A DNA stretch of 56,718 bases from Alphaproteobacteria bacterium (GCA_947488275.1 CANKZX010000005.1:1-56718), one strand, 5' to 3'; positions 1 through 56,718 are shown, counted from the first letter of the stretch. Numbers and translations: made by a program. The notes: generated by a model from the letters alone, not told the origin.

Positions 1-31
1 AGAAATAACAGGGGTTAAAAAGAACAAAAAA

Positions 32-856
32 TTATGCTACATTAAGAAGGATTTTAGTTGAAAATAAGGTGGTGCAATTACCGCAAATCGCTGGTGCCAT
101 TAGCGTGCAAATTGACAGTAAGGGAGCAGGCGAAGAAAAAAGACTAACAGGGCTCTTATCATCCACAAATGCTAAAAAATATGATCTACTTGCTCTTCTT
201 TTTCCATCCCTTTGTTCGCATCTTGTCATTCTTCTATATGGAATGCCATATCCAACATGGATTAAGTTGAGCAATTTATTTTGTCGCCATGCCCTTCCCC
301 TTTTGCCGCTTTTTTCTAGGCTATGATCACTTATATCGTTGTCTAGAATTGAACTAAATTCTTGCCCATTTTCATTCATCACATCAGATTTTATTGAATC
401 ATAGCAGGGTTCAATCCCACTTAAGTCAATAACAGGCTCTTTTAGATGAAGCATCATAATATCAAAAGAAATGTCTAGACCGTCAGCGTTTAAATAGTTA
501 GGGGTTGCTTTAAACTGAGAGTGCATTTCCCATCTATCGATATCATAAAATGTAAAAACACCTTCTTGTAATTCAAATCCCACTTGATAAGTGCGATTTT
601 GTCCCCCATAAAAATTGTGTCCTGCTGATAAACATATTTGATCGCCTAAATAGGTTACGGACGCCCCTCCTATTCTTTTACCATTTTCATAAATACAGAG
701 CCTCCCTATGTTTCTATAAATATCTTTAGAGTAAGCTAGCCCAATCATCGCCTTATCTATCTCTTCATCCGTAGCTGCATACACAAAGTGCATTAAAATA
801 AAATAGAGAATACTTATTGCAAATCTTGAGTATCTTGAAAAAAATAAATAATTCAT
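32..856 (-). CDS. Secreted trypsin-like (S1 fold) protein, probably inactive
   Basis: 274 aa with an N-terminal hydrophobic signal segment (about residues 12-28, ending near VYAA). The histidine motif of chymotrypsin-like proteases is visible as LSAGHNF (H80) and an aspartate motif as DISFDIMMLHL (D132). A VGYG segment at about 201-204 matches the strand that normally precedes the serine loop. Where GDSGGP should be, the protein reads CGNCTTLF (258-265), so the serine is missing and a cysteine sits near its place. The chain then stops almost at once, with no final beta-strands. The likeliest reading is a decayed or truncated secreted protease; a cysteine-nucleophile variant is less likely. 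No strong ribosome site is seen before the ATG. Confidence 0.55.
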   Translation of the reverse strand: MNYLFFSRYSRFAISILYFILMHFVYAATDEEIDKAMIGLAYSKDIYRNIGRLCIYENGKRIGGASVTYLGDQICLSAGHNFYGGQNRTYQVGFELQEGVFTFYDIDRWEMHSQFKATPNYLNADGLDISFDIMMLHLKEPVIDLSGIEPCYDSIKSDVMNENGQEFSSILDNDISDHSLEKSGKRGRAWRQNKLLNLIHVGYGIPYRRMTRCEQRDGKRRASRSYFLAFVDDKSPVSLFSSPAPLLSICTLMAPAICGNCTTLFSTKILLNVA

Positions 857-955
857 ATAATTTTTTGCTTGTCAAAAGATTTTATAGTACTATAATTTCA
901 TCATTATTAAAATATTTTGTCAATGAAGTATTTTTAATTTTATTAATGTTTTACG

Positions 956-983
956 AAAAAAAAGGCACCTACCGGTACCTTTT
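956..983 (-). terminator. Rho-independent terminator
   Basis: Read on the minus strand, AAAAGGTACC pairs with GGTGCCTTTT (10 bp with one G-U pair) around a GGTA loop, followed by a run of T. It lies just downstream of the stop of the small secreted gene at 1009-1473. Confidence 0.75.
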
Positions 984-1008
984 AGTCATTTATAATTTAT
1001 TTTTTTAA

Positions 1009-1473
1009 TTAGCCAAATGTGTAAATAGCAGTAAGAGCGAGACTACTCAAACCAGCAGCCACATAAATAATAGCTTCAGGCTCTCCATTTAATAACCTCT
1101 CAAGTAATGAAAGTGGTGAGCATGGATTTAACACTTCACCTAATTCGCCTATTCGTACATTACCATTAGGAAAGACTACTCGGGCAGGTAATCTATTTTG
1201 GCTTTCTAGATCTATATTCTCATCAACTTGAACAAATACTCTTGCACCTTCTATGGGTTTAAAGTTCGCCTCAGTCTCTTGCTGTATACGTTGATTGTTA
1301 ACAAAAACTTTAATAAGACTCTTGATTCCTGTTATTCCTGCATTAAACATTTCACTTGCATTTGGTTGCATATCCCCTCCCGCTATACCTTCTGTGCTGA
1401 GTAAACGGGTGCAAAAAATTCCTAGACACATCATTTTGCAAATGAAAGATCTTTTTTTGTAGTACTTAGTCAT
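1009..1473 (-). CDS. Small secreted protein of unknown function
   Basis: 154 aa. The start is well supported by AGGAGA a few bases upstream. The N-terminus is basic (KKRS) followed by a hydrophobic stretch typical of a signal peptide. The middle is polar, and the C-terminus ends in a hydrophobic stretch (about 136-153, IIYVAAGLSSLALTAIY) that could be a membrane anchor. No family is recognised. A perfect 11-bp inverted repeat lies about 35 bp upstream and a strong terminator follows, so it is probably a single-gene transcript. Confidence 0.6.
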   Translation of the reverse strand: MTKYYKKRSFICKMMCLGIFCTRLLSTEGIAGGDMQPNASEMFNAGITGIKSLIKVFVNNQRIQQETEANFKPIEGARVFVQVDENIDLESQNRLPARVVFPNGNVRIGELGEVLNPCSPLSLLERLLNGEPEAIIYVAAGLSSLALTAIYTFG

Positions 1474-1505
1474 GGTAGTATCTCCTTGATACGGTTATCG
1501 TTCAT

Positions 1506-1532
1506 GATTAAGAAAACCCACTTTTCTTAATC
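1506..1532. promoter_or_regulatory. Perfect 11-bp inverted repeat upstream of the small secreted gene
   Basis: GATTAAGAAAA and TTTTCTTAATC are perfect reverse complements around a 5-base loop (CCCAC). There is no T-run on the plus side, so it is not a classical terminator. Its place in the leader or promoter region of the minus-strand gene at 1009-1473 suggests an operator or 5' hairpin. Confidence 0.4.
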
Positions 1533-1952
1533 GGGTTATAAAAAGGCCTACATGGTCTTTTTATTTCTTTCACTACACAAAAGCTGTGCAATCGTTTTTT
1601 ACTTTTTGGTTAAAAATAGATATGTGCATTGTGCAGAAATACTTTTTTTACGTGTCATGTATGATCCATCTTTTAATGAAGAATATTCATGCCCAGCGAT
1701 CATGAGTGATAAAAAGAGCAGGGCTGAAAATGTTGATTTTTTAAAGTCAAATCCCGCATTATGCGTACATATACATATTTTCATGATTTTAAACCGTTGT
1801 TTTTACTTACATATGCAATGTACATATACGCAAATATGTTGTCAATATCTTTTTTTACTATTTTTTGAAAAATTTTATGATTTGACGCGAGTGAACATAA
1901 AGTTCATTCAATAATAAGTATTGATTTGTTTTTTTGCGTCTTTGCATCTCTA
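1533..1952. other. AT-rich intergenic region with ACATAT motifs
   Basis: No convincing gene is seen here. Open frames exist on both strands (about 120 and 61 codons), but they overlap each other, have low-complexity Phe/Tyr/Cys-rich translations and lack ribosome sites. Around 1760-1835 there are several TACATATA-like words, including TACAT-N5-ATGTA at 1808-1822. These could be binding sites or simply AT-rich sequence. Confidence 0.4.
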
Positions 1953-2153
1953 TACCCACCACCGAGATTTTTAGCCATTCTGCCGTCATAGTGAACCTGC
2001 AAAGCAGGTGTGGCTATTCAGAAAAACAAACATTTTCCACCTAACAGGCATTTCTGACACAACAGCCCTGGATCACCACAAAAGCCTTCGGCTTTTTCGT
2101 GATGACGAGGGATGATAAAATTATCTTCTGCTGAAAATCATCGGTGCTGAGTA
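1953..2153. repeat. Palindromic MITE-like element, type B, copy 1
   Basis: About 201 bp. The ends are inverted repeats (left TACCCACCACCGAGA; right reads inward as TACTCAGCACCGATGA) flanked by TA on both sides (1951-1952 and 2154-2155), as for IS630/Tc1-type insertion. The interior has two hairpins: one with tip ACCTGC/GCAGGT and one with tip AAAGCC/GGCTTT between CACCAC and GTGATG. No coding capacity is seen. The same hairpin core recurs near 13.5, 23.5, 26.1, 39.0 and 46.2 kb. Confidence 0.8.
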
Positions 2154-2232
2154 TATTTTCATCGATAAATGAAAAAAAATGTTATTTGCGCATTGTATAT
2201 AAAAAGTCTTTGATGTATATAATGACGTATGA

Positions 2233-2724
2233 ATGATAAACGATGACGTAAAAATGTACGTATCCTTAACACAAAACCTTAAACATAAATTGGAAGAGCA
2301 GTCGCTCTCGATTAGTGAGTTTGAGCGTGTCGCGGGGCTTAGGCGTAGTGCTGTTTATAATATTTTAAATGGACGTTCTAAAAATCCTAGCATGGCTCTT
2401 ATTCAGGCGTGTGCCGAGGCACTTGGTTGTAGTGTGGCTGAATTACTTGGTGAATCAACCCCAAAATTGTCTGTGATTGAAAATAATAGTATGCAATTTC
2501 ATCTTCAAAAAGATGAAAGGAGAGAGCAGTTTATGAAAAAAGATTGGGATTTAGATTATTATATGAAATGTGTGACGCTTATTCAGGAACTGAAAAAAGA
2601 TAAATCTCTATCAAAAGAACGCTTTGATAGCATTACTGAAGAACTTTATTATTACTCACATCGTGATAATTTGCCTGAACCTGATCGTCGTTATGCGATG
2701 CGTTTACTTGAAATGATCAAATAG
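2233..2724 (+). CDS. XRE/Cro-CI family helix-turn-helix regulator
   Basis: 163 aa. Residues about 13-68 form a Cro/CI-type HTH (SISEFERVAGL, then RSAVYNILNGRSKNPS, then ALIQACAEALG). The C-terminal 85 residues are polar and helical, with no recognised ligand or peptidase domain. An alternative start is the ATG 21 bases downstream (MKMYVSL). TATAAT at 2218-2223 lies about 10 bp before the first ATG, so the transcript may have almost no leader. It is the first gene of a co-directional block; the next gene begins 8 bp after its stop, so it probably controls the sensor/TPR genes behind it. Confidence 0.75.
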   Translation: MINDDVKMYVSLTQNLKHKLEEQSLSISEFERVAGLRRSAVYNILNGRSKNPSMALIQACAEALGCSVAELLGESTPKLSVIENNSMQFHLQKDERREQFMKKDWDLDYYMKCVTLIQELKKDKSLSKERFDSITEELYYYSHRDNLPEPDRRYAMRLLEMIK

Positions 2725-2732
2725 AGTATAAG

Positions 2733-4436
2733 ATGATGACCCAATACTACGCTGAGAAATATCATAATCGGTTTAATAGTCAGCGTGGTTTTAAGCGTTT
2801 TTCAAGTATTTGTTTGCTCTCGTTTGTTCTTGTTATTTCATTTTTGTCATTTTTCCAATATGTTACTTATGTTGATACGATCAATAGTCAGTTACGTGAA
2901 AATGTGGATCATATTGAGCGTTTTGTGCAACAGGACTTGTTGTATGCACAAGATATGTTGATGCAATTTGGCAAAAAGATTGAAAGTTTAAAAAAACCAA
3001 TTCTTAGTGATATTGCGCAAATTATTGGCTCCCGTGCGCATGAGCATCGTTTTCAGTGGCTTAATTTTGGATGGCTCGATGAACATAATATAACGCTTTA
3101 CGATCAATTGAATAATATAACAAATGAAAATCAATTTGATGCGACCTCTCGGTATTATGTTCAGTTGTGTCGTAAACAGCCTGGGACGGTGCATATAACA
3201 AGCACTGTGAATGCTTCTGCTATTGGTGTGCCTGTTATTCCTGGTGCGTATGGTGTGGTTAACCCTGCAAATGGTGCTTATATTGGTACGGTATGGTTTA
3301 CGATTCGTGTTGACGAACTTACGGAGAGAATACGGCATCATTTACACGCTAAAGATATAAAATATGTTATTCTTGATGAACAGCGTAAGCTTATCCTCTC
3401 GTCAGATAAATTATTTAATGGGTTTCATGATTTTGATAGTACTTTTTTTCGTGATGAAATTTCGAATGAAGTGCTTCTGACAAACTATAGCGATCATTTA
3501 AGTAAACCGATTCAATTGGATCAGATCACGTTTAAATATTATAAAAAAATTGAAGGTGCTCCTTACTATATTGTTGTAGGTTTTGATCGGGCAACGTCAC
3601 TCACGATTTTACTAATGACATTTTTACCCGTTCTTCTTTTGCTGTGTTCAACGCTTGTAACGGGGTTAATTTTTTATTTGATTGTAAAATATCATTTTTT
3701 TACGCATGCCGCACAATCACTTACAATACATGCATCGTTACATCATCAAATGACCGTACGTTACCAGAAATTGTATCATAATATAGGAAAAGAAATTGAT
3801 GCTATTGTTGCTTTGGCTTTGAATAAATCACCGTCATATACGTCACACTATCCAATACTTGAGGATAATTTTGCCTATAATTTTTCAAATATGCACACGG
3901 TTACAACACTTGTTTACCCCGATGAAATGATTCAGGAAATTATTGATTTACTGTGGTTTGAAAGCACTAAATTAAAGGTTAAAATACGTACGAAAGGGAC
4001 TAAAATGCTTACTCCTATTTTGACGGATAAGCTGATGTGTCAAATTATTCTAGCTAATATTATTTGGATTGCCTTGAATGCAAATTTGCAAGCAAAAAAA
4101 ATCGTTATTACCGCACGGCAAAGTCATATTCTTGATAAGTCATTTCTTATTTTTAATATTCATTTTAAATCGTATGGTGGGTTGACACAGGAAGATATTT
4201 TATTTGATGACTGTTATAAAGACCTTGATTCTCTGTCTTATCTAAAATTACCATTTATCGAATTGCAAGCACTTATCTTAAAATGTGATGGTTCCTTTTA
4301 TATTGACCCAGGTGAGGCGATTATTTTCCGTCTTCCCTATCAGCAAAACACACTTTCCCAACCAGTATTGAAGAAGGAGGATAGTAAAGGATCGCAACAC
4401 GGGAATGTGGTGCCATTTCCGATAAATAGTAAATAA
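2733..4436 (+). CDS. Membrane sensor with periplasmic Cache-like domain and degenerate kinase-like tail (copy 1)
   Basis: 567 aa. TM1 is at about 23-46 and TM2 at about 289-317, enclosing about 240 periplasmic residues with the layout of a double-Cache sensor. The C-terminal part resembles a worn histidine kinase: a helical region at about 325-370 with no clear HExxN/HE phospho-acceptor box, then a segment near 435-455 (QIILANIIWIALNAN) where the N-box of the ATPase would be, but without the G-boxes. It is therefore likely a signal-binding pseudokinase. The next gene is a paralogue with the same layout; both share the YYKK..YIVVG motif before TM2. Function beyond sensing is unknown. Confidence 0.6.
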   Translation: MMTQYYAEKYHNRFNSQRGFKRFSSICLLSFVLVISFLSFFQYVTYVDTINSQLRENVDHIERFVQQDLLYAQDMLMQFGKKIESLKKPILSDIAQIIGSRAHEHRFQWLNFGWLDEHNITLYDQLNNITNENQFDATSRYYVQLCRKQPGTVHITSTVNASAIGVPVIPGAYGVVNPANGAYIGTVWFTIRVDELTERIRHHLHAKDIKYVILDEQRKLILSSDKLFNGFHDFDSTFFRDEISNEVLLTNYSDHLSKPIQLDQITFKYYKKIEGAPYYIVVGFDRATSLTILLMTFLPVLLLLCSTLVTGLIFYLIVKYHFFTHAAQSLTIHASLHHQMTVRYQKLYHNIGKEIDAIVALALNKSPSYTSHYPILEDNFAYNFSNMHTVTTLVYPDEMIQEIIDLLWFESTKLKVKIRTKGTKMLTPILTDKLMCQIILANIIWIALNANLQAKKIVITARQSHILDKSFLIFNIHFKSYGGLTQEDILFDDCYKDLDSLSYLKLPFIELQALILKCDGSFYIDPGEAIIFRLPYQQNTLSQPVLKKEDSKGSQHGNVVPFPINSK

Positions 4437-4449
4437 GAGTAGGGAAGAT

Positions 4450-6033
4450 GTGATGTTTCAAAAAATAAAGAGTTATAAAAGTTTTTTCATCGTTTATAGC
4501 TTATGTATTATTATCATTATATCATTATGTGTGAGTGCTTTTTATTTCTATTCTTCTTATAAAAAAGATCTTGCTAAAAGTATTGAAAAAAATACGAATA
4601 TGATTAGTAATTATCTACAAGATATCTTTGAACATTCTGAAAATTGGTCATTAAATATGATTGATCGTATTCGAGATAATCCTGATCATACGAAGAAAAT
4701 CATTGATAATATTGAATATCATAGTCTTTATAATATTCATTATGATTTATTTTTTGCATCGTCGAATAATAATATTTTTTATGTATCTGGTTTTATGGAT
4801 CGATCTTATGATCTAAAAAATGAAACATACATTAAAGATTTTTTACATGATATTGATAAATTTACTATTTTCGCTGCTCCTTCTGTTGGGAGCAACACAT
4901 TACGCGAAATAAATTGCGTGACACCCGTGACGGATAAGAATGGAAAAAGAATAGGTATCTTTGGTATTGGTTTAAATGTTTTTAACATCGTACAACGTCT
5001 TGAGGATCTTATTTTTGATAACCGCATTAATTACATTTTAATTGATACCAATTTTCGCATTGTTCTTTTTTCGCCTGATTGCGCCATTGGGCATGATAGT
5101 TCGTATTTTAGAGATCATTTTCTTGGAAAGGAGCAGTCTTTATTTACAAGTCATCAAGGTGAGTTTGTAAACCCAATTTTAATTAAAGGAACGCTTTTTA
5201 CCCATTATAAGCGTATTAAAAATTATCCGCTTTATATTGTTGTGGGCAGTAATAAATTAATTACAAATGAACAATTTGAAATTATGATTCTTCCACGTGT
5301 GATTGAAATGTTTATACTCAGTGTGCTTGTTATTCTTTTTATGTATTTGTTTAGGCAACGTTTTCTTGCTATTGCTTCAACGGCTGAGAATGCACGAGAG
5401 CTTTTTGTTAAAACACTGAAGATGCAAATGCAAACGATTCTCGATACATTGCATAGTGATTGTTTAACATTGCAGAATGCAATCGCATCTGACAATGCAG
5501 CTCCGTCCATTTTAATACCAACAGTTGATTCCATTTTAAAGTCGGCAAAAGCGCTTGAAACATTAAGCACAGAGCAAGACCGTCCAATCCTACTTGATGT
5601 TAATGAGATTGTGCGATCCTGTAAATTGATTGTAGAGCATTCGGCCTTTCTTAACAAAGTATCGATTAAAACACATTTTAGTCCATCGATTCCTCTTATT
5701 TTAACGAAAGAAATTATCCTTAAACAAGCACTTGTTGGTATGTTATCGATTGCGATACGCTTTTTCAATAATAGTGGTCATATAAAAATTGTAACAGAAC
5801 GTTCTCAGCATGATGCGATTAGTATACAGATGCATTGTGATGGCATGATGGATTTTGATCGCATTGAACATTTTGAACGTCATTTGAAATCAACAAGCGC
5901 TATTTATGTTGATGATCTTAAATTTAGTCTTAAAGTTATTCGTCGGCTTATTGAATCAATTTCAGGACAAATTATTTTTCATAAGAGTGAAGATCATACA
6001 CATAAAATAATAGAAATACTTATTCCATTTTGA
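4450..6033 (+). CDS. Membrane sensor with periplasmic Cache-like domain and degenerate kinase-like tail (copy 2)
   Basis: 527 aa from a GTG, or 526 from the adjoining ATG at 4453, which is better spaced from AGGGA at 4441-4445. TM1 is about residues 11-35 and TM2 about 279-301. The periplasmic part has dCache features (ETYIKDFL, PVTDKNGKRIGIFGIGL) and the same pre-TM2 motif as copy 1 (HYKRIKNYPLYIVVG). The C-terminal half aligns loosely with DHp and HATPase regions (LKQALVGMLSIAIRFFNNSG as a relic N-box) but lacks a clear DxGxG box. It looks like a tandem duplicate of the previous gene, diverged in sequence but not in layout. Confidence 0.6.
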   Translation: MMFQKIKSYKSFFIVYSLCIIIIISLCVSAFYFYSSYKKDLAKSIEKNTNMISNYLQDIFEHSENWSLNMIDRIRDNPDHTKKIIDNIEYHSLYNIHYDLFFASSNNNIFYVSGFMDRSYDLKNETYIKDFLHDIDKFTIFAAPSVGSNTLREINCVTPVTDKNGKRIGIFGIGLNVFNIVQRLEDLIFDNRINYILIDTNFRIVLFSPDCAIGHDSSYFRDHFLGKEQSLFTSHQGEFVNPILIKGTLFTHYKRIKNYPLYIVVGSNKLITNEQFEIMILPRVIEMFILSVLVILFMYLFRQRFLAIASTAENARELFVKTLKMQMQTILDTLHSDCLTLQNAIASDNAAPSILIPTVDSILKSAKALETLSTEQDRPILLDVNEIVRSCKLIVEHSAFLNKVSIKTHFSPSIPLILTKEIILKQALVGMLSIAIRFFNNSGHIKIVTERSQHDAISIQMHCDGMMDFDRIEHFERHLKSTSAIYVDDLKFSLKVIRRLIESISGQIIFHKSEDHTHKIIEILIPF

Positions 6034-6139
6034 GCACAGTACAAATGTATGATTTGCATTGAATTTAAGATCAACATTCGCATTTATTTTCATTTTTAAA
6101 TAATTTATTGTAATTCATATTTACGTACATTCTTATACG

Positions 6140-6155
6140 TGTACACATGTGTACA
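6140..6155. promoter_or_regulatory. Perfect 16-bp palindrome (candidate operator)
   Basis: TGTACACATGTGTACA is its own reverse complement. It lies in the 153-bp gap between the second sensor and the first TPR gene, about 31 bp before the TPR start. It is a plausible dimer site, perhaps for the XRE regulator at 2233. No matching copy was found upstream of that regulator. Confidence 0.45.
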
Positions 6156-6186
6156 GGTATTATTTATATAAATGGAATCAATTTAA

Positions 6187-9100
6187 ATGGACGTCATGCG
6201 TATGATGTTGAAACACAACGTGTTAATCGTTTCAATTGTAACAGTGATTGTTGCTTTGATGGGGTTGGCGTATGTTAATAGAATTAAATTTATTGATAAA
6301 ATAAAAAGAATAAATAGATATTTTGCATTAATTTTCGTTTCTATTTTTGCACTTTTGTTGTTGTATTATTGTTTCTCACATGATTTTTTTATCGTTAAAA
6401 ATGAGAATAGCGATTCATATGCCATAAACAGTGATGGTGTTCATTTTAATGATAATCTAAAAAATGCAAATGCAATCTATACAGGTTCGTTTGAACATGT
6501 TTATACCGTTTTGCCGCCCATTAATCAAAATTCAATTAAAACAGATAAAATAAAACAATACTATGATAATGGAATAAAATGTGGTATCCGCGAGCACTAT
6601 GATCGTGCGCTCACCTATTACAAAGATGCACTGGATCTTCTTGATGCTCAGCAAGAACCTAATTTTTATGCGCATATCTTAATGCATATTGCGACGGTAA
6701 ATAGTTTTCTTGGTCATTTTGAAGAAAGTAAAAAGTGTTATGAGAATGCGCTTAAAATTGTTAAACGAACGGGTTATCGTTGTGGTGAAGCAGCTGCTTA
6801 TCAAGGTTTGAGTAAGCTTGATAGTTATCTTGGTAATTTTGATCGCGCTTTAGCCTATCTGGAACAGGCTCGAATCATTCATAAATCACTTCAAAATATC
6901 GTGATGTTGGCGGATGTCTCTCGATTGATGGGCGATATTAAACATCAAATGGGTTATTTTAAAGAAGCGCTTCATCTTTATGAGTATGCACGTGATATTT
7001 ACGTTGGATTTAATGATTTATATGGTGAAGCGAAGGTTATGCATCAACTCGGTGATATTGATGTTAATTTTGGCAATAAAAGGAAAGGACGACAACATTA
7101 TATGCGCTCACTCGCTATTTTTAAACAAATAGGGAGTATTGAGGGAGAAGCCAAAGTTTTGTTGGCTCTGGGTCGTATTGAAAACGATATGAATCATTTC
7201 GATCAATCATCGCTTATTTTTCAGCAAGCGCGTGTATTATTTAGTAAAATCAAAAATGCGCGAGGTACGGGAAAATTACTGTTGGGTGAAGCGTTTTTAA
7301 ATATCAATTTGGGAAATGTGGATAAGGCAAGGGCTCTTTTCTTGGAAGCAATTGCTAATTTTCAACGCATTAATAGTAAGTATGCGGAAGGAAAAACGCA
7401 TTTTTATCTTGCTAATTTTGAAGCATTTCTTGGAAATGCTGAACGTGCACACATTCATTACGAAAAGTGCCTTGATTTGATACAGCATATTTCATGTCCA
7501 TTTATGTTGAGCCAAGTTTATCGAGAAATGGCAAATCTTAAAAGAGAAATAGGAGAGAATAAAGATGCGCGTGATTTATATGCACAAAGTGTTTTATATG
7601 CAAAAAAAACCGATGATCCAACGTTATTAAGCCATGCATATGCTGGATTGGCAACTGCAGAGATTTATACAAATTCCTATGATTCAGCAGGTATTCATTT
7701 TCAAGAGGCGTTGACGCTTGTCGGTGAAAATAATCTCTTGAAGGGCGATATTCTTTTTGGTCTTGGTCATACAAAACATTTATTAGGTGAAAATGAAGAA
7801 GCGCTGAAATATCTTTTTCGTGCGCTTAAAGAGTATGAGAGTGTGGGGAATATCTATGGAAAAGCAAAATTTTTTTATATAAAGGCTTTGATTGATTTTC
7901 ATCGCGATAATTATGATGAAGCCTATAGCAATATTAATATTGCTCTCTCTCTTTTTAAACAGTGTCATCATACGATTTATGTTGCAAAATGTTATTATGA
8001 GCGGGGACGTATCCATTTTATTCGTGGAAAGAATGATCTTGCCCGTGCCGATTGCCAAGAATCTTTTCAGCAGGCAAGTGAAGCACATCAACCATGGGTA
8101 AAAGCGTGCATTTTAAATTTACAAGGACATATTTGTTTATATGAAGGTGATACCAAAGCCGCACTTCATTATTGCACGGAATCGTACATGTTGTTTGCGA
8201 ATCTTGTTGAACGTACAGAAGAAATAAGTGCTCTTAATAATGTTGGGCTTATTTATTTATACACAGGTGCGTTTAAACAATCAGAGCAGGCGTTTGATAA
8301 AGCACTTGAATTATGTAAACACATTTCGTTCCCGTATGGTCTATGCCGAACGTATATTAATATGGGAATGCTCCATCTTAAATTAGCACATTTTAAGACA
8401 TCTCTCGATTTTTTTACAAAGGCACTTCATATTGCACAAAAAATTGAGAGTAAGGGTATGGAAGCCGAGGCGCGTTTAGGTCTTGGGATGCTGAAAGAAA
8501 TCAATGCAGAATCAAAAGAAGCACGCGCTTTATTACAACTTGCTTTTAATCAGGCAAAGGAAAGTGGTGAATATGTGCTTGAGGGACGTATCTTAAATCA
8601 GCTTGCACTTAATCTGATTCACGTTGGTAGTTTTGTACAAGCCCAAAGGAGTGCTGAGCAAGCTATGCATTTGTTTGAGACGTGCAAATGTGTTTTTGAA
8701 CTGAGTGTAACAAAGCGTCTTCTTTCTAAGATTCAATGGCGAAACCGCCAATATTTAGATGCGTTGACACTGACACAACAAGCGCTGCAAATTGCACAAA
8801 AATGTAATAACCCAAGTGAAATGGCAAAGAATTACATTGATTTGGGGTATAATTTTCTTAAGCATGAGAAAATGAAGGATGCATTAACATATTTCAAGCT
8901 TGGTTTTGATCTTGCGGCAGATGTAAATGATCAATTATATTCTGCGGACGCCTTAAAGGCGCAAGCATTATATTATACATCACAAAATCAGTATGCGTTG
9001 GCGCATCAACACTATCAAAAAGCCTTTAAAATATATGAACATGTCGTTTATCCTTCTAAAATAATTAATACGAAACGAAAGCATGCGCGGGTTTTTGTCA

Positions 9101-9807
9101 AAGAAGGTCAGTTTACGAAAGCGCAACAGAAATTAGAGCAGTGTTACGCAGAAGCACCTCAAATTAATAGTCATTTAACAGCACTCATTGGTTATGATCT
9201 TGGATCTTTATTTATTAAGAACGCTAATTTTCAAAGAGCAAGTTATTATCTCAGGCGTTCCTATCTTGCCTTTAAAGATCTTCATAGCAATGATAAACAT
9301 CAATATTATGCAGCGTATCTTAAATATTTATTTGTAAAAAGTCTTACTCACGATGCGAATGCAAAAAAAGAACTGATGCTTCTTATGACGGAATTAGCCG
9401 CCCCAATATACCAGAGAGAAAAGGCCGATTTATTACATTATATGGCGATCATTGAAAGCATTGATGCTCAATTTGATAAAGCGAATGATTATTTTTCATC
9501 ATGTATTGAGGCATACGAGTCTCTTAACATAAAAATGCCATTATGTGCTTGTTATGTATCAATGATGTATCATTTTGATCGTGTTAATATGCCTGATAAG
9601 ATAAAAGAATGCCAATTGAAAGCCCTTCATCTTACTCGCATGCGTGCTGATTTATATCATGAAGCACTTATACTGATGGCGTACAGCAATCTTCTTAAAC
9701 AAAAGCAGCAGGTTCAATCAAATGAATATGCAATGAAAGCACGTCACCTATGTGAAAAACTTAATATACGTGAACAGCACACGCAGTCTTTATATGCTCT
9801 GTTATGA
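6187..9807 (+). CDS. Giant membrane-anchored TPR protein (copy 1)
   Basis: 1206 aa. Two N-terminal membrane segments (about 11-30 and 45-63) flank a basic loop (NRIKFIDKIKRINR). By the positive-inside rule the loop is cytoplasmic and the rest periplasmic. From about residue 105 nearly the whole chain is tandem repeats of about 40 residues of TPR_12 type (Y.G....A..YY..AL.L, alternating with A....LG.....G....A), roughly 25 or more copies. No catalytic domain is visible. Such superhelices act as protein scaffolds. Its stop overlaps the next gene's start by 4 bp (ATGA), which indicates coupled translation. The shared orientation with the Cache sensors suggests one pathway. Confidence 0.75.
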   Translation: MDVMRMMLKHNVLIVSIVTVIVALMGLAYVNRIKFIDKIKRINRYFALIFVSIFALLLLYYCFSHDFFIVKNENSDSYAINSDGVHFNDNLKNANAIYTGSFEHVYTVLPPINQNSIKTDKIKQYYDNGIKCGIREHYDRALTYYKDALDLLDAQQEPNFYAHILMHIATVNSFLGHFEESKKCYENALKIVKRTGYRCGEAAAYQGLSKLDSYLGNFDRALAYLEQARIIHKSLQNIVMLADVSRLMGDIKHQMGYFKEALHLYEYARDIYVGFNDLYGEAKVMHQLGDIDVNFGNKRKGRQHYMRSLAIFKQIGSIEGEAKVLLALGRIENDMNHFDQSSLIFQQARVLFSKIKNARGTGKLLLGEAFLNINLGNVDKARALFLEAIANFQRINSKYAEGKTHFYLANFEAFLGNAERAHIHYEKCLDLIQHISCPFMLSQVYREMANLKREIGENKDARDLYAQSVLYAKKTDDPTLLSHAYAGLATAEIYTNSYDSAGIHFQEALTLVGENNLLKGDILFGLGHTKHLLGENEEALKYLFRALKEYESVGNIYGKAKFFYIKALIDFHRDNYDEAYSNINIALSLFKQCHHTIYVAKCYYERGRIHFIRGKNDLARADCQESFQQASEAHQPWVKACILNLQGHICLYEGDTKAALHYCTESYMLFANLVERTEEISALNNVGLIYLYTGAFKQSEQAFDKALELCKHISFPYGLCRTYINMGMLHLKLAHFKTSLDFFTKALHIAQKIESKGMEAEARLGLGMLKEINAESKEARALLQLAFNQAKESGEYVLEGRILNQLALNLIHVGSFVQAQRSAEQAMHLFETCKCVFELSVTKRLLSKIQWRNRQYLDALTLTQQALQIAQKCNNPSEMAKNYIDLGYNFLKHEKMKDALTYFKLGFDLAADVNDQLYSADALKAQALYYTSQNQYALAHQHYQKAFKIYEHVVYPSKIINTKRKHARVFVKEGQFTKAQQKLEQCYAEAPQINSHLTALIGYDLGSLFIKNANFQRASYYLRRSYLAFKDLHSNDKHQYYAAYLKYLFVKSLTHDANAKKELMLLMTELAAPIYQREKADLLHYMAIIESIDAQFDKANDYFSSCIEAYESLNIKMPLCACYVSMMYHFDRVNMPDKIKECQLKALHLTRMRADLYHEALILMAYSNLLKQKQQVQSNEYAMKARHLCEKLNIREQHTQSLYALL

Positions 9808-12800
9808 TGTTTATGAGAAGGTATTTTGTTTTATATTGTATAAGTTTCCTTTTAATAGGGGGTGGTCTTTTATCGTACACAAACAGGCTGCTATTTTATG
9901 AATCTAAGTCTGACGTTATTTCGAAAGAAAGCCACACTGTAGAATCGATGAATCTCTGTATGCTTGAAGAAAGCGATTTTAAAGAAGCAAAATCGATCTT
10001 TGATGATGGAGAGACACACTATAAAGCCGAATATTATTCCGATGCGCTTGCCTATTTTGTGCGAGCACTTATCTTATTTGTGCATCTAACAACGGAAGAT
10101 TGGCAAACATTCTGCTTATGTCGAATTGCTAAGTGTTATCAAATGATGGGCGAACTTAATCGTTCGGCAGTCTATTATACGCAAGCGCTTGCTCTTGCCA
10201 AAAAGATTAACCATCTTCCATTGTATTATATGACCCTGCTGCATTCTGTGCGAACACTATTTTTGCTTGGAAAATGGGAAGAAGCACAAATTGCTCTTGT
10301 TGAGATCAACAATCAATCACTTTCTACGTTTCATACAACGTATGAACGGTGTCAATATTTGCTTGAAAATGCACATCTGAACCTTGTAAAGGGGGATTAT
10401 AGTGAGACTCGAAAGGTATTAACGTATTTTTTTGACATGAATAAAAAGAATTCTTTTTATGTATTAGAGGCAGAAGCCCTCCGTCTTCGTAGTCAATTAA
10501 CGATGATTGAAACGGCTGATTATCAGGTTGCCAAACAGGGGTTGATGAAATCTTTAGAGTTATTGAAAACGTCTTATCATAAATCAGAACAAGCATCTGT
10601 TTTTATTTTGTTAGGAGAGCTTTTGTCTAAACAAAAAAATAGACACGAAGCCTTATCTTATTTTGATAAAGCGTATACATTTTATCATCAACTAAATGAT
10701 AAAATGGCACTTAGTTATATTTTATTACATAAAAATGTTCTCATGAAGGTGCCTGATTTATACACACATAATGTGCAGTTGATTGAGATTCTGGAAAAGG
10801 GAATGCACCGTCCTTATTACAGTGAAGCGCTTATTTTTCTTGCGCATAATGCGATCGAAAGTTATGAACTGGATCAAGCGCGTTGGTATTTAACAAAGGC
10901 ATTAACATCAGCGCCTGAATTGAAGAATAAGCATCATGAATGTATTATCTACACGTTGCTTGGCGAAGTGGATAAAAAAAATAGAAATTTTGAATCTGCG
11001 CAAAAAAATCTGACAAAAGCAATTCATTTAAGTGATGAAAAAAAGGATTTAAAAGCACATGTTAATGCACTAATTACGCTTAGTTCAATTGAATCAGATG
11101 CAAATAATAACCAAAAGTCACTTGAAAATCTTAGATATGTTTTAAAATTAGCAAAAAAATATAAATATACATATGAAATAGCAAAGTGTCATTTCTATTT
11201 GGGCATTATTTATATGTATAATGGTTCTATTACGAACGCTGAACATGCCTTTAAAAAAGCTGCTCATATTTTTTCAGATCAGAATTATCACTTTGAACAT
11301 GGTAAAACGATTTTTTATCAGGCGCAACTTGAAATTTATCGAGGGAACTTTAGTCAGGCAGATGCCTTGAGTCAACGGTGTTTAGAAATATTTGAATCGA
11401 TTCATAATAACGAATATCGTGCTAAGACGACGTCTCTCATTGCGTATGCGTCCTTTGTGCGTGGAAATCATCAATTTGCCCGTGATTTTTATCAAAAAGC
11501 AGCGCAGCTTGCGCAAAAATCAGGCAATACACTTTTGGCAACTCATATTCACATCCAACAAGCTCTGATTGATGCGAGAGAAAGCAACATCAAAGATGCT
11601 GTCTTAATTATAAAAAACAATGAACCTTTGGTTAAACAATTGGGTGATACGCACCTTTCGATTGAGTTTGCTTATCTTAAAGCGCTGGTTGATTTTAATA
11701 AGGGATTTTTTAGTTCAGCCTTACAGATAATACACGAAGGTATTTGTTTGTGTGATCAAAATGAACATGCCTTTTTGAGGCTGCACTTAACCGCGTTGAA
11801 GGCATATATTTTAGTATTGAGGGGGAAAGATGAGGATGTATTCCCTTTGATTCATCAGATACGTGAGCAGGCTCAAAAATTACAATGCCTTCCTGTTATT
11901 GCTGTATCTCATCAAATGTTTGCATTTTTAAATATCAAACAAACGAAATTTGAAGAGGCACGTATATATGCCAATCATGCACTTAAAATAGCTGAAGAAA
12001 TTAATAACCCTCAGCACATCGGAATGAGTTATAATTGCTTGTCTATGATTGAAAATAGTTCTGGCAATCGTGAGCGTGCGAAGGAATATGCTGAAAAGGC
12101 ATTAACTTATCATCGTAATATTAATTATTTGATAGGTGTTGTTAAAACCAGCATCCTTCTTAGTCAAATTTATCTTAAAGATAATGATACAGAAAATGCA
12201 TTGAATACATTAAAAAATGTCCTTCCATACGTACAGGCGATTGACAATAAAGACGTTCATGGTGAAGCACTGGTTCAACTTGCAAAAGTATATGTGTGTG
12301 ATGAAAAATACGAAGAAGCGCGTCGTACCTATAAAAAAGCCTTCGTTATTTTTAAAAAAAGTAATGATATGTTTTTGTGTACGCAAATTTTATCTGAATT
12401 AAGTCACGTTGAATTATCCCTTGGTCATTTTGAACAATCACTTATCTATTTGAATGAAGCGCAGACGTTTTGTCATACAATACAGGATGAAAATATTCTT
12501 TTTGATATATTTAAGCAATTTGGTAATTTATATCGTGTGCAAAAAAATTATAGTAAAGCGGGTGCCTATTATGCACGTGCCCTTGCTATTACAAAGAAGC
12601 TTAATTTTTTACATGAAGAAGGGGAGATTTTATATGAAATGCTTATCATGGATATGAATCAGTTTCAGTGGGATGCGGCTAAATCAAAAGGAGAGAGTGC
12701 GATACGACTCTTTAATCAAGTGAAAGATGTATATTTTAGTGGGGTTATTTGGACGAAATTGGGTGTTATTGAACGTCTTCAAAATCATTATGAGCAGGCG

Positions 12801-13256
12801 CGAATCTGCTTAAATACGGCACAAAAGGTTTTAATGAATACAGCGTATAAGGCTGAAAAAGCACGGGTCTTGCATGAAATGGGAACGCTTGAAATTTTGC
12901 GTCATAATGAAAAGAAGGGAAAGCACTATTATAAGGATAGCCTTGCTCTATATCAAAGCAGTGGTTCTAAAATTGGTTTGGGTAAACTCTATATTTCAAT
13001 GGCGTTATTTGAATTTTATAAACATAATATTGATGAATCTATTCAAAAATTAAAGGAAGCTCTTGTTGTGTTTCAAACGACAAAGAATCCAATTTGGCAA
13101 GGAATGACGTTACTCGGTCTTTCACGTCTGTATCAGAAAAAGAAACAACAAGCTGAAGCTGAATTTTATTTACAGGAGTCTCGGAGAATAGAGAAAAAAT
13201 TTAAAATTATAAATAAAGATATTATCAGTTTTTATGGATTTAGTGATAAGGATTAA
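9804..13256 (+). CDS. Giant membrane-anchored TPR protein (copy 2)
   Basis: 1150 aa. One N-terminal membrane segment (about 7-25) follows a short basic start (MMFMRRY), so the body is predicted to be periplasmic. From about residue 60 to the end the sequence is tandem 40-residue TPR units like those of the preceding protein (AKCYQMMGELNRSAVYYTQAL and so on). It is a paralogue of the 6187 gene and overlaps it by ATGA. No enzymatic domain is seen. The two together offer several thousand square angstroms of binding surface; partners are unknown. Confidence 0.75.
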   Translation: MMFMRRYFVLYCISFLLIGGGLLSYTNRLLFYESKSDVISKESHTVESMNLCMLEESDFKEAKSIFDDGETHYKAEYYSDALAYFVRALILFVHLTTEDWQTFCLCRIAKCYQMMGELNRSAVYYTQALALAKKINHLPLYYMTLLHSVRTLFLLGKWEEAQIALVEINNQSLSTFHTTYERCQYLLENAHLNLVKGDYSETRKVLTYFFDMNKKNSFYVLEAEALRLRSQLTMIETADYQVAKQGLMKSLELLKTSYHKSEQASVFILLGELLSKQKNRHEALSYFDKAYTFYHQLNDKMALSYILLHKNVLMKVPDLYTHNVQLIEILEKGMHRPYYSEALIFLAHNAIESYELDQARWYLTKALTSAPELKNKHHECIIYTLLGEVDKKNRNFESAQKNLTKAIHLSDEKKDLKAHVNALITLSSIESDANNNQKSLENLRYVLKLAKKYKYTYEIAKCHFYLGIIYMYNGSITNAEHAFKKAAHIFSDQNYHFEHGKTIFYQAQLEIYRGNFSQADALSQRCLEIFESIHNNEYRAKTTSLIAYASFVRGNHQFARDFYQKAAQLAQKSGNTLLATHIHIQQALIDARESNIKDAVLIIKNNEPLVKQLGDTHLSIEFAYLKALVDFNKGFFSSALQIIHEGICLCDQNEHAFLRLHLTALKAYILVLRGKDEDVFPLIHQIREQAQKLQCLPVIAVSHQMFAFLNIKQTKFEEARIYANHALKIAEEINNPQHIGMSYNCLSMIENSSGNRERAKEYAEKALTYHRNINYLIGVVKTSILLSQIYLKDNDTENALNTLKNVLPYVQAIDNKDVHGEALVQLAKVYVCDEKYEEARRTYKKAFVIFKKSNDMFLCTQILSELSHVELSLGHFEQSLIYLNEAQTFCHTIQDENILFDIFKQFGNLYRVQKNYSKAGAYYARALAITKKLNFLHEEGEILYEMLIMDMNQFQWDAAKSKGESAIRLFNQVKDVYFSGVIWTKLGVIERLQNHYEQARICLNTAQKVLMNTAYKAEKARVLHEMGTLEILRHNEKKGKHYYKDSLALYQSSGSKIGLGKLYISMALFEFYKHNIDESIQKLKEALVVFQTTKNPIWQGMTLLGLSRLYQKKKQQAEAEFYLQESRRIEKKFKIINKDIISFYGFSDKD

Positions 13257-13333
13257 TGATTGATAGAGAATGATTTTGCAATGGAACGTAAGACAGATTA
13301 ATAATGGCATTTTGGAAGCCTTAAATTCTGTAG

Positions 13334-13751
13334 TAACCTTAATTCAAGATTAAACATGAAGAAAACTCTCTATATGTTACGTAATCGTCATCACGAGGAG
13401 CATCGCTCCGTGGTGATCCAGTGGCTGCTCTTTCGGAAGTGACTATACTCAGCACCGATGACTTTTAGCCATTCTGCCGTCATAGCTAACCTGTGTAGCA
13501 GGTGTGGCTATCCAGAAAAACAAACATTTTCGACGTACCAGGCATTTCCGATGTAACAGCCACTGGATCACCATGGAGCGATGCTCCTCGTGATGACGAA
13601 GGATGATAAAATTACCTTCTGCTAAAAATGATCGGTGTTGGGTATATTGTACTCAGAAAGATTATTTTTCTGGATGCCCACACCAGCTTACCCTGGCTCG
13701 TCATGACGGAAACTATAGGTTTTTGTTCGCCGCAATCTCAAATTGGGGTTT
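13334..13751. repeat. Palindromic element type A, interrupted by a nested type B element
   Basis: The outer ends are type A inverted repeats (left ACCTTAATTCAAGATTA after TA; right reads inward as ACCCCAATTTGAGATT). Removing the inner type B copy plus one TA leaves 213 bp, the same length as the intact type A copy at 46.1 kb. The right end overlaps the 3' end of the RND permease gene. Together with flanking bases it fills the whole gap between the TPR block and the pump. Confidence 0.8.
13446..13644. repeat. Palindromic MITE-like element, type B, copy 2 (nested)
   Basis: 199 bp. It starts TACTCAGCACCGATGA and its other end reads inward as TACCCAACACCGATCA. It is flanked by TA at 13444-13445 and 13645-13646. 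Joining the flanks restores GTGACTATTGTACTCAG, which is the uninterrupted type A sequence seen near 46.2 kb in reverse complement. That shows directly that B moved into A. Confidence 0.85.
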
Positions 13752-16700
13752 ATAAATCCTCTGTGCACGCCACATAAGTGCTGAAGGTGTGAAAAATAAC
13801 GTCAAACTGCTTGCAAAAAGTACGCCATAGACAATACATGTTGATAATAAAATCCACCACTCAGTTGATGGTGCCCCAATTGTGATATCACCATTAATGA
13901 AATCAAGAGTAATACCAAACATAATCGGTAGCAGACCTAAGATGGTTGTCATTTTTGTTAGAATAACAGGGCGGAGCCGCTGACGACCTGTTTCTAAAAT
14001 GGCTGTCTTTGCATCATTTAGAGTGACGATTCCCTTTTTGCCGATAATTTCAGCAATCAATGTATCATACGTATCAATTAAAATAATATTGTTTGATACA
14101 ATAATTCCTGCTAATGCGATCACACCAATGCCCCCCATAACAATGCCAAAGGCGAGGTGATGTGCCATCAATCCCACAAAGACACCAATGGTTGACATCA
14201 CAACAGATGTCAAAACAAGACCCATACTGAAAAAACTATTGAATTGGGTTACCAAAATAACGGCAACCATAAAAAGCGCAGTTCCAAAAGCGCCGAGCAA
14301 GAATGTCATGGCTTCGCGTTGCTCTTTGTCTTCACCTTTGAAACGGATACGCACATCAGGATCAAACGTTTCTGTTTTAATCCAATGGTCGATTTCCTTT
14401 ATTTTGTCGGCAACAAGAACGCCAGGTGCCACATTCGCTTGCAGAATCAAAACGGGGAAGCCGTCTGTACGGTTAATGGTTGCTACTTTTGGTGTTGGTG
14501 TTTTTGTTACAAAATGACTGATTGGGACGGTTCCATCTTTTGTTAAAATGCGAAGCGAGTCAAGTTGTTCTAGTCCTCGGTTGTGTTCAGAAAAACGCAA
14601 GACGATATCAACTTCATCTTGGGCATCATTCGGGCGATAGGTACTTAGACGTGTACCTGCTGTAATTAGTTTGAGTGTTTGACCAAGTGCGGCAATACTG
14701 ACATCACTTCGTGCTGCTTTTTCTCGATTGACAATTAATGTCCATTCAATGCCAGGAATAGGAAGATTGTCTTCAATATCAATGAGACCTGGTGTTTTTT
14801 CCATAAAAGATCGTATCTGTGCAAGAATGGGGCTTAGCTTTTTATAATCGTAACTGGATATTTCAATGGCGATTGGTTTCACCGAAGGTGGTCCTGATTT
14901 TTGTTTGACGATTTCAAGGCTAACGCCAGGTGTGCCGTTAATGGCTCCTGTTGTTCGTTGCTCGACGTCTTTCATGATCTCTGACACTTTACGGCGTTTT
15001 TTCCAGTCCACAAATTCGAGCGTGATAATACCAATAACATCATCGGCAATAGGACCCCCATTGGTGGATTGTTTGCCAATACGTGTATAAACGGATGAAA
15101 ATTCAGCCATATCTCTAATTTTGGCTTCAACCTGCCGAACGAGAGTATCTTTTTCATTAATTGATAAGTTGCCACGCGCATGTACGTAAATAGCGGTTGC
15201 TGTTGGTTCAACATCGGGGAAGAATTCAACGCCGCGTCCCCCGATTTTATAAAGGGTAAATACCCCAATAAGACAAATCATCGCAATACCCATAATGCGT
15301 TTCGGGCGATCAAGAATTGTTTCAAGGTAAGTGACGTATTTGATGGTAAGTCGTTCAAGCCAATCATCTTTTTTGATAGGCGAGACGATTTTTTTTGGTG
15401 CCGATAACGTCGAATTAATAACGGGCAGAAAAATCAGTGCCATAAAAATAGAAGCTGTTAAGACGATAATTAAAGTGATGGGCATAAACTTCATAAATTG
15501 TCCAACAACACCTGGCCAAAAGAGGAGCGGCATAAAGACAACAAGTATTGTAAGGGTTGATGTAATCACGGGCCACGTCATACGAACAGCTGCTTCTTTA
15601 TAGGCATCAACGTGATTAATGCCTTCAGCAATGCGGCGATCAGCGTATTCCACCACAATAATAGCGCCATCAACCAGCATACCAACAGAAAAGATGAGGC
15701 TGAACAAAACAACGATATTTACCGTATACCCAAGTAACGATAAAGCCATCATTCCAATAAGAAATGAACCAGGAACGGCAATGCCAACCAATAAGGCCGA
15801 TCGAAACCCTAGAGCAAAAATAATGACAGCTAATACCAAAATAACGGCACTGATGATATTATTTTGAAGGTCAAGAAGCATATCTTTGATTTTGTGTGAT
15901 TCATCTTGTGCAAAGCTGACTGTGACATGGGGTGGCCATCTTTTTTGTGAATCTAAAACAACGGTTTTAATGGCATCAACGGTGTCAATTAGGTTTTGAC
16001 CTGTGCGTTTGGATACTTCCAGGACAACTGTTTGTTTTGTCTCTTTTAGATTCACGCGATCATAGGCACGTGTTGTTGCATCTTTAAATGTTTTTCGAAC
16101 GGAACAAACATCTTTTAATTTAATAATGGCATCATTATGCGTTAAAAGGGGAAGGTTCATAATATCATCAACCGTTTCAAATACACCAGGTACTTTGATG
16201 CTGAATTTCCCTTTTTGCTTCTCAACATATCCCGCTGATACAATTTGATTATTTGACGTGAGATTTTGCCTAACCTGATCAAAAAGAAGACCATATTTTT
16301 CTTGATGTGTGGGGTGAATAATAACCTCAACAACTTCGTCACGATTACCAACAATCTCAGCTTGCAGAACGGCGGGGATACTTGATTCAATATCATTTTT
16401 AAGTGTGCGTGCAATGCTATAAAGAACGCGTTCGGGGGCATCACCCGATAGTTTGATAATGAGGATGGGAAATAAGCTTAGGTTTACTTCATTAATAACA
16501 GGCTCTTTTACATCAACAGGGAGTTTTGGTTTGGCAATGTTAACTTTATCACGAACATTAAGACGCGCCTTATCTACATTAAATCCAGCGTTGAATTCAA
16601 GAATAATATTAGCCCCCCCTTCAAAGGCAGTTGATCGCATTTCTTTAATGCCTTCAATGGATCGGAGTTCTTGTTCAGTTGGTCTTAATAAAAGGCGTTC

Positions 16701-16880
16701 AGCATCTTGTGGTGAAATACCATCATAGGTAAGCGATACATAAATAATTGGTATTTTAACATCAGGGGTTGATTCTTTGGGAATCACGACATAGGCATGT
16801 AGCCCCCATAAAACAAAAAGCGTTAGAAGGAGTAAAACGGTACGACTGCGTTGAAAAGACGCCTGGATCAAAGCAATCAT
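13713..16880 (-). CDS. RND-family efflux permease
   Basis: 1055 aa, the normal length for an AcrB/HAE1-type proton-driven inner-membrane pump. Seen are TM1 (about 12-32), a large periplasmic pore domain, the TM4 motif GMLVDGAIIVVE (401-411), a second periplasmic domain and the TM7-12 block. The aspartate pair used for proton relay in AcrB is D-G here (D404, G405), a variant that may reflect another relay geometry. The last 11 residues (PQFEIAANKNL) and the TAG stop are encoded inside the palindromic element at 13334-13751. It overlaps the upstream adaptor gene by 4 bp; no outer-membrane channel gene is nearby. The substrate cannot be read from sequence. Confidence 0.9.
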   Translation of the reverse strand: MIALIQASFQRSRTVLLLLTLFVLWGLHAYVVIPKESTPDVKIPIIYVSLTYDGISPQDAERLLLRPTEQELRSIEGIKEMRSTAFEGGANIILEFNAGFNVDKARLNVRDKVNIAKPKLPVDVKEPVINEVNLSLFPILIIKLSGDAPERVLYSIARTLKNDIESSIPAVLQAEIVGNRDEVVEVIIHPTHQEKYGLLFDQVRQNLTSNNQIVSAGYVEKQKGKFSIKVPGVFETVDDIMNLPLLTHNDAIIKLKDVCSVRKTFKDATTRAYDRVNLKETKQTVVLEVSKRTGQNLIDTVDAIKTVVLDSQKRWPPHVTVSFAQDESHKIKDMLLDLQNNIISAVILVLAVIIFALGFRSALLVGIAVPGSFLIGMMALSLLGYTVNIVVLFSLIFSVGMLVDGAIIVVEYADRRIAEGINHVDAYKEAAVRMTWPVITSTLTILVVFMPLLFWPGVVGQFMKFMPITLIIVLTASIFMALIFLPVINSTLSAPKKIVSPIKKDDWLERLTIKYVTYLETILDRPKRIMGIAMICLIGVFTLYKIGGRGVEFFPDVEPTATAIYVHARGNLSINEKDTLVRQVEAKIRDMAEFSSVYTRIGKQSTNGGPIADDVIGIITLEFVDWKKRRKVSEIMKDVEQRTTGAINGTPGVSLEIVKQKSGPPSVKPIAIEISSYDYKKLSPILAQIRSFMEKTPGLIDIEDNLPIPGIEWTLIVNREKAARSDVSIAALGQTLKLITAGTRLSTYRPNDAQDEVDIVLRFSEHNRGLEQLDSLRILTKDGTVPISHFVTKTPTPKVATINRTDGFPVLILQANVAPGVLVADKIKEIDHWIKTETFDPDVRIRFKGEDKEQREAMTFLLGAFGTALFMVAVILVTQFNSFFSMGLVLTSVVMSTIGVFVGLMAHHLAFGIVMGGIGVIALAGIIVSNNIILIDTYDTLIAEIIGKKGIVTLNDAKTAILETGRQRLRPVILTKMTTILGLLPIMFGITLDFINGDITIGAPSTEWWILLSTCIVYGVLFASSLTLFFTPSALMWRAQRIYKPQFEIAANKNL

Positions 16881-18004
16881 GACGCGCCTTTTTCGTTAAC
16901 AATGACTATTTGACCATCTTTTACAAAGGATGATCCTGTTGTGATGATGGTTGTTTTTGGCGCAAGGCCTGTTGCATAAACTGTTTCGTGTTGTGTGGAT
17001 TCAATCATGATGGTTTGAAAATGTGTTTTTTTGGTTTGATCGAGTGTCATCACGCCAAGAACACCTTGATCATTAAGTACCAATGCCGACAAAGGGATGT
17101 TATGTGCTTGTATGGAGTGTTTCATAATTGCGATGTGGCATGTGAGCCCCGCAGGAAGTTTATCAGGATTATCAAGTGTCAATTCAATTGTGAATGTACG
17201 TGTTTTAGGTTCTGCATTTTTCGAAATATAAGTAATTTTTGCTGGGTATTGTTTTTTGTGCGCGGTAAATGTAACGGTTGCTGTTTGTCCTTCAGAAAGG
17301 GAGACAATATCTGTTTCACTTACGTTCATAATAATTTTTAGTTGATCTAAATTTAAAATGGTTGCAACGGGATCTCCTATTTCAACAACGTCACCTATAT
17401 CGACTAGTCGTTGATCATAGTAACCACTAAATGGCGCTTTTATACTGAGATGTTCGACTTCAAGTTGTATGCGATTGAGCAAAGCTTTTGCTGCTTCAAA
17501 ATCAGCTTTTGTTGCAAGGTGTGAATTTTCTGCTTTAAGAGCCTTTGCTCGCAGATCCGTTGATGCTCTGAATTCGGCTTCTCTTTGTTTAAAACGTGAT
17601 TCAGCTTCTTGTAGGCGTGCGGCCCTATCATTATCAATAATTTGAATCAGCGTTTGCTTGTCCGAAACCCATGTGCCCTTTTCGGTTGGAAGTGCGATAA
17701 TCTTTCCACCAATTTCCGCACGGAGTGTTGAAGCTTTAAAAGCTTGGCTGACGCCTATTAATGTAAAGGTCGGCGTTTGCGGTTGGCTTTCCGATTGAAT
17801 GACCTCCACAATTGGGATTGAGGGAGTATGTGTGTGATTCGCATAATCAAAAGAGCTAATGATTTTACGTAGAAAGACAAAAATAATAAAAAGAACAATC
17901 CCTGTTAAAACACGCCCTTTCAGCGTTTTAGGTATGACGGCTAGAACGACATATAGGAATGATCTTGGGATAAGCTGGGTTAATAAGGACATAGGAATCT
18001 TCAT
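16877..18004 (-). CDS. RND efflux periplasmic adaptor (HlyD/AcrA family)
   Basis: 375 aa with one N-terminal membrane segment (about 28-46). A lipoyl/barrel-sandwich half follows (LRAEIGGKIIALPTEKGTWV), then a short helical hairpin (about 130-180), the second half (LSIKAPFSGYYDQRLVDIGDVV) and a beta-barrel domain. This is the standard order of a membrane-fusion protein that links an RND pump to an outer-membrane channel. Its stop overlaps the permease start (ATGA), so the pair is co-transcribed. It is transcribed divergently from clpB. Confidence 0.88.
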   Translation of the reverse strand: MKIPMSLLTQLIPRSFLYVVLAVIPKTLKGRVLTGIVLFIIFVFLRKIISSFDYANHTHTPSIPIVEVIQSESQPQTPTFTLIGVSQAFKASTLRAEIGGKIIALPTEKGTWVSDKQTLIQIIDNDRAARLQEAESRFKQREAEFRASTDLRAKALKAENSHLATKADFEAAKALLNRIQLEVEHLSIKAPFSGYYDQRLVDIGDVVEIGDPVATILNLDQLKIIMNVSETDIVSLSEGQTATVTFTAHKKQYPAKITYISKNAEPKTRTFTIELTLDNPDKLPAGLTCHIAIMKHSIQAHNIPLSALVLNDQGVLGVMTLDQTKKTHFQTIMIESTQHETVYATGLAPKTTIITTGSSFVKDGQIVIVNEKGAS

Positions 18005-18117
18005 TTTTAGTTTTACTAAATACTACATTAAATTATATTCACCGTGAATTAAAATCGTATCGTGAGATTAATAAATTAACATATGACGAATCGTGTATTT
18101 CCATTATTCAATTTCAT

Positions 18118-18149
18118 CCCTTGTTGCGTCTTTTAGAATGGCGTATAAC
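18118..18149 (+). promoter_or_regulatory. Putative clpB promoter
   Basis: CCCTTGTTG at 18118-18126, 17 bases of spacer, then TATAAC at 18144-18149, 42 bp before the ATG. The -10 fits housekeeping sigma. The CCCTTG upstream box also recalls heat-shock (sigma-32) -35 elements, but the CCCCAT-type -10 is missing. Assigned by eye. Confidence 0.4.
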
Positions 18150-18190
18150 GTTAGAAAGTGAATGCTTCATCCCTTTAAAAGGAGGTTTAT

Positions 18191-20761
18191 ATGCAACCCG
18201 ATCGTTATACAAATCGCGCCCAAGGAATGTTACAAAATGCCCAGACACTTGCGTTACGTGAAGGGCATCAACAAATCACGCCATTTCATTTATTGAAGGT
18301 TTTAGTTGATGATCCTGAGGGATTGTGTGCGTCACTCCTTGAACAAACAGGATGTAATCCGATTTTGCTTGAATCAAAAATCCGTGATCATCTTAAAAAG
18401 ATACCAAGTATATCGGGAACGGGGGCAGGGCAGGTTTATCTATCTCAAGAGTTTGCCAAAATGATTGAGGCGGCTGAGGCAAAGTCGAAGGCGCTCGGTG
18501 ATGCTTTTGTGAGTGTTGAGATTTTATTGTATGCACTTGCCGTAACGACGCCAACAAAAGAGTTGTTGAATGATATGGGGGTATCACCCAAAAAGGTAGA
18601 AGAAGCCATTCAAAATCTTCGAAAAGGACGTAAAGTTGAATCGCAGTCATCGGAGGAAAGTTACGATGCTCTTAATCGCTATGCGCGTGATCTGACAAAA
18701 GCCGTACGTGAAGGAAAGTTAGACCCTGTTATTGGACGTGATGAAGAAATTAGACGCACGATTCAGGTGCTTTGCAGGCGAACAAAAAATAACCCTGTTT
18801 TGATTGGGGAGCCTGGTGTTGGTAAAACAGCAATTGCCGAAGGGCTTGCCCAGCGTATTGTAAAGGGTGATGTGCCAGAGGCTATGCGTAGTACCCGTTT
18901 GATGTCGCTCGATTTAGGGGCGTTGTTGGCGGGCGCTAAATACCGTGGTGAATTTGAAGAACGGTTAAAGGCTATTCTTGCCGAAATCACGAATGCCAAC
19001 GGCGAAATTATTTTATTTATTGATGAATTGCATACCCTTGTTGGGGCGGGTAAAACAGACGGTGCGATGGATGCATCAAATATGTTAAAGCCAGCACTTG
19101 CGCGTGGTGAATTGCATTGTATTGGTGCGACGACATTAGATGAATACCGAAAATATATTGAAAAAGATCCAGCGTTGGCACGTCGTTTTCAGTCGGTTCT
19201 TGTGGCGGAGCCAACAGTTGCCGATAGTATTTCCATTCTACGCGGTCTCAAAGAAAAATATGAATTGCATCATGGGGTGCGCATTAGTGATAACGCAATT
19301 GTGGCGGCTTGTACGTATTCAAATCGTTACATTGCGGATCGTTTTTTGCCCGATAAGGCGATTGATCTTATGGATGAAGCCGCAAGTCGTCTTCGCATGG
19401 TTGTTGATTCAAAACCTGAAGATATTGATGAATTGGATCGTCGTATTATTCAGCTTAAAATTGAACGCGAAGCCCTTAAAAAGGAAAGCGATGCGGCGTC
19501 AAAAGATCGTCTTGGAAAACTTGAAAAAGAATTATCTGATTTAGAAGAAAAATCACGTGAACTAAATGTCGTCTGGCAACGTGATAAAACGCAGCTTGAT
19601 GAACGTCGTAAATTAAAAGAAGAAATTGAACAATTAAAGACAGAACAAGAAATAGCCCAACGGAAAGGTGATTTAACACGTGCAGGCGAAATTCTGTATA
19701 GTCGTTTGCCTGTGTTGGAGCGTAAACTGACAGAGCTTTCTGAAAAGAATGATCAAAAAGTTTTTAAAGAAGAAGTTACAGATCAAGACATTGCCCTTGT
19801 CGTATCACGCTGGACGGGGATACCTATTGAGAAAATGCTGACGGGTGAACGTGACAAGCTTATTCAAATGGAAGCCAAACTTCATGAACGTGTCATTGGG
19901 CAAGATGAAGCGATTCAGGCGATTGCAAATGCTGTTCGACGTTCGCGCGTGGGATTGCAGGATCCAAATCGCCCGATGGGATCATTCCTCTTTTTAGGAC
20001 CAACAGGCGTTGGTAAGACGGAGCTTTGCAAAGCCTTAGCAGCCTTTTTGTTTGATGATGAAACAAATCTTGTGCGTCTTGACATGTCTGAATATATGGA
20101 AAAACATTCGGTTGCTCGTTTGATTGGCGCCCCTCCAGGGTATGTTGGTTATGAACAAGGGGGAGAGCTTACTGAGGCCATACGCCGCAGACCCTATTCC
20201 GTTGTTTTATTTGATGAAATTGAAAAGGCGCATACAGATGTCTTTAATGTGTTGCTTCAAGTACTCGATGATGGTCGTTTGACGGATAGCCAGGGACATA
20301 CCGTTGATTTTAAGAATACGATTATTATTTTAACATCAAATTTAGGGGCTGAAATTCTAAGTGCGAAAGAGCCAACCGATGTGATTAGCGACGAGGTACG
20401 TGATCATGTAATGGATATCGTACGTCGTTCATTTAGACCTGAATTTCTCAATCGTTTGGATGAAATTACATTATTTAATCGTTTGCGTAAAACAGACATG
20501 GCCGCCATTGTTGGTATTCAACTTAAAAGCCTTCAAACACGCTTGGCCGATCGTAAGATATCACTGACTTTTACCGATGCCGCCCTTGGCTGGCTTGTTG
20601 ATGCTGGGTATGATCCTATGTATGGTGCACGCCCCCTTCGCCGTGTCATTCAACGCCAGCTGCAAGATCCATTGGCATTGAAGATGCTATCTGGTGTTAT
20701 TGTTGATGGTTCGGTTGTGCGTGTAGATGCTGAAAATGATGTATTAACCTTGCAAGTGTAG
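18191..20761 (+). CDS. clpB: ATP-dependent disaggregase ClpB
   Basis: 856 aa, full length for ClpB/Hsp104. In order: an N-terminal double-Clp domain (1-145), AAA-1 with Walker A GEPGVGKT at about 206-213, a long M-domain coiled coil (about 405-525), AAA-2 with Walker A GPTGVGKT at about 603-610, and a C-terminal D2-small domain. With DnaK it threads aggregated proteins through its hexamer pore in the cytoplasm. AAAGGAGG precedes the ATG at ideal spacing, indicating strong translation. RpoH, its expected regulator, is encoded at 38079. Confidence 0.97.
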
Positions 20762-20904
20762 TAAGATTGCCTCATTTATGAATTTCTGCTTCCCACCAAT
20801 TTTTTGTTGTTTGAATAAAATCATTTTTATTTAATTCAGATAATAAAACATTAACTATTTATCTATTAAAATACAATATATGTTTGTAACTTTTAGGTAT
20901 CACC

Positions 20905-21735
20905 ATGGAACAAGAAACATTATTGGTTATCCAGAAGTTGATGGCTATAGCTCAATTTGATCTTGAAGGAAAAATAATAGATGCAAATTCCAATTTTCTT
21001 AGCTTAATGGGATATAAAAAGAGCGCATTGATAGGGAAATATCATTGCAGCTTGGTTGACGAACGTTACAAGAATGGTCCAGGATATAGAGATTTCTGGC
21101 AGAGTTTAAAGCAAGGAAACTCGATCTCTCGTGAGTTCAAACGATTAAGAGCCGATAAGTCAGAAATTTGGCTTCATGCAATTTATTATCCTGTTAAATC
21201 TTCTGAGGGTAAGATTACCTCTATTATAAAAATTGCAACAGAAATAAGTGATATGAAAGCTAGGTATTATGATAACTATCTTTTACTAAAGAAGCTCGAT
21301 GCGATTAATAGCAGAATACCAATAATAGAATTCAATATAGATGGTACGATTGTTGCTGTGAATCAAAGTTATTTAAATATGTTTGGGTACGAACTAGACG
21401 AAGTTATTAATAAAAAGCATGAAATGTTTCTTAGTGACTCTGATGTGGGTTCCAAAGAATACCAGGATTTCTGGGATATATTAACGTCGTCACAAATATT
21501 TGAGGGTAATTTTTTAAGAATTGGCAAAAATGGAAAGAAAGTACTTCTCAAGGCGATTTATTACCCTATTCTTGATGAAAATAGTAAGTGTAAACGTATA
21601 ATAAAAATTGCTACACATATAAATAAAAAAATTGGAAAAATAGAAGAATCACAAGAAATAAAAAAACTATTAGGTGTATACATAAAATCTATCCGCAGTA
21701 ATGCCGATCGAGTATCTGAATTATTGGATGTATAG
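20905..21735 (+). CDS. Tandem PAS-domain protein without an output domain
   Basis: 276 aa with two PAS/PAC modules (about 8-120 and 130-245). Each has a FD..G.I.D.N..FL...GY core and ends in IIKIAT. The spacing and the YRDFW..L..G motifs match PAS pairs found at the N-terminus of Aer-type chemoreceptors. In those proteins a methyl-accepting domain follows; here the chain ends shortly after (SNADRVSELLDV). It is soluble, with no membrane segment. It could be a truncated chemoreceptor or a free-standing sensor that signals through a partner. Confidence 0.7.
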   Translation: MEQETLLVIQKLMAIAQFDLEGKIIDANSNFLSLMGYKKSALIGKYHCSLVDERYKNGPGYRDFWQSLKQGNSISREFKRLRADKSEIWLHAIYYPVKSSEGKITSIIKIATEISDMKARYYDNYLLLKKLDAINSRIPIIEFNIDGTIVAVNQSYLNMFGYELDEVINKKHEMFLSDSDVGSKEYQDFWDILTSSQIFEGNFLRIGKNGKKVLLKAIYYPILDENSKCKRIIKIATHINKKIGKIEESQEIKKLLGVYIKSIRSNADRVSELLDV

Positions 21736-21864
21736 ACATAGAGGTTCTCCTTATAAACAGAATTTGTACTCCATAAAAGAAATTACTTAAAAATGCATTA
21801 AAAAATTCTAAAATTAAAATGAATCCGCTACTATGAAGTGTAGGCATTTTAGTGTGAAACATAT

Positions 21865-23391
21865 ATGCGGCGAATTCTTTTATGTATTTTAGATGGTTGG
21901 GGGGAGAGAGCTCTCGACAATAACAATGGTATTTCAGGTGCAATGCATTGGAAACGCCTCCTTCATACGTATCCTCATACCTTTTTACAAGCCTCTGAAT
22001 CATATGTTGGTCTTCCTGATGGGCAAATGGGTAATTCTGAAGTTGGACATATGACCATTGGTTTAGGTCGTGTATTAACGCAGGATCTTCCTCGTATTGA
22101 TGCCGCCATTGCAGATAATACATTTACAGAATTGTCTGCTTTTAAAGAATTGGTTGAACGCACAAAAGTAGGATCAAACCGTTGCCATGTTATGGGGCTC
22201 CTTTCGCAAGGTGGCGTTCATTCACATGAAAATCATTTATTTCATGCCGTACAGCAGCTTGCCAATCATGGCATCACTGTTATTGTGCATCCCTTTTTAG
22301 ATGGGCGTGATACAGCGCCGCAATCGGCAAGTGAATCGTTAGAAAAATTAGATGCCCTTTTATGCGATACGATCAAACCAGGTTTTATGACAGGGCGCTA
22401 TTTTGCGATGGATCGTGATAATCGATGGGATCGTACAAAAATGGCTTATGATATCTTCATGAAAGGTAGCATTGCCGAAAGTAAGTCACCTACTTTTTTG
22501 GCAGCACTTAAGGCGGCATATGCATCCACGATCACAGATGAATTTATCAAACCAATTGCCATTGGCGATTATGCAGGTGTTATGCCAGGTGATACATGCT
22601 TTATGGTTAATTTTAGGGCTGATCGTGTACGGCAATGGTTGTCAGCGTTTGCTCTGCCTGATTTTGATGCCTTTGAAACGTCTTCCCCGCATCTATCCTA
22701 TATCTTAGGGATGCGTGATTATTCAGATGCTCTTTCACATCATATCCATACGCTATTTCCAACGATACCCGTATCGGGTGGGCTTGGTGAATGCATAGCC
22801 GATCATTCCCTTTGTCAGTTACGTATTGCTGAAACTGAGAAATATGCGCATGTAACCTACTTTTTTAATGGCGGTCAGGAGGTGCCATTTGATGGAGAAA
22901 AGCGTATTATGATTCCATCCCCTAACGTTGCTACATATGATCTTGCACCAGAGATGTCTGCAGAAACAGTTACGGCGCATGTTGTTGAGGCGCTCCGCCA
23001 AAAAAATGAACACTTGATCGTTGTGAATTATGCCAATCCTGACATGGTTGGGCACACAGGCGTAAAGGACGCCATTAAGAAAGCCATTGAAACCGTAGAT
23101 AATGCCCTTTCGATTCTTGAAAAAGAAGCCTTGCAGAATGATTGGTTGCTTATCATAACGGCCGATCATGGAAATGTAGAATGTATGACGGATTATAGTG
23201 GACAACCACACACGGCACATACCTGTAATCCCGTACCCTTTCTTGTTATTAATGGTGAAAGCACAACACGTGACACCTTGCATTTTCGAAGCAACGGGAC
23301 GCTTGCCGATATTGCGCCAACGATTTTGCATTGGCTTAATCTTCCACAATCAATACACATGTCTGGAAAGGTTCTTTTAAATGGCAATTAA
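21865..23391 (+). CDS. gpmI: 2,3-bisphosphoglycerate-independent phosphoglycerate mutase
   Basis: 508 aa, the usual length. It interconverts 3- and 2-phosphoglycerate in glycolysis, using a phosphoserine intermediate and two metal ions. Seen are the N-terminal CILDGWGE motif, the catalytic serine in MGNSEVGH (S58), DGRDTAP, and the C-terminal metal-binding ITADHGNVE. Its last 11 bases overlap the start of the envC-like frame. The gpmI-envC order is also seen in Escherichia coli, supporting both calls. Confidence 0.97.
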   Translation: MRRILLCILDGWGERALDNNNGISGAMHWKRLLHTYPHTFLQASESYVGLPDGQMGNSEVGHMTIGLGRVLTQDLPRIDAAIADNTFTELSAFKELVERTKVGSNRCHVMGLLSQGGVHSHENHLFHAVQQLANHGITVIVHPFLDGRDTAPQSASESLEKLDALLCDTIKPGFMTGRYFAMDRDNRWDRTKMAYDIFMKGSIAESKSPTFLAALKAAYASTITDEFIKPIAIGDYAGVMPGDTCFMVNFRADRVRQWLSAFALPDFDAFETSSPHLSYILGMRDYSDALSHHIHTLFPTIPVSGGLGECIADHSLCQLRIAETEKYAHVTYFFNGGQEVPFDGEKRIMIPSPNVATYDLAPEMSAETVTAHVVEALRQKNEHLIVVNYANPDMVGHTGVKDAIKKAIETVDNALSILEKEALQNDWLLIITADHGNVECMTDYSGQPHTAHTCNPVPFLVINGESTTRDTLHFRSNGTLADIAPTILHWLNLPQSIHMSGKVLLNGN

Positions 23392-24670
23392 AATAACGTC
23401 TATGCCTTTTTCATATCATTTTATGAAACTTCGTCGTCATGGCGAGCTAGCTTTGCTGGTGTGGCCATTCAGAACAACAAATATTTCCGTAATAACAGCC
23501 ACTGGATCACTACGTTGCCTAAAGGCGCCTCGTGATGACGATGATTCGTTGAAATTTAGTAAAATCATTGATAATGGATATGCACGAGATGGGCGTTTAT
23601 TGCGAATAATAAGGAGTGGGCTTATCGGCTGCTTTATGTTAAACCCTTCAGTTCTATTGTCTGCAAAGCCAAAAACACTGCATACGCCAGGTGTGCATAC
23701 GGTTCATGATGTGCGACAACAATTAATTTATGTCACACAAAAAATTCTACAAACGGAATATGCTCTTATTTTGGCGAATGAATCTATTAAAGTTGGCAAA
23801 GAACGTGAAACGAAGGCGCTCGGTTCCATCAATCAACAACAGGCGCGCATGGGGCATGTTTTTCAGAATTTACGTCACATTCAAGAGGCGCCTCCGTTAC
23901 TCATGGCACTCACCAGCCCATCAACAAATGATCTTGTGAAAAGCATGATGTTGCTGCAAAACATTGCACCGCAACTTAATAAAAAATATAAAATGCACCT
24001 TGATGATATGAATAAGCTTAGTAACATTCGAAATGAGAATAAGAAGGTCATTGAGATACGCAATCAACACGAGGCAAAATTGCAGGAGCTAAGCCAAATG
24101 CAAGAAGATCTCCTCAATCAAAAATACCGTATCTATTTTAATGCCTCCAAAAATCCAAATCTTGAGAAGCTTGTGTCGACACAAAATAAATGTAACTCTG
24201 AAAATGGCACGCTTAAGCACTTTGATGATCTTGTACATCAAATCGAAACGCTTTTATCGACATCAACGGCACAATCAACACGCGAATTTTCATTATTATT
24301 ACCTGTTAATGGGCGCCTTAGACCAACCTTGCAAAAGGGAGATCTTCCCGATTTAACCGTTCAATATGAAGTGGCGTCAAATGCACAAGTGATGAGCCCC
24401 CTTGAGGCAAGCGTTGTTTTTGTTGGGTTTGTCCCAGACTTTGGACAAGTTATTATATTAAAACAAGATGACTTTTTCTGCGTGATAACAGGGCTTGGTG
24501 TTGTGAATTGTTTCTTAGGGGATACCCTGTTACCTGGCGAGCCTATCGGACGGATGCCTTACAAAAGTGATACGGCGGCTCCGCATTGCCTTCGCATAGA
24601 GCTTCATAAAGGTGGGCAACACCTTGATCCAAGACCTTATATTAAGTCGGGTGAGACACGCGTGACATGA
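23381..24670 (+). CDS. EnvC-like murein hydrolase activator (degenerate LytM/M23)
   Basis: 429 aa if started at the ATG overlapping gpmI. A hydrophobic signal lies only at about 77-97 (RSGLIGCFMLNPSVLLSA), then a long coiled coil (about 110-275) and a C-terminal LytM-like domain (about 325-425) ending LRIELHKGGQHLDPRPYI. The HxH and HxxxD zinc ligands of active M23 peptidases are absent, as in EnvC, which activates amidases at the septum rather than cutting murein. Roughly 36 residues before the signal are encoded by a palindromic repeat core at 23434-23540. An in-frame TTG giving LRIIRSGLIGC could be the true start; the start is uncertain. Confidence 0.75.
   Translation: MAIKITSMPFSYHFMKLRRHGELALLVWPFRTTNISVITATGSLRCLKAPRDDDDSLKFSKIIDNGYARDGRLLRIIRSGLIGCFMLNPSVLLSAKPKTLHTPGVHTVHDVRQQLIYVTQKILQTEYALILANESIKVGKERETKALGSINQQQARMGHVFQNLRHIQEAPPLLMALTSPSTNDLVKSMMLLQNIAPQLNKKYKMHLDDMNKLSNIRNENKKVIEIRNQHEAKLQELSQMQEDLLNQKYRIYFNASKNPNLEKLVSTQNKCNSENGTLKHFDDLVHQIETLLSTSTAQSTREFSLLLPVNGRLRPTLQKGDLPDLTVQYEVASNAQVMSPLEASVVFVGFVPDFGQVIILKQDDFFCVITGLGVVNCFLGDTLLPGEPIGRMPYKSDTAAPHCLRIELHKGGQHLDPRPYIKSGETRVT
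23434..23540. repeat. Palindromic hairpin core lying in the 5' part of the envC-like frame
   Basis: It contains the two family hairpins (CGTCATGGCGAGC...GCTGGTGTGGCCATTCAG and CTGGATCACTACG...CGTGATGACG). The second tip is a third variant, GCCT/AGGC, so the stem is kept while the bases differ. No type A or B terminal repeats are recognisable around it. Confidence 0.75.
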
Positions 24671-24816
24671 TTATTTAATGATTTTTCTTCACACTTAATC
24701 CCGAATTAAGGCTGAAAAGGGTCTTTTATACATAAATAGATATAAGATAAACGTTGAAATATAAAATGTTTTATGCTAGAAGAAAACATTATTTTTTTCA
24801 AAAGGATTGTGAATAC

Positions 24817-25935
24817 ATGAATAATTATTTTAAGTTTCTATTAATTATCATGCAAACAACTGTTTGTTGTTTTGCGAGTGGGGTAATTGATAAAATCGAA
24901 AACACGGATTCAGTGCGTTGTCAACTGTTTAATGTAAGGCCAGATATTCCTATATCAATTGGTGGAATCCCAGTAAATCGCAATGCTTCGATTGATGGGT
25001 GTACACGGGGTATTAAGTCACTGTTAGAAACCGCAAAAGTTTCAGACACACGTGCAACAGATGCGCAGCGAAAAATCGTTATGCAAGCTGTTATGGGTGG
25101 AATTGTTATTCATTTAGGTGATGATCGTTTTCGTCTAAAGGCGCATGGGCGCAAGCGCACGGATAAGCATTATAAACATTATGAAATCTTACGTTTGACA
25201 GAACAATTGGCTTATGATTTTGCTATAAAGGGTAAGATTTTAGCTACTAATTATGATAACTTAACAGCCTTTAGTGGATTGAGTATACATGTAATTTATG
25301 ATTGGCTAGGAGAGGTTTTTGCAAAACATTCCGCTGGAATTCTTATTGCTAATTTAGCGAACCACGAGGGAATACCTTCACAGTTTGTGCCATCATTAGT
25401 GCAGCAACGTTCAGCAGCATATGCTGGATTTGAAGATTCTTTTTCAGCTAATATGAAACGTAACAATCAGAAATTAAAGGGAAAATCAACGACAAGTATG
25501 TTTGGATTGCCTGCAGCAAAAGTAAGTGCTGTGCGTGCAACACCATCTGCTTCGACGCAGCCAAATGTTTCACATGCATCTAAGATGCCTTCATCTTCAT
25601 CAGCACAAGGAAACTTTGGGATGTTTTTTGAGGATGATGATAGTGATAGTAGTGATAGTGATGATTTTGAAATGCCTGCCGCCCCAAGCCGCCCAGCCGC
25701 ATCATCAAAACCCTTTAAAGGGAATTGGACGGAATCCTTCCGATTAAAAACGGGTGAAACAATTCATCATGCACCAACGCATGTTCAAATGGGTGGGATG
25801 AGGTCTGGTGCAGGACTGTCATTGGCTTGTAAAAATTATAATGGGTTTTCTTTACAAAATGGTGGTCTTTTCGTTGAAACGGACTCAACAAAAGAAGACT
25901 TTATTGCTGCGTTAAAGCGATCTGGTCTTTTGTAA
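24817..25935 (+). CDS. Secreted acidic protein of unknown function
   Basis: 372 aa from the ATG at 24817, which has AAGGA at a usable distance and opens a signal peptide (MNNYFKFLLIIMQTTVCCFASG). An upstream in-frame ATG at 24754 would add 21 basic and aromatic residues before the signal and is less likely. The body has a globular part (about 20-215), a low-complexity linker rich in Ser/Ala/Pro with an acidic run (DDDSDSSDSDDFE, near 283-295), and a C-terminal basic part. No family is recognised. A strong terminator follows. Secretion plus a disordered linker would fit a surface or exported protein. Confidence 0.65.
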   Translation: MNNYFKFLLIIMQTTVCCFASGVIDKIENTDSVRCQLFNVRPDIPISIGGIPVNRNASIDGCTRGIKSLLETAKVSDTRATDAQRKIVMQAVMGGIVIHLGDDRFRLKAHGRKRTDKHYKHYEILRLTEQLAYDFAIKGKILATNYDNLTAFSGLSIHVIYDWLGEVFAKHSAGILIANLANHEGIPSQFVPSLVQQRSAAYAGFEDSFSANMKRNNQKLKGKSTTSMFGLPAAKVSAVRATPSASTQPNVSHASKMPSSSSAQGNFGMFFEDDDSDSSDSDDFEMPAAPSRPAASSKPFKGNWTESFRLKTGETIHHAPTHVQMGGMRSGAGLSLACKNYNGFSLQNGGLFVETDSTKEDFIAALKRSGLL

Positions 25936-25957
25936 AAATCTTTTGCAATAAAAATTA

Positions 25958-25983
25958 AGGGAGCCCCATTTGGGGCTTTTTTA
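25958..25983 (+). terminator. Rho-independent terminator
   Basis: AGCCCC-ATTT-GGGGCT stem-loop followed by six T, 25 bp after the stop of the secreted acidic protein. Confidence 0.85.
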
Positions 25984-26033
25984 TGGGTAATATTATTTGT
26001 ATTTTTGGTATTTCTTTTGCATGCGTTAGATAC

Positions 26034-26253
26034 TAACCCCAGTTCGGGATTAGATAACAGAAAACCCTATATGTCTCCTACCGTCATCACGAAAAAGCCA
26101 AAGGCTTTTATGGTGATCCACTGGCTGTTATTTCGGAAGTGGCTATTTTACTCAAAAAGATTATTTTTCTGGATGGCCACACCAGCTTACGCTGGTTCGC
26201 CATGACGGCCGGAGTATAGGGTTTTATTAAAACGTAATCCCGAATTGAGGTTG
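26034..26253. repeat. Palindromic element type A, copy 2
   Basis: About 216 bp. Inverted ends are ACCCCAGTTCGGGATTA on the left, with the right end reading inward as ACCTCAATTCGGGATTA; the left flank is TA, the right flank TG. The interior hairpins have tips AAAGCC/GGCTTT and CCAGCGTAAGCTGG. It lies between the secreted acidic gene's terminator and the pnp leader. The short open frame across it is an artefact of the repeat. Confidence 0.8.
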
Positions 26254-26540
26254 TTAAATAATCACGTGTGATGTCACTATTCCCTTCGTAAAAAATGATC
26301 TTTGCTCTATAATCGGTTTTGTTAATTTTTGTAAGATCGCATGTGCGTTCGATTCATGATTAACATCAAAATAATCGGTGTTTTGCCTATCGTTCAGGGT
26401 CTTAATATCTGAGTCCTCGGTTTCTATTCCTTGTATTATAGCGAAAAAGGGGGGCTGAGATCTTAAGATGCTGAAGAAGGTAGCGCCGCTACTGCCAATT
26501 ACGATTGGCTTATTTACATAAAAATAGAAAAGAGACTTGA
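26254..26540 (+). promoter_or_regulatory. Long pnp leader with paired hairpins
   Basis: About 287 bp without a gene. TATAAT at 26307-26312 may be a -10 box, though no good -35 is seen. Just before pnp are two adjacent stem-loops: GTAGC-GCC-GCTAC (26480-26492) and GCCAAT-TACG-ATTGGC (26494-26509). Polynucleotide phosphorylase genes commonly control themselves through leader hairpins cut by RNase III, which fits the position. rpsO, often found directly upstream, is not here. Confidence 0.45.
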
Positions 26541-28670
26541 ATGAGTAACATGTTTAATATTCACCGCGAAGAAATAAATTGGGGTGGTCGCACGCTTATC
26601 CTTGAAACAGGTAAAATCGCGCGTCAGGCGGATGGCGCCGTTATGGTGACCTATGGTGACACAACGATTCTATGTACCGTTGTTGCGGCAAAATCAGCGA
26701 AAGAAAATGCTGATTTTTTCCCGTTAAGTGTTCATTATCTTGAAAAAGCATTTGCCGTTGGGCGTATCCCAGGTGGCTTTTTCAAACGTGAAGGAAAGCC
26801 GTCCGAAAAGGAAGTATTAACATCACGTCTAATTGATCGTCCGATTCGCCCCCTTTTCCCTGAAGGATTTTATAACGAGGTGCAAGTTCTTTGTACCGTG
26901 ATGAGCTTTGACTCAGACGCCGATGCTGATATTGCAGCCCTTATTGGGGCGTCTGCAGCGCTTTCCATTTCAGGGATTCCATTCTTAGGACCTATCGCCG
27001 CAGCGCGCGTTGGTTATATTGATGGTGCGTTTGTTTTAAACCCCATTCAAGAACAACGTGGACAAAGTATTCTGGATCTTGTTGTTGCAGGTACGGTTGA
27101 TGGTGTTTTGATGGTTGAATCGGAAGCTAAAGAATTGTCCGAACAAACCATGCTTGATGCGGTTGTGTTTGGTCATGACGCATTCCAGCCTGTGATTAAC
27201 ATGATTGCGCGTTTAAAAGCAAATGTGGCAAAGGCTGTATGGCCAGCGGCGGCTGAGAATCCTGTTATGGCAAAAGCATTGTCTGCTGTCACAACGGTGT
27301 GTAAAGCCGATTTGATCACAGCTTATGCTAATCGTTCAAAGCAGGATCGTTATGCAGCTATCGATGCGGCAAAAGCGAAGATGAAAACGGAATTAGCCGC
27401 TGAATTTACGGGTAACGAAGGTTTGCTTGATATTGCCTTTGAATCGTTGCAGTCGGCTATTTTACGTGGGAATATCCTTGATAAAGGTAGTCGTGTTGAT
27501 GGACGTGCATTAACGGACGTTCGTTCAATTGTATGCGAAATTGGTGTATTGCCACGCACGCACGGCAGCGCTTTATTTACACGTGGTGAAACACAAGCGT
27601 TGGTTGTAACGACACTTGGTACGGGACAAGATGAACAGATTATTGATTCGTTGGATGGTGAATACCGCGAACGTTTCATGTTGCATTATAATTTCCCATC
27701 CTATTCAGTTGGTGAAGTTGGCCGTGTATCAGGTCCAGGGCGCCGTGAAATTGGGCATGGAAAACTTGCATGGCGTGCGCTTGCACCGATGGTTCCAACA
27801 AAAGCAAAATTCCCGTACACCCTTCGCACCGTATCTGAGATTACAGAATCTAATGGTTCATCTTCAATGGCAACCGTGTGTGGTGCATCATTATCAATGA
27901 TGGATGCTGGTGTGCCTTTAGAAAAAGCCGTTGCTGGTATTGCGATGGGCTTGATTAAAGAGAATGATAAATTTGCTGTATTATCCGATATTTTGGGGGA
28001 TGAAGATCATCTTGGGGATATGGATTTTAAAGTTGCTGGAACAGAAGCAGGGATTACAGCCCTTCAAATGGATATTAAAATCACCAGTATTACGGCTGAA
28101 ATTATGAAAATAGCCCTTGCGCAAGCAAAAGAAGGACGTCTTCATATTCTTGGTGAAATGGCAAAGGCTATTCAGGGATCACGCCCAGCTGTGAGCGATA
28201 ATGCGCCGCGCCTTACAACATTCTCTATTAACCGCGAGAAAATTCGTGACGTTATTGGGGCAGGTGGTAAAGTGATTCGTGAAATTTGCGAAACGACAGG
28301 TGCAAAAATTGATATTCAGGACGATGGTACAGTGACAGTCGCTGCCCATAGTCAAAAGTCACTCGATGATGCCGTTGGTACAATTATGTCAATTGCAGGT
28401 GACCCTGAAGTTGGCGCTATTTACAGCGGTACGGTTGTGAAAATTGCTGAATTTGGCGCATTCGTGAATTTCATGGGGGCACGTGATGGCTTGGTTCATG
28501 TCAGTGAGTTAGCTGATCGCCGCGTGGCAAAAGTAAGCGATGTTGTTAACGTCGGTGATGTTGTTAAGGTGAAGGTTCTTGGTTTTGATGACCGTGGCAA
28601 GGTTAAATTGAGTATGAAACAAGTACCAGCAACGGACGCTGAATTAGAGAACGTTGCTGCATCTGCATAA
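26541..28670 (+). CDS. pnp: Polynucleotide phosphorylase
   Basis: 709 aa. Phosphorolytic 3'-5' exoribonuclease of the RNA degradosome. Two RNase PH-like domains (about 10-220 and 320-540) are separated by an all-alpha linker. The second core has [19 protein letters not shown] and [15 protein letters not shown] domain (about 555-610, [13 protein letters not shown]) and an S1 domain (about 620-690, [19 protein letters not shown]) follow. Length and order are standard. It ends against a terminator shared with glnA. Confidence 0.97.
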
Positions 28671-28690
28671 TAATATCTGATTGTTTAGCT

Positions 28691-28720
28691 AAAAAAGCCC
28701 AGGTTCGCCTGGGCTTTTTG
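28691..28720. terminator. Bidirectional terminator between pnp and glnA
   Basis: AAAAAGCCCAGG-TTCG-CCTGGGCTTTTT forms a 12-bp perfect stem with a stable UUCG tetraloop and A/T runs on both sides. It serves the two convergent genes. Confidence 0.9.
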
Positions 28721-28739
28721 TCGTTGGTATCGTTGGTTA

Positions 28740-30176
28740 TTAACGATTGAAATATTGCACAAATTCTTGTGGGTGTGGGCGAAGATTGATATCTGAAATT
28801 TCTGCTTCTTTCAATGCGATATAGGTGTTGATAAAATCAATGTCAAACACACCGCCACTGAGGAGGTATTCATGATCGTCTCTCAATGCCGTTAATGCTT
28901 CGGTTAATGATTCGCATACGGTTGGCAACCCTGCTGCAATCTCTTTATGTTCAAACAGATCGACCGTTTGTGCCACGCCAGGGTGAATTTTGTGCTTAAT
29001 ACCATCAAGTGCTGCCATTAGTAATGCTGAAAAACAGAGGTAAGCATTCGCACTTGGGTCAGGGAAGCGTACTTCAAACCGTTTAGCATTCACGTTTGTT
29101 ACATACGGAATACGACATGCTGCTGAACGATTGCTGGCTGAATAAGCGCAAATGACTGGCGCTTCATAACCTGGTACTAGACGCTTATAACTATTCGTTG
29201 TTGGATTGGTAAAGGCATTTAAACTTTTGGCGTGTTTTAGAATACCACCAATTGCAAATAAAGCGAGTTCTGATAGCCCAGCATATTCATTTCCCTTAAA
29301 CAATGGCATTCCGTCATTCCAAAGCGAAATATGAACGTGCATCCCTGAACCGTTATCACCAAAAATTGGTTTTGGCATAAAGGTCGCTGTTTTATCATAG
29401 CTACGTGCACCATTTCGAACACCGTATTTAAAAATTTGTAAATTGTCCGCCGTATCGACGAGCGTGCCGTATTTAAAGCCAATTTCGTGTTGTGCAGGTG
29501 CAACTTCATGATGGTGCCGTTCAATAACAAGACCCATTAAGGTTAAGGCTTCAACAACATCGGATCTAAAATCATTGAGCGGATCCAATGGTTGTACGGG
29601 AAAATAACCTCCCTTAACAGGGCAACGCGCGCCATGATTGCCAGCCTCACGGATAGCATTTTTTTGCGGGAATTCATTTGAATCAAGATGATAGAATGAT
29701 TCAGTCATCTCAGACGTGTAAGCAACTGAATCAAAGACAAAGAATTCGGCTTCAGGACCAAAATAGGCTGTATTTGCAATACCATGTTTTGTAAGATGTG
29801 CCTCTGCTTTGCGTGCAATATTCCGTGGGTCACGGTTATAAAGAAAACCGTCGCGAACTGTTCGTGTGTCTGCAAATAAAAAGGCAGTTACTGCTTCAGC
29901 AAATGGATCAATACGGATAGGGTTCTCTTTTAAAATATCAGGAACAACCAAAATATCCGAATCATTAATAGGTGACCATCCTTTAATGGATGAACCATCC
30001 ACACAAAATCCATCCGTTAAAAAAGGTGCATCAACAATTTTAGCGGGGAAAGACATATGATGCCACAAGCCATTAATATCAGTAAAACGGATGTCAACAA
30101 TTTGAACATCATTTTCTTCGATAAAAGATAGAACTGAATCAATTTGTGCTTTATTTTGTAAGGATATTTTGGTCAT
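28740..30176 (-). CDS. glnA: Type I glutamine synthetase, adenylylation-site tyrosine replaced
   Basis: 478 aa, GSI-beta length. Makes glutamine from glutamate, ammonia and ATP in a cytoplasmic dodecamer. Seen are CVDGSSIKGW, FGPEAEFFVFD, NGSGMHVHISLW, FTNPTTNSYKRLVPGYEAPV and RFEVRFPDPSANAYLCF. In GSI-beta enzymes the adenylylated tyrosine sits in the NLYDLP loop after the KIHPG motif. A gapless alignment here gives VDLFEH, so F408 replaces it and the acidic/proline context is lost too. The enzyme should be insensitive to GlnE-type control. It is a single-gene unit with no glnB or ntr neighbour. Confidence 0.95.
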   Translation of the reverse strand: MTKISLQNKAQIDSVLSFIEENDVQIVDIRFTDINGLWHHMSFPAKIVDAPFLTDGFCVDGSSIKGWSPINDSDILVVPDILKENPIRIDPFAEAVTAFLFADTRTVRDGFLYNRDPRNIARKAEAHLTKHGIANTAYFGPEAEFFVFDSVAYTSEMTESFYHLDSNEFPQKNAIREAGNHGARCPVKGGYFPVQPLDPLNDFRSDVVEALTLMGLVIERHHHEVAPAQHEIGFKYGTLVDTADNLQIFKYGVRNGARSYDKTATFMPKPIFGDNGSGMHVHISLWNDGMPLFKGNEYAGLSELALFAIGGILKHAKSLNAFTNPTTNSYKRLVPGYEAPVICAYSASNRSAACRIPYVTNVNAKRFEVRFPDPSANAYLCFSALLMAALDGIKHKIHPGVAQTVDLFEHKEIAAGLPTVCESLTEALTALRDDHEYLLSGGVFDIDFINTYIALKEAEISDINLRPHPQEFVQYFNR

Positions 30177-30335
30177 GAGGGTGCTCTTTTTGCATAAAAA
30201 TCGTTACCACATTACAAAAAATGCATGAATACGGCAAGGGGCTATTTAATTAAATTAAGCATTCAAAACTTGCTGTAAGGCGTCTAATTATGATATCAAT
30301 AACACACAACAATTTAATAGGAAGAACCCCGTCAC

Positions 30336-30887
30336 GTGTCAATACAATCAGATTATTGGATTCGCGAGCAAGCCCAAAAAGGCATGATTGAACCGTTTAT
30401 TGAATGCCAAAAGCGTGATGGTATTATCTCGTACGGGGTTTCATCTTATGGTTATGACGCACGTGTGGCACCTGAATTTAAAATTTTCACAAATGTGAAC
30501 AGCGCCGTTGTTGACCCCAAGAATTTTACCGAACATAGCTTTGTTGAACGTGAAACCGATGTGTGTATCATCCCGCCAAATAGCTTTGCGCTTGGGCGAA
30601 CTGTTGAATATTTTCGTATTCCACGCGACGTTTTGGTTATTTGTTTAGGCAAATCGACCTATGCACGTTGTGGTATTATTGTGAATGTAACACCGCTTGA
30701 ACCTGAATGGGAAGGGCATGTGACGCTTGAGTTTTCAAACACAACACCGCTTCCTGCAAAAATTTATGCAAATGAAGGGGTGTGCCAGTTTTTGTTTTTC
30801 AAAGCGGATCGCGAATGTGACGTGTCGTATCGTGATCGTAGTGGAAAGTATATGGGGCAAAAGGGTGTTACTCTCCCACGTCTTTAA
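30336..30887 (+). CDS. dcd: dCTP deaminase
   Basis: 183 aa starting at GTG, with TAGGAAG about 11 bp upstream. Deaminates dCTP to dUTP, the main source of dUMP for thymidylate synthesis in many Gram-negatives. Motifs include [16 protein letters not shown], the [10 protein letters not shown] active-site region (catalytic glutamate in [25 protein letters not shown]) and the C-terminal [13 protein letters not shown] lid. It is transcribed divergently from glnA and followed 59 bp later by murA, probably in one unit. Confidence 0.95.
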
Positions 30888-30946
30888 ATCACCCTATTTT
30901 TAAATTAATTGTGACTTCTCTTTAATTCTTAGATAGAAAAAATAAA

Positions 30947-32227
30947 ATGGATCGTATTATCATTAAAGGTGGCACACCCTTACGTGGCTCTGTTCGTATT
31001 AGCGGTGCAAAAAATGCATCATTGCCATTATTGGCAGCTGGTCTTTTATGCGAGGGAACCTATCAGCTTCACAATGTTCCTAATCTTGCTGATATTCATT
31101 CAATGATTGAATTATTAAAACAGCATGGTTGTAATGTAGCTTATCATAATAATACGCTTACGATGGATGCAATGAATATTGTAAATACGATGGCTCCATA
31201 TGATTTAGTACGTCGTATGCGTGCCTCTATCTTGGTCTTAGGACCACTTGTTGGTCGTTTTGGAAAAGCACAGGTATCATTACCTGGAGGTTGCGCCATT
31301 GGTACACGCCCTGTTGATATTCATATCCAGGGATTGCAAAAATTAGGGGCGCATATTGAATTAACAGAAGGTTATATTCATGCAACAGCGCCAAATGGAT
31401 TGGTTGGTGCCGTAATTGCAATGCCTGTTATATCGGTTACAGCAACTGAGAATTTAATGATGGCGGCTGTTCTTGCAAAAGGGGAAACCGTTCTTGTAAA
31501 TGCAGCGCGTGAACCTGAAATTATTGATTTAGCGAATGCGTTAACGGCGATGGGTGCCCATATCAGTGGGGCTGGAACAGATCGTATTACGATTCAAGGG
31601 GTGACGCAGCTTAATGGTGCGACGCATACCGTTGTCAGTGACCGTATTGAGGCTGCAACCTATGCTATTGCTGCGATTATTACACGTGGTGAGCTTGATT
31701 TGACACATACAGATTTGGATCTTATTCCAACGGTGAGTGAAACACTTGAAAGGGCAGGGGCAATTATTACACGGCATGAAAATGGTTTTACGGTTAAGGC
31801 AACTGAAACACCAATTCAAGGTATTGATGTGATGACTGAACCCTTTCCTGGTTTTGCAACCGATATACAAGCACAAATGATGGCTTTGATGACGCTTTGT
31901 GAAGGGGCTTCAATGATCACGGAAACAATTTTCGAAAATCGTTTTATGCACGTCCCTGAATTATGTCGTATGGGGGCAAATATCACCGTGCACGGCTCAT
32001 CAGCGCTTGTTCGCGGTGTTCCTTATTTAAGTGGTGCGCCTGTCATGGCGACTGATTTACGTGCGTCTGTGTCATTGGTGTTGGCAGGGTTAGCGGCACG
32101 GGGAGAGACAATTTTGAATCGCGTCTATCATCTCGATCGTGGTTATGAAATGCTTGAAGAAAAACTTAGGAACTGTGGCGCACACATCGAACGACGTCAT
32201 GCAGTAATACCACATGAGACCGAATAA
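30947..32227 (+). CDS. murA: UDP-N-acetylglucosamine 1-carboxyvinyltransferase
   Basis: 426 aa. First committed step of peptidoglycan synthesis: adds enolpyruvate from PEP to UDP-GlcNAc. The two-domain inside-out alpha/beta fold is evident. The catalytic cysteine is present in [11 protein letters not shown] (C116), so the enzyme should be fosfomycin-sensitive in principle. [11 protein letters not shown] near residue 22 holds the conserved Lys-Asn pair. Its stop is 7 bp from that of the convergent EVE-domain gene. Confidence 0.97.
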
Positions 32228-32234
32228 CGTACCT

Positions 32235-32642
32235 TTATTCAGTAAGGGATAAAATACACTGCCATTCTTTTGGTGATACAGGTTGAACGGATAAGCGTGA
32301 CTGTTTAAGGAGCGCCATTTCATTTAAATCTGGAATGTTTTTGATTTGATCAAGTGAGATAGGTTCTTTAACGGCGCGTATAGCTTTCATATCACGTAAT
32401 CCAAAAACACCTGTCGGATCGGTTGGGTCAAGTCGGTATTCACCGATAACTTCAACAATTCCAACAATACGACGTTCTTTGACGGAATGATAAAAAAAAC
32501 ATAAATCACCCGCGTGCATGGCTTTTAGATGATTACGTGCTTGGTAATTTCGAACGCCATCCCAGGGCTCTATTCCCTTTTCAGCATGCTGTTCCCATGA
32601 CCATGTTGATGGTTCTGATTTTATAAGCCAGTAGGCTGTCAT
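32235..32642 (-). CDS. EVE-domain protein
   Basis: 135 aa forming a single EVE domain: WLIKSEPSTWSW at the start, then GVRNYQARNHLKAMHAGDLCFFYHS, GIVEVIGEYRLDPTDPTG and PISLDQIKNIPDLNEMALLKQSRLSVQPVS. EVE domains share the PUA-like fold of YTH domains and are proposed to bind modified bases in DNA or RNA. In alphaproteobacteria such small proteins are common and usually of unproven role. The gene is convergent with murA. Confidence 0.9.
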   Translation of the reverse strand: MTAYWLIKSEPSTWSWEQHAEKGIEPWDGVRNYQARNHLKAMHAGDLCFFYHSVKERRIVGIVEVIGEYRLDPTDPTGVFGLRDMKAIRAVKEPISLDQIKNIPDLNEMALLKQSRLSVQPVSPKEWQCILSLTE

Positions 32643-32700
32643 TTTTGATTACCTTTTATTCATCATATCTTAACACTATCCCCTCATTGAGCATATTATA

Positions 32701-34083
32701 TTAACGTGATCCTTGTGGGCGTTGATGAGGTCTGCTGGCACCAGCACCCTTAGATGGGTGAGGGCGGCTATTCGGTCTCCCTTGTGATGGTGCGTTTGGT
32801 GATAATTTATTTGATGGCATAGCATTTGGACGACGTGGTTTTTCACTATTTCCTAAATGACGTTTTTGATCGCCAAATTTACCGCGAGCAGGTGTTTTAC
32901 GAGAAAGTTCACGCTTTGCGTCATCGATTGCTGTGAGGCGGTCAGATTCAGTGCCGACGGTTGTGCTAATTTCTGTTGGCAGCGATTTTCGAATAAGCTT
33001 TTCAATGTCTCTTAAAAAAGGTTTTTCATCGGTACTACAAAACGAAATAGACGTACCTGTTGTATCGGCACGCGCTGTTCGACCAATGCGATGAATATAG
33101 CTTTCAGGAACATTTGGTAAATCGAAATTGATCACGTGGGATACGGCATCAACATCGATGCCACGCGCGGCAATATCCGTTGCAACCAATACGCGAATGG
33201 TGCCTGCCTTAAAATCATCCAATGCTTTTTGACGGGCATTTTGTGATTTGTTGCCATGAATAGCCTCGGCTGGAATATTATTGCCGCTGAGGCGTTGGCT
33301 GATTTTGTTAGCGCCATGTTTTGTACGACTAAAAACAAGCGCACGTGTAATTGTTGGATCCTTCATGATCTGAACAAGTAAGGCATTTTTATTGGCTTGT
33401 TCAACAAAGATAACGCGTTGGTCAATTTTTTCAGCCGTGGTGGCAACAGGTGTGACTTCAACAGTAACTGGATTTGATAATACCGTGTTGGCAAGATTCG
33501 CAATATCTGTTGGCATCGTCGCTGAAAACAGAAGTGTTTGCCGTTTAGCAGGGATCATTTTTATGATTTTGCGTAAATCATGAATAAAGCCCATATCAAA
33601 CATTTGGTCAGCCTCATCCAAAACGAAGAAATCTAAGTTTGTTAAGACGATATGTCCTTCGTTTGCAAGATCTAAAAACCGTCCTGGCGTTGCGACCAAG
33701 ATATCAACACCTTTTTCAAGATCACTAATCTGACGCCCTCTGCCAACGCCACCAAAAATGGCAATTGTTTTTAAATCAAGGAATGTTCCATAATTATTAA
33801 AACTATCGGCGATTTGTGCGGCGAGTTCGCGTGTTGGCGCTAGAATAAGGGCACGTATTTCTTTTGCTTTGCGTTTTTTTGGAAATGTTGCCATGCGTTG
33901 CAATATTGGTAATGAAAAAGCGGCCGTTTTTCCTGTTCCTGTTTGTGCAAAACCAAGTAAATCGCGTCCTTCGAGTAAATGCGGAATCGCTTGCTGTTGA
34001 ATGGGCGTGGGGATTGTATATCCTTCTTTATTGAGTGCACGAATGAGTGGTTCAATTAAGGCAAGAGCCGTAAATGTTGTCAT
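32701..34083 (-). CDS. DEAD-box RNA helicase, RhlE-like
   Basis: 460 aa. The ATP-dependent helicase core (1-370) shows the Q motif (TPIQQQAIP), [36 protein letters not shown] and HRIGRTAR. The C-terminal 90 residues are basic and disordered, rich in Arg/Pro/Ser/Gly, as in RhlE-type helicases acting in ribosome assembly and cold-stress RNA turnover. It lies 50 bp downstream of pgi on the same strand, so the two may be co-transcribed. Confidence 0.93.
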
Positions 34084-34133
34084 AAAAATTCCAATTTAAA
34101 ATGTTTTTGAGTGTTATTGCTTATTTTCTTTAG

Positions 34134-35414
34134 TTAATTTGAGTGTGCGCATTTTTGTGCATTCTCTTGTTTCATTTTTTCTAGGTAATCGAGGGCTCTT
34201 ATCTTGCCATCTTCAACGGCAGGTTGATTAAAAGGATTTACATTCCAAAATTGTGCAGCCGCAAGTGTTTCGAGCATAAAATACATCATGAGCGAACCTA
34301 AATTATGTACATCAATATGGGTTAATTCAATGTGGCGTATAGGGCAGCCGTGATGACGTAGCGTATCAATTGTTGCTTTTTGTTCAGCAATCATCAATTC
34401 ACCCATTGAATGATGGGCAAGCGCCGTAATGGACGGATGTGATACGCCTGTTGGTAAGGTGATGGGTGAAAGAAATGTTTGGGTTTCAAGGGTTAAAATA
34501 GTGAAAAATTTATCACGAGGACCATCAAGATAAAGCTGTAATTGAGAATGTTGATCAACGGTTCCAATTGCTTTGATAGGGGTTGTGCCAACAGATACGC
34601 CTGCATGATTCTTTTTACCCAGGCTTTCTGCCCAAAGTTGCGCAAACCATTCGCAAACTTTACCTAACTGATTGGCATATGCCATAAGAATAGATTGAGA
34701 AATTCCTTGATGTTGATATGCAACTTGCATGAGGGCTCCAGCAAGAGGAGGACATGTTTCAGCAGTCGTATTGATCGCATTCAAAAAAGATTCATTTGCC
34801 CCTGCGCAAAAACGTGCAACATCAATTCCGACAATCATCGCAGGCAATAGGGCAACACATGTAAACACAGAAAAACGACCACCAACATCGACAGGGTGGT
34901 CAATGCAGGTAATATCATAAGCGGTAGCTATGTCACGCATGGCATTGGCTTTAGGTTCCGTTATGATGCGCATGTGTGTTTTTGGTGCAAAGGTTTTCCA
35001 TGTTTGTAGTAATGTCAATGTTTGCATCAATGTTTCAGCCGTATTACCTGATTTTGAAATGGATATCACCCCTGTTGTTAAAGGGTCTAAACACGCTAAT
35101 ACTGATTGAAATGCAGTACTATCAATATTATCCAAAAAATGCAGTGTTGGGTGTGTTTGTTTTATTTCTGAAGTGGATGCTGCAAGAGCCGTTAATGCTT
35201 GCCCACCAAGGCTGGATCCCCCTGTGCCCAGGATAATGACATCCTTAAATTTCTTAAACATATCGGCGTGTGGCTGTAGTTCCTTTATGGTTTGATCGGC
35301 CTTTTGTACATGTTGAATTAAAGGCCACGAAGATTCGAGTGTTTGTATATAGCTAAAAACAGCGTCAGCATTTTTCCAAAGATCCGTCATGTTTGTTGTA
35401 TTTAATTCAGTCAT
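34134..35414 (-). CDS. pgi: Glucose-6-phosphate isomerase
   Basis: 426 aa, a compact form against about 550 in enterobacteria. Interconverts glucose-6-P and fructose-6-P. Seen are two SIS-fold halves, the sugar-phosphate loop ILGTGGSSLGGQAL (about 70-83), SKSGNTAET, VDVGGRFSVFTCVALLP (the GGRFS signature) and a C-terminal segment with NPFNQPAVEDGK. All core signatures are present, so the small size is a family variant rather than a truncation. Confidence 0.93.
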   Translation of the reverse strand: MTELNTTNMTDLWKNADAVFSYIQTLESSWPLIQHVQKADQTIKELQPHADMFKKFKDVIILGTGGSSLGGQALTALAASTSEIKQTHPTLHFLDNIDSTAFQSVLACLDPLTTGVISISKSGNTAETLMQTLTLLQTWKTFAPKTHMRIITEPKANAMRDIATAYDITCIDHPVDVGGRFSVFTCVALLPAMIVGIDVARFCAGANESFLNAINTTAETCPPLAGALMQVAYQHQGISQSILMAYANQLGKVCEWFAQLWAESLGKKNHAGVSVGTTPIKAIGTVDQHSQLQLYLDGPRDKFFTILTLETQTFLSPITLPTGVSHPSITALAHHSMGELMIAEQKATIDTLRHHGCPIRHIELTHIDVHNLGSLMMYFMLETLAAAQFWNVNPFNQPAVEDGKIRALDYLEKMKQENAQKCAHSN

Positions 35415-35555
35415 TGGGCTACCTTTTCAGGGAAGTGTGCATTATAATGTGACTAACGATATCAATTTATATGTTAATTAGCAATAAAAAGTTTTTTTAT
35501 TTAATTTCTTGTTTTTTATTATTATAAAAATATTTTATATAAGGATTTTGTATTT

Positions 35556-36317
35556 ATGAATATTTTGATGGTTGGTGGTGGGGCAATGGGTGCCGCACTT
35601 AGTGGGTGTTGGTATGAATTTAGTGTGACGATCATTGATCCTGTTCAGACGGGATGTTTGCGATCGATAGAGGATTTGCCGTCATCGTATCAACCTGATG
35701 TTATTGTTCTTGCTGTGAAGCCGCAATTGATGGAATCCGTATTGCCCATGTATGTTGATGCGTTTGCCGGTATGCGTTGTGTTTGGGTGAGTGTTGCAGC
35801 TGGTTTGCCAATCACGTTTTATCATCAACGCGCCCCTGAATGTACTTTTGTTCGTTGCATGCCTAATTTGCCTGTTTTGTATAAAGAGGGGGCAATTGGT
35901 CTTTATTCAGCGCATCAATCCGATGTTTTTGATACAATGCAGATTTTGTTTTCACGTGCAGGTCAGGTGGTTTGGGTGGATGATGAAGCCGATATGGATG
36001 CTGTTACCGCTTTGTCGGGTAGTGGTCCTGCGTATTGTTATGTGATGGTTGAATGTTTGACTAAGGCTGGCATAGCGCTTGGATTATCAGAGGCAATTGC
36101 AACGGCATTGGCGCGGCAAACCCTGATAGGGGCGGGGGTGATGCTTAAAAACGATGAACGGAATGCGTCTGTTTTGCGTGAACAAGTAACCAGTGCAAAA
36201 GGGACAACTGAAGCGGCATTACACGTTTTGATGCAGGATGATCGATTAGAACATACGCTTATGGATGCGATGCGGGCGGCGTACGAACGCAGTCGTGTTT
36301 TGTCAAAAATGGAGTAA
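35556..36317 (+). CDS. proC: Pyrroline-5-carboxylate reductase
   Basis: 253 aa. NAD(P)H-dependent last step of proline synthesis. It has an N-terminal Rossmann motif (VGGGAMGAAL), VILAVKPQ-type strand (VIVLAVKPQLM), RCMPNLPVLYKEGA and the C-terminal dimer-domain signature ALSGSGPAYCYVMVECLTKAG, with QTLIGAGVML and the conserved QVTSAKGTTEAAL. It fits functionally with arginase and ornithine aminotransferase at 53.7-55.9 kb, whose product is its substrate. Confidence 0.95.
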   Translation: MNILMVGGGAMGAALSGCWYEFSVTIIDPVQTGCLRSIEDLPSSYQPDVIVLAVKPQLMESVLPMYVDAFAGMRCVWVSVAAGLPITFYHQRAPECTFVRCMPNLPVLYKEGAIGLYSAHQSDVFDTMQILFSRAGQVVWVDDEADMDAVTALSGSGPAYCYVMVECLTKAGIALGLSEAIATALARQTLIGAGVMLKNDERNASVLREQVTSAKGTTEAALHVLMQDDRLEHTLMDAMRAAYERSRVLSKME

Positions 36318-36405
36318 GAAAACAACGTTATCATTCCTGTTGACTTCATTATATGTATATGCCATGACTATTTTTGGTTGATGATTTCAAATAAAGGATT
36401 GATTT

Positions 36406-37293
36406 ATGAATAAAATTTTAACTACTTGTATTGGTGTGGTTTTTTTTGCCACGTCTGCTATGTGTGCAGAGTTTGTAGCAGGGCATCCAAATGATTTATT
36501 GGCTGAATTTACAGCGGACTATGATGGTCTTAGATTCAATGTTCGCTATGCAACACGTGCCGACGAAAGTGCCTTTGAGAGATTAAAAGCAGAACACAAT
36601 ACGCAAGACCCTCAATTTATGCCTGATATTGGGAATGTCTTTTCTTATCAAATGGGGCGTCTTGGGTTATCAGACGTGCAATTAGCATCGAATAATCCTG
36701 TTCAAACATGTGCGTGGGCGCTTGTTTTGTTTACAGAACAACAAATGGATCCTGAAAGGGATGAATTGAAAGACGTATTAAAAGCGGCATTAAGTTTTGG
36801 ACGTTTACCTATAGGTGTTCGGAAAAAAATGATGGATGCGGATGGTAATGCTTTATGTGATGATAACGGTGAAATAAAATATACAGGGGGGTATCATGAA
36901 ATAAATCACGCAGGTATTATTGATTTTTATAGTGAGATTGGTGTGCTTGACGCTCATGAAAGTAGAGCTGAACGTGCACGCATCGATAATCGTGGTCTTG
37001 CTACCTATAATATCGTTGCAAAAGTAGATACGTTTTTACCGAATCAACTGGTAGAAATTCATAATTTTGGTATAAATTATACTCGATTTTTAAGCCAGAA
37101 GGCACGTGAAGGGGATGTTCGGTGCCTTTTGCCTGTTGAAAATACGGTACCATTTTCTCTTGATCTTATTGCACGTTTGAGACAACTTGATCATCAACAA
37201 ATGATTAATGTGGGTTTAATTCAATTTGAACGTGATGGATTTCAGGAATTTAAGCCAGGTTTTAATTCGGTTGTGTATGGTGCATCACTGTAA
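36406..37293 (+). CDS. Secreted protein of unknown function
   Basis: 295 aa with a clear signal peptide (MNKILTTCIGVVFFATSAMCA, cleavage about residue 21). The mature part is globular, with no membrane segment and three cysteines. No motif is recognised. A good terminator follows, and there is no co-directional partner nearby. It shares style (Sec signal, about 300-400 residues, no known domain) with the proteins at 24817 and 44859, but no obvious sequence similarity. Confidence 0.65.
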   Translation: MNKILTTCIGVVFFATSAMCAEFVAGHPNDLLAEFTADYDGLRFNVRYATRADESAFERLKAEHNTQDPQFMPDIGNVFSYQMGRLGLSDVQLASNNPVQTCAWALVLFTEQQMDPERDELKDVLKAALSFGRLPIGVRKKMMDADGNALCDDNGEIKYTGGYHEINHAGIIDFYSEIGVLDAHESRAERARIDNRGLATYNIVAKVDTFLPNQLVEIHNFGINYTRFLSQKAREGDVRCLLPVENTVPFSLDLIARLRQLDHQQMINVGLIQFERDGFQEFKPGFNSVVYGASL

Positions 37294-37317
37294 AAATTGA
37301 ATTTTTATAGTGGTACT

Positions 37318-37347
37318 TTATCCCCGTTCATCGACGGGGATTTTTTT
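37318..37347 (+). terminator. Rho-independent terminator
   Basis: ATCCCCGT-TCATCG-ACGGGGAT stem-loop followed by seven T; it ends the secreted gene at 36406 and touches the stop of the convergent yqgE gene. Confidence 0.88.
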
Positions 37348-37936
37348 ATGCATGTCCACACTCTAACGCTAACGCCGCTGGATTTACCCCAATGGATGCC
37401 ATAGCTGTGCGCCATTTTTCATCAACAGGTGCATTGAAAATAAGGTGTTCATTTGCGTCAACCACTAGCCACCCATTATCACTGAGTTCTTTTTCTAATT
37501 GTCCTGCTGTCCATCCAGCATATCCTAAGGCAACAATTTTCTTCTTAGGCCCTTCACCACGGGAAAGCGCTTTTAAGATTTCAAGTGTAGACGTTACACC
37601 AAATTGATCATCAACAAAAACGGTTGAATCAATCGCGTAATCAAGGCTATGAAGAACAAAGCCACGCCTAATATCAACAGAGCCACCATATAAGATTGGA
37701 AGATCCGTGCAATTATATCCAATTGTAATGTCCACTTGCTTTAACAAATCGTGAAATGAAAGACCTGTTAAGTATTTATTGATGATAATCCCCATGGTAC
37801 CGTTTGCATCGTGCCCACAAATGTATATGATGCTTTGATGGAATCGTGCATCTTGTATATAAGGCATTGCAACGAGTATTTTTCCAGAAAGCTTTGACAG
37901 TTCTAAAGCATGAGTATTTTTATATTTATTCGGCAA
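37346..37936 (-). CDS. YqgE/AlgH family (UPF0301) protein
   Basis: 196 aa. Family signatures: LSGKILVAMPYIQDARFHQSIIYIC near the N-terminus, GTMGIIINK, LPILYGGSVDIRRGFVLHS, and the GYAGWTAGQLEKELSDNGWLV motif. Family members are small cytoplasmic proteins of unsettled role, linked historically to transcription of alginate genes in Pseudomonas. The length is normal. It is transcribed divergently from rpoH. Confidence 0.93.
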   Translation of the reverse strand: MPNKYKNTHALELSKLSGKILVAMPYIQDARFHQSIIYICGHDANGTMGIIINKYLTGLSFHDLLKQVDITIGYNCTDLPILYGGSVDIRRGFVLHSLDYAIDSTVFVDDQFGVTSTLEILKALSRGEGPKKKIVALGYAGWTAGQLEKELSDNGWLVVDANEHLIFNAPVDEKWRTAMASIGVNPAALALECGHA

Positions 37937-38078
37937 AGCTTATAATCCTTGTTATTTACTTATTTTCATTATACAAATTAAGTATTACGAAATTATTAAT
38001 TTTAAATATTAAATTGGGGTTGTTCTTTTGATTATTTAGCCCTATCATAATTTTGTGTCTTTATAATGTGAGTGTGCT

Positions 38079-38951
38079 ATGTCTCTTCATCATGATTCGA
38101 ATCATGACTATCACTACATACGAAAAGTTAAGAATATCCCGATGCTCACAAGTGATGAAGAAATCGCACTTGCACGAGCGTGGCGTGAAACACATGATCG
38201 GGTTGCTGTTGAAAAGCTTATCAATGCGCATTTGCGTCTTGTGGCAAAAATTGCGGCGGGTTACCGTGGCTATGGTTTGCCGCTTAGTGATTTGATTGCT
38301 GAAGGAAATGTAGGCATGATGCAAGCGATGAAACATTACGATCCTGAAAAAGGTTTTCGTTTGTCGACGTATGCAATGTGGTGGATAAAGGCGAGTATTC
38401 AAGAACATATTTTACATAGCTGGTCGCTTGTTAAAATTGGAACGACAGCTGCACAGCGTAAGTTGTTTTTTAATCTTAGAAAAACACGTGAAACGATTCG
38501 TGGTGTGCATGAAGAAGATCATTTAACGCCAGAACTTATCACGGCACTTGCCACTAAATTAAAGGTACGTGAAGAAGAAATTGTGCATATGAGCCAACGT
38601 TTAATTCGTGATAATTCATTGAATTCAACACTTGGGGGGAGTGATGATAATCAATCAGAATGGATTGAATGGTTGACGGATGAGCGCGACAATCAGGAGA
38701 TTCAGCTGATTCAAAAGGATGAACTTAAAAAACGTAAAGCACTGTTTAATAAAGCAATGGAATGTTTGAATGAACGCGAACGTAAAATTATTAGGGAACG
38801 CCGTCTGAAAGAGCCTCCTTTAACTCTTGAGGAAGTTAGTCTTAATGTGGGGGTTTCACGCGAACGTGTACGTCAAATTGAAAATATGGCTTTTACAAAA
38901 TTGCAAAAGAATATTCGACGTTTGGTGAGCCCTCATCCGCATCATGTGTAA
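38079..38951 (+). CDS. rpoH: Heat-shock sigma factor RpoH (sigma-32)
   Basis: 290 aa. Region 2 reads LINAHLRLVAKIAAGYRGYGLPLSDLIAEGNVGMMQA, then FRLSTYAMWWIKASIQEHIL; the RpoH box QRKLFFNLRK identifies it as sigma-32 rather than sigma-70. Region 4 has LTLEEVSLNVGVSRERVRQIE. It directs RNA polymerase to chaperone and protease promoters, probably including clpB in this window. The stop TAA is formed at the junction with a palindromic element. A 33-bp duplicate of its 3' end, which ends in TAG, lies beyond that element. Confidence 0.95.
   Translation: MSLHHDSNHDYHYIRKVKNIPMLTSDEEIALARAWRETHDRVAVEKLINAHLRLVAKIAAGYRGYGLPLSDLIAEGNVGMMQAMKHYDPEKGFRLSTYAMWWIKASIQEHILHSWSLVKIGTTAAQRKLFFNLRKTRETIRGVHEEDHLTPELITALATKLKVREEEIVHMSQRLIRDNSLNSTLGGSDDNQSEWIEWLTDERDNQEIQLIQKDELKKRKALFNKAMECLNERERKIIRERRLKEPPLTLEEVSLNVGVSRERVRQIENMAFTKLQKNIRRLVSPHPHHV
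38918..38950 (+). repeat. 33-bp direct repeat, left copy (rpoH 3' end)
   Basis: Begins ACGTTTGGTGAGC and ends CATCATGTGTA. It is identical to 39109-39141; the two copies bracket the palindromic element at 38951-39108. Confidence 0.9.
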
Positions 38952-39108
38952 ACCACAGTTCTGAATTAGATATGAGGAAAACATAACGTCTGCCGTCATA
39001 GCGAACCTGCAAAGCAGGTGTGGCTATCCAGAAAAACAGGCATTTCTGCAATAACAGCCGCTGGATCACCACAAAAGCCTTTGGCTTTTTCGTGATGACG
39101 ATAGCATA
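38951..39108. repeat. Palindromic element, rearranged copy downstream of rpoH
   Basis: Contains both family hairpins, with tips ACCTGC/GCAGGT and AAAGCC/GGCTTT. The left end (ACCACAGTTCTGAATTAGAT, then GAGGAAAAC) is a diverged type A terminus; the expected right terminus is missing and replaced by the duplicated rpoH tail. It looks like an aberrant insertion or a later rearrangement. Confidence 0.75.
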
Positions 39109-39141
39109 ACGTTTGGTGAGCCCTCATCCGCATCATGTGTA
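39109..39141 (+). repeat. 33-bp direct repeat, right copy
   Basis: Duplicate of the last 33 bp of rpoH. Here the codons run to CAT CAT GTG TAG, so this copy probably preserves the original stop codon and downstream flank. Confidence 0.9.
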
Positions 39142-39267
39142 GATATTCTTTTCAGTATAGGCAATTTTTACCATATGGGAAAATTATGCCTATTGTTTTT
39201 ATTTATAAAATTAAAAATATAGATCTATTTTATTAACTATATATCAAGTAAATATCATTTTTCTGTG

Positions 39268-39285
39268 TTGGCACAACATTTGCAT
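39268..39285 (+). promoter_or_regulatory. Sigma-54 promoter of the flagellin operon
   Basis: TTGGCAC-N5-TTGCA, with GG at 39270-39271 and GC at 39282-39283, exactly 10 bp apart as required for -24/-12 promoters. It lies about 50 bp before the flagellin start. Flagellar structural genes are sigma-54 dependent in many alphaproteobacteria. Confidence 0.82.
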
Positions 39286-39334
39286 CTTAATAGGTGTACA
39301 TGTAGTTTAACCATTCACAGGAAGTGAGATTAGT

Positions 39335-40825
39335 ATGGGAAGTAGTATTTATAGTAATATTGAAGCGATGAATTCACGTCGGTATTACGACATTAACTCG
39401 AATAAATTGGCAAAAGCGAATGCTCAGTTAGCCTCAGGTCGTTTGGAATCGGATCCATCCGAAAATCCATCAGCAGCAGCTGTGGGTTCTGTTTTGACGT
39501 CAACCATTATGGCGCAAACGCAGGCTGTTGCCAATGTGACGCAGGCATCTGCGCTTATTCAGTTGGCAACAGGTTCATTATCATCTATGAGTCAAATTTT
39601 GGTGACAATGAAATCACGTGCAAGCCAGGCAAATTCTGGTGCAATCAGTCCTGCACAACGAAGCATGTTAGATAAAGAATATCAAACATTGCTTAGTCAA
39701 GTTGATAAGATGGCGAATACAACATGGAATGGTGTTGCACTTTTTGCTGGTGCAGGCGGTACAGCAACACGTATTGCTACAGCGGCTTCGATTGGTGATG
39801 CGGATGGAGCTGTAACAACTGATATTTCTGGTACGGTAACATTAGCTGGATTCGTGTCAGGTGGTGTTCAATCTGTTGAAGTTCGAGGGTCTGATTCTAC
39901 AGCAGTGAACGTTGATGTTAATATTGGTGGGCAAGTTTTCTCTGGCAGTATTACTTATGGAACAGCTGGTAATTATGTACTTAGTAGCAAAAAAGACCCA
40001 ACAAGCTCTGTTACATTAGATGTAACGGGTACAGGTTTGGATTCAACAAAAAAGATTAAAGATCAGTTATCGCAATTATTTAAAATGGACGTTGGTGCGC
40101 CACTTTCATTTAGATCTGCATCAACTGATTTATCGGCAAGAATTACGGATGTTTCATCGGGGCAAGCCCCATCAAAAGTATATGCTCTTAGTTATGGATA
40201 TGACGAAGGTGCAGGGAAAGTAATTTATAAATTAAGTAGTAGTGATAATGTTTGGACAAAAGAATATGATCCAAGAACAAATGCCGAGGTGATATCAAAC
40301 AAAGCATCACGTACGGTTGTTTTTGAAAATGGGTTTAAAATTGTTACAGCTGATGATAATGATGAAACCGCGCCAGTAGCAGGATATGAAATTATTAATA
40401 TTTCTGGTGGTACAAGTATATCTATGAGTTTTCAAATTGGTGAAAATTCATCTGATGCATTGAGTCTAGAGTTTCAATCGGCAACAACATCTTTGCTTGG
40501 GATTAGTGGTACAGATATTTCAAGGCAAGATTCAGCAGCTGATGCTGTTGGGAAGATTGAATCAGCACTTGCCCAGGTAAATAATATGATTGCAGGTTTG
40601 GGAAGTAAAAAGACTCAGCTTAGCTTTACGAGTCAATCCTTAAGTTTGCAAATTCAGAACGAAACGGCTGCACGTGCAACATTTACGGATGCCGATATCG
40701 CTGCTTCTTTGCAAGATTCGCAGCAATATCAGGCGCTTGTCAATATGTCAGCAAGCATTTTTCAGAATAATTTAACAATTCCGAAAAAATTAGCTGATAT
40801 GGTGGCTTCTGTTTTAAGGATGTAG
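39335..40825 (+). CDS. fliC: Flagellin
   Basis: 496 aa. The N-terminal D0/D1 coiled region (about 1-140: NSRRYYDINSNKLAKANAQLASG, LSSMSQILVTMKSRASQA) and the C-terminal D1/D0 region (about 400-496: ARATFTDADIAASLQDSQQYQALVNMSASIFQ) match flagellin. The central 260 residues are the variable surface domain. It forms the filament after export by the flagellar type III system. AGGAAG lies about 10 bp upstream of the ATG. It is followed by fliD-like and fliS-like genes. Confidence 0.88.
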   Translation: MGSSIYSNIEAMNSRRYYDINSNKLAKANAQLASGRLESDPSENPSAAAVGSVLTSTIMAQTQAVANVTQASALIQLATGSLSSMSQILVTMKSRASQANSGAISPAQRSMLDKEYQTLLSQVDKMANTTWNGVALFAGAGGTATRIATAASIGDADGAVTTDISGTVTLAGFVSGGVQSVEVRGSDSTAVNVDVNIGGQVFSGSITYGTAGNYVLSSKKDPTSSVTLDVTGTGLDSTKKIKDQLSQLFKMDVGAPLSFRSASTDLSARITDVSSGQAPSKVYALSYGYDEGAGKVIYKLSSSDNVWTKEYDPRTNAEVISNKASRTVVFENGFKIVTADDNDETAPVAGYEIINISGGTSISMSFQIGENSSDALSLEFQSATTSLLGISGTDISRQDSAADAVGKIESALAQVNNMIAGLGSKKTQLSFTSQSLSLQIQNETAARATFTDADIAASLQDSQQYQALVNMSASIFQNNLTIPKKLADMVASVLRM

Positions 40826-40852
40826 AGTTTCTCTAACAATTAATATGTGCGG

Positions 40853-40896
40853 GGGTTGATTCGCTTCTACTAACAGAAAAGGATTAACCCTATTTT
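40853..40896 (+). terminator. Weak hairpin between flagellin and fliD-like genes
   Basis: GGGTTGAT (40853-40860) pairs with ATTAACCC (40883-40890) over a 22-base loop, followed by TATTTT. It may be a partial terminator that reduces read-through from the highly expressed flagellin gene, or an mRNA-stabilising end. Confidence 0.35.
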
Positions 40897-40911
40897 AAGG
40901 AGATAGGTAGA

Positions 40912-43326
40912 ATGGCTGTTGAGCTTCGAAATGGTGTTGTAACGATGCCGCCAACGATTGGTGGTAAGGCGGAGATTAACATCAATGAACTCGCAGATAA
41001 TATAGCGGCTGCTCAAACAGTAAAGTCAAAAGAATATATTGAAAAGATTTCAGTTAATAATGAAAAAGTTGTTGAAATTGAAAAGTTACGTGAAGATACC
41101 ACTGCGTTTGTTGCAAATTTACAGAAATTAACGAATGATCTTCGAAGTAATGTTGGCAGTGCTGCTGCAAAACCAAATGCCCTTAATGGCAAAATCAATA
41201 TTCCTAAACAGTTTGATGGTGCGGTGACAATGACGTTGAGCCCCATGGCGAAGGCGTCAAAAGCCGATTACGCAATTAACGTTATGCAAGTTGCCCGTGT
41301 TGACCGTGTTCGAAGTGGTTTTCGGTGTAATAATCCGAATGAAGCCATTGGCTTTTCGGGTAGTCTTGTGATGAATGGATATACATTCGCTATTACAAAT
41401 GACACAACATTGAATGAACTTGTTAATCAAATTAATTCAATATCATCGGATGTTGGTGTCAGTGCATCTCTTGTTGCCTTAAACACTGGGTCGGATTATG
41501 TGCTGGAATTAACAGCGAATGATTATGCGGAACCGATTGATTTTGATGCAATTGCTGGATCGATCGATATGCAAAATGGTGATGGTTTTCAATTTTCATC
41601 AATATCGACACCTGTTGATGAACTTGCTGGAAGGGTCGATACCATTGAAAGTGGTCTTGCAGTTGAAAATGCAGATGCACCATTGGGTTTTGTTGGAACG
41701 CTTGTCATTAATAATAAGAAAATTGTTGTAACAGCCGAATCGACATTGAACACAGTCGTTGCCGCCATTAATAAACAGACAAAGTCTAATGTTGTTGCAC
41801 GTATTAATACAATAGGTGGCACACCAAACACGTATACGCTTTTATTAACGGGAACCATTCAAGATGTTCCGATTAACTTAAATGGCACTGCTGGAACGCA
41901 AAACTTGCAGGGTGCAGATGGTTTAAGGCTGCCAGAACATAATACGGATAGCGATACACTGATTGCAAAATTTATGTATAACGATTCACCAGAAATAATG
42001 ACACGTAAAACAAATACAATTGATGATTTAATCTCTGGCGTGAGTTTGCAGTTTCAATTTCAATCCACCAAAGATACGATTTTTTCTATTCAAGAGGATC
42101 GTACGCAAGCTTTTGATGCCATTACAGCACTTGTTGACAGTTATAATGTTATTGTTGATCGCATTAATGAACATCGAAAAATGCTCCCTGATGGAAAAAC
42201 ACCAGATCCATCCGCTAAATTGTATGGTGCTGATATTATTGATTCGATTGAACAAATATTGCAAGGCTTTACACGTTTGTCACCTTTAGGTTCGGTGGAA
42301 GGGGACTATTTAGATTTAGCCGATATTGGTTTATCAATGGGGGCTGTTGACCCAGACGCAGGAACAGTTGATCTGAATCGCAAACTTATTCTTAACAAGC
42401 AGCAATTAACATCAGCGATATATGATAATGATTTTGAAAAAATTGTTAAATTGTTTGGTAATTATTTTCAATCATCAAACAACGATTTCAAAGGCTTTAA
42501 AATGCCTGATGATTTAAGTCCGATAATTGGAGAAAAAACGGTTATTATTGCAGGAAAGAATATTGCGGTTGAGTACGTTTATGATGTAGGTGCATCTTCG
42601 AATGGGGATTTTGAATTACGCCAACCAACACAATCATTGGGTGAAGAAGTAGCAGGGAAAACGGTCACATTAACGTATAAAAATGTTAATGGTATACGTA
42701 CGGCAACACTTTCAGGGTTGGCTGGTCAAACGGATGTTTCTATTGATGTTGTTGGGGCAACCATTGCCTTTCCTAAAGATTCGATTTACGCGGGTCTTGT
42801 TCTTGAGTATACAGAGGCACTTCCCGCGCCAGGGGAAGAAGTAACATCGATTTTGACACTGCCTGAATATAAGGCAACGCTTTCAATGGCAGGAAGACCC
42901 GATGTCGTTGTTCATGGTGTGCAAAATGACCATATTCAATTGCCAGCGGGTTCCATTTATGCTGGACTTGAATTTGGTTATATTGTGAGTGGAAATGTGC
43001 CATTAGGTTTTGGCGCGCGTACACGAACGACATTAACCCTTACAGAGGGGATAACAATTAATGCAGAAAAGTTATTAACGCAAGCCGTTGCGCGAAAAAG
43101 CCCAGGTGCAGATTCCATTCCAACGAGCATGTTTGATATTGAAATCGATAAATTACTAAAAGATAACGATAGCAGTCAACGACAAATTGATATGTTTGAT
43201 CAAATGGCGGAACAAACAAAAGAAAGTATGAGCGCACGAAGCCGTAAATATTATGAAATTTCTCAAAAGGCCAAATGGGTTGATGATTTTCTCGATTTTC
43301 AATTAGCCAGTATGAAAGAAAAATAG
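40912..43326 (+). CDS. fliD: Flagellar filament cap protein, FliD-like, enlarged
   Basis: 804 aa, against roughly 450-650 in most FliD. The N-terminal coil (ELADNIAAAQTVKSKEYIEKI...LREDTTAFVANLQKL) and C-terminal coil (about 740-800, IDKLLKDNDSSQRQIDMFDQMAEQTKESM) fit the HAP2 arms. The FliD domain MLPDGKTPDPSAKLYGADIIDSIEQIL is near 425-450. It has internal duplications: GFSGSLVMNGYTFAIT / GFVGTLVINNKKIVVT, and PKDSIYAGLVLEY / PAGSIYAGLEFGY. AAGGAGAT precedes the start. It caps the growing filament; the extra domains would be surface-exposed. Confidence 0.78.
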   Translation: MAVELRNGVVTMPPTIGGKAEININELADNIAAAQTVKSKEYIEKISVNNEKVVEIEKLREDTTAFVANLQKLTNDLRSNVGSAAAKPNALNGKINIPKQFDGAVTMTLSPMAKASKADYAINVMQVARVDRVRSGFRCNNPNEAIGFSGSLVMNGYTFAITNDTTLNELVNQINSISSDVGVSASLVALNTGSDYVLELTANDYAEPIDFDAIAGSIDMQNGDGFQFSSISTPVDELAGRVDTIESGLAVENADAPLGFVGTLVINNKKIVVTAESTLNTVVAAINKQTKSNVVARINTIGGTPNTYTLLLTGTIQDVPINLNGTAGTQNLQGADGLRLPEHNTDSDTLIAKFMYNDSPEIMTRKTNTIDDLISGVSLQFQFQSTKDTIFSIQEDRTQAFDAITALVDSYNVIVDRINEHRKMLPDGKTPDPSAKLYGADIIDSIEQILQGFTRLSPLGSVEGDYLDLADIGLSMGAVDPDAGTVDLNRKLILNKQQLTSAIYDNDFEKIVKLFGNYFQSSNNDFKGFKMPDDLSPIIGEKTVIIAGKNIAVEYVYDVGASSNGDFELRQPTQSLGEEVAGKTVTLTYKNVNGIRTATLSGLAGQTDVSIDVVGATIAFPKDSIYAGLVLEYTEALPAPGEEVTSILTLPEYKATLSMAGRPDVVVHGVQNDHIQLPAGSIYAGLEFGYIVSGNVPLGFGARTRTTLTLTEGITINAEKLLTQAVARKSPGADSIPTSMFDIEIDKLLKDNDSSQRQIDMFDQMAEQTKESMSARSRKYYEISQKAKWVDDFLDFQLASMKEK

Positions 43327-43337
43327 AAAGAATACGT

Positions 43338-43892
43338 ATGACATTGATACACGAGGCTTATCACTATAACCCTTTAAATGACACAGCATTGCGTCAAATT
43401 GCCTTTCTTTTTGGTAAAGCTGCTGATTTTTTAGATAAAAGTGCAATGCACCGCGAAGAAGGTAATTTTGAAGAGTTTGCCAATATGCTCCAGCGATCAA
43501 TCGCACTTATTCAAGGTCTTTCTGACGTTTTTGATGAGGCATTAGAATCGCAGGATCTTAATCGTATGCCTCAAGAGGCGTTAAAAGGCGCTTATCCTCA
43601 CACATGGAATGATTATTTTATCGTAGTGTTGCAGGGAATTAGTGCCTTATTGCAAAATTATACATCCGCCCAATCGACACAGATTTCTAAGAATCTTCGT
43701 GATATGGAAAACCTTTGGGTTGAGAGTAATTATCAAATGGCGGAAAAACGTTTGTTAGAAGAACAAAAAAGAAAAGATTTAGAGAGGCTAACGCAGTCAG
43801 AAATTGATTTTGATGCGATTGATGATGCGCATGATCATCTAATTTTACTAAATGAGCTTACGCTTGGTCGTGATCTTAACATGTCACTTTAA
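43338..43892 (+). CDS. FliS-like flagellin export chaperone
   Basis: 184 aa, predicted all-helical. Residues 1-120 fit the FliS layout: AYHYNPLNDTALRQIAFLFGKAADFLDKSAMH, then EEFANMLQRSIALIQGLSDVFDEAL. The C-terminal 60 residues (a charged helix, EKRLLEEQKRKDLERL) are extra. FliS holds unexported flagellin in the cytoplasm. The call rests mostly on position 11 bp after the fliD-like gene and on helical pattern, as similarity is weak. Confidence 0.6.
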   Translation: MTLIHEAYHYNPLNDTALRQIAFLFGKAADFLDKSAMHREEGNFEEFANMLQRSIALIQGLSDVFDEALESQDLNRMPQEALKGAYPHTWNDYFIVVLQGISALLQNYTSAQSTQISKNLRDMENLWVESNYQMAEKRLLEEQKRKDLERLTQSEIDFDAIDDAHDHLILLNELTLGRDLNMSL

Positions 43893-43905
43893 TCATTGTC
43901 CGCTT

Positions 43906-43946
43906 AAATAAAGAGGGGTCTCATACGAGACCCCTTCTCTTTATTT
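43906..43946. terminator. Bidirectional terminator after the flagellar genes
   Basis: AAATAAAGAG.GGGTCTC-ATAC-GAGACCCC..CTCTTTATTT: a long near-perfect stem with a small bulge and A/T tracts on both sides, between convergent genes. Confidence 0.88.
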
Positions 43947-43962
43947 GATAACCAAATGTATT

Positions 43963-44487
43963 TTATGCAGCTGGAACAACTTTAGTTGCATCAACAGCTT
44001 TTGGTGCGTCTACAACTTTTTTGTCATCTTTTTTCTTATCAGCTTTGTGCTTTTTCTTGCCATGTACTTTAGCTGGCTTATCTGATTTTTCAGCCTTGTC
44101 AGCTTTTTCATCTTTATGAGTATGCTTGCAACATTCTGTTTTAATGTCAGTCATTGGTGCCCATGGCTTTTCAATGCTGTTTAAAGCCTCTGTTAATTTG
44201 TGGTCTTTTTTGTGTGCTTTATGCTTTTTCTTACCGTGTGCTTTAACCGCTTTTTTGTCTTTTGCAACAACGGCACCTGGAACAACAGCAGCAGGTTTAA
44301 CAACAGCTGGAGCAATAACAACAGGTGCAGCTGCAGCAACAACAGGAGCGGCTACAACGGGTGCAGCAACAACAGGAGCGGCTACAACAGGGGCAGCAAC
44401 TGACGCAGCTGTTGGATCTTGTATTGCATAAACAGCAGCTGTTGTACCTAGCGTAATAGCCAAAACGGCACTGAACATTTTTTTCAT
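43963..44487 (-). CDS. Secreted Ala/Val/Pro- and Lys/His-rich repeat protein
   Basis: 174 aa with a signal peptide (MKKMFSAVLAITLGTTAAVYA). The mature protein opens with five APVVA-type pentapeptides (about 31-55), then a basic stretch repeating HGKKKHKA twice (about 84-91 and 142-149), with CCKH in between. It resembles low-complexity, probably disordered, envelope-associated proteins. The high Lys/His content could bind nucleic acid, polyanions or metals. AAGGAG precedes the ATG. Function unknown. Confidence 0.65.
   Translation of the reverse strand: MKKMFSAVLAITLGTTAAVYAIQDPTAASVAAPVVAAPVVAAPVVAAPVVAAAAPVVIAPAVVKPAAVVPGAVVAKDKKAVKAHGKKKHKAHKKDHKLTEALNSIEKPWAPMTDIKTECCKHTHKDEKADKAEKSDKPAKVHGKKKHKADKKKDDKKVVDAPKAVDATKVVPAA
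44336..44400. repeat. 30-bp tandem repeat inside the Ala/Val/Pro-rich gene
   Basis: Two near-identical 30-bp units (44336-44365 and 44366-44395, two mismatches) plus a partial third encode APVVAAPVVA. The underlying half-period is 15 bp. Repeat-number change would keep frame. Confidence 0.8.
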
Positions 44488-44858
44488 AATAGAACTAACT
44501 CCTTAATATCAATTTAACATGGAACCGAGAGTTGGACCATTCCCAACTGGATCTACCTTTAGTTTATACCTTAAGTTATTAATAAAACCTTAAAATTTTA
44601 ATCGTAACTGATATGTGTTTATGATGACTTGTGACTTTTGCGACATCAAAGACACAGTTTTTATTAAATTCTAAAGGTATCCTTAAAAAATAAAGGTAAA
44701 AACGGATGTGTATGCCACTTATTAATAAATTACCCATTTAAAACGTATAATAATCTTATTTTATTTTTTTCTTATTAATAATTGAAAAAGACAAAAATGA
44801 TACATATATTACTTTTATCCAATTGATAATATATAAAATATAGGAAGAGGATTTTTTT
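44488..44858. other. Divergent intergenic region
   Basis: 371 bp between divergent secreted-protein genes. It holds the leader and promoter regions of both. AGTTGG-N7-CCAACT is an inverted repeat at about 44530-44550 in the leader of the minus-strand gene, and AGGAAGAGG near 44845 is the ribosome site of the plus-strand gene. No RNA gene is recognised. Confidence 0.4.
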
Positions 44859-46079
44859 ATGAAAAAAAATAATAAGATTTGTTCAATAATAAGTTCATTA
44901 ACATTTTCTATGATTATGGTCAGTAATATATATGCTGCCACTATAGAGGTTGCCGATATTGAGTCTCAAACCTCATCACATCAGTTCCTTCAGTTTACGC
45001 ATGAACAGAAATCAGTTTTTGCTGAAATGGTACCTGGTATTCTTGATGAAGCGTTTATACGATATTTTGCTGAAGAGTCTGAATCTTTACTAGAACTGCC
45101 AGATCTTTTGAGCTTTCTCGCATCTAAAAGACAGGCTATTGCTATGGAATGTGCAGTACGTGGCTATATGAATGAGAGGGAGGCACTTTCTTTTGGTCAA
45201 CCTAAACCATCTGAGGGTACATTTTCTGGGACTGGCGTGTCATCAGAAAGGGATCCCTTATTTAGGGATTCACTTTTATCGTTGATGCGTAAAGAGGATA
45301 ATTCATTTAATCAGAAAACCTTTATTTATCAAAAGGCGCTACCACCTGTTTCTACTGGTTTCTCCAACAGTTTGATGATGGATTATTTAAAACAAAAAGA
45401 AAGACGTCCTTATTTTATGGAGCGTGCTACACATGATAGCGCCGCCTTTCATTATCTCGTTGCATCGAATCACCCAGATCTTATCATGGAAAGTTGTCAA
45501 AAGGTGCTTATGAAAACAGGACCTAAATCTATGCGTGCATGCTTATTTGATGAAGAATTAGGAATGCGCGTCATAAAACGACGTTTACAATTTGATTCAG
45601 GCGAATTGATCGATATTGGTGGGCTTTATCAATTGTGTCGTATGAGAGATTCAGGTTTTTCAATTGGATCAGGATTCTGTCTAGGTGACATTTTAAATGG
45701 TTGCAGCCTTTTAATTGCACATGCACCAACTGAAAATATTCAGCCACTCATTACGCAAGCAGGTTTGTTTTTTAATATGGCTCTGCAATGGGATAGCGCT
45801 GGTGACCAAAAACTTTTTTTAAACGACATTGCACGTTTCTTTTTCTTTCAAACACATGCAATGCCTTATGTGAGAGGAAGTGAATCAATTACAAAATGGG
45901 TAATTGAGCTTTTAGCAAGAAAACATCGAATGAATTTGGTTTATTCATCAGAATTTGAAGCACGCATGCCCTTTGCCATGGAAGAAAGTACTTTTATTGA
46001 TTATTGCGATCAGCATCTTGAATTACATTTTATTAATCCTACCGATGCTATTATAGCAGAGCCTGTTGTTTCAATCTAA
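44859..46079 (+). CDS. Secreted protein of unknown function
   Basis: 406 aa. Signal peptide MKKNNKICSIISSLTFSMIMVSNIYAA, cleavage near residue 27. The mature part is globular and cysteine-poor, with a C-terminal half (about 300-395) containing HAMPYVRGSESITKWVIELLARKH and then SEFEARMPFAMEES. The former looks like a conserved loop-helix but is not assigned to a family. AGGAAGAGG precedes the ATG. In a host-associated bacterium it is a candidate exported effector, which is inference only. Confidence 0.65.
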   Translation: MKKNNKICSIISSLTFSMIMVSNIYAATIEVADIESQTSSHQFLQFTHEQKSVFAEMVPGILDEAFIRYFAEESESLLELPDLLSFLASKRQAIAMECAVRGYMNEREALSFGQPKPSEGTFSGTGVSSERDPLFRDSLLSLMRKEDNSFNQKTFIYQKALPPVSTGFSNSLMMDYLKQKERRPYFMERATHDSAAFHYLVASNHPDLIMESCQKVLMKTGPKSMRACLFDEELGMRVIKRRLQFDSGELIDIGGLYQLCRMRDSGFSIGSGFCLGDILNGCSLLIAHAPTENIQPLITQAGLFFNMALQWDSAGDQKLFLNDIARFFFFQTHAMPYVRGSESITKWVIELLARKHRMNLVYSSEFEARMPFAMEESTFIDYCDQHLELHFINPTDAIIAEPVVSI

Positions 46080-46088
46080 AATGGTTGA

Positions 46089-46305
46089 TAACCTCAATTC
46101 AAGATTGCGGCGAATAAAAACCTATAGTTTCCGTCATGGCGAGCCAGCGTAAGCTGGTGTGGCCATCCAGAAAAATAATCTTTCTGAGTACAATAGTCAC
46201 TTCCGAAAAAGCAGCCACTGGATCACCACGGAGCGATGCTCCTCGTGATGACGATTACGTAAAATATATAGAGTTTTCTTCATGTTTAATCCCGAATTGG
46301 GGTTA
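46089..46305. repeat. Palindromic element type A, copy 3 (intact)
   Basis: A 213-bp element flanked by TA on both sides (46089-46090 and 46304-46305). The ends are ACCTCAATTCAAGATT, and ACCCCAATTCGGGATT read inward. The interior has hairpins with tips CCAGC/GCTGG and GGAGC/GCTCC. It lies between the convergent secreted gene and aroC and serves as the reference copy for type A. Confidence 0.88.
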
Positions 46306-46315
46306 ATAAATTGCC

Positions 46316-47419
46316 TTAGCTGTTACCACATTGACCGCGCCAACGCAAGAAATGATCGCACACCGTTAAGGCAAGCATCGCTTCAATAATTGGGCGTGCA
46401 CGTAAGGCAACGCAAGGATCATGACGACCATTGATAGGAATGCTTATTGGTTGACCGTTGTTTGTAAGTCCTTGGCGTACTGTTTTGGTTGAACTGGTTG
46501 GTTTAAAAGCAACCAGTCCTGTGATTGGTTGCCCTGTTGATATCCCTGCAAGCGTCCCGCCTGCCTGATTTGATGTGAACGCAATGGTGTTATCTTCATT
46601 TAATGTCATTTCATCATAACCTGTTTGGGCAGCGCAGACATCAAATGTATCCCCCATTGCAATGGCTTTAACGGCATTAATGCCCATCATGGCTTTCGCA
46701 ATATCAGCATCCAGTTTATCAAAGACAGGTTCCCCTAAACCTGCTGGCAAGCCATGTGCTTCGAAATATAAGGTAGCACCTGCGGATAATCCATCTTCTT
46801 TTAATTGATTAAGTTTTTGAATCCAGCGGGGCAGGGCAATAGGACAGGGGCATCCTATTGGGTTTTCCTCCGTATTTTTTATGACAAAATCCCAATCAAT
46901 AGCTTGTGTATTGGTAATGGCATTATGATCGCCTAATTGCTTGACGCAACTTCTAATTAAAATGGGACGTTTTAGGGTATGTTGAAGAATAATGTGTGCA
47001 AAAGCGCCAGCTGCAACACGTGCGGCTGTTTCGCGTGCGGAGGCTCTGCCACCACCGCGGTGGTCACGATGCCCATATTTTGCATGATACGTGTAATCAC
47101 CATGCCCAGGTCTAAAATATGTTTTCAGCTCATCATAATCGTTTGATTGTTGATTTGTGTTTTTAATGATAAAGCAAATAGGTGTTCCGAGTGTTTTTCC
47201 CTCAAACAATCCTGATTGAATCTGAATAATATCATCTTCAGTACGTGCTGTAACATAACGATTTTGACCTGGCTTTCGGCGATCAAGGGCGTTTTGAATC
47301 AAGGTGATATCAATCGGAATATTGGGTGGCACACCATCCAGGACACCTCCAATTGATTCACCATGGCTTTCGCCAAATGTTGTTAAACGAAGTAATGTGC
47401 CAAATGTATTTCCAACCAT
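46316..47419 (-). CDS. aroC: Chorismate synthase
   Basis: 367 aa. Converts EPSP to chorismate using reduced FMN, the last common step to aromatic amino acids and folate. Signatures: TFGESHGESIGGVLDGVPPNIPI, RPGHGDYTYHAKYGHRDHRGGGRASARETAARVAAGAFA, and the C-terminal STKTVRQ...GRHDPCVALRARPIIEAM. Length is normal. It is 35 bp downstream of rimM on the same strand. Confidence 0.97.
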   Translation of the reverse strand: MVGNTFGTLLRLTTFGESHGESIGGVLDGVPPNIPIDITLIQNALDRRKPGQNRYVTARTEDDIIQIQSGLFEGKTLGTPICFIIKNTNQQSNDYDELKTYFRPGHGDYTYHAKYGHRDHRGGGRASARETAARVAAGAFAHIILQHTLKRPILIRSCVKQLGDHNAITNTQAIDWDFVIKNTEENPIGCPCPIALPRWIQKLNQLKEDGLSAGATLYFEAHGLPAGLGEPVFDKLDADIAKAMMGINAVKAIAMGDTFDVCAAQTGYDEMTLNEDNTIAFTSNQAGGTLAGISTGQPITGLVAFKPTSSTKTVRQGLTNNGQPISIPINGRHDPCVALRARPIIEAMLALTVCDHFLRWRGQCGNS

Positions 47420-47454
47420 ATCATATCCTAAATTCGCATCTTAAACTGACCGTA

Positions 47455-47952
47455 TTAAACCAAAAGAAATTCTGGATTAATGATCATTATCCCTGTTTCA
47501 ATGCTAATATCGATAACAGCATCTTTGTTAAAGGGGAGTGTTATGATTTTATTATCTGCTTTAATATCGAAAAATTCACCTGCACCAAAATTTTGAACAC
47601 CTAAGATGGATCCGTAACAGGTGCCTTCTGAATCATTGATGCGAAGCCCTATTAGATCTTCATGATAAAATTCATCGTGTGCTGTTTGTGGAAGTTGATC
47701 ACGGGTAATGTAAAGATGGGTGCCACGGAGTTCTTCCGCTTGGTTGCGTGTGGTTATGCCTTGCACGAAGGCAATGACAGAGTGAGGGCTTGACGCACGC
47801 ACATTTGACACTTTAAAATGACGACCCTTTGCATCAGTGAGCGTTTTGTAAAGCTGAAGGCTTTCTGGATTCGTTGTGTATGTCTTAATTTTCACATGAC
47901 CTTTTATGCCATGTGCTGCAACGATTTCACCAAGGCAGATTGTTTTTGTCAT
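47455..47952 (-). CDS. rimM: Ribosome maturation factor RimM
   Basis: 165 aa. It assists maturation of the 30S head. The N-terminal beta-barrel domain begins CLGEIVAAHGIKGHVKIKTYT and the C-terminal PRC-barrel contains YHEDLIGLRINDSEGTCYGSILGVQNFGAGEFFDIK. Usual neighbours rpsP and trmD are absent here; it is followed instead by aroC. Confidence 0.94.
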   Translation of the reverse strand: MTKTICLGEIVAAHGIKGHVKIKTYTTNPESLQLYKTLTDAKGRHFKVSNVRASSPHSVIAFVQGITTRNQAEELRGTHLYITRDQLPQTAHDEFYHEDLIGLRINDSEGTCYGSILGVQNFGAGEFFDIKADNKIITLPFNKDAVIDISIETGIMIINPEFLLV

Positions 47953-48219
47953 TTATGATACGTATGTAATAAGTTGGTATGTATAGAAGTACCTATTTTA
48001 ATCGAAAAGGTCAATCACCTAGGATTAAATCCCTCATTAACTGCTCATGTAAGGAGGCTTATTTAGTGTGCTCCTTCTATTCATTCGGTTAATTCTTGAA
48101 TCTATTACCTAAAATCGCTTATAAACATATGTAATGCATGATCGTACGTTTTTTATGGTGCGTGTGGGCAAAATACAAAGAAAATTTATATCTTTGATAC
48201 ATTTGTATAGGGAAAAATT
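47953..48219. other. Divergent intergenic region upstream of rimM and the glycosyltransferase
   Basis: 267 bp without a gene. AAGGAG near 48051 can pair with CTCCTT near 48070 to form a hairpin that hides a Shine-Dalgarno-like sequence, though no frame follows it. No tRNA or known riboswitch is recognised. Confidence 0.35.
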
Positions 48220-49155
48220 ATGATACCACATTTATCTGTTGTTGTGCCTGTCTATAATGAAGAAGCCAATATTCCTCATCTTGTTGATCGTCTCATGAAA
48301 AGTCTTAATGTACTTCATACATCATTTGAAGTTATTTTTACCAATGATGGGAGTAATGATCAAAGCTTATCTTTATTGCGTGAAGCAAGTGCTGCGTATC
48401 CATCGAAAATTCGTATTATTGATTTTAAGGGGAATTTTGGTCAGCATATGGCGATTATCGCCGCTTTTTCTGCCGCACGTGGTGACATTATTGTGACACT
48501 GGATGCTGATTTACAAAATCCACCAGAAGAAATTCATAAACTTATTACTAAAATGAATGAAGGTTATGATTACGTGGGGAGTTATCGTGATAAACGGCAG
48601 GATTCATTTTTTAGAACGCATGTTTCGCGTATGGTTAATTGGATGCGTGAGAAAATTACAGATATTCAAATGCGTGATCAGGGGTGTATGCTGCGTGCTT
48701 ATCACCGATCGATTATTGATAAAATTGTTGAAGGAAAAGAACATTCAACATTTATCCCAGCGCTTGCCTATAAGTTGTCACGAAATCCAACTGAAATTGA
48801 AGTGCATCACGCTGAACGTGCCGCAGGTGAATCAAAATATAATCTATATAAACTAGTACGCTTGAATTTTGATTTGATAACAAGTTTTTCAATTGCCCCT
48901 TTGCAACTGTTTACCATGTTTGGTTTATTAACATCGTTTTTAAGTGGCTTTCTTGTTTGCTATCTTTTGGTTCGTCGCATTTTTATTGGACCAGAGGCAG
49001 AAGGACTCTTTACCCTTTTTGCTATTGCTTTTTTCCTGATTAGTGTTGTGATTGTCGGTATTGGACTTATTGGTGAATATTTAGGTAGGCTTGCCCTTAA
49101 TTTAAGCCCACGTCCGCGGTATGAAATTCGAACCCTTTACGAAGATGAAAAATAG
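48220..49155 (+). CDS. ArnC-like undecaprenyl-phosphate glycosyltransferase
   Basis: 311 aa. GT-A fold family 2 glycosyltransferase: VVVPVYNEEANI, FTNDGSNDQS, the DxD-type LDADLQNPPEE, GCMLRAYHRSI and HHAERAAGESKYNLYKLVRL. Two C-terminal membrane segments follow (about 231-251 and 268-288). The motif order and the RQDSFFR and GESKY words match ArnC, which moves formylated 4-amino-arabinose onto undecaprenyl phosphate. The formyltransferase 15 bp downstream supports that. The other Arn enzymes are not in the window. Confidence 0.82.
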   Translation: MIPHLSVVVPVYNEEANIPHLVDRLMKSLNVLHTSFEVIFTNDGSNDQSLSLLREASAAYPSKIRIIDFKGNFGQHMAIIAAFSAARGDIIVTLDADLQNPPEEIHKLITKMNEGYDYVGSYRDKRQDSFFRTHVSRMVNWMREKITDIQMRDQGCMLRAYHRSIIDKIVEGKEHSTFIPALAYKLSRNPTEIEVHHAERAAGESKYNLYKLVRLNFDLITSFSIAPLQLFTMFGLLTSFLSGFLVCYLLVRRIFIGPEAEGLFTLFAIAFFLISVVIVGIGLIGEYLGRLALNLSPRPRYEIRTLYEDEK

Positions 49156-49170
49156 AGTAAGGATGTCCTT

Positions 49171-50076
49171 ATGAAATGCCTTGTTTTTGCCTATAGTCAA
49201 TTGGGGCATGATTGTCTTCGTTATCTTGTTGAACACACATCGTATACAGTTACAGCGGTTGTAACGCATGATGATCATCCGACTGAATATATATGGTTTG
49301 ATTCCGTAAAAAATTATGCAAAGGCGCATCATGTTCCTGTGTTTACCCCCCTAACATTGAATGATCCTGTGATTCAAGCCCAGCTTGCGGTGATTGATGC
49401 GGATGTTATTTTATCGTTTTACTATCGTCATATGATTCCTGAATCTGTTTTGGCAATGCAACGCCTTGGTGCCTACAATATGCATGGGTCTTTATTGCCT
49501 AAATATAGAGGGCGATGCCCCGTTAATTGGGCAATCATTCATGGTGAATCAGAAACGGGTGTTACGTTACATCATATGGTAAAGGCAGCTGATGCTGGTG
49601 ATATTGTTGATCAGGCATCGACGGTTATTATGGCGAATGATACGGCAGGCACTGTTACCAAACGGTTGAACGCCCTTGCTGTTGATGTGTTGGCACGAAA
49701 TATTGATTTGATAGCAGAAAAAAAAGCACCGCGTTATTGTCAGAAAGCAGATGAGGCGACGTACTTTGGTGGAAGAAAACCAGTCGATGGAGCGATTGAT
49801 TGGTCGTGGTCAGCACAGCAGATTCATAATCTTATACGTGCGCTTCAACCATCTCCGCAATATCCATCCGCATTTGGGGTCTTGAATGATACGTTTTATA
49901 CATTCTGGAAAAGTGAGCGTGTCGATTGCGAATGTGTGGATGACATATTGACGAATGAACAACTGCCAGAGGCAATGCCTGGTGTTCTTATTAAAGCGCG
50001 AGAGCCAGGTGTTTTTTATGTGTCATGCGGCGAGAATGGGCAAGAAATAATTGTTGTGTATGCCATTTCCACATAA
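49171..50076 (+). CDS. Stand-alone ArnA-type formyltransferase
   Basis: 301 aa, corresponding only to the N-terminal formyltransferase half of E. coli ArnA (about 660 aa). Motifs: FSFYYRH-like LSFYYRHMIP, NMHGSLLPKYRGRCPVNWAIIHGE (HxSLLPKYRG active-site region), GVTLHHMVKAADAGDIV. A 10-formyl-THF-dependent N-formylation of a 4-amino sugar nucleotide is expected. The decarboxylase half must be encoded elsewhere or be absent. It is translationally close to the ArnC-like gene, so both probably modify a surface sugar such as lipid A aminoarabinose. Confidence 0.82.
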   Translation: MKCLVFAYSQLGHDCLRYLVEHTSYTVTAVVTHDDHPTEYIWFDSVKNYAKAHHVPVFTPLTLNDPVIQAQLAVIDADVILSFYYRHMIPESVLAMQRLGAYNMHGSLLPKYRGRCPVNWAIIHGESETGVTLHHMVKAADAGDIVDQASTVIMANDTAGTVTKRLNALAVDVLARNIDLIAEKKAPRYCQKADEATYFGGRKPVDGAIDWSWSAQQIHNLIRALQPSPQYPSAFGVLNDTFYTFWKSERVDCECVDDILTNEQLPEAMPGVLIKAREPGVFYVSCGENGQEIIVVYAIST

Positions 50077-50101
50077 TTGGACGCATTTATTCTTTATTCA
50101 T

Positions 50102-51004
50102 TTATCCCACTAATGCACGAATACGCTTTTTTAATGCATCCGTTTGTGATGAATCTGTAAAGGGGCCAACGTGAACACGCCACGTATTTTTACCATTCTT
50201 TAATTTTTCTGAAATAATTTCAGAAGGTAATTCATTTTTTAATTTCTTGGCAAAGGCAATTGCTTGTGTTTTATCGGTAAAAGATTGTTTTAATTTAATA
50301 ACATAAGGCTTTGCTGTTGACGTGGATTGCGAATTTGTTTTAAGAAGCTTTCCACCTTTAACAGTTGATATTTGTTTTGGTATTTTTGTAATCGCTGGTT
50401 TCGAATCATAGCTTGGACTGTTTGCTTCCAGTGGGCGTCCATGTATTTCTTGTTCGTATATCTGGAGCCACGTACGTTTCAATCGATCTTTACTTTGACG
50501 ATGTCCATTTTTAGCGAGATAATCCGCCAACGCTTTACTTTCTGGAACAAGTGATTGAACACGAACACGCACGGTTCCTTTTGTGTACGACCCCAGGCGT
50601 TTTGCCGCTTCCATTGATAAATCAATGATTCGACCTTGGTACACAAAAGGCCCACGGTCATCGACAAGAACCGTAATGGTTTTTCCATTTTCTAAATTTG
50701 TTACTTTAACAATGGTTGGTAGGGGAAGTGTTTTGTGCGCTGCTGTCATGGTATGCTGGTTGAATTTTTCACCAAGGGGTTTTGGCTTGCCATGAAAACC
50801 AGGACCATACCACGAGGCAAGTCCTTCTTCGTCATATTCATAATGCGTTTGCGGGTAGTGCATTGATCCACGTACATAATAGGGTTTGCAGCTACCACAA
50901 AGCCCTGTAACCTTTGTCTTATTTGAATCGCCTGCGCAACCAATTAGTACTAAAGTAGAAGATAATAAAATAAAAAAACGATACCACATAATAATCTTTT
51001 TCAA
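50102..51004 (-). CDS. rlpA: RlpA-like septal ring lipoprotein with SPOR domain
   Basis: 300 aa. Lipoprotein signal peptide with lipobox LIGC (Cys at about residue 23). The double-psi beta-barrel RlpA domain (about 58-150) shows GLASWYGPGFHGKPKPLGEKFN, MTAAHKTLPLPTIVKVTNLENGKTITVLVDDRGPF and IDLSMEAAKRLG. A C-terminal SPOR domain (about 230-298, YVIKLKQSFTDKTQAIAFAKKL) binds denuded septal glycans. RlpA proteins act as lytic transglycosylases or septal factors. Confidence 0.92.
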   Translation of the reverse strand: MKKIIMWYRFFILLSSTLVLIGCAGDSNKTKVTGLCGSCKPYYVRGSMHYPQTHYEYDEEGLASWYGPGFHGKPKPLGEKFNQHTMTAAHKTLPLPTIVKVTNLENGKTITVLVDDRGPFVYQGRIIDLSMEAAKRLGSYTKGTVRVRVQSLVPESKALADYLAKNGHRQSKDRLKRTWLQIYEQEIHGRPLEANSPSYDSKPAITKIPKQISTVKGGKLLKTNSQSTSTAKPYVIKLKQSFTDKTQAIAFAKKLKNELPSEIISEKLKNGKNTWRVHVGPFTDSSQTDALKKRIRALVG

Positions 51005-51277
51005 ATAACAAGTTACAGGTCAAGTCACAGATAACGTAAAAACATATTGTCAGATCCTAACAAAAAATTAACATTTTGCCAATTGAAATGTAGAAATAAA
51101 ATCAATAATTACAATTCATTCTGTAAATGTCTTCTATATTTGTTATATTTGACTTTTTTGTTTTATGAATTTACGACTTTAAAAAAAGCGTTAATTCTGA
51201 ATCAGAAAATCTTTTTCTTGACTTTCATTCAAAACAAGCGTTTTTTTGAAGGGAATATCCCTTTTATGAGGTCTTGT

Positions 51278-52549
51278 ATGTTTGATTTGAATCGTTGGCT
51301 TGTTGCTGTCTCATTTTTATCCTTTTTGTCGGTTGATTATGTGTATGCTAAGAAGGTGCATCATAAAAAACATAGCCATAAGGTTGAGGAAAAAGAAACC
51401 AAGAAGACAGATAAAAAGCTGGATGAAAAATTGGGAGAGAACCCTTCTTCAAAGCCAACGACACCTTTTATAGGCATGCCGATTGATATTGATGTTGATG
51501 CACGTGAAGTTTATTTGATCGACAGCGAAACAGGTGCCGTTCTATTGGAAAAAGATGCAACACAGCCTATGCACCCGTCATCGATGACAAAAATTATGAC
51601 TGCTTATCTTGTGATTCAAAAGATAAAAGAAGGTGTGATTAAACCTGATACGATTTTGACCGTCAGTAAAAATGGATGGCGTGTTGAAGGGTCATCGATG
51701 TTTTTAAATTTAAATGATCAAGTGAGTGTGGCTGACTTATTAAAAGGACTCATTATTCAATCAGGTAATGATGCCAGTGTTACGTTGGCTGAAAATATTT
51801 CAGGCTCTGAGGCGGCTTTTGCTAAGGAAATGACACGTGTTGCCCATGAAATGGGCGCGACCCAAACGCATTTTGTGAATACTAGCGGACTTCCCGTGCC
51901 AGAGCATTTAACAACCGCTAAAGATCTTGCAACGATTTCACAACGCGTAATAAAAGATCATTCTGATTATTACCCAATTTATAGCGAAAAAGAATTTTCG
52001 TATGGCAAAATTAAACAAGGGAATCGAAATCCATTGTTGTATAAAAATATTGGATGTGATGGGATTAAAACAGGGAGTTCAAGCGTTGCAGGTTATGGTA
52101 TGGTTGCGTCATGCCTTCAAGATGGTAGACGTTTGATATTGGTTATAAACGGACTGAAAAGCATGCAGGCGCGTGCGAATGAGGCGACTAAATTAATCAC
52201 ATGGGGTTTTCGTAGCTTTGTGAATAAAGAAATAGCAACGCAAGGTAAAGTTATTGGCGATATTCCCGTGACGTATGGCGAGCATGATTTTGTAACGGCG
52301 GTTGTGTCTGCAAAGCGCGTTATTACTATTCCAAAAGCATTTGAGAGTACCCTTAAGACATCAATTGAAGCTTTTCCAACCGTAGAAGCACCCGTTGCTG
52401 CAGGCACTGTTCTTGGAAAGATGACCATTACAAGCACGGCACTGAATGAGCCTATTGTTATTGATTTAGTTGCTAAAGCGCCTGTTGAACGTGCAGGGCT
52501 TTTAAAGTATCTTGGACAGTTATTGGCGTCCCCTTTTAAGAAGAAATAA
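51278..52549 (+). CDS. dacA: D-alanyl-D-alanine carboxypeptidase (PBP5/6 type)
   Basis: 423 aa from the ATG at 51278, which has GAGG 6 bp upstream and opens a signal peptide (MFDLNRWLVAVSFLSFLSVDYVYA). The frame is open further upstream to 51047, but that part is low-complexity and unlikely to be coding. Active-site motifs: SMTK (S102-K105), SGN (162-164) and KTG (264-266). A C-terminal PBP5 beta-domain and an amphipathic end follow. A Lys/His-rich linker at 25-60 precedes the catalytic domain and is unusual. It trims pentapeptide side chains in the periplasm. Confidence 0.9.
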   Translation: MFDLNRWLVAVSFLSFLSVDYVYAKKVHHKKHSHKVEEKETKKTDKKLDEKLGENPSSKPTTPFIGMPIDIDVDAREVYLIDSETGAVLLEKDATQPMHPSSMTKIMTAYLVIQKIKEGVIKPDTILTVSKNGWRVEGSSMFLNLNDQVSVADLLKGLIIQSGNDASVTLAENISGSEAAFAKEMTRVAHEMGATQTHFVNTSGLPVPEHLTTAKDLATISQRVIKDHSDYYPIYSEKEFSYGKIKQGNRNPLLYKNIGCDGIKTGSSSVAGYGMVASCLQDGRRLILVINGLKSMQARANEATKLITWGFRSFVNKEIATQGKVIGDIPVTYGEHDFVTAVVSAKRVITIPKAFESTLKTSIEAFPTVEAPVAAGTVLGKMTITSTALNEPIVIDLVAKAPVERAGLLKYLGQLLASPFKKK

Positions 52550-52555
52550 GCCGCA

Positions 52556-53227
52556 ATGCGTAATGGATGTTTTTGGAATAATACCTGTTATTTTAATCAA
52601 GTATTGTTTGTTATATTAGGTGCTTCTTTGCTAACAGCAGAGGAGGGGGGTGTTACCCCTGAGGCGACACATGAGACGCCTGCATTTATTCAGAAAGTCA
52701 CGTCAGATGATTTGCTTAAAATAAAAGAATTTTGGAATGGATTGTTTGCTATTAAAGCCTCTATTATTCAAATGAATCCAGATGGTACACGTCTGACGGG
52801 CACGTTGTGGCTTAAAAAAGCGAAAAGTGGCGATGAACGCCTAAGACTTGATTATCAAGATGATTACAAACAGCGGCTTATTATAAAAGATAATGAGTTG
52901 TTTATTGTTGATTTAGAAGAGAAAACAACGGCACCTTATCCGCTATCGATGACGCCTGCACAGTTATTACTTAAACGCCCTTTAAATTTTGATCACGATG
53001 TTAAGATCATTGATTCAGCGCGGCAAGGGGATGATGCGCACATTATATTGGTGCACCCCAGTGATGAAAATGCAGGGCGTCTTGTTCTTTTTTTTAACTT
53101 AAAAGGCGGTGTTCGTCTTTTGCGATGGAAAGTTATTGACGCACAAGGTAACATCACAGAGGTTGAATTGGATCAGAAAACACTTCAGCTGAATGATTTT
53201 AACCTTGTGCCAGAATCACTTTTTTAA
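52556..53227 (+). CDS. lolA: LolA-like outer-membrane lipoprotein carrier
   Basis: 223 aa, 6 bp after dacA. The N-terminal signal is less clear (about 12-28, NQVLFVILGASLLTA). The mature region has the half-barrel LolA pattern: FAIKASIIQMNPDGTRLTGTLWLKKA, LRLDYQDDYKQRLIIKDNELFIVDLEEKT and TPAQLLLKRPLNF. It would ferry lipoproteins from LolCDE to the outer membrane. Alphaproteobacterial LolA proteins are divergent, so the call rests on this pattern and length. Confidence 0.8.
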   Translation: MRNGCFWNNTCYFNQVLFVILGASLLTAEEGGVTPEATHETPAFIQKVTSDDLLKIKEFWNGLFAIKASIIQMNPDGTRLTGTLWLKKAKSGDERLRLDYQDDYKQRLIIKDNELFIVDLEEKTTAPYPLSMTPAQLLLKRPLNFDHDVKIIDSARQGDDAHIILVHPSDENAGRLVLFFNLKGGVRLLRWKVIDAQGNITEVELDQKTLQLNDFNLVPESLF

Positions 53228-53252
53228 CGTTTTATCTTTTATGGAATTTAAC

Positions 53253-53738
53253 ATGTCAAAATCCACTTTTTCGTCGTTCTTTGAAGCGTTGTCGGCTACA
53301 GATTTGCTTGTCATCTATGTTGATGGTGCGTGTAGTGGCAATCCTGGTCCTGGTGGTTGGGGGGTTGTTTTTTCGGCAGGATCGCACGAAATAACTCATG
53401 CGGGTGGTGATGCTACAACGACAAATAATCGTATGGAATTGCAGGCAGCAATTGAAGCCTTGAAATTATTACCTGAATCAAGGCAGGCAACGCTCTATAC
53501 TGATAGCCAGTATGTGAAAAATGGGATCACGTTATGGATTGAGGGATGGAAAAAGCGCGGATGGCTTAATTCAGAAAAAAAACCTGTAAAAAATCAAGAT
53601 TTATGGCAAGAACTTGATGCCCTTAAGCATGCCCGAAGAATCGAATGGCAATGGGTTAAAGGGCATGATGGACATCCGTTAAATGAAAAAGCGGACACAC
53701 TCGCGCGTCATGCCATCATTGCGGAACGGATGCGTTGA
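53253..53738 (+). CDS. rnhA: Ribonuclease HI
   Basis: 161 aa from ATG 53253 (MSKSTFSSFF); ATG 53241 would add four residues. Earlier codons overlap lolA and are not needed. Catalytic acidic residues are seen in VDGACSGNPGPGGWG, TTNNRMELQAAIEAL and YTDSQYV, with the KGHDGHPLNEKADTLA signature near the end. It degrades the RNA strand of RNA-DNA hybrids. Length is normal. Confidence 0.95.
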   Translation: MSKSTFSSFFEALSATDLLVIYVDGACSGNPGPGGWGVVFSAGSHEITHAGGDATTTNNRMELQAAIEALKLLPESRQATLYTDSQYVKNGITLWIEGWKKRGWLNSEKKPVKNQDLWQELDALKHARRIEWQWVKGHDGHPLNEKADTLARHAIIAERMR

Positions 53739-53741
53739 ATT

Positions 53742-54956
53742 CTAACGTAGTCTGGTGGGTATAAATACTTCTTGAATACGCTCCAACGCCCAATCCAATT
53801 CATCTTTTGTAATGACAAGGGGTGGTGCTAAACGGATTGTGACTTTATGTGTTTGACGGGCAATAACCCCTTTATGCATAAGGGCTATACATAAATCGTG
53901 TGCTGCGATTTGATGCGGATCAATATCGATCCCAATCCAAAGACCACGTCCACGAATAGCTGTCACATAAGGAGATTGCATGGCGTGCAGACGTTCACGT
54001 AAATAGGCGCCAAGTTCAGCACTGCGTTCGGCAAGGTGTTCGTCAATTAATACATCCAATGCTTCCTTGCCGACGGCGGTAGCCAGTGGATTGCCACCAA
54101 AAGTAGAGCCATGACTGCCAGGGTCTAGAACATCGATGACAGCACGTTTGCCCGCAATCGCCGACACAGGCAAAAACCCACCACCAAGCGCCTTTCCCAA
54201 GATAACGATATCAGGTTTCACATCTTCATGATCACATGCCAACATGCGCCCCGTACGGCATAGCCCTGATTGAATTTCATCAACCACAAGCAAAATATCT
54301 TGTGCACAGCAAACCATTTCAACAGCTTTTAACCACCCCTCAGGGGGCATGATAATGCCTGCTTCACCTTGAATAGGTTCCGTTAGAACAGCGCACGTGT
54401 TTGGGGTAATCGCGGCTTTTAAGGCCTCAATATCACCAAAGGGCACAATTTTAAAGCCTGGTAGAAAAGGACCAAAATCTTTTTTATATGATTCATCCGA
54501 TGAAAAACTAATAATCCCCATTGTACGTCCATGAAAATTACCAGACATGACAATGATTTCAGCTTGGTTATTGGCAATCCCCTTGACTTGGTATCCATAG
54601 CGTCGTGCAACTTTTATTGCCGTCTCGACGGCTTCAGCACCTGAATTCATCATTAAGGCTTTGTCTTGCCTAACAACACGGCATAGTGTTTCTAGAAAAT
54701 CGGCCATTTTATTTTGATGCATCGCACGGGAACAAACAGATACACGCGCTGCTTGTTCTGTAAGTACCTTCAAAATACGCGGATGCACATAGCCATGACT
54801 AATAGCTGAATAAGCCGACAACATATCAAGATAGCGTTTACCTTCTACATCCCATAGCCAGACCCCTTCGCCGCGGCTGATGACCACTGGAATAGGATTG
54901 TAATTTTTGGCGTTTACGTGATCTTCACGGGCAATAAGTTCGGCATTTGTTGTCAT
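53742..54956 (-). CDS. rocD: Ornithine aminotransferase
   Basis: 404 aa. PLP-dependent class III aminotransferase. YNPIPVVISRGEGVWLWDVEGKRYLDMLSAYSAISHGYVHP is the OAT-type N-terminus; LVVDEIQSGLCRTGRM and the PLP lysine in VILGKALGGGFLPVSA are present. Moves the delta-amino group of ornithine to 2-oxoglutarate, giving glutamate semialdehyde, which cyclises to P5C. It lies 34 bp downstream of arginase on the same strand, which fixes the pathway. Confidence 0.93.
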   Translation of the reverse strand: MTTNAELIAREDHVNAKNYNPIPVVISRGEGVWLWDVEGKRYLDMLSAYSAISHGYVHPRILKVLTEQAARVSVCSRAMHQNKMADFLETLCRVVRQDKALMMNSGAEAVETAIKVARRYGYQVKGIANNQAEIIVMSGNFHGRTMGIISFSSDESYKKDFGPFLPGFKIVPFGDIEALKAAITPNTCAVLTEPIQGEAGIIMPPEGWLKAVEMVCCAQDILLVVDEIQSGLCRTGRMLACDHEDVKPDIVILGKALGGGFLPVSAIAGKRAVIDVLDPGSHGSTFGGNPLATAVGKEALDVLIDEHLAERSAELGAYLRERLHAMQSPYVTAIRGRGLWIGIDIDPHQIAAHDLCIALMHKGVIARQTHKVTIRLAPPLVITKDELDWALERIQEVFIPTRLR

Positions 54957-54990
54957 GTGATTGTCCTTTTAAAGAGGGAGGGTGTACGTG

Positions 54991-55872
54991 TTAAATAAGC
55001 GTTTCAATGAATTTTATAATCCAATGAAGTGTTTTGTCATCAATATCTTTATCGGGGTTAAATTCCATGAGTTCAAGCGCCACATAATGTGGGCTATCTT
55101 TGATTTCAGTTAGAAATGATACGATGTCGTTTGGGTTAAGTCCATTGGGTTCCGTTGTTCCTGTGCCAGGTGCGAATATAGGATCGAAGGCATCAATATC
55201 GATGCTAATCCCAAATTTTTCTGTACGAAGGTTTTGCATAACCGATTGCAGGATTGGTTTTAATTCTGTCCTCATGCATGTTTTTGTATCATAAATTGAA
55301 ACATTGTTTTTAGCGAGCAGTGATGCTTCACCTGCCTCAAAACTTCGAATGCCGAATTGGTATAAATGTTCGGCAGCCATGACAGGGCTATCTTTGCAGG
55401 CAAGATCTGTCCACGCCTTGATGCCCTGTCCCAATAAAGCTGCAACAGGCATGCCATGGGGCGATAAACTCGTCGTTGTTTCATAGGTGTGTGCATCCAT
55501 GTGTGCATCAAACCATAGCAGTGAAAAATCCGTGTTGTAGGCACGCTTGATGCCAGACCATGTTCCGATAGCAATGGAATGGTCACCACCAATGACAATT
55601 GGAAAATAGCCAAGACTGACGAGCGTTTCAATATGATGGCTAAGTTCTGTAACAACACGCGTCACATGAAATTGTCGAATGGCATGATCCTGAAGAGGTT
55701 TTGTGGCTGTTGATGGCAGGGGAACGGGTAAATGATAGGATGCATAAGTGTAAAATAAATCAGGATAATGCTGTTTAAGATGATGAATAACAACATGTGC
55801 GCCATTGGCTGTTCGTTGATCAGGTGCGCCCCATCCACTGGCAATTCCAATGATTGCAATCCTTTTCTTCAT
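54991..55872 (-). CDS. rocF: Arginase
   Basis: 293 aa from ATG 55872 (MKKRIAIIG), chosen because AAGGA lies 6-8 bp upstream; an ATG eight codons earlier lacks a site. Mn-binding motifs GGDHSIAIGT, DAHMDAH and SIDIDAFDP are intact. Hydrolyses arginine to ornithine and urea. With rocD beside it and proC at 35556, it feeds arginine carbon into glutamate semialdehyde and proline. No urease gene is in the window. Confidence 0.93.
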   Translation of the reverse strand: MKKRIAIIGIASGWGAPDQRTANGAHVVIHHLKQHYPDLFYTYASYHLPVPLPSTATKPLQDHAIRQFHVTRVVTELSHHIETLVSLGYFPIVIGGDHSIAIGTWSGIKRAYNTDFSLLWFDAHMDAHTYETTTSLSPHGMPVAALLGQGIKAWTDLACKDSPVMAAEHLYQFGIRSFEAGEASLLAKNNVSIYDTKTCMRTELKPILQSVMQNLRTEKFGISIDIDAFDPIFAPGTGTTEPNGLNPNDIVSFLTEIKDSPHYVALELMEFNPDKDIDDKTLHWIIKFIETLI

Positions 55873-55950
55873 AAATGTCCTTAGCGTAACAGTCAAACTT
55901 ATGCTAGATAGAATAGAGTAGCATATAAATTTAATGAGAAAAGAGAAATT

Positions 55951-56718
55951 ATGATGCGTCTTCTCGATGTTTTAATCCATAAAAAATCGCTTTCAACACC
56001 GCCAATGTGGATGATGCGCCAGGCAGGGCGTTATTTGCCTGAATATCGTAAGATACGTCAGAATCATCCTGATTTTATGCATTTTTGTTTATCAAGTGAT
56101 GATGTGGTGGAGGTTACATTGCAGCCTTTGCAGCGTTTTCCGTTTGATGCGGCTATTATTTTTAGTGATATTTTGGTAATTCCACATGCCTTGGGGCAAC
56201 GTGTGTGGTTTGAACCTGACCATGGTCCTAAACTAGAGGCGGTTAATTTTGATGAACTACTCATTAAATCAGATACGGTTACGCTAAAAAACGTCCTTGC
56301 CCCTGTTGTAGACGCTATTGCAAAAACACGGGCATGTTTGGATAAAACAAAGGCGCTTATTGGTTTTGCAGGTGCGCCGTGGACGTTGCTTACCTATATG
56401 ATTAGTAATGGAAAAACAGTAGATTTTAATACTGTCTTGCGTTTTGCTGAGACAAATACAGTGGTGTTTAAACAACTTCAATCAATGGTAGAAGAAAAAG
56501 TGATTGAGCTTTTGAATATGCATATCGAAGCTGGATGCGACGTTGTTCAAATCTTTGAATCGTGGGCAAAGGCGGTACCCCTTTATTTAAGGGATACGTA
56601 TTTGTATGCACCACTTAGACGCATTGTAAAAGAACTTCGTTTGTGTCACCCTCAGATCCCAATTATTTATTACGGACGCGGCGTGAGTGATGATTACATA
56701 CAATTGGCTGATTTGAAT
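55951..56718 (+). CDS. hemE: Uroporphyrinogen decarboxylase (5' part, runs off the window)
   Basis: At least 256 codons, open to the right edge. MWMMRQAGRYLPEYRKIR near the start is the HemE signature, and PFDAAIIFSDILVIPHALGQ follows. GFAGAPWTLLTYMI and VVQIFESWAKAVP are also present. Decarboxylates the four acetate side chains of uroporphyrinogen III in haem synthesis. Divergent from arginase. The C-terminal quarter lies outside. Confidence 0.95.
   Translation, partial: MMRLLDVLIHKKSLSTPPMWMMRQAGRYLPEYRKIRQNHPDFMHFCLSSDDVVEVTLQPLQRFPFDAAIIFSDILVIPHALGQRVWFEPDHGPKLEAVNFDELLIKSDTVTLKNVLAPVVDAIAKTRACLDKTKALIGFAGAPWTLLTYMISNGKTVDFNTVLRFAETNTVVFKQLQSMVEEKVIELLNMHIEAGCDVVQIFESWAKAVPLYLRDTYLYAPLRRIVKELRLCHPQIPIIYYGRGVSDDYIQLADLN

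Follow-up and report, generated by a model that had tools for sequence, protein, structure and literature searches.

NifL, a protein with a histidine-kinase-like, nucleotide-binding-type domain, controls the regulator encoded by the adjacent gene by protein contact (PMC12540587). The sensors of the locus analysed here resemble it, NifL (9qq6) matching their profile by both sequence and fold. However, NifL is cytoplasmic, carries PAS sensors and holds a sigma-54 activator, whereas the present locus combines a membrane Cache sensor, an XRE protein as presumed contact partner, a conserved tail and a TPR companion. The atypical kinases DivL and RetS, whose structures are both matched by the sensors, likewise use a DHp/CA fold for regulation; DivL retains a Tyr at the acceptor site and acts via a kinase phosphorelay, and neither has the fixed XRE neighbour seen here. 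In FimS of Porphyromonas a TPR sensing region is linked to a kinase-type transducer, and the TPR repeats of the giant proteins T1 and T2 described below score on the FimS model, a match which may reflect generic TPR repeats; FimS joins TPR and kinase in one protein, whereas here they are encoded by separate genes and the kinase is dead. XRE repressors of the SinR, DdrO, Stl and TrbA-like type share with our regulator an HTH followed by a helical C-terminal domain but have no membrane pseudokinase partner; SinR, DdrO and Stl are among its best fold or sequence matches, although the match of the C-terminal domain is weak, with no Foldseek match below E 0.001. To our knowledge, few pseudo-histidine-kinases have a fixed DNA-binding partner. 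Regulation of conjugative elements in obligate intracellular bacteria is poorly known. In RAGE-type elements of Rickettsiales, F-type tra genes are combined with genes for histidine-kinase-domain and TPR proteins, and some of the TPR proteins carry Sec signals (PMC10732058). The parts of that account consulted here treat the kinase-domain and TPR genes as cargo or putative effectors and do not describe an XRE-pseudokinase-TPR cassette (PMC10732058); unlike RAGE, the locus analysed here is not accompanied by F-type tra genes.

The locus lies on a 56,718-nt stretch of DNA, analysed as a whole and referred to as the window, which forms contig 5 of a draft genome assembly (1.47 Mb, ~89% complete) from an order of reduced-genome Alphaproteobacteria in which one relative is named Candidatus Paracaedibacteraceae. 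It encodes, in order on the + strand, an XRE-family regulator (163 aa, 2233..2724), two membrane pseudo-histidine-kinases, S1 (567 aa, 2733..4436) and S2 (527 aa, 4450..6033, with a GTG start codon), and two giant TPR proteins, T1 (1206 aa, 6187..9807) and T2 (1150 aa, 9804..13256). Gaps of 8, 13 and 153 bp separate XRE from S1, S1 from S2 and S2 from T1, respectively, and T1 and T2 overlap by 4 bp; order, lengths, strand, gaps and overlap are exactly as given in an earlier note on this DNA. The five ORFs are genuine genes rather than chance, as homologues are kept across the order. Promoter and terminator counts in the window are close to the shuffle level. We consider the XRE-pseudokinase-TPR set to be a signalling cassette which is so far undescribed, and our literature search found no paper joining pseudokinase, XRE and Cache. 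That the window locus is a chromosomal, expanded member of this cassette is put forward at roughly even confidence. A known anti-phage defence system was also considered and dropped, as PADLOC defence models returned only CapH-type HTH and generic TPR matches to the locus.

The core of the set is the pairing of regulator and pseudokinase. The XRE protein carries an N-terminal HTH (HTH_3, Pfam, 6e-11) and a C-terminal four-helix domain (helices 88-102, 107-120, 128-144 and 152-162 in a model with pLDDT 84) which, in the family profile, has conserved residues of its own. Its profile yielded 30 matches in 18 of 42 genomes of the order, a sample of draft genomes from related species, and a pseudokinase gene is adjacent or one gene off at ~20 of the 29 XRE loci inspected. 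The genes are variously co-directional, divergent or tail-to-tail; adjacency that persists in different orientations argues for function and against one frozen operon. Thus XRE and pseudokinase are, with high probability, coupled, and the tie of the sensors to the regulator suggested earlier is upheld. As to the accompanying suggestion that the XRE protein controls expression of the locus, this protein is more likely the output controlled by the pseudokinase than a mere regulator of the locus. In the XRE tree the window protein groups with family f8 (G024, G031, G038, G034 and G028) and G022 (support 98/96). Roughly nine XRE homologues lack an adjacent sensor gene.

T1 and T2 are TPR proteins with membrane segments, as had been proposed, with TPR_12 found in both (Pfam, 4e-64 and 2e-46, respectively) and, from hydropathy and charge, two N-terminal TM segments joined by a loop of charge +5 in T1 and a single N-terminal segment in T2. 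They are ~17% identical, and their split is older than the divergence from the congener G003, in which T2 is 63% identical and the 4-bp overlap is kept (L041); twin TPR genes are found in the window and in this one congener. Relatives of T1/T2 occur in 7 of the 42 order genomes, all seven of which have XRE and sensor, adjoining in five; given the 11 genomes with a Cache-type sensor, the chance of finding the sensor in 7 of 7 is ~1e-5 by simple counting, with relatedness ignored. The TPR gene is adjacent to XRE/sensor in the window, G024, G031 and G038, and G028 was counted as linked because sensor halves at two contig ends (C2 and C56) complement each other. In G034 it is unlinked, lying on another contig. 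The congener was tried as a counter-example to linkage and is uninformative, as its contig starts inside T1 and the remainder of T1 is unassembled; its only XRE-sensor pair belongs to another XRE clade. TPR and sensor genes converge in f8 but run in the same direction in the window.

These data bear on an alternative in which XRE and sensors alone form the system, T1 and T2 being neighbours kept nearby through shared inheritance and having an envelope role of their own, as solenoids for host interaction or as a periplasmic scaffold. Commonly, XRE is accompanied by one sensor but by no TPR gene (L040, L042, L044 and L047 among many), the separate contig of the G034 gene fits this alternative, and a perfect 16-bp palindrome, TGTACACATGTGTACA (6140..6155), lies in the S2-T1 gap. 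The palindrome is operator-like, ~0.5 such being expected per whole window, and suggests that T1-T2 may have its own regulated promoter. Consequently, of the single co-directional block described in the earlier note, strand and order stand but a single transcript is not implied, given a palindrome within a 153-bp gap. Against the alternative, every T-bearing genome of the order has XRE and sensor, linkage is kept in f8 despite the different orientation, and independent XRE-pseudokinase loci repeatedly adjoin another TPR gene. We therefore regard it as rather unlikely, at perhaps one chance in a few, and consider that T1 and T2 probably belong to the signalling set. Comparison with related genomes supports the grouping, XRE and sensor being present in every T-bearing genome of the order and linkage being kept in another family, but the set is not obligatory, as G034 illustrates.

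Beyond the order, an XRE gene, a membrane pseudokinase and a large TPR protein recur together, the TPR member usually being of NB-ARC-TPR type. Across the class, members of the XRE family were detected in 14 of 385 genomes, where a frequent trio consists of XRE, a membrane pseudokinase of ~440-580 aa and an NB-ARC-TPR protein of ~760-795 aa. The last of these begins with a hydrophobic signal-like stretch and carries TPR as well as an NB-ARC-type domain with Walker A. All of the best seven whole-genome matches of the NB-ARC-TPR family adjoin XRE and pseudokinase, and nearly all pseudokinase matches lie at XRE loci, counts which are not unbiased since both profiles were built from XRE loci and few candidates were scored per genome. 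In families f2 and f5, XRE and sensor lie beside F-type tra operons (TraL, TraE, TrbI, TraC), with a TPR gene (526, 523 and 737 aa) between XRE and pseudokinase at three f5 loci, and on Candidatus Megaera plasmids the trio, whose pseudokinase is annotated as hypothetical, is located beside traB/K/E/L. The window has the XRE gene with an adjacent membrane pseudokinase, and in T1 and T2 adjacent large TPR proteins with an N-terminal hydrophobic segment; unlike most copies outside the order, T1 and T2 have no NB-ARC domain, and their likeness to the NB-ARC-TPR proteins is confined to the TPR repeats. The view that these genes form a functional set is strengthened by this recurrence in other orders and by the linkage kept in another family; conversely, their composition is not peculiar to this locus, and several copies lie beside tra genes, a link to conjugative elements that was not apparent to the earlier note.

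A signal-peptide-like start was observed on Walker A NB-ARC-TPR (STAND) ATPases at L116:1034-3415, L119:2224-4602, L126:6689-9019, L129:5166-7454, L133:6742-9099 and L134:4014-6383. This topology is puzzling because an exported ATPase would lack ATP outside; the proteins may be membrane-anchored facing inward, or may act elsewhere. LuxR-HTH + NB-ARC + TPR proteins of 1086-1209 aa are encoded near the XRE family in three genomes (L045:11211-14840, L115:1567-4995 and L135:1715-4975), and the notion that the gene near the G022 sensor is a coincidence was dropped, as similar genes lie near the XRE family in G174 and G279.

In S1 and S2 the kinase-like half is degenerate. An alignment with DivL-like proteins and histidine kinases of the order shows V at the phospho-acceptor His position (H-box) of S1 and M at that of S2, others having N, L, Q or G. 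The N-box Asn is absent from S1, S2 and their order relatives, as is the G2 box, while G1 is partly retained in some relatives. HATPase_c is weak in S2 (Pfam, 0.0098), compared with ~1e-9 for the same region in relatives, yet the S2 model (pLDDT 78) matches DHp-CA structures, and the sensor profile matches RetS, YycG/WalK-type, FixL-type, DivL and NifL chains in the PDB. Motif loss combined with this fold match suggests that the fold is retained and the chemistry lost across the sensor family, not just in this genome, in agreement with the degenerate kinase tails noted earlier. Phosphotransfer is unlikely because the catalytic motifs are lost, and we are correspondingly confident that the sensors signal without it. 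Phosphorylation through an intact partner kinase or phosphotransferase, in the style of DivL-CckA and with XRE as an independent neighbour, would agree with a C-terminal half whose nearest relatives in the same genomes are DivL-like and hybrid kinases and which matches DivL in the PDB. However, the acceptor site of the family keeps neither His nor Tyr, the neighbour that stays constant across the order is an XRE gene lacking a receiver domain, and we judge this route improbable. The block itself contains no cognate response regulator with a receiver domain, its only regulator being the XRE protein.

The Cache-like sensor domains fared less clearly: dCache_1 was found in both proteins (Pfam, 3e-5 in S1 and 2e-5 in S2) but scores below the curated cut-off. 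A Cache domain between two TM segments, which flank the region in S1 and S2 by hydropathy and charge, would fit the TM pattern and model secondary structure. From hydropathy and charge, the Cache and TPR regions would lie outside and the kinase-like half would face inward, in line with the periplasmic orientation of sensor domains and TPR arrays proposed previously. S1 and S2 are ~17% identical, and twin sensors were found in the window's genome only. A recent tandem duplication giving rise to S1 and S2 was considered; the tree neither supports nor rejects them as sisters (p-AU 0.31). The pairs of the earlier note are real, but 'tandem-duplicated' exceeds the data at ~17% identity within each pair. 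Judged from sequence, S1 has a tail but an eroded core and S2 a better-kept CA core but no tail, so that their roles may be split; an S1-S2 heterodimer is plausible because tail and better core sit on different proteins.

The F-type TraC gave no match in the window's own, ~89% complete genome assembly, and Pfam-matched neighbours of the locus comprise an RND pump with its HlyD partner and a ClpB-type ATPase, which together give the locus a chromosomal appearance. A reading of the locus as a regulatory cassette left over from a conjugative element, now decaying and without function, could be suggested by the cassettes beside tra operons, the lack of TraC and the broken copies of the G039 sensor and G028 TPR gene. 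It is improbable, since none of the five long window ORFs is interrupted, T2 is intact and 63% identical in the congener, and the chromosomal XRE clade is found in more than one family.

The best-kept stretch of the pseudokinase alignment (mean column identity 24%) is its C-terminal tail. A tail of the form N[VI][VIYFC]x[FLI] ends 32 of 37 pseudokinases compared with 16 of 553 other proteins (Fisher ~1e-35, a value inflated as the sequences are related, relatedness was ignored and the pattern was widened after inspection). Examples include NNICKF, SNIYPF, GNVVRLF, DNIVKLF and SNVVPLF, preceded by a flexible-looking linker. S1 ends in GNVVPFPINSK (4401..4433, +), containing GNVVPF, whereas S2 has no real tail, its formal match to the pattern being chance. 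That such a tail is conserved on a dead kinase constantly accompanied by a small XRE protein points to a docking peptide, for which the XRE C-terminal four-helix domain would be the natural candidate receptor. Binding of the tail to XRE is nonetheless proposed tentatively, at somewhat under even confidence.

Combined, the model we consider best, though with no more than an even chance of being correct, is NifL-like contact signalling with an extracytoplasmic TPR partner. It is favoured by the NifL precedent, and an outside TPR as sensing element would fit the FimS score. The Cache domain would receive a signal on the outer side of the cytoplasmic membrane, the TPR superhelix acting as co-receptor or scaffold; the DHp/CA core would change shape without phosphotransfer, and the tail (NVVxLF type) would capture or free XRE via its C-terminal helical domain, thereby switching the XRE regulon. 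In mobile copies this regulon is probably the tra operon. Direct contact between TPR and Cache is a more doubtful element. A general form of phosphotransfer-free trans-membrane signalling, in which a dead kinase's tail peptide captures XRE while a TPR solenoid gates from outside, and in which the cassette, carried among intracellular Alphaproteobacteria by conjugative elements, controls conjugation there, the present copy having been domesticated and its sensors specialised for tail (S1) and core (S2), is speculative and would more probably prove wrong than right. With a recurring cassette that is compact and has a defined tail motif, the model is directly testable; the cassette offers a candidate function for hypothetical-annotated genes beside tra operons and would show membrane-to-regulator contact signalling in bacteria with few two-component systems.

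Several minor observations were made. By eye, the sensorless XRE homologues L056, L059, L062, L064 and L067 lie near conjugation/type IV secretion-like clusters or HigA/HigB-like pairs. A small HTH-like gene (86-101 aa) is located upstream of and divergent to XRE in all f8 loci (L033:5487-5747, L034:5788-6048, L035:10912-11172, L036:12521-12784 and L038:2184-2489), none similar being seen in the window; TTTGTACTTGAACA is common to the f8 XRE promoters and absent from the window. A shared operator of the XRE and T promoters was rejected, as matches were short and at chance level. The G028 TPR gene (L039:657-4265) and the G039 sensor (L049:7788-9484) are each interrupted by a stop codon, reflecting decay or assembly error. 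The window's genome encodes a third giant TPR protein, T1-related and of 1245 aa, on contig 29 (L046:3334-7071), without XRE or sensor neighbours. Finally, the end of T2 (window 13200-13253), KDIISFYGF, resembles the pseudokinase tail although T2 is predicted outside, and T2 of the congener (L041:392-3835) ends in the likewise tail-like KNIINFYGF.
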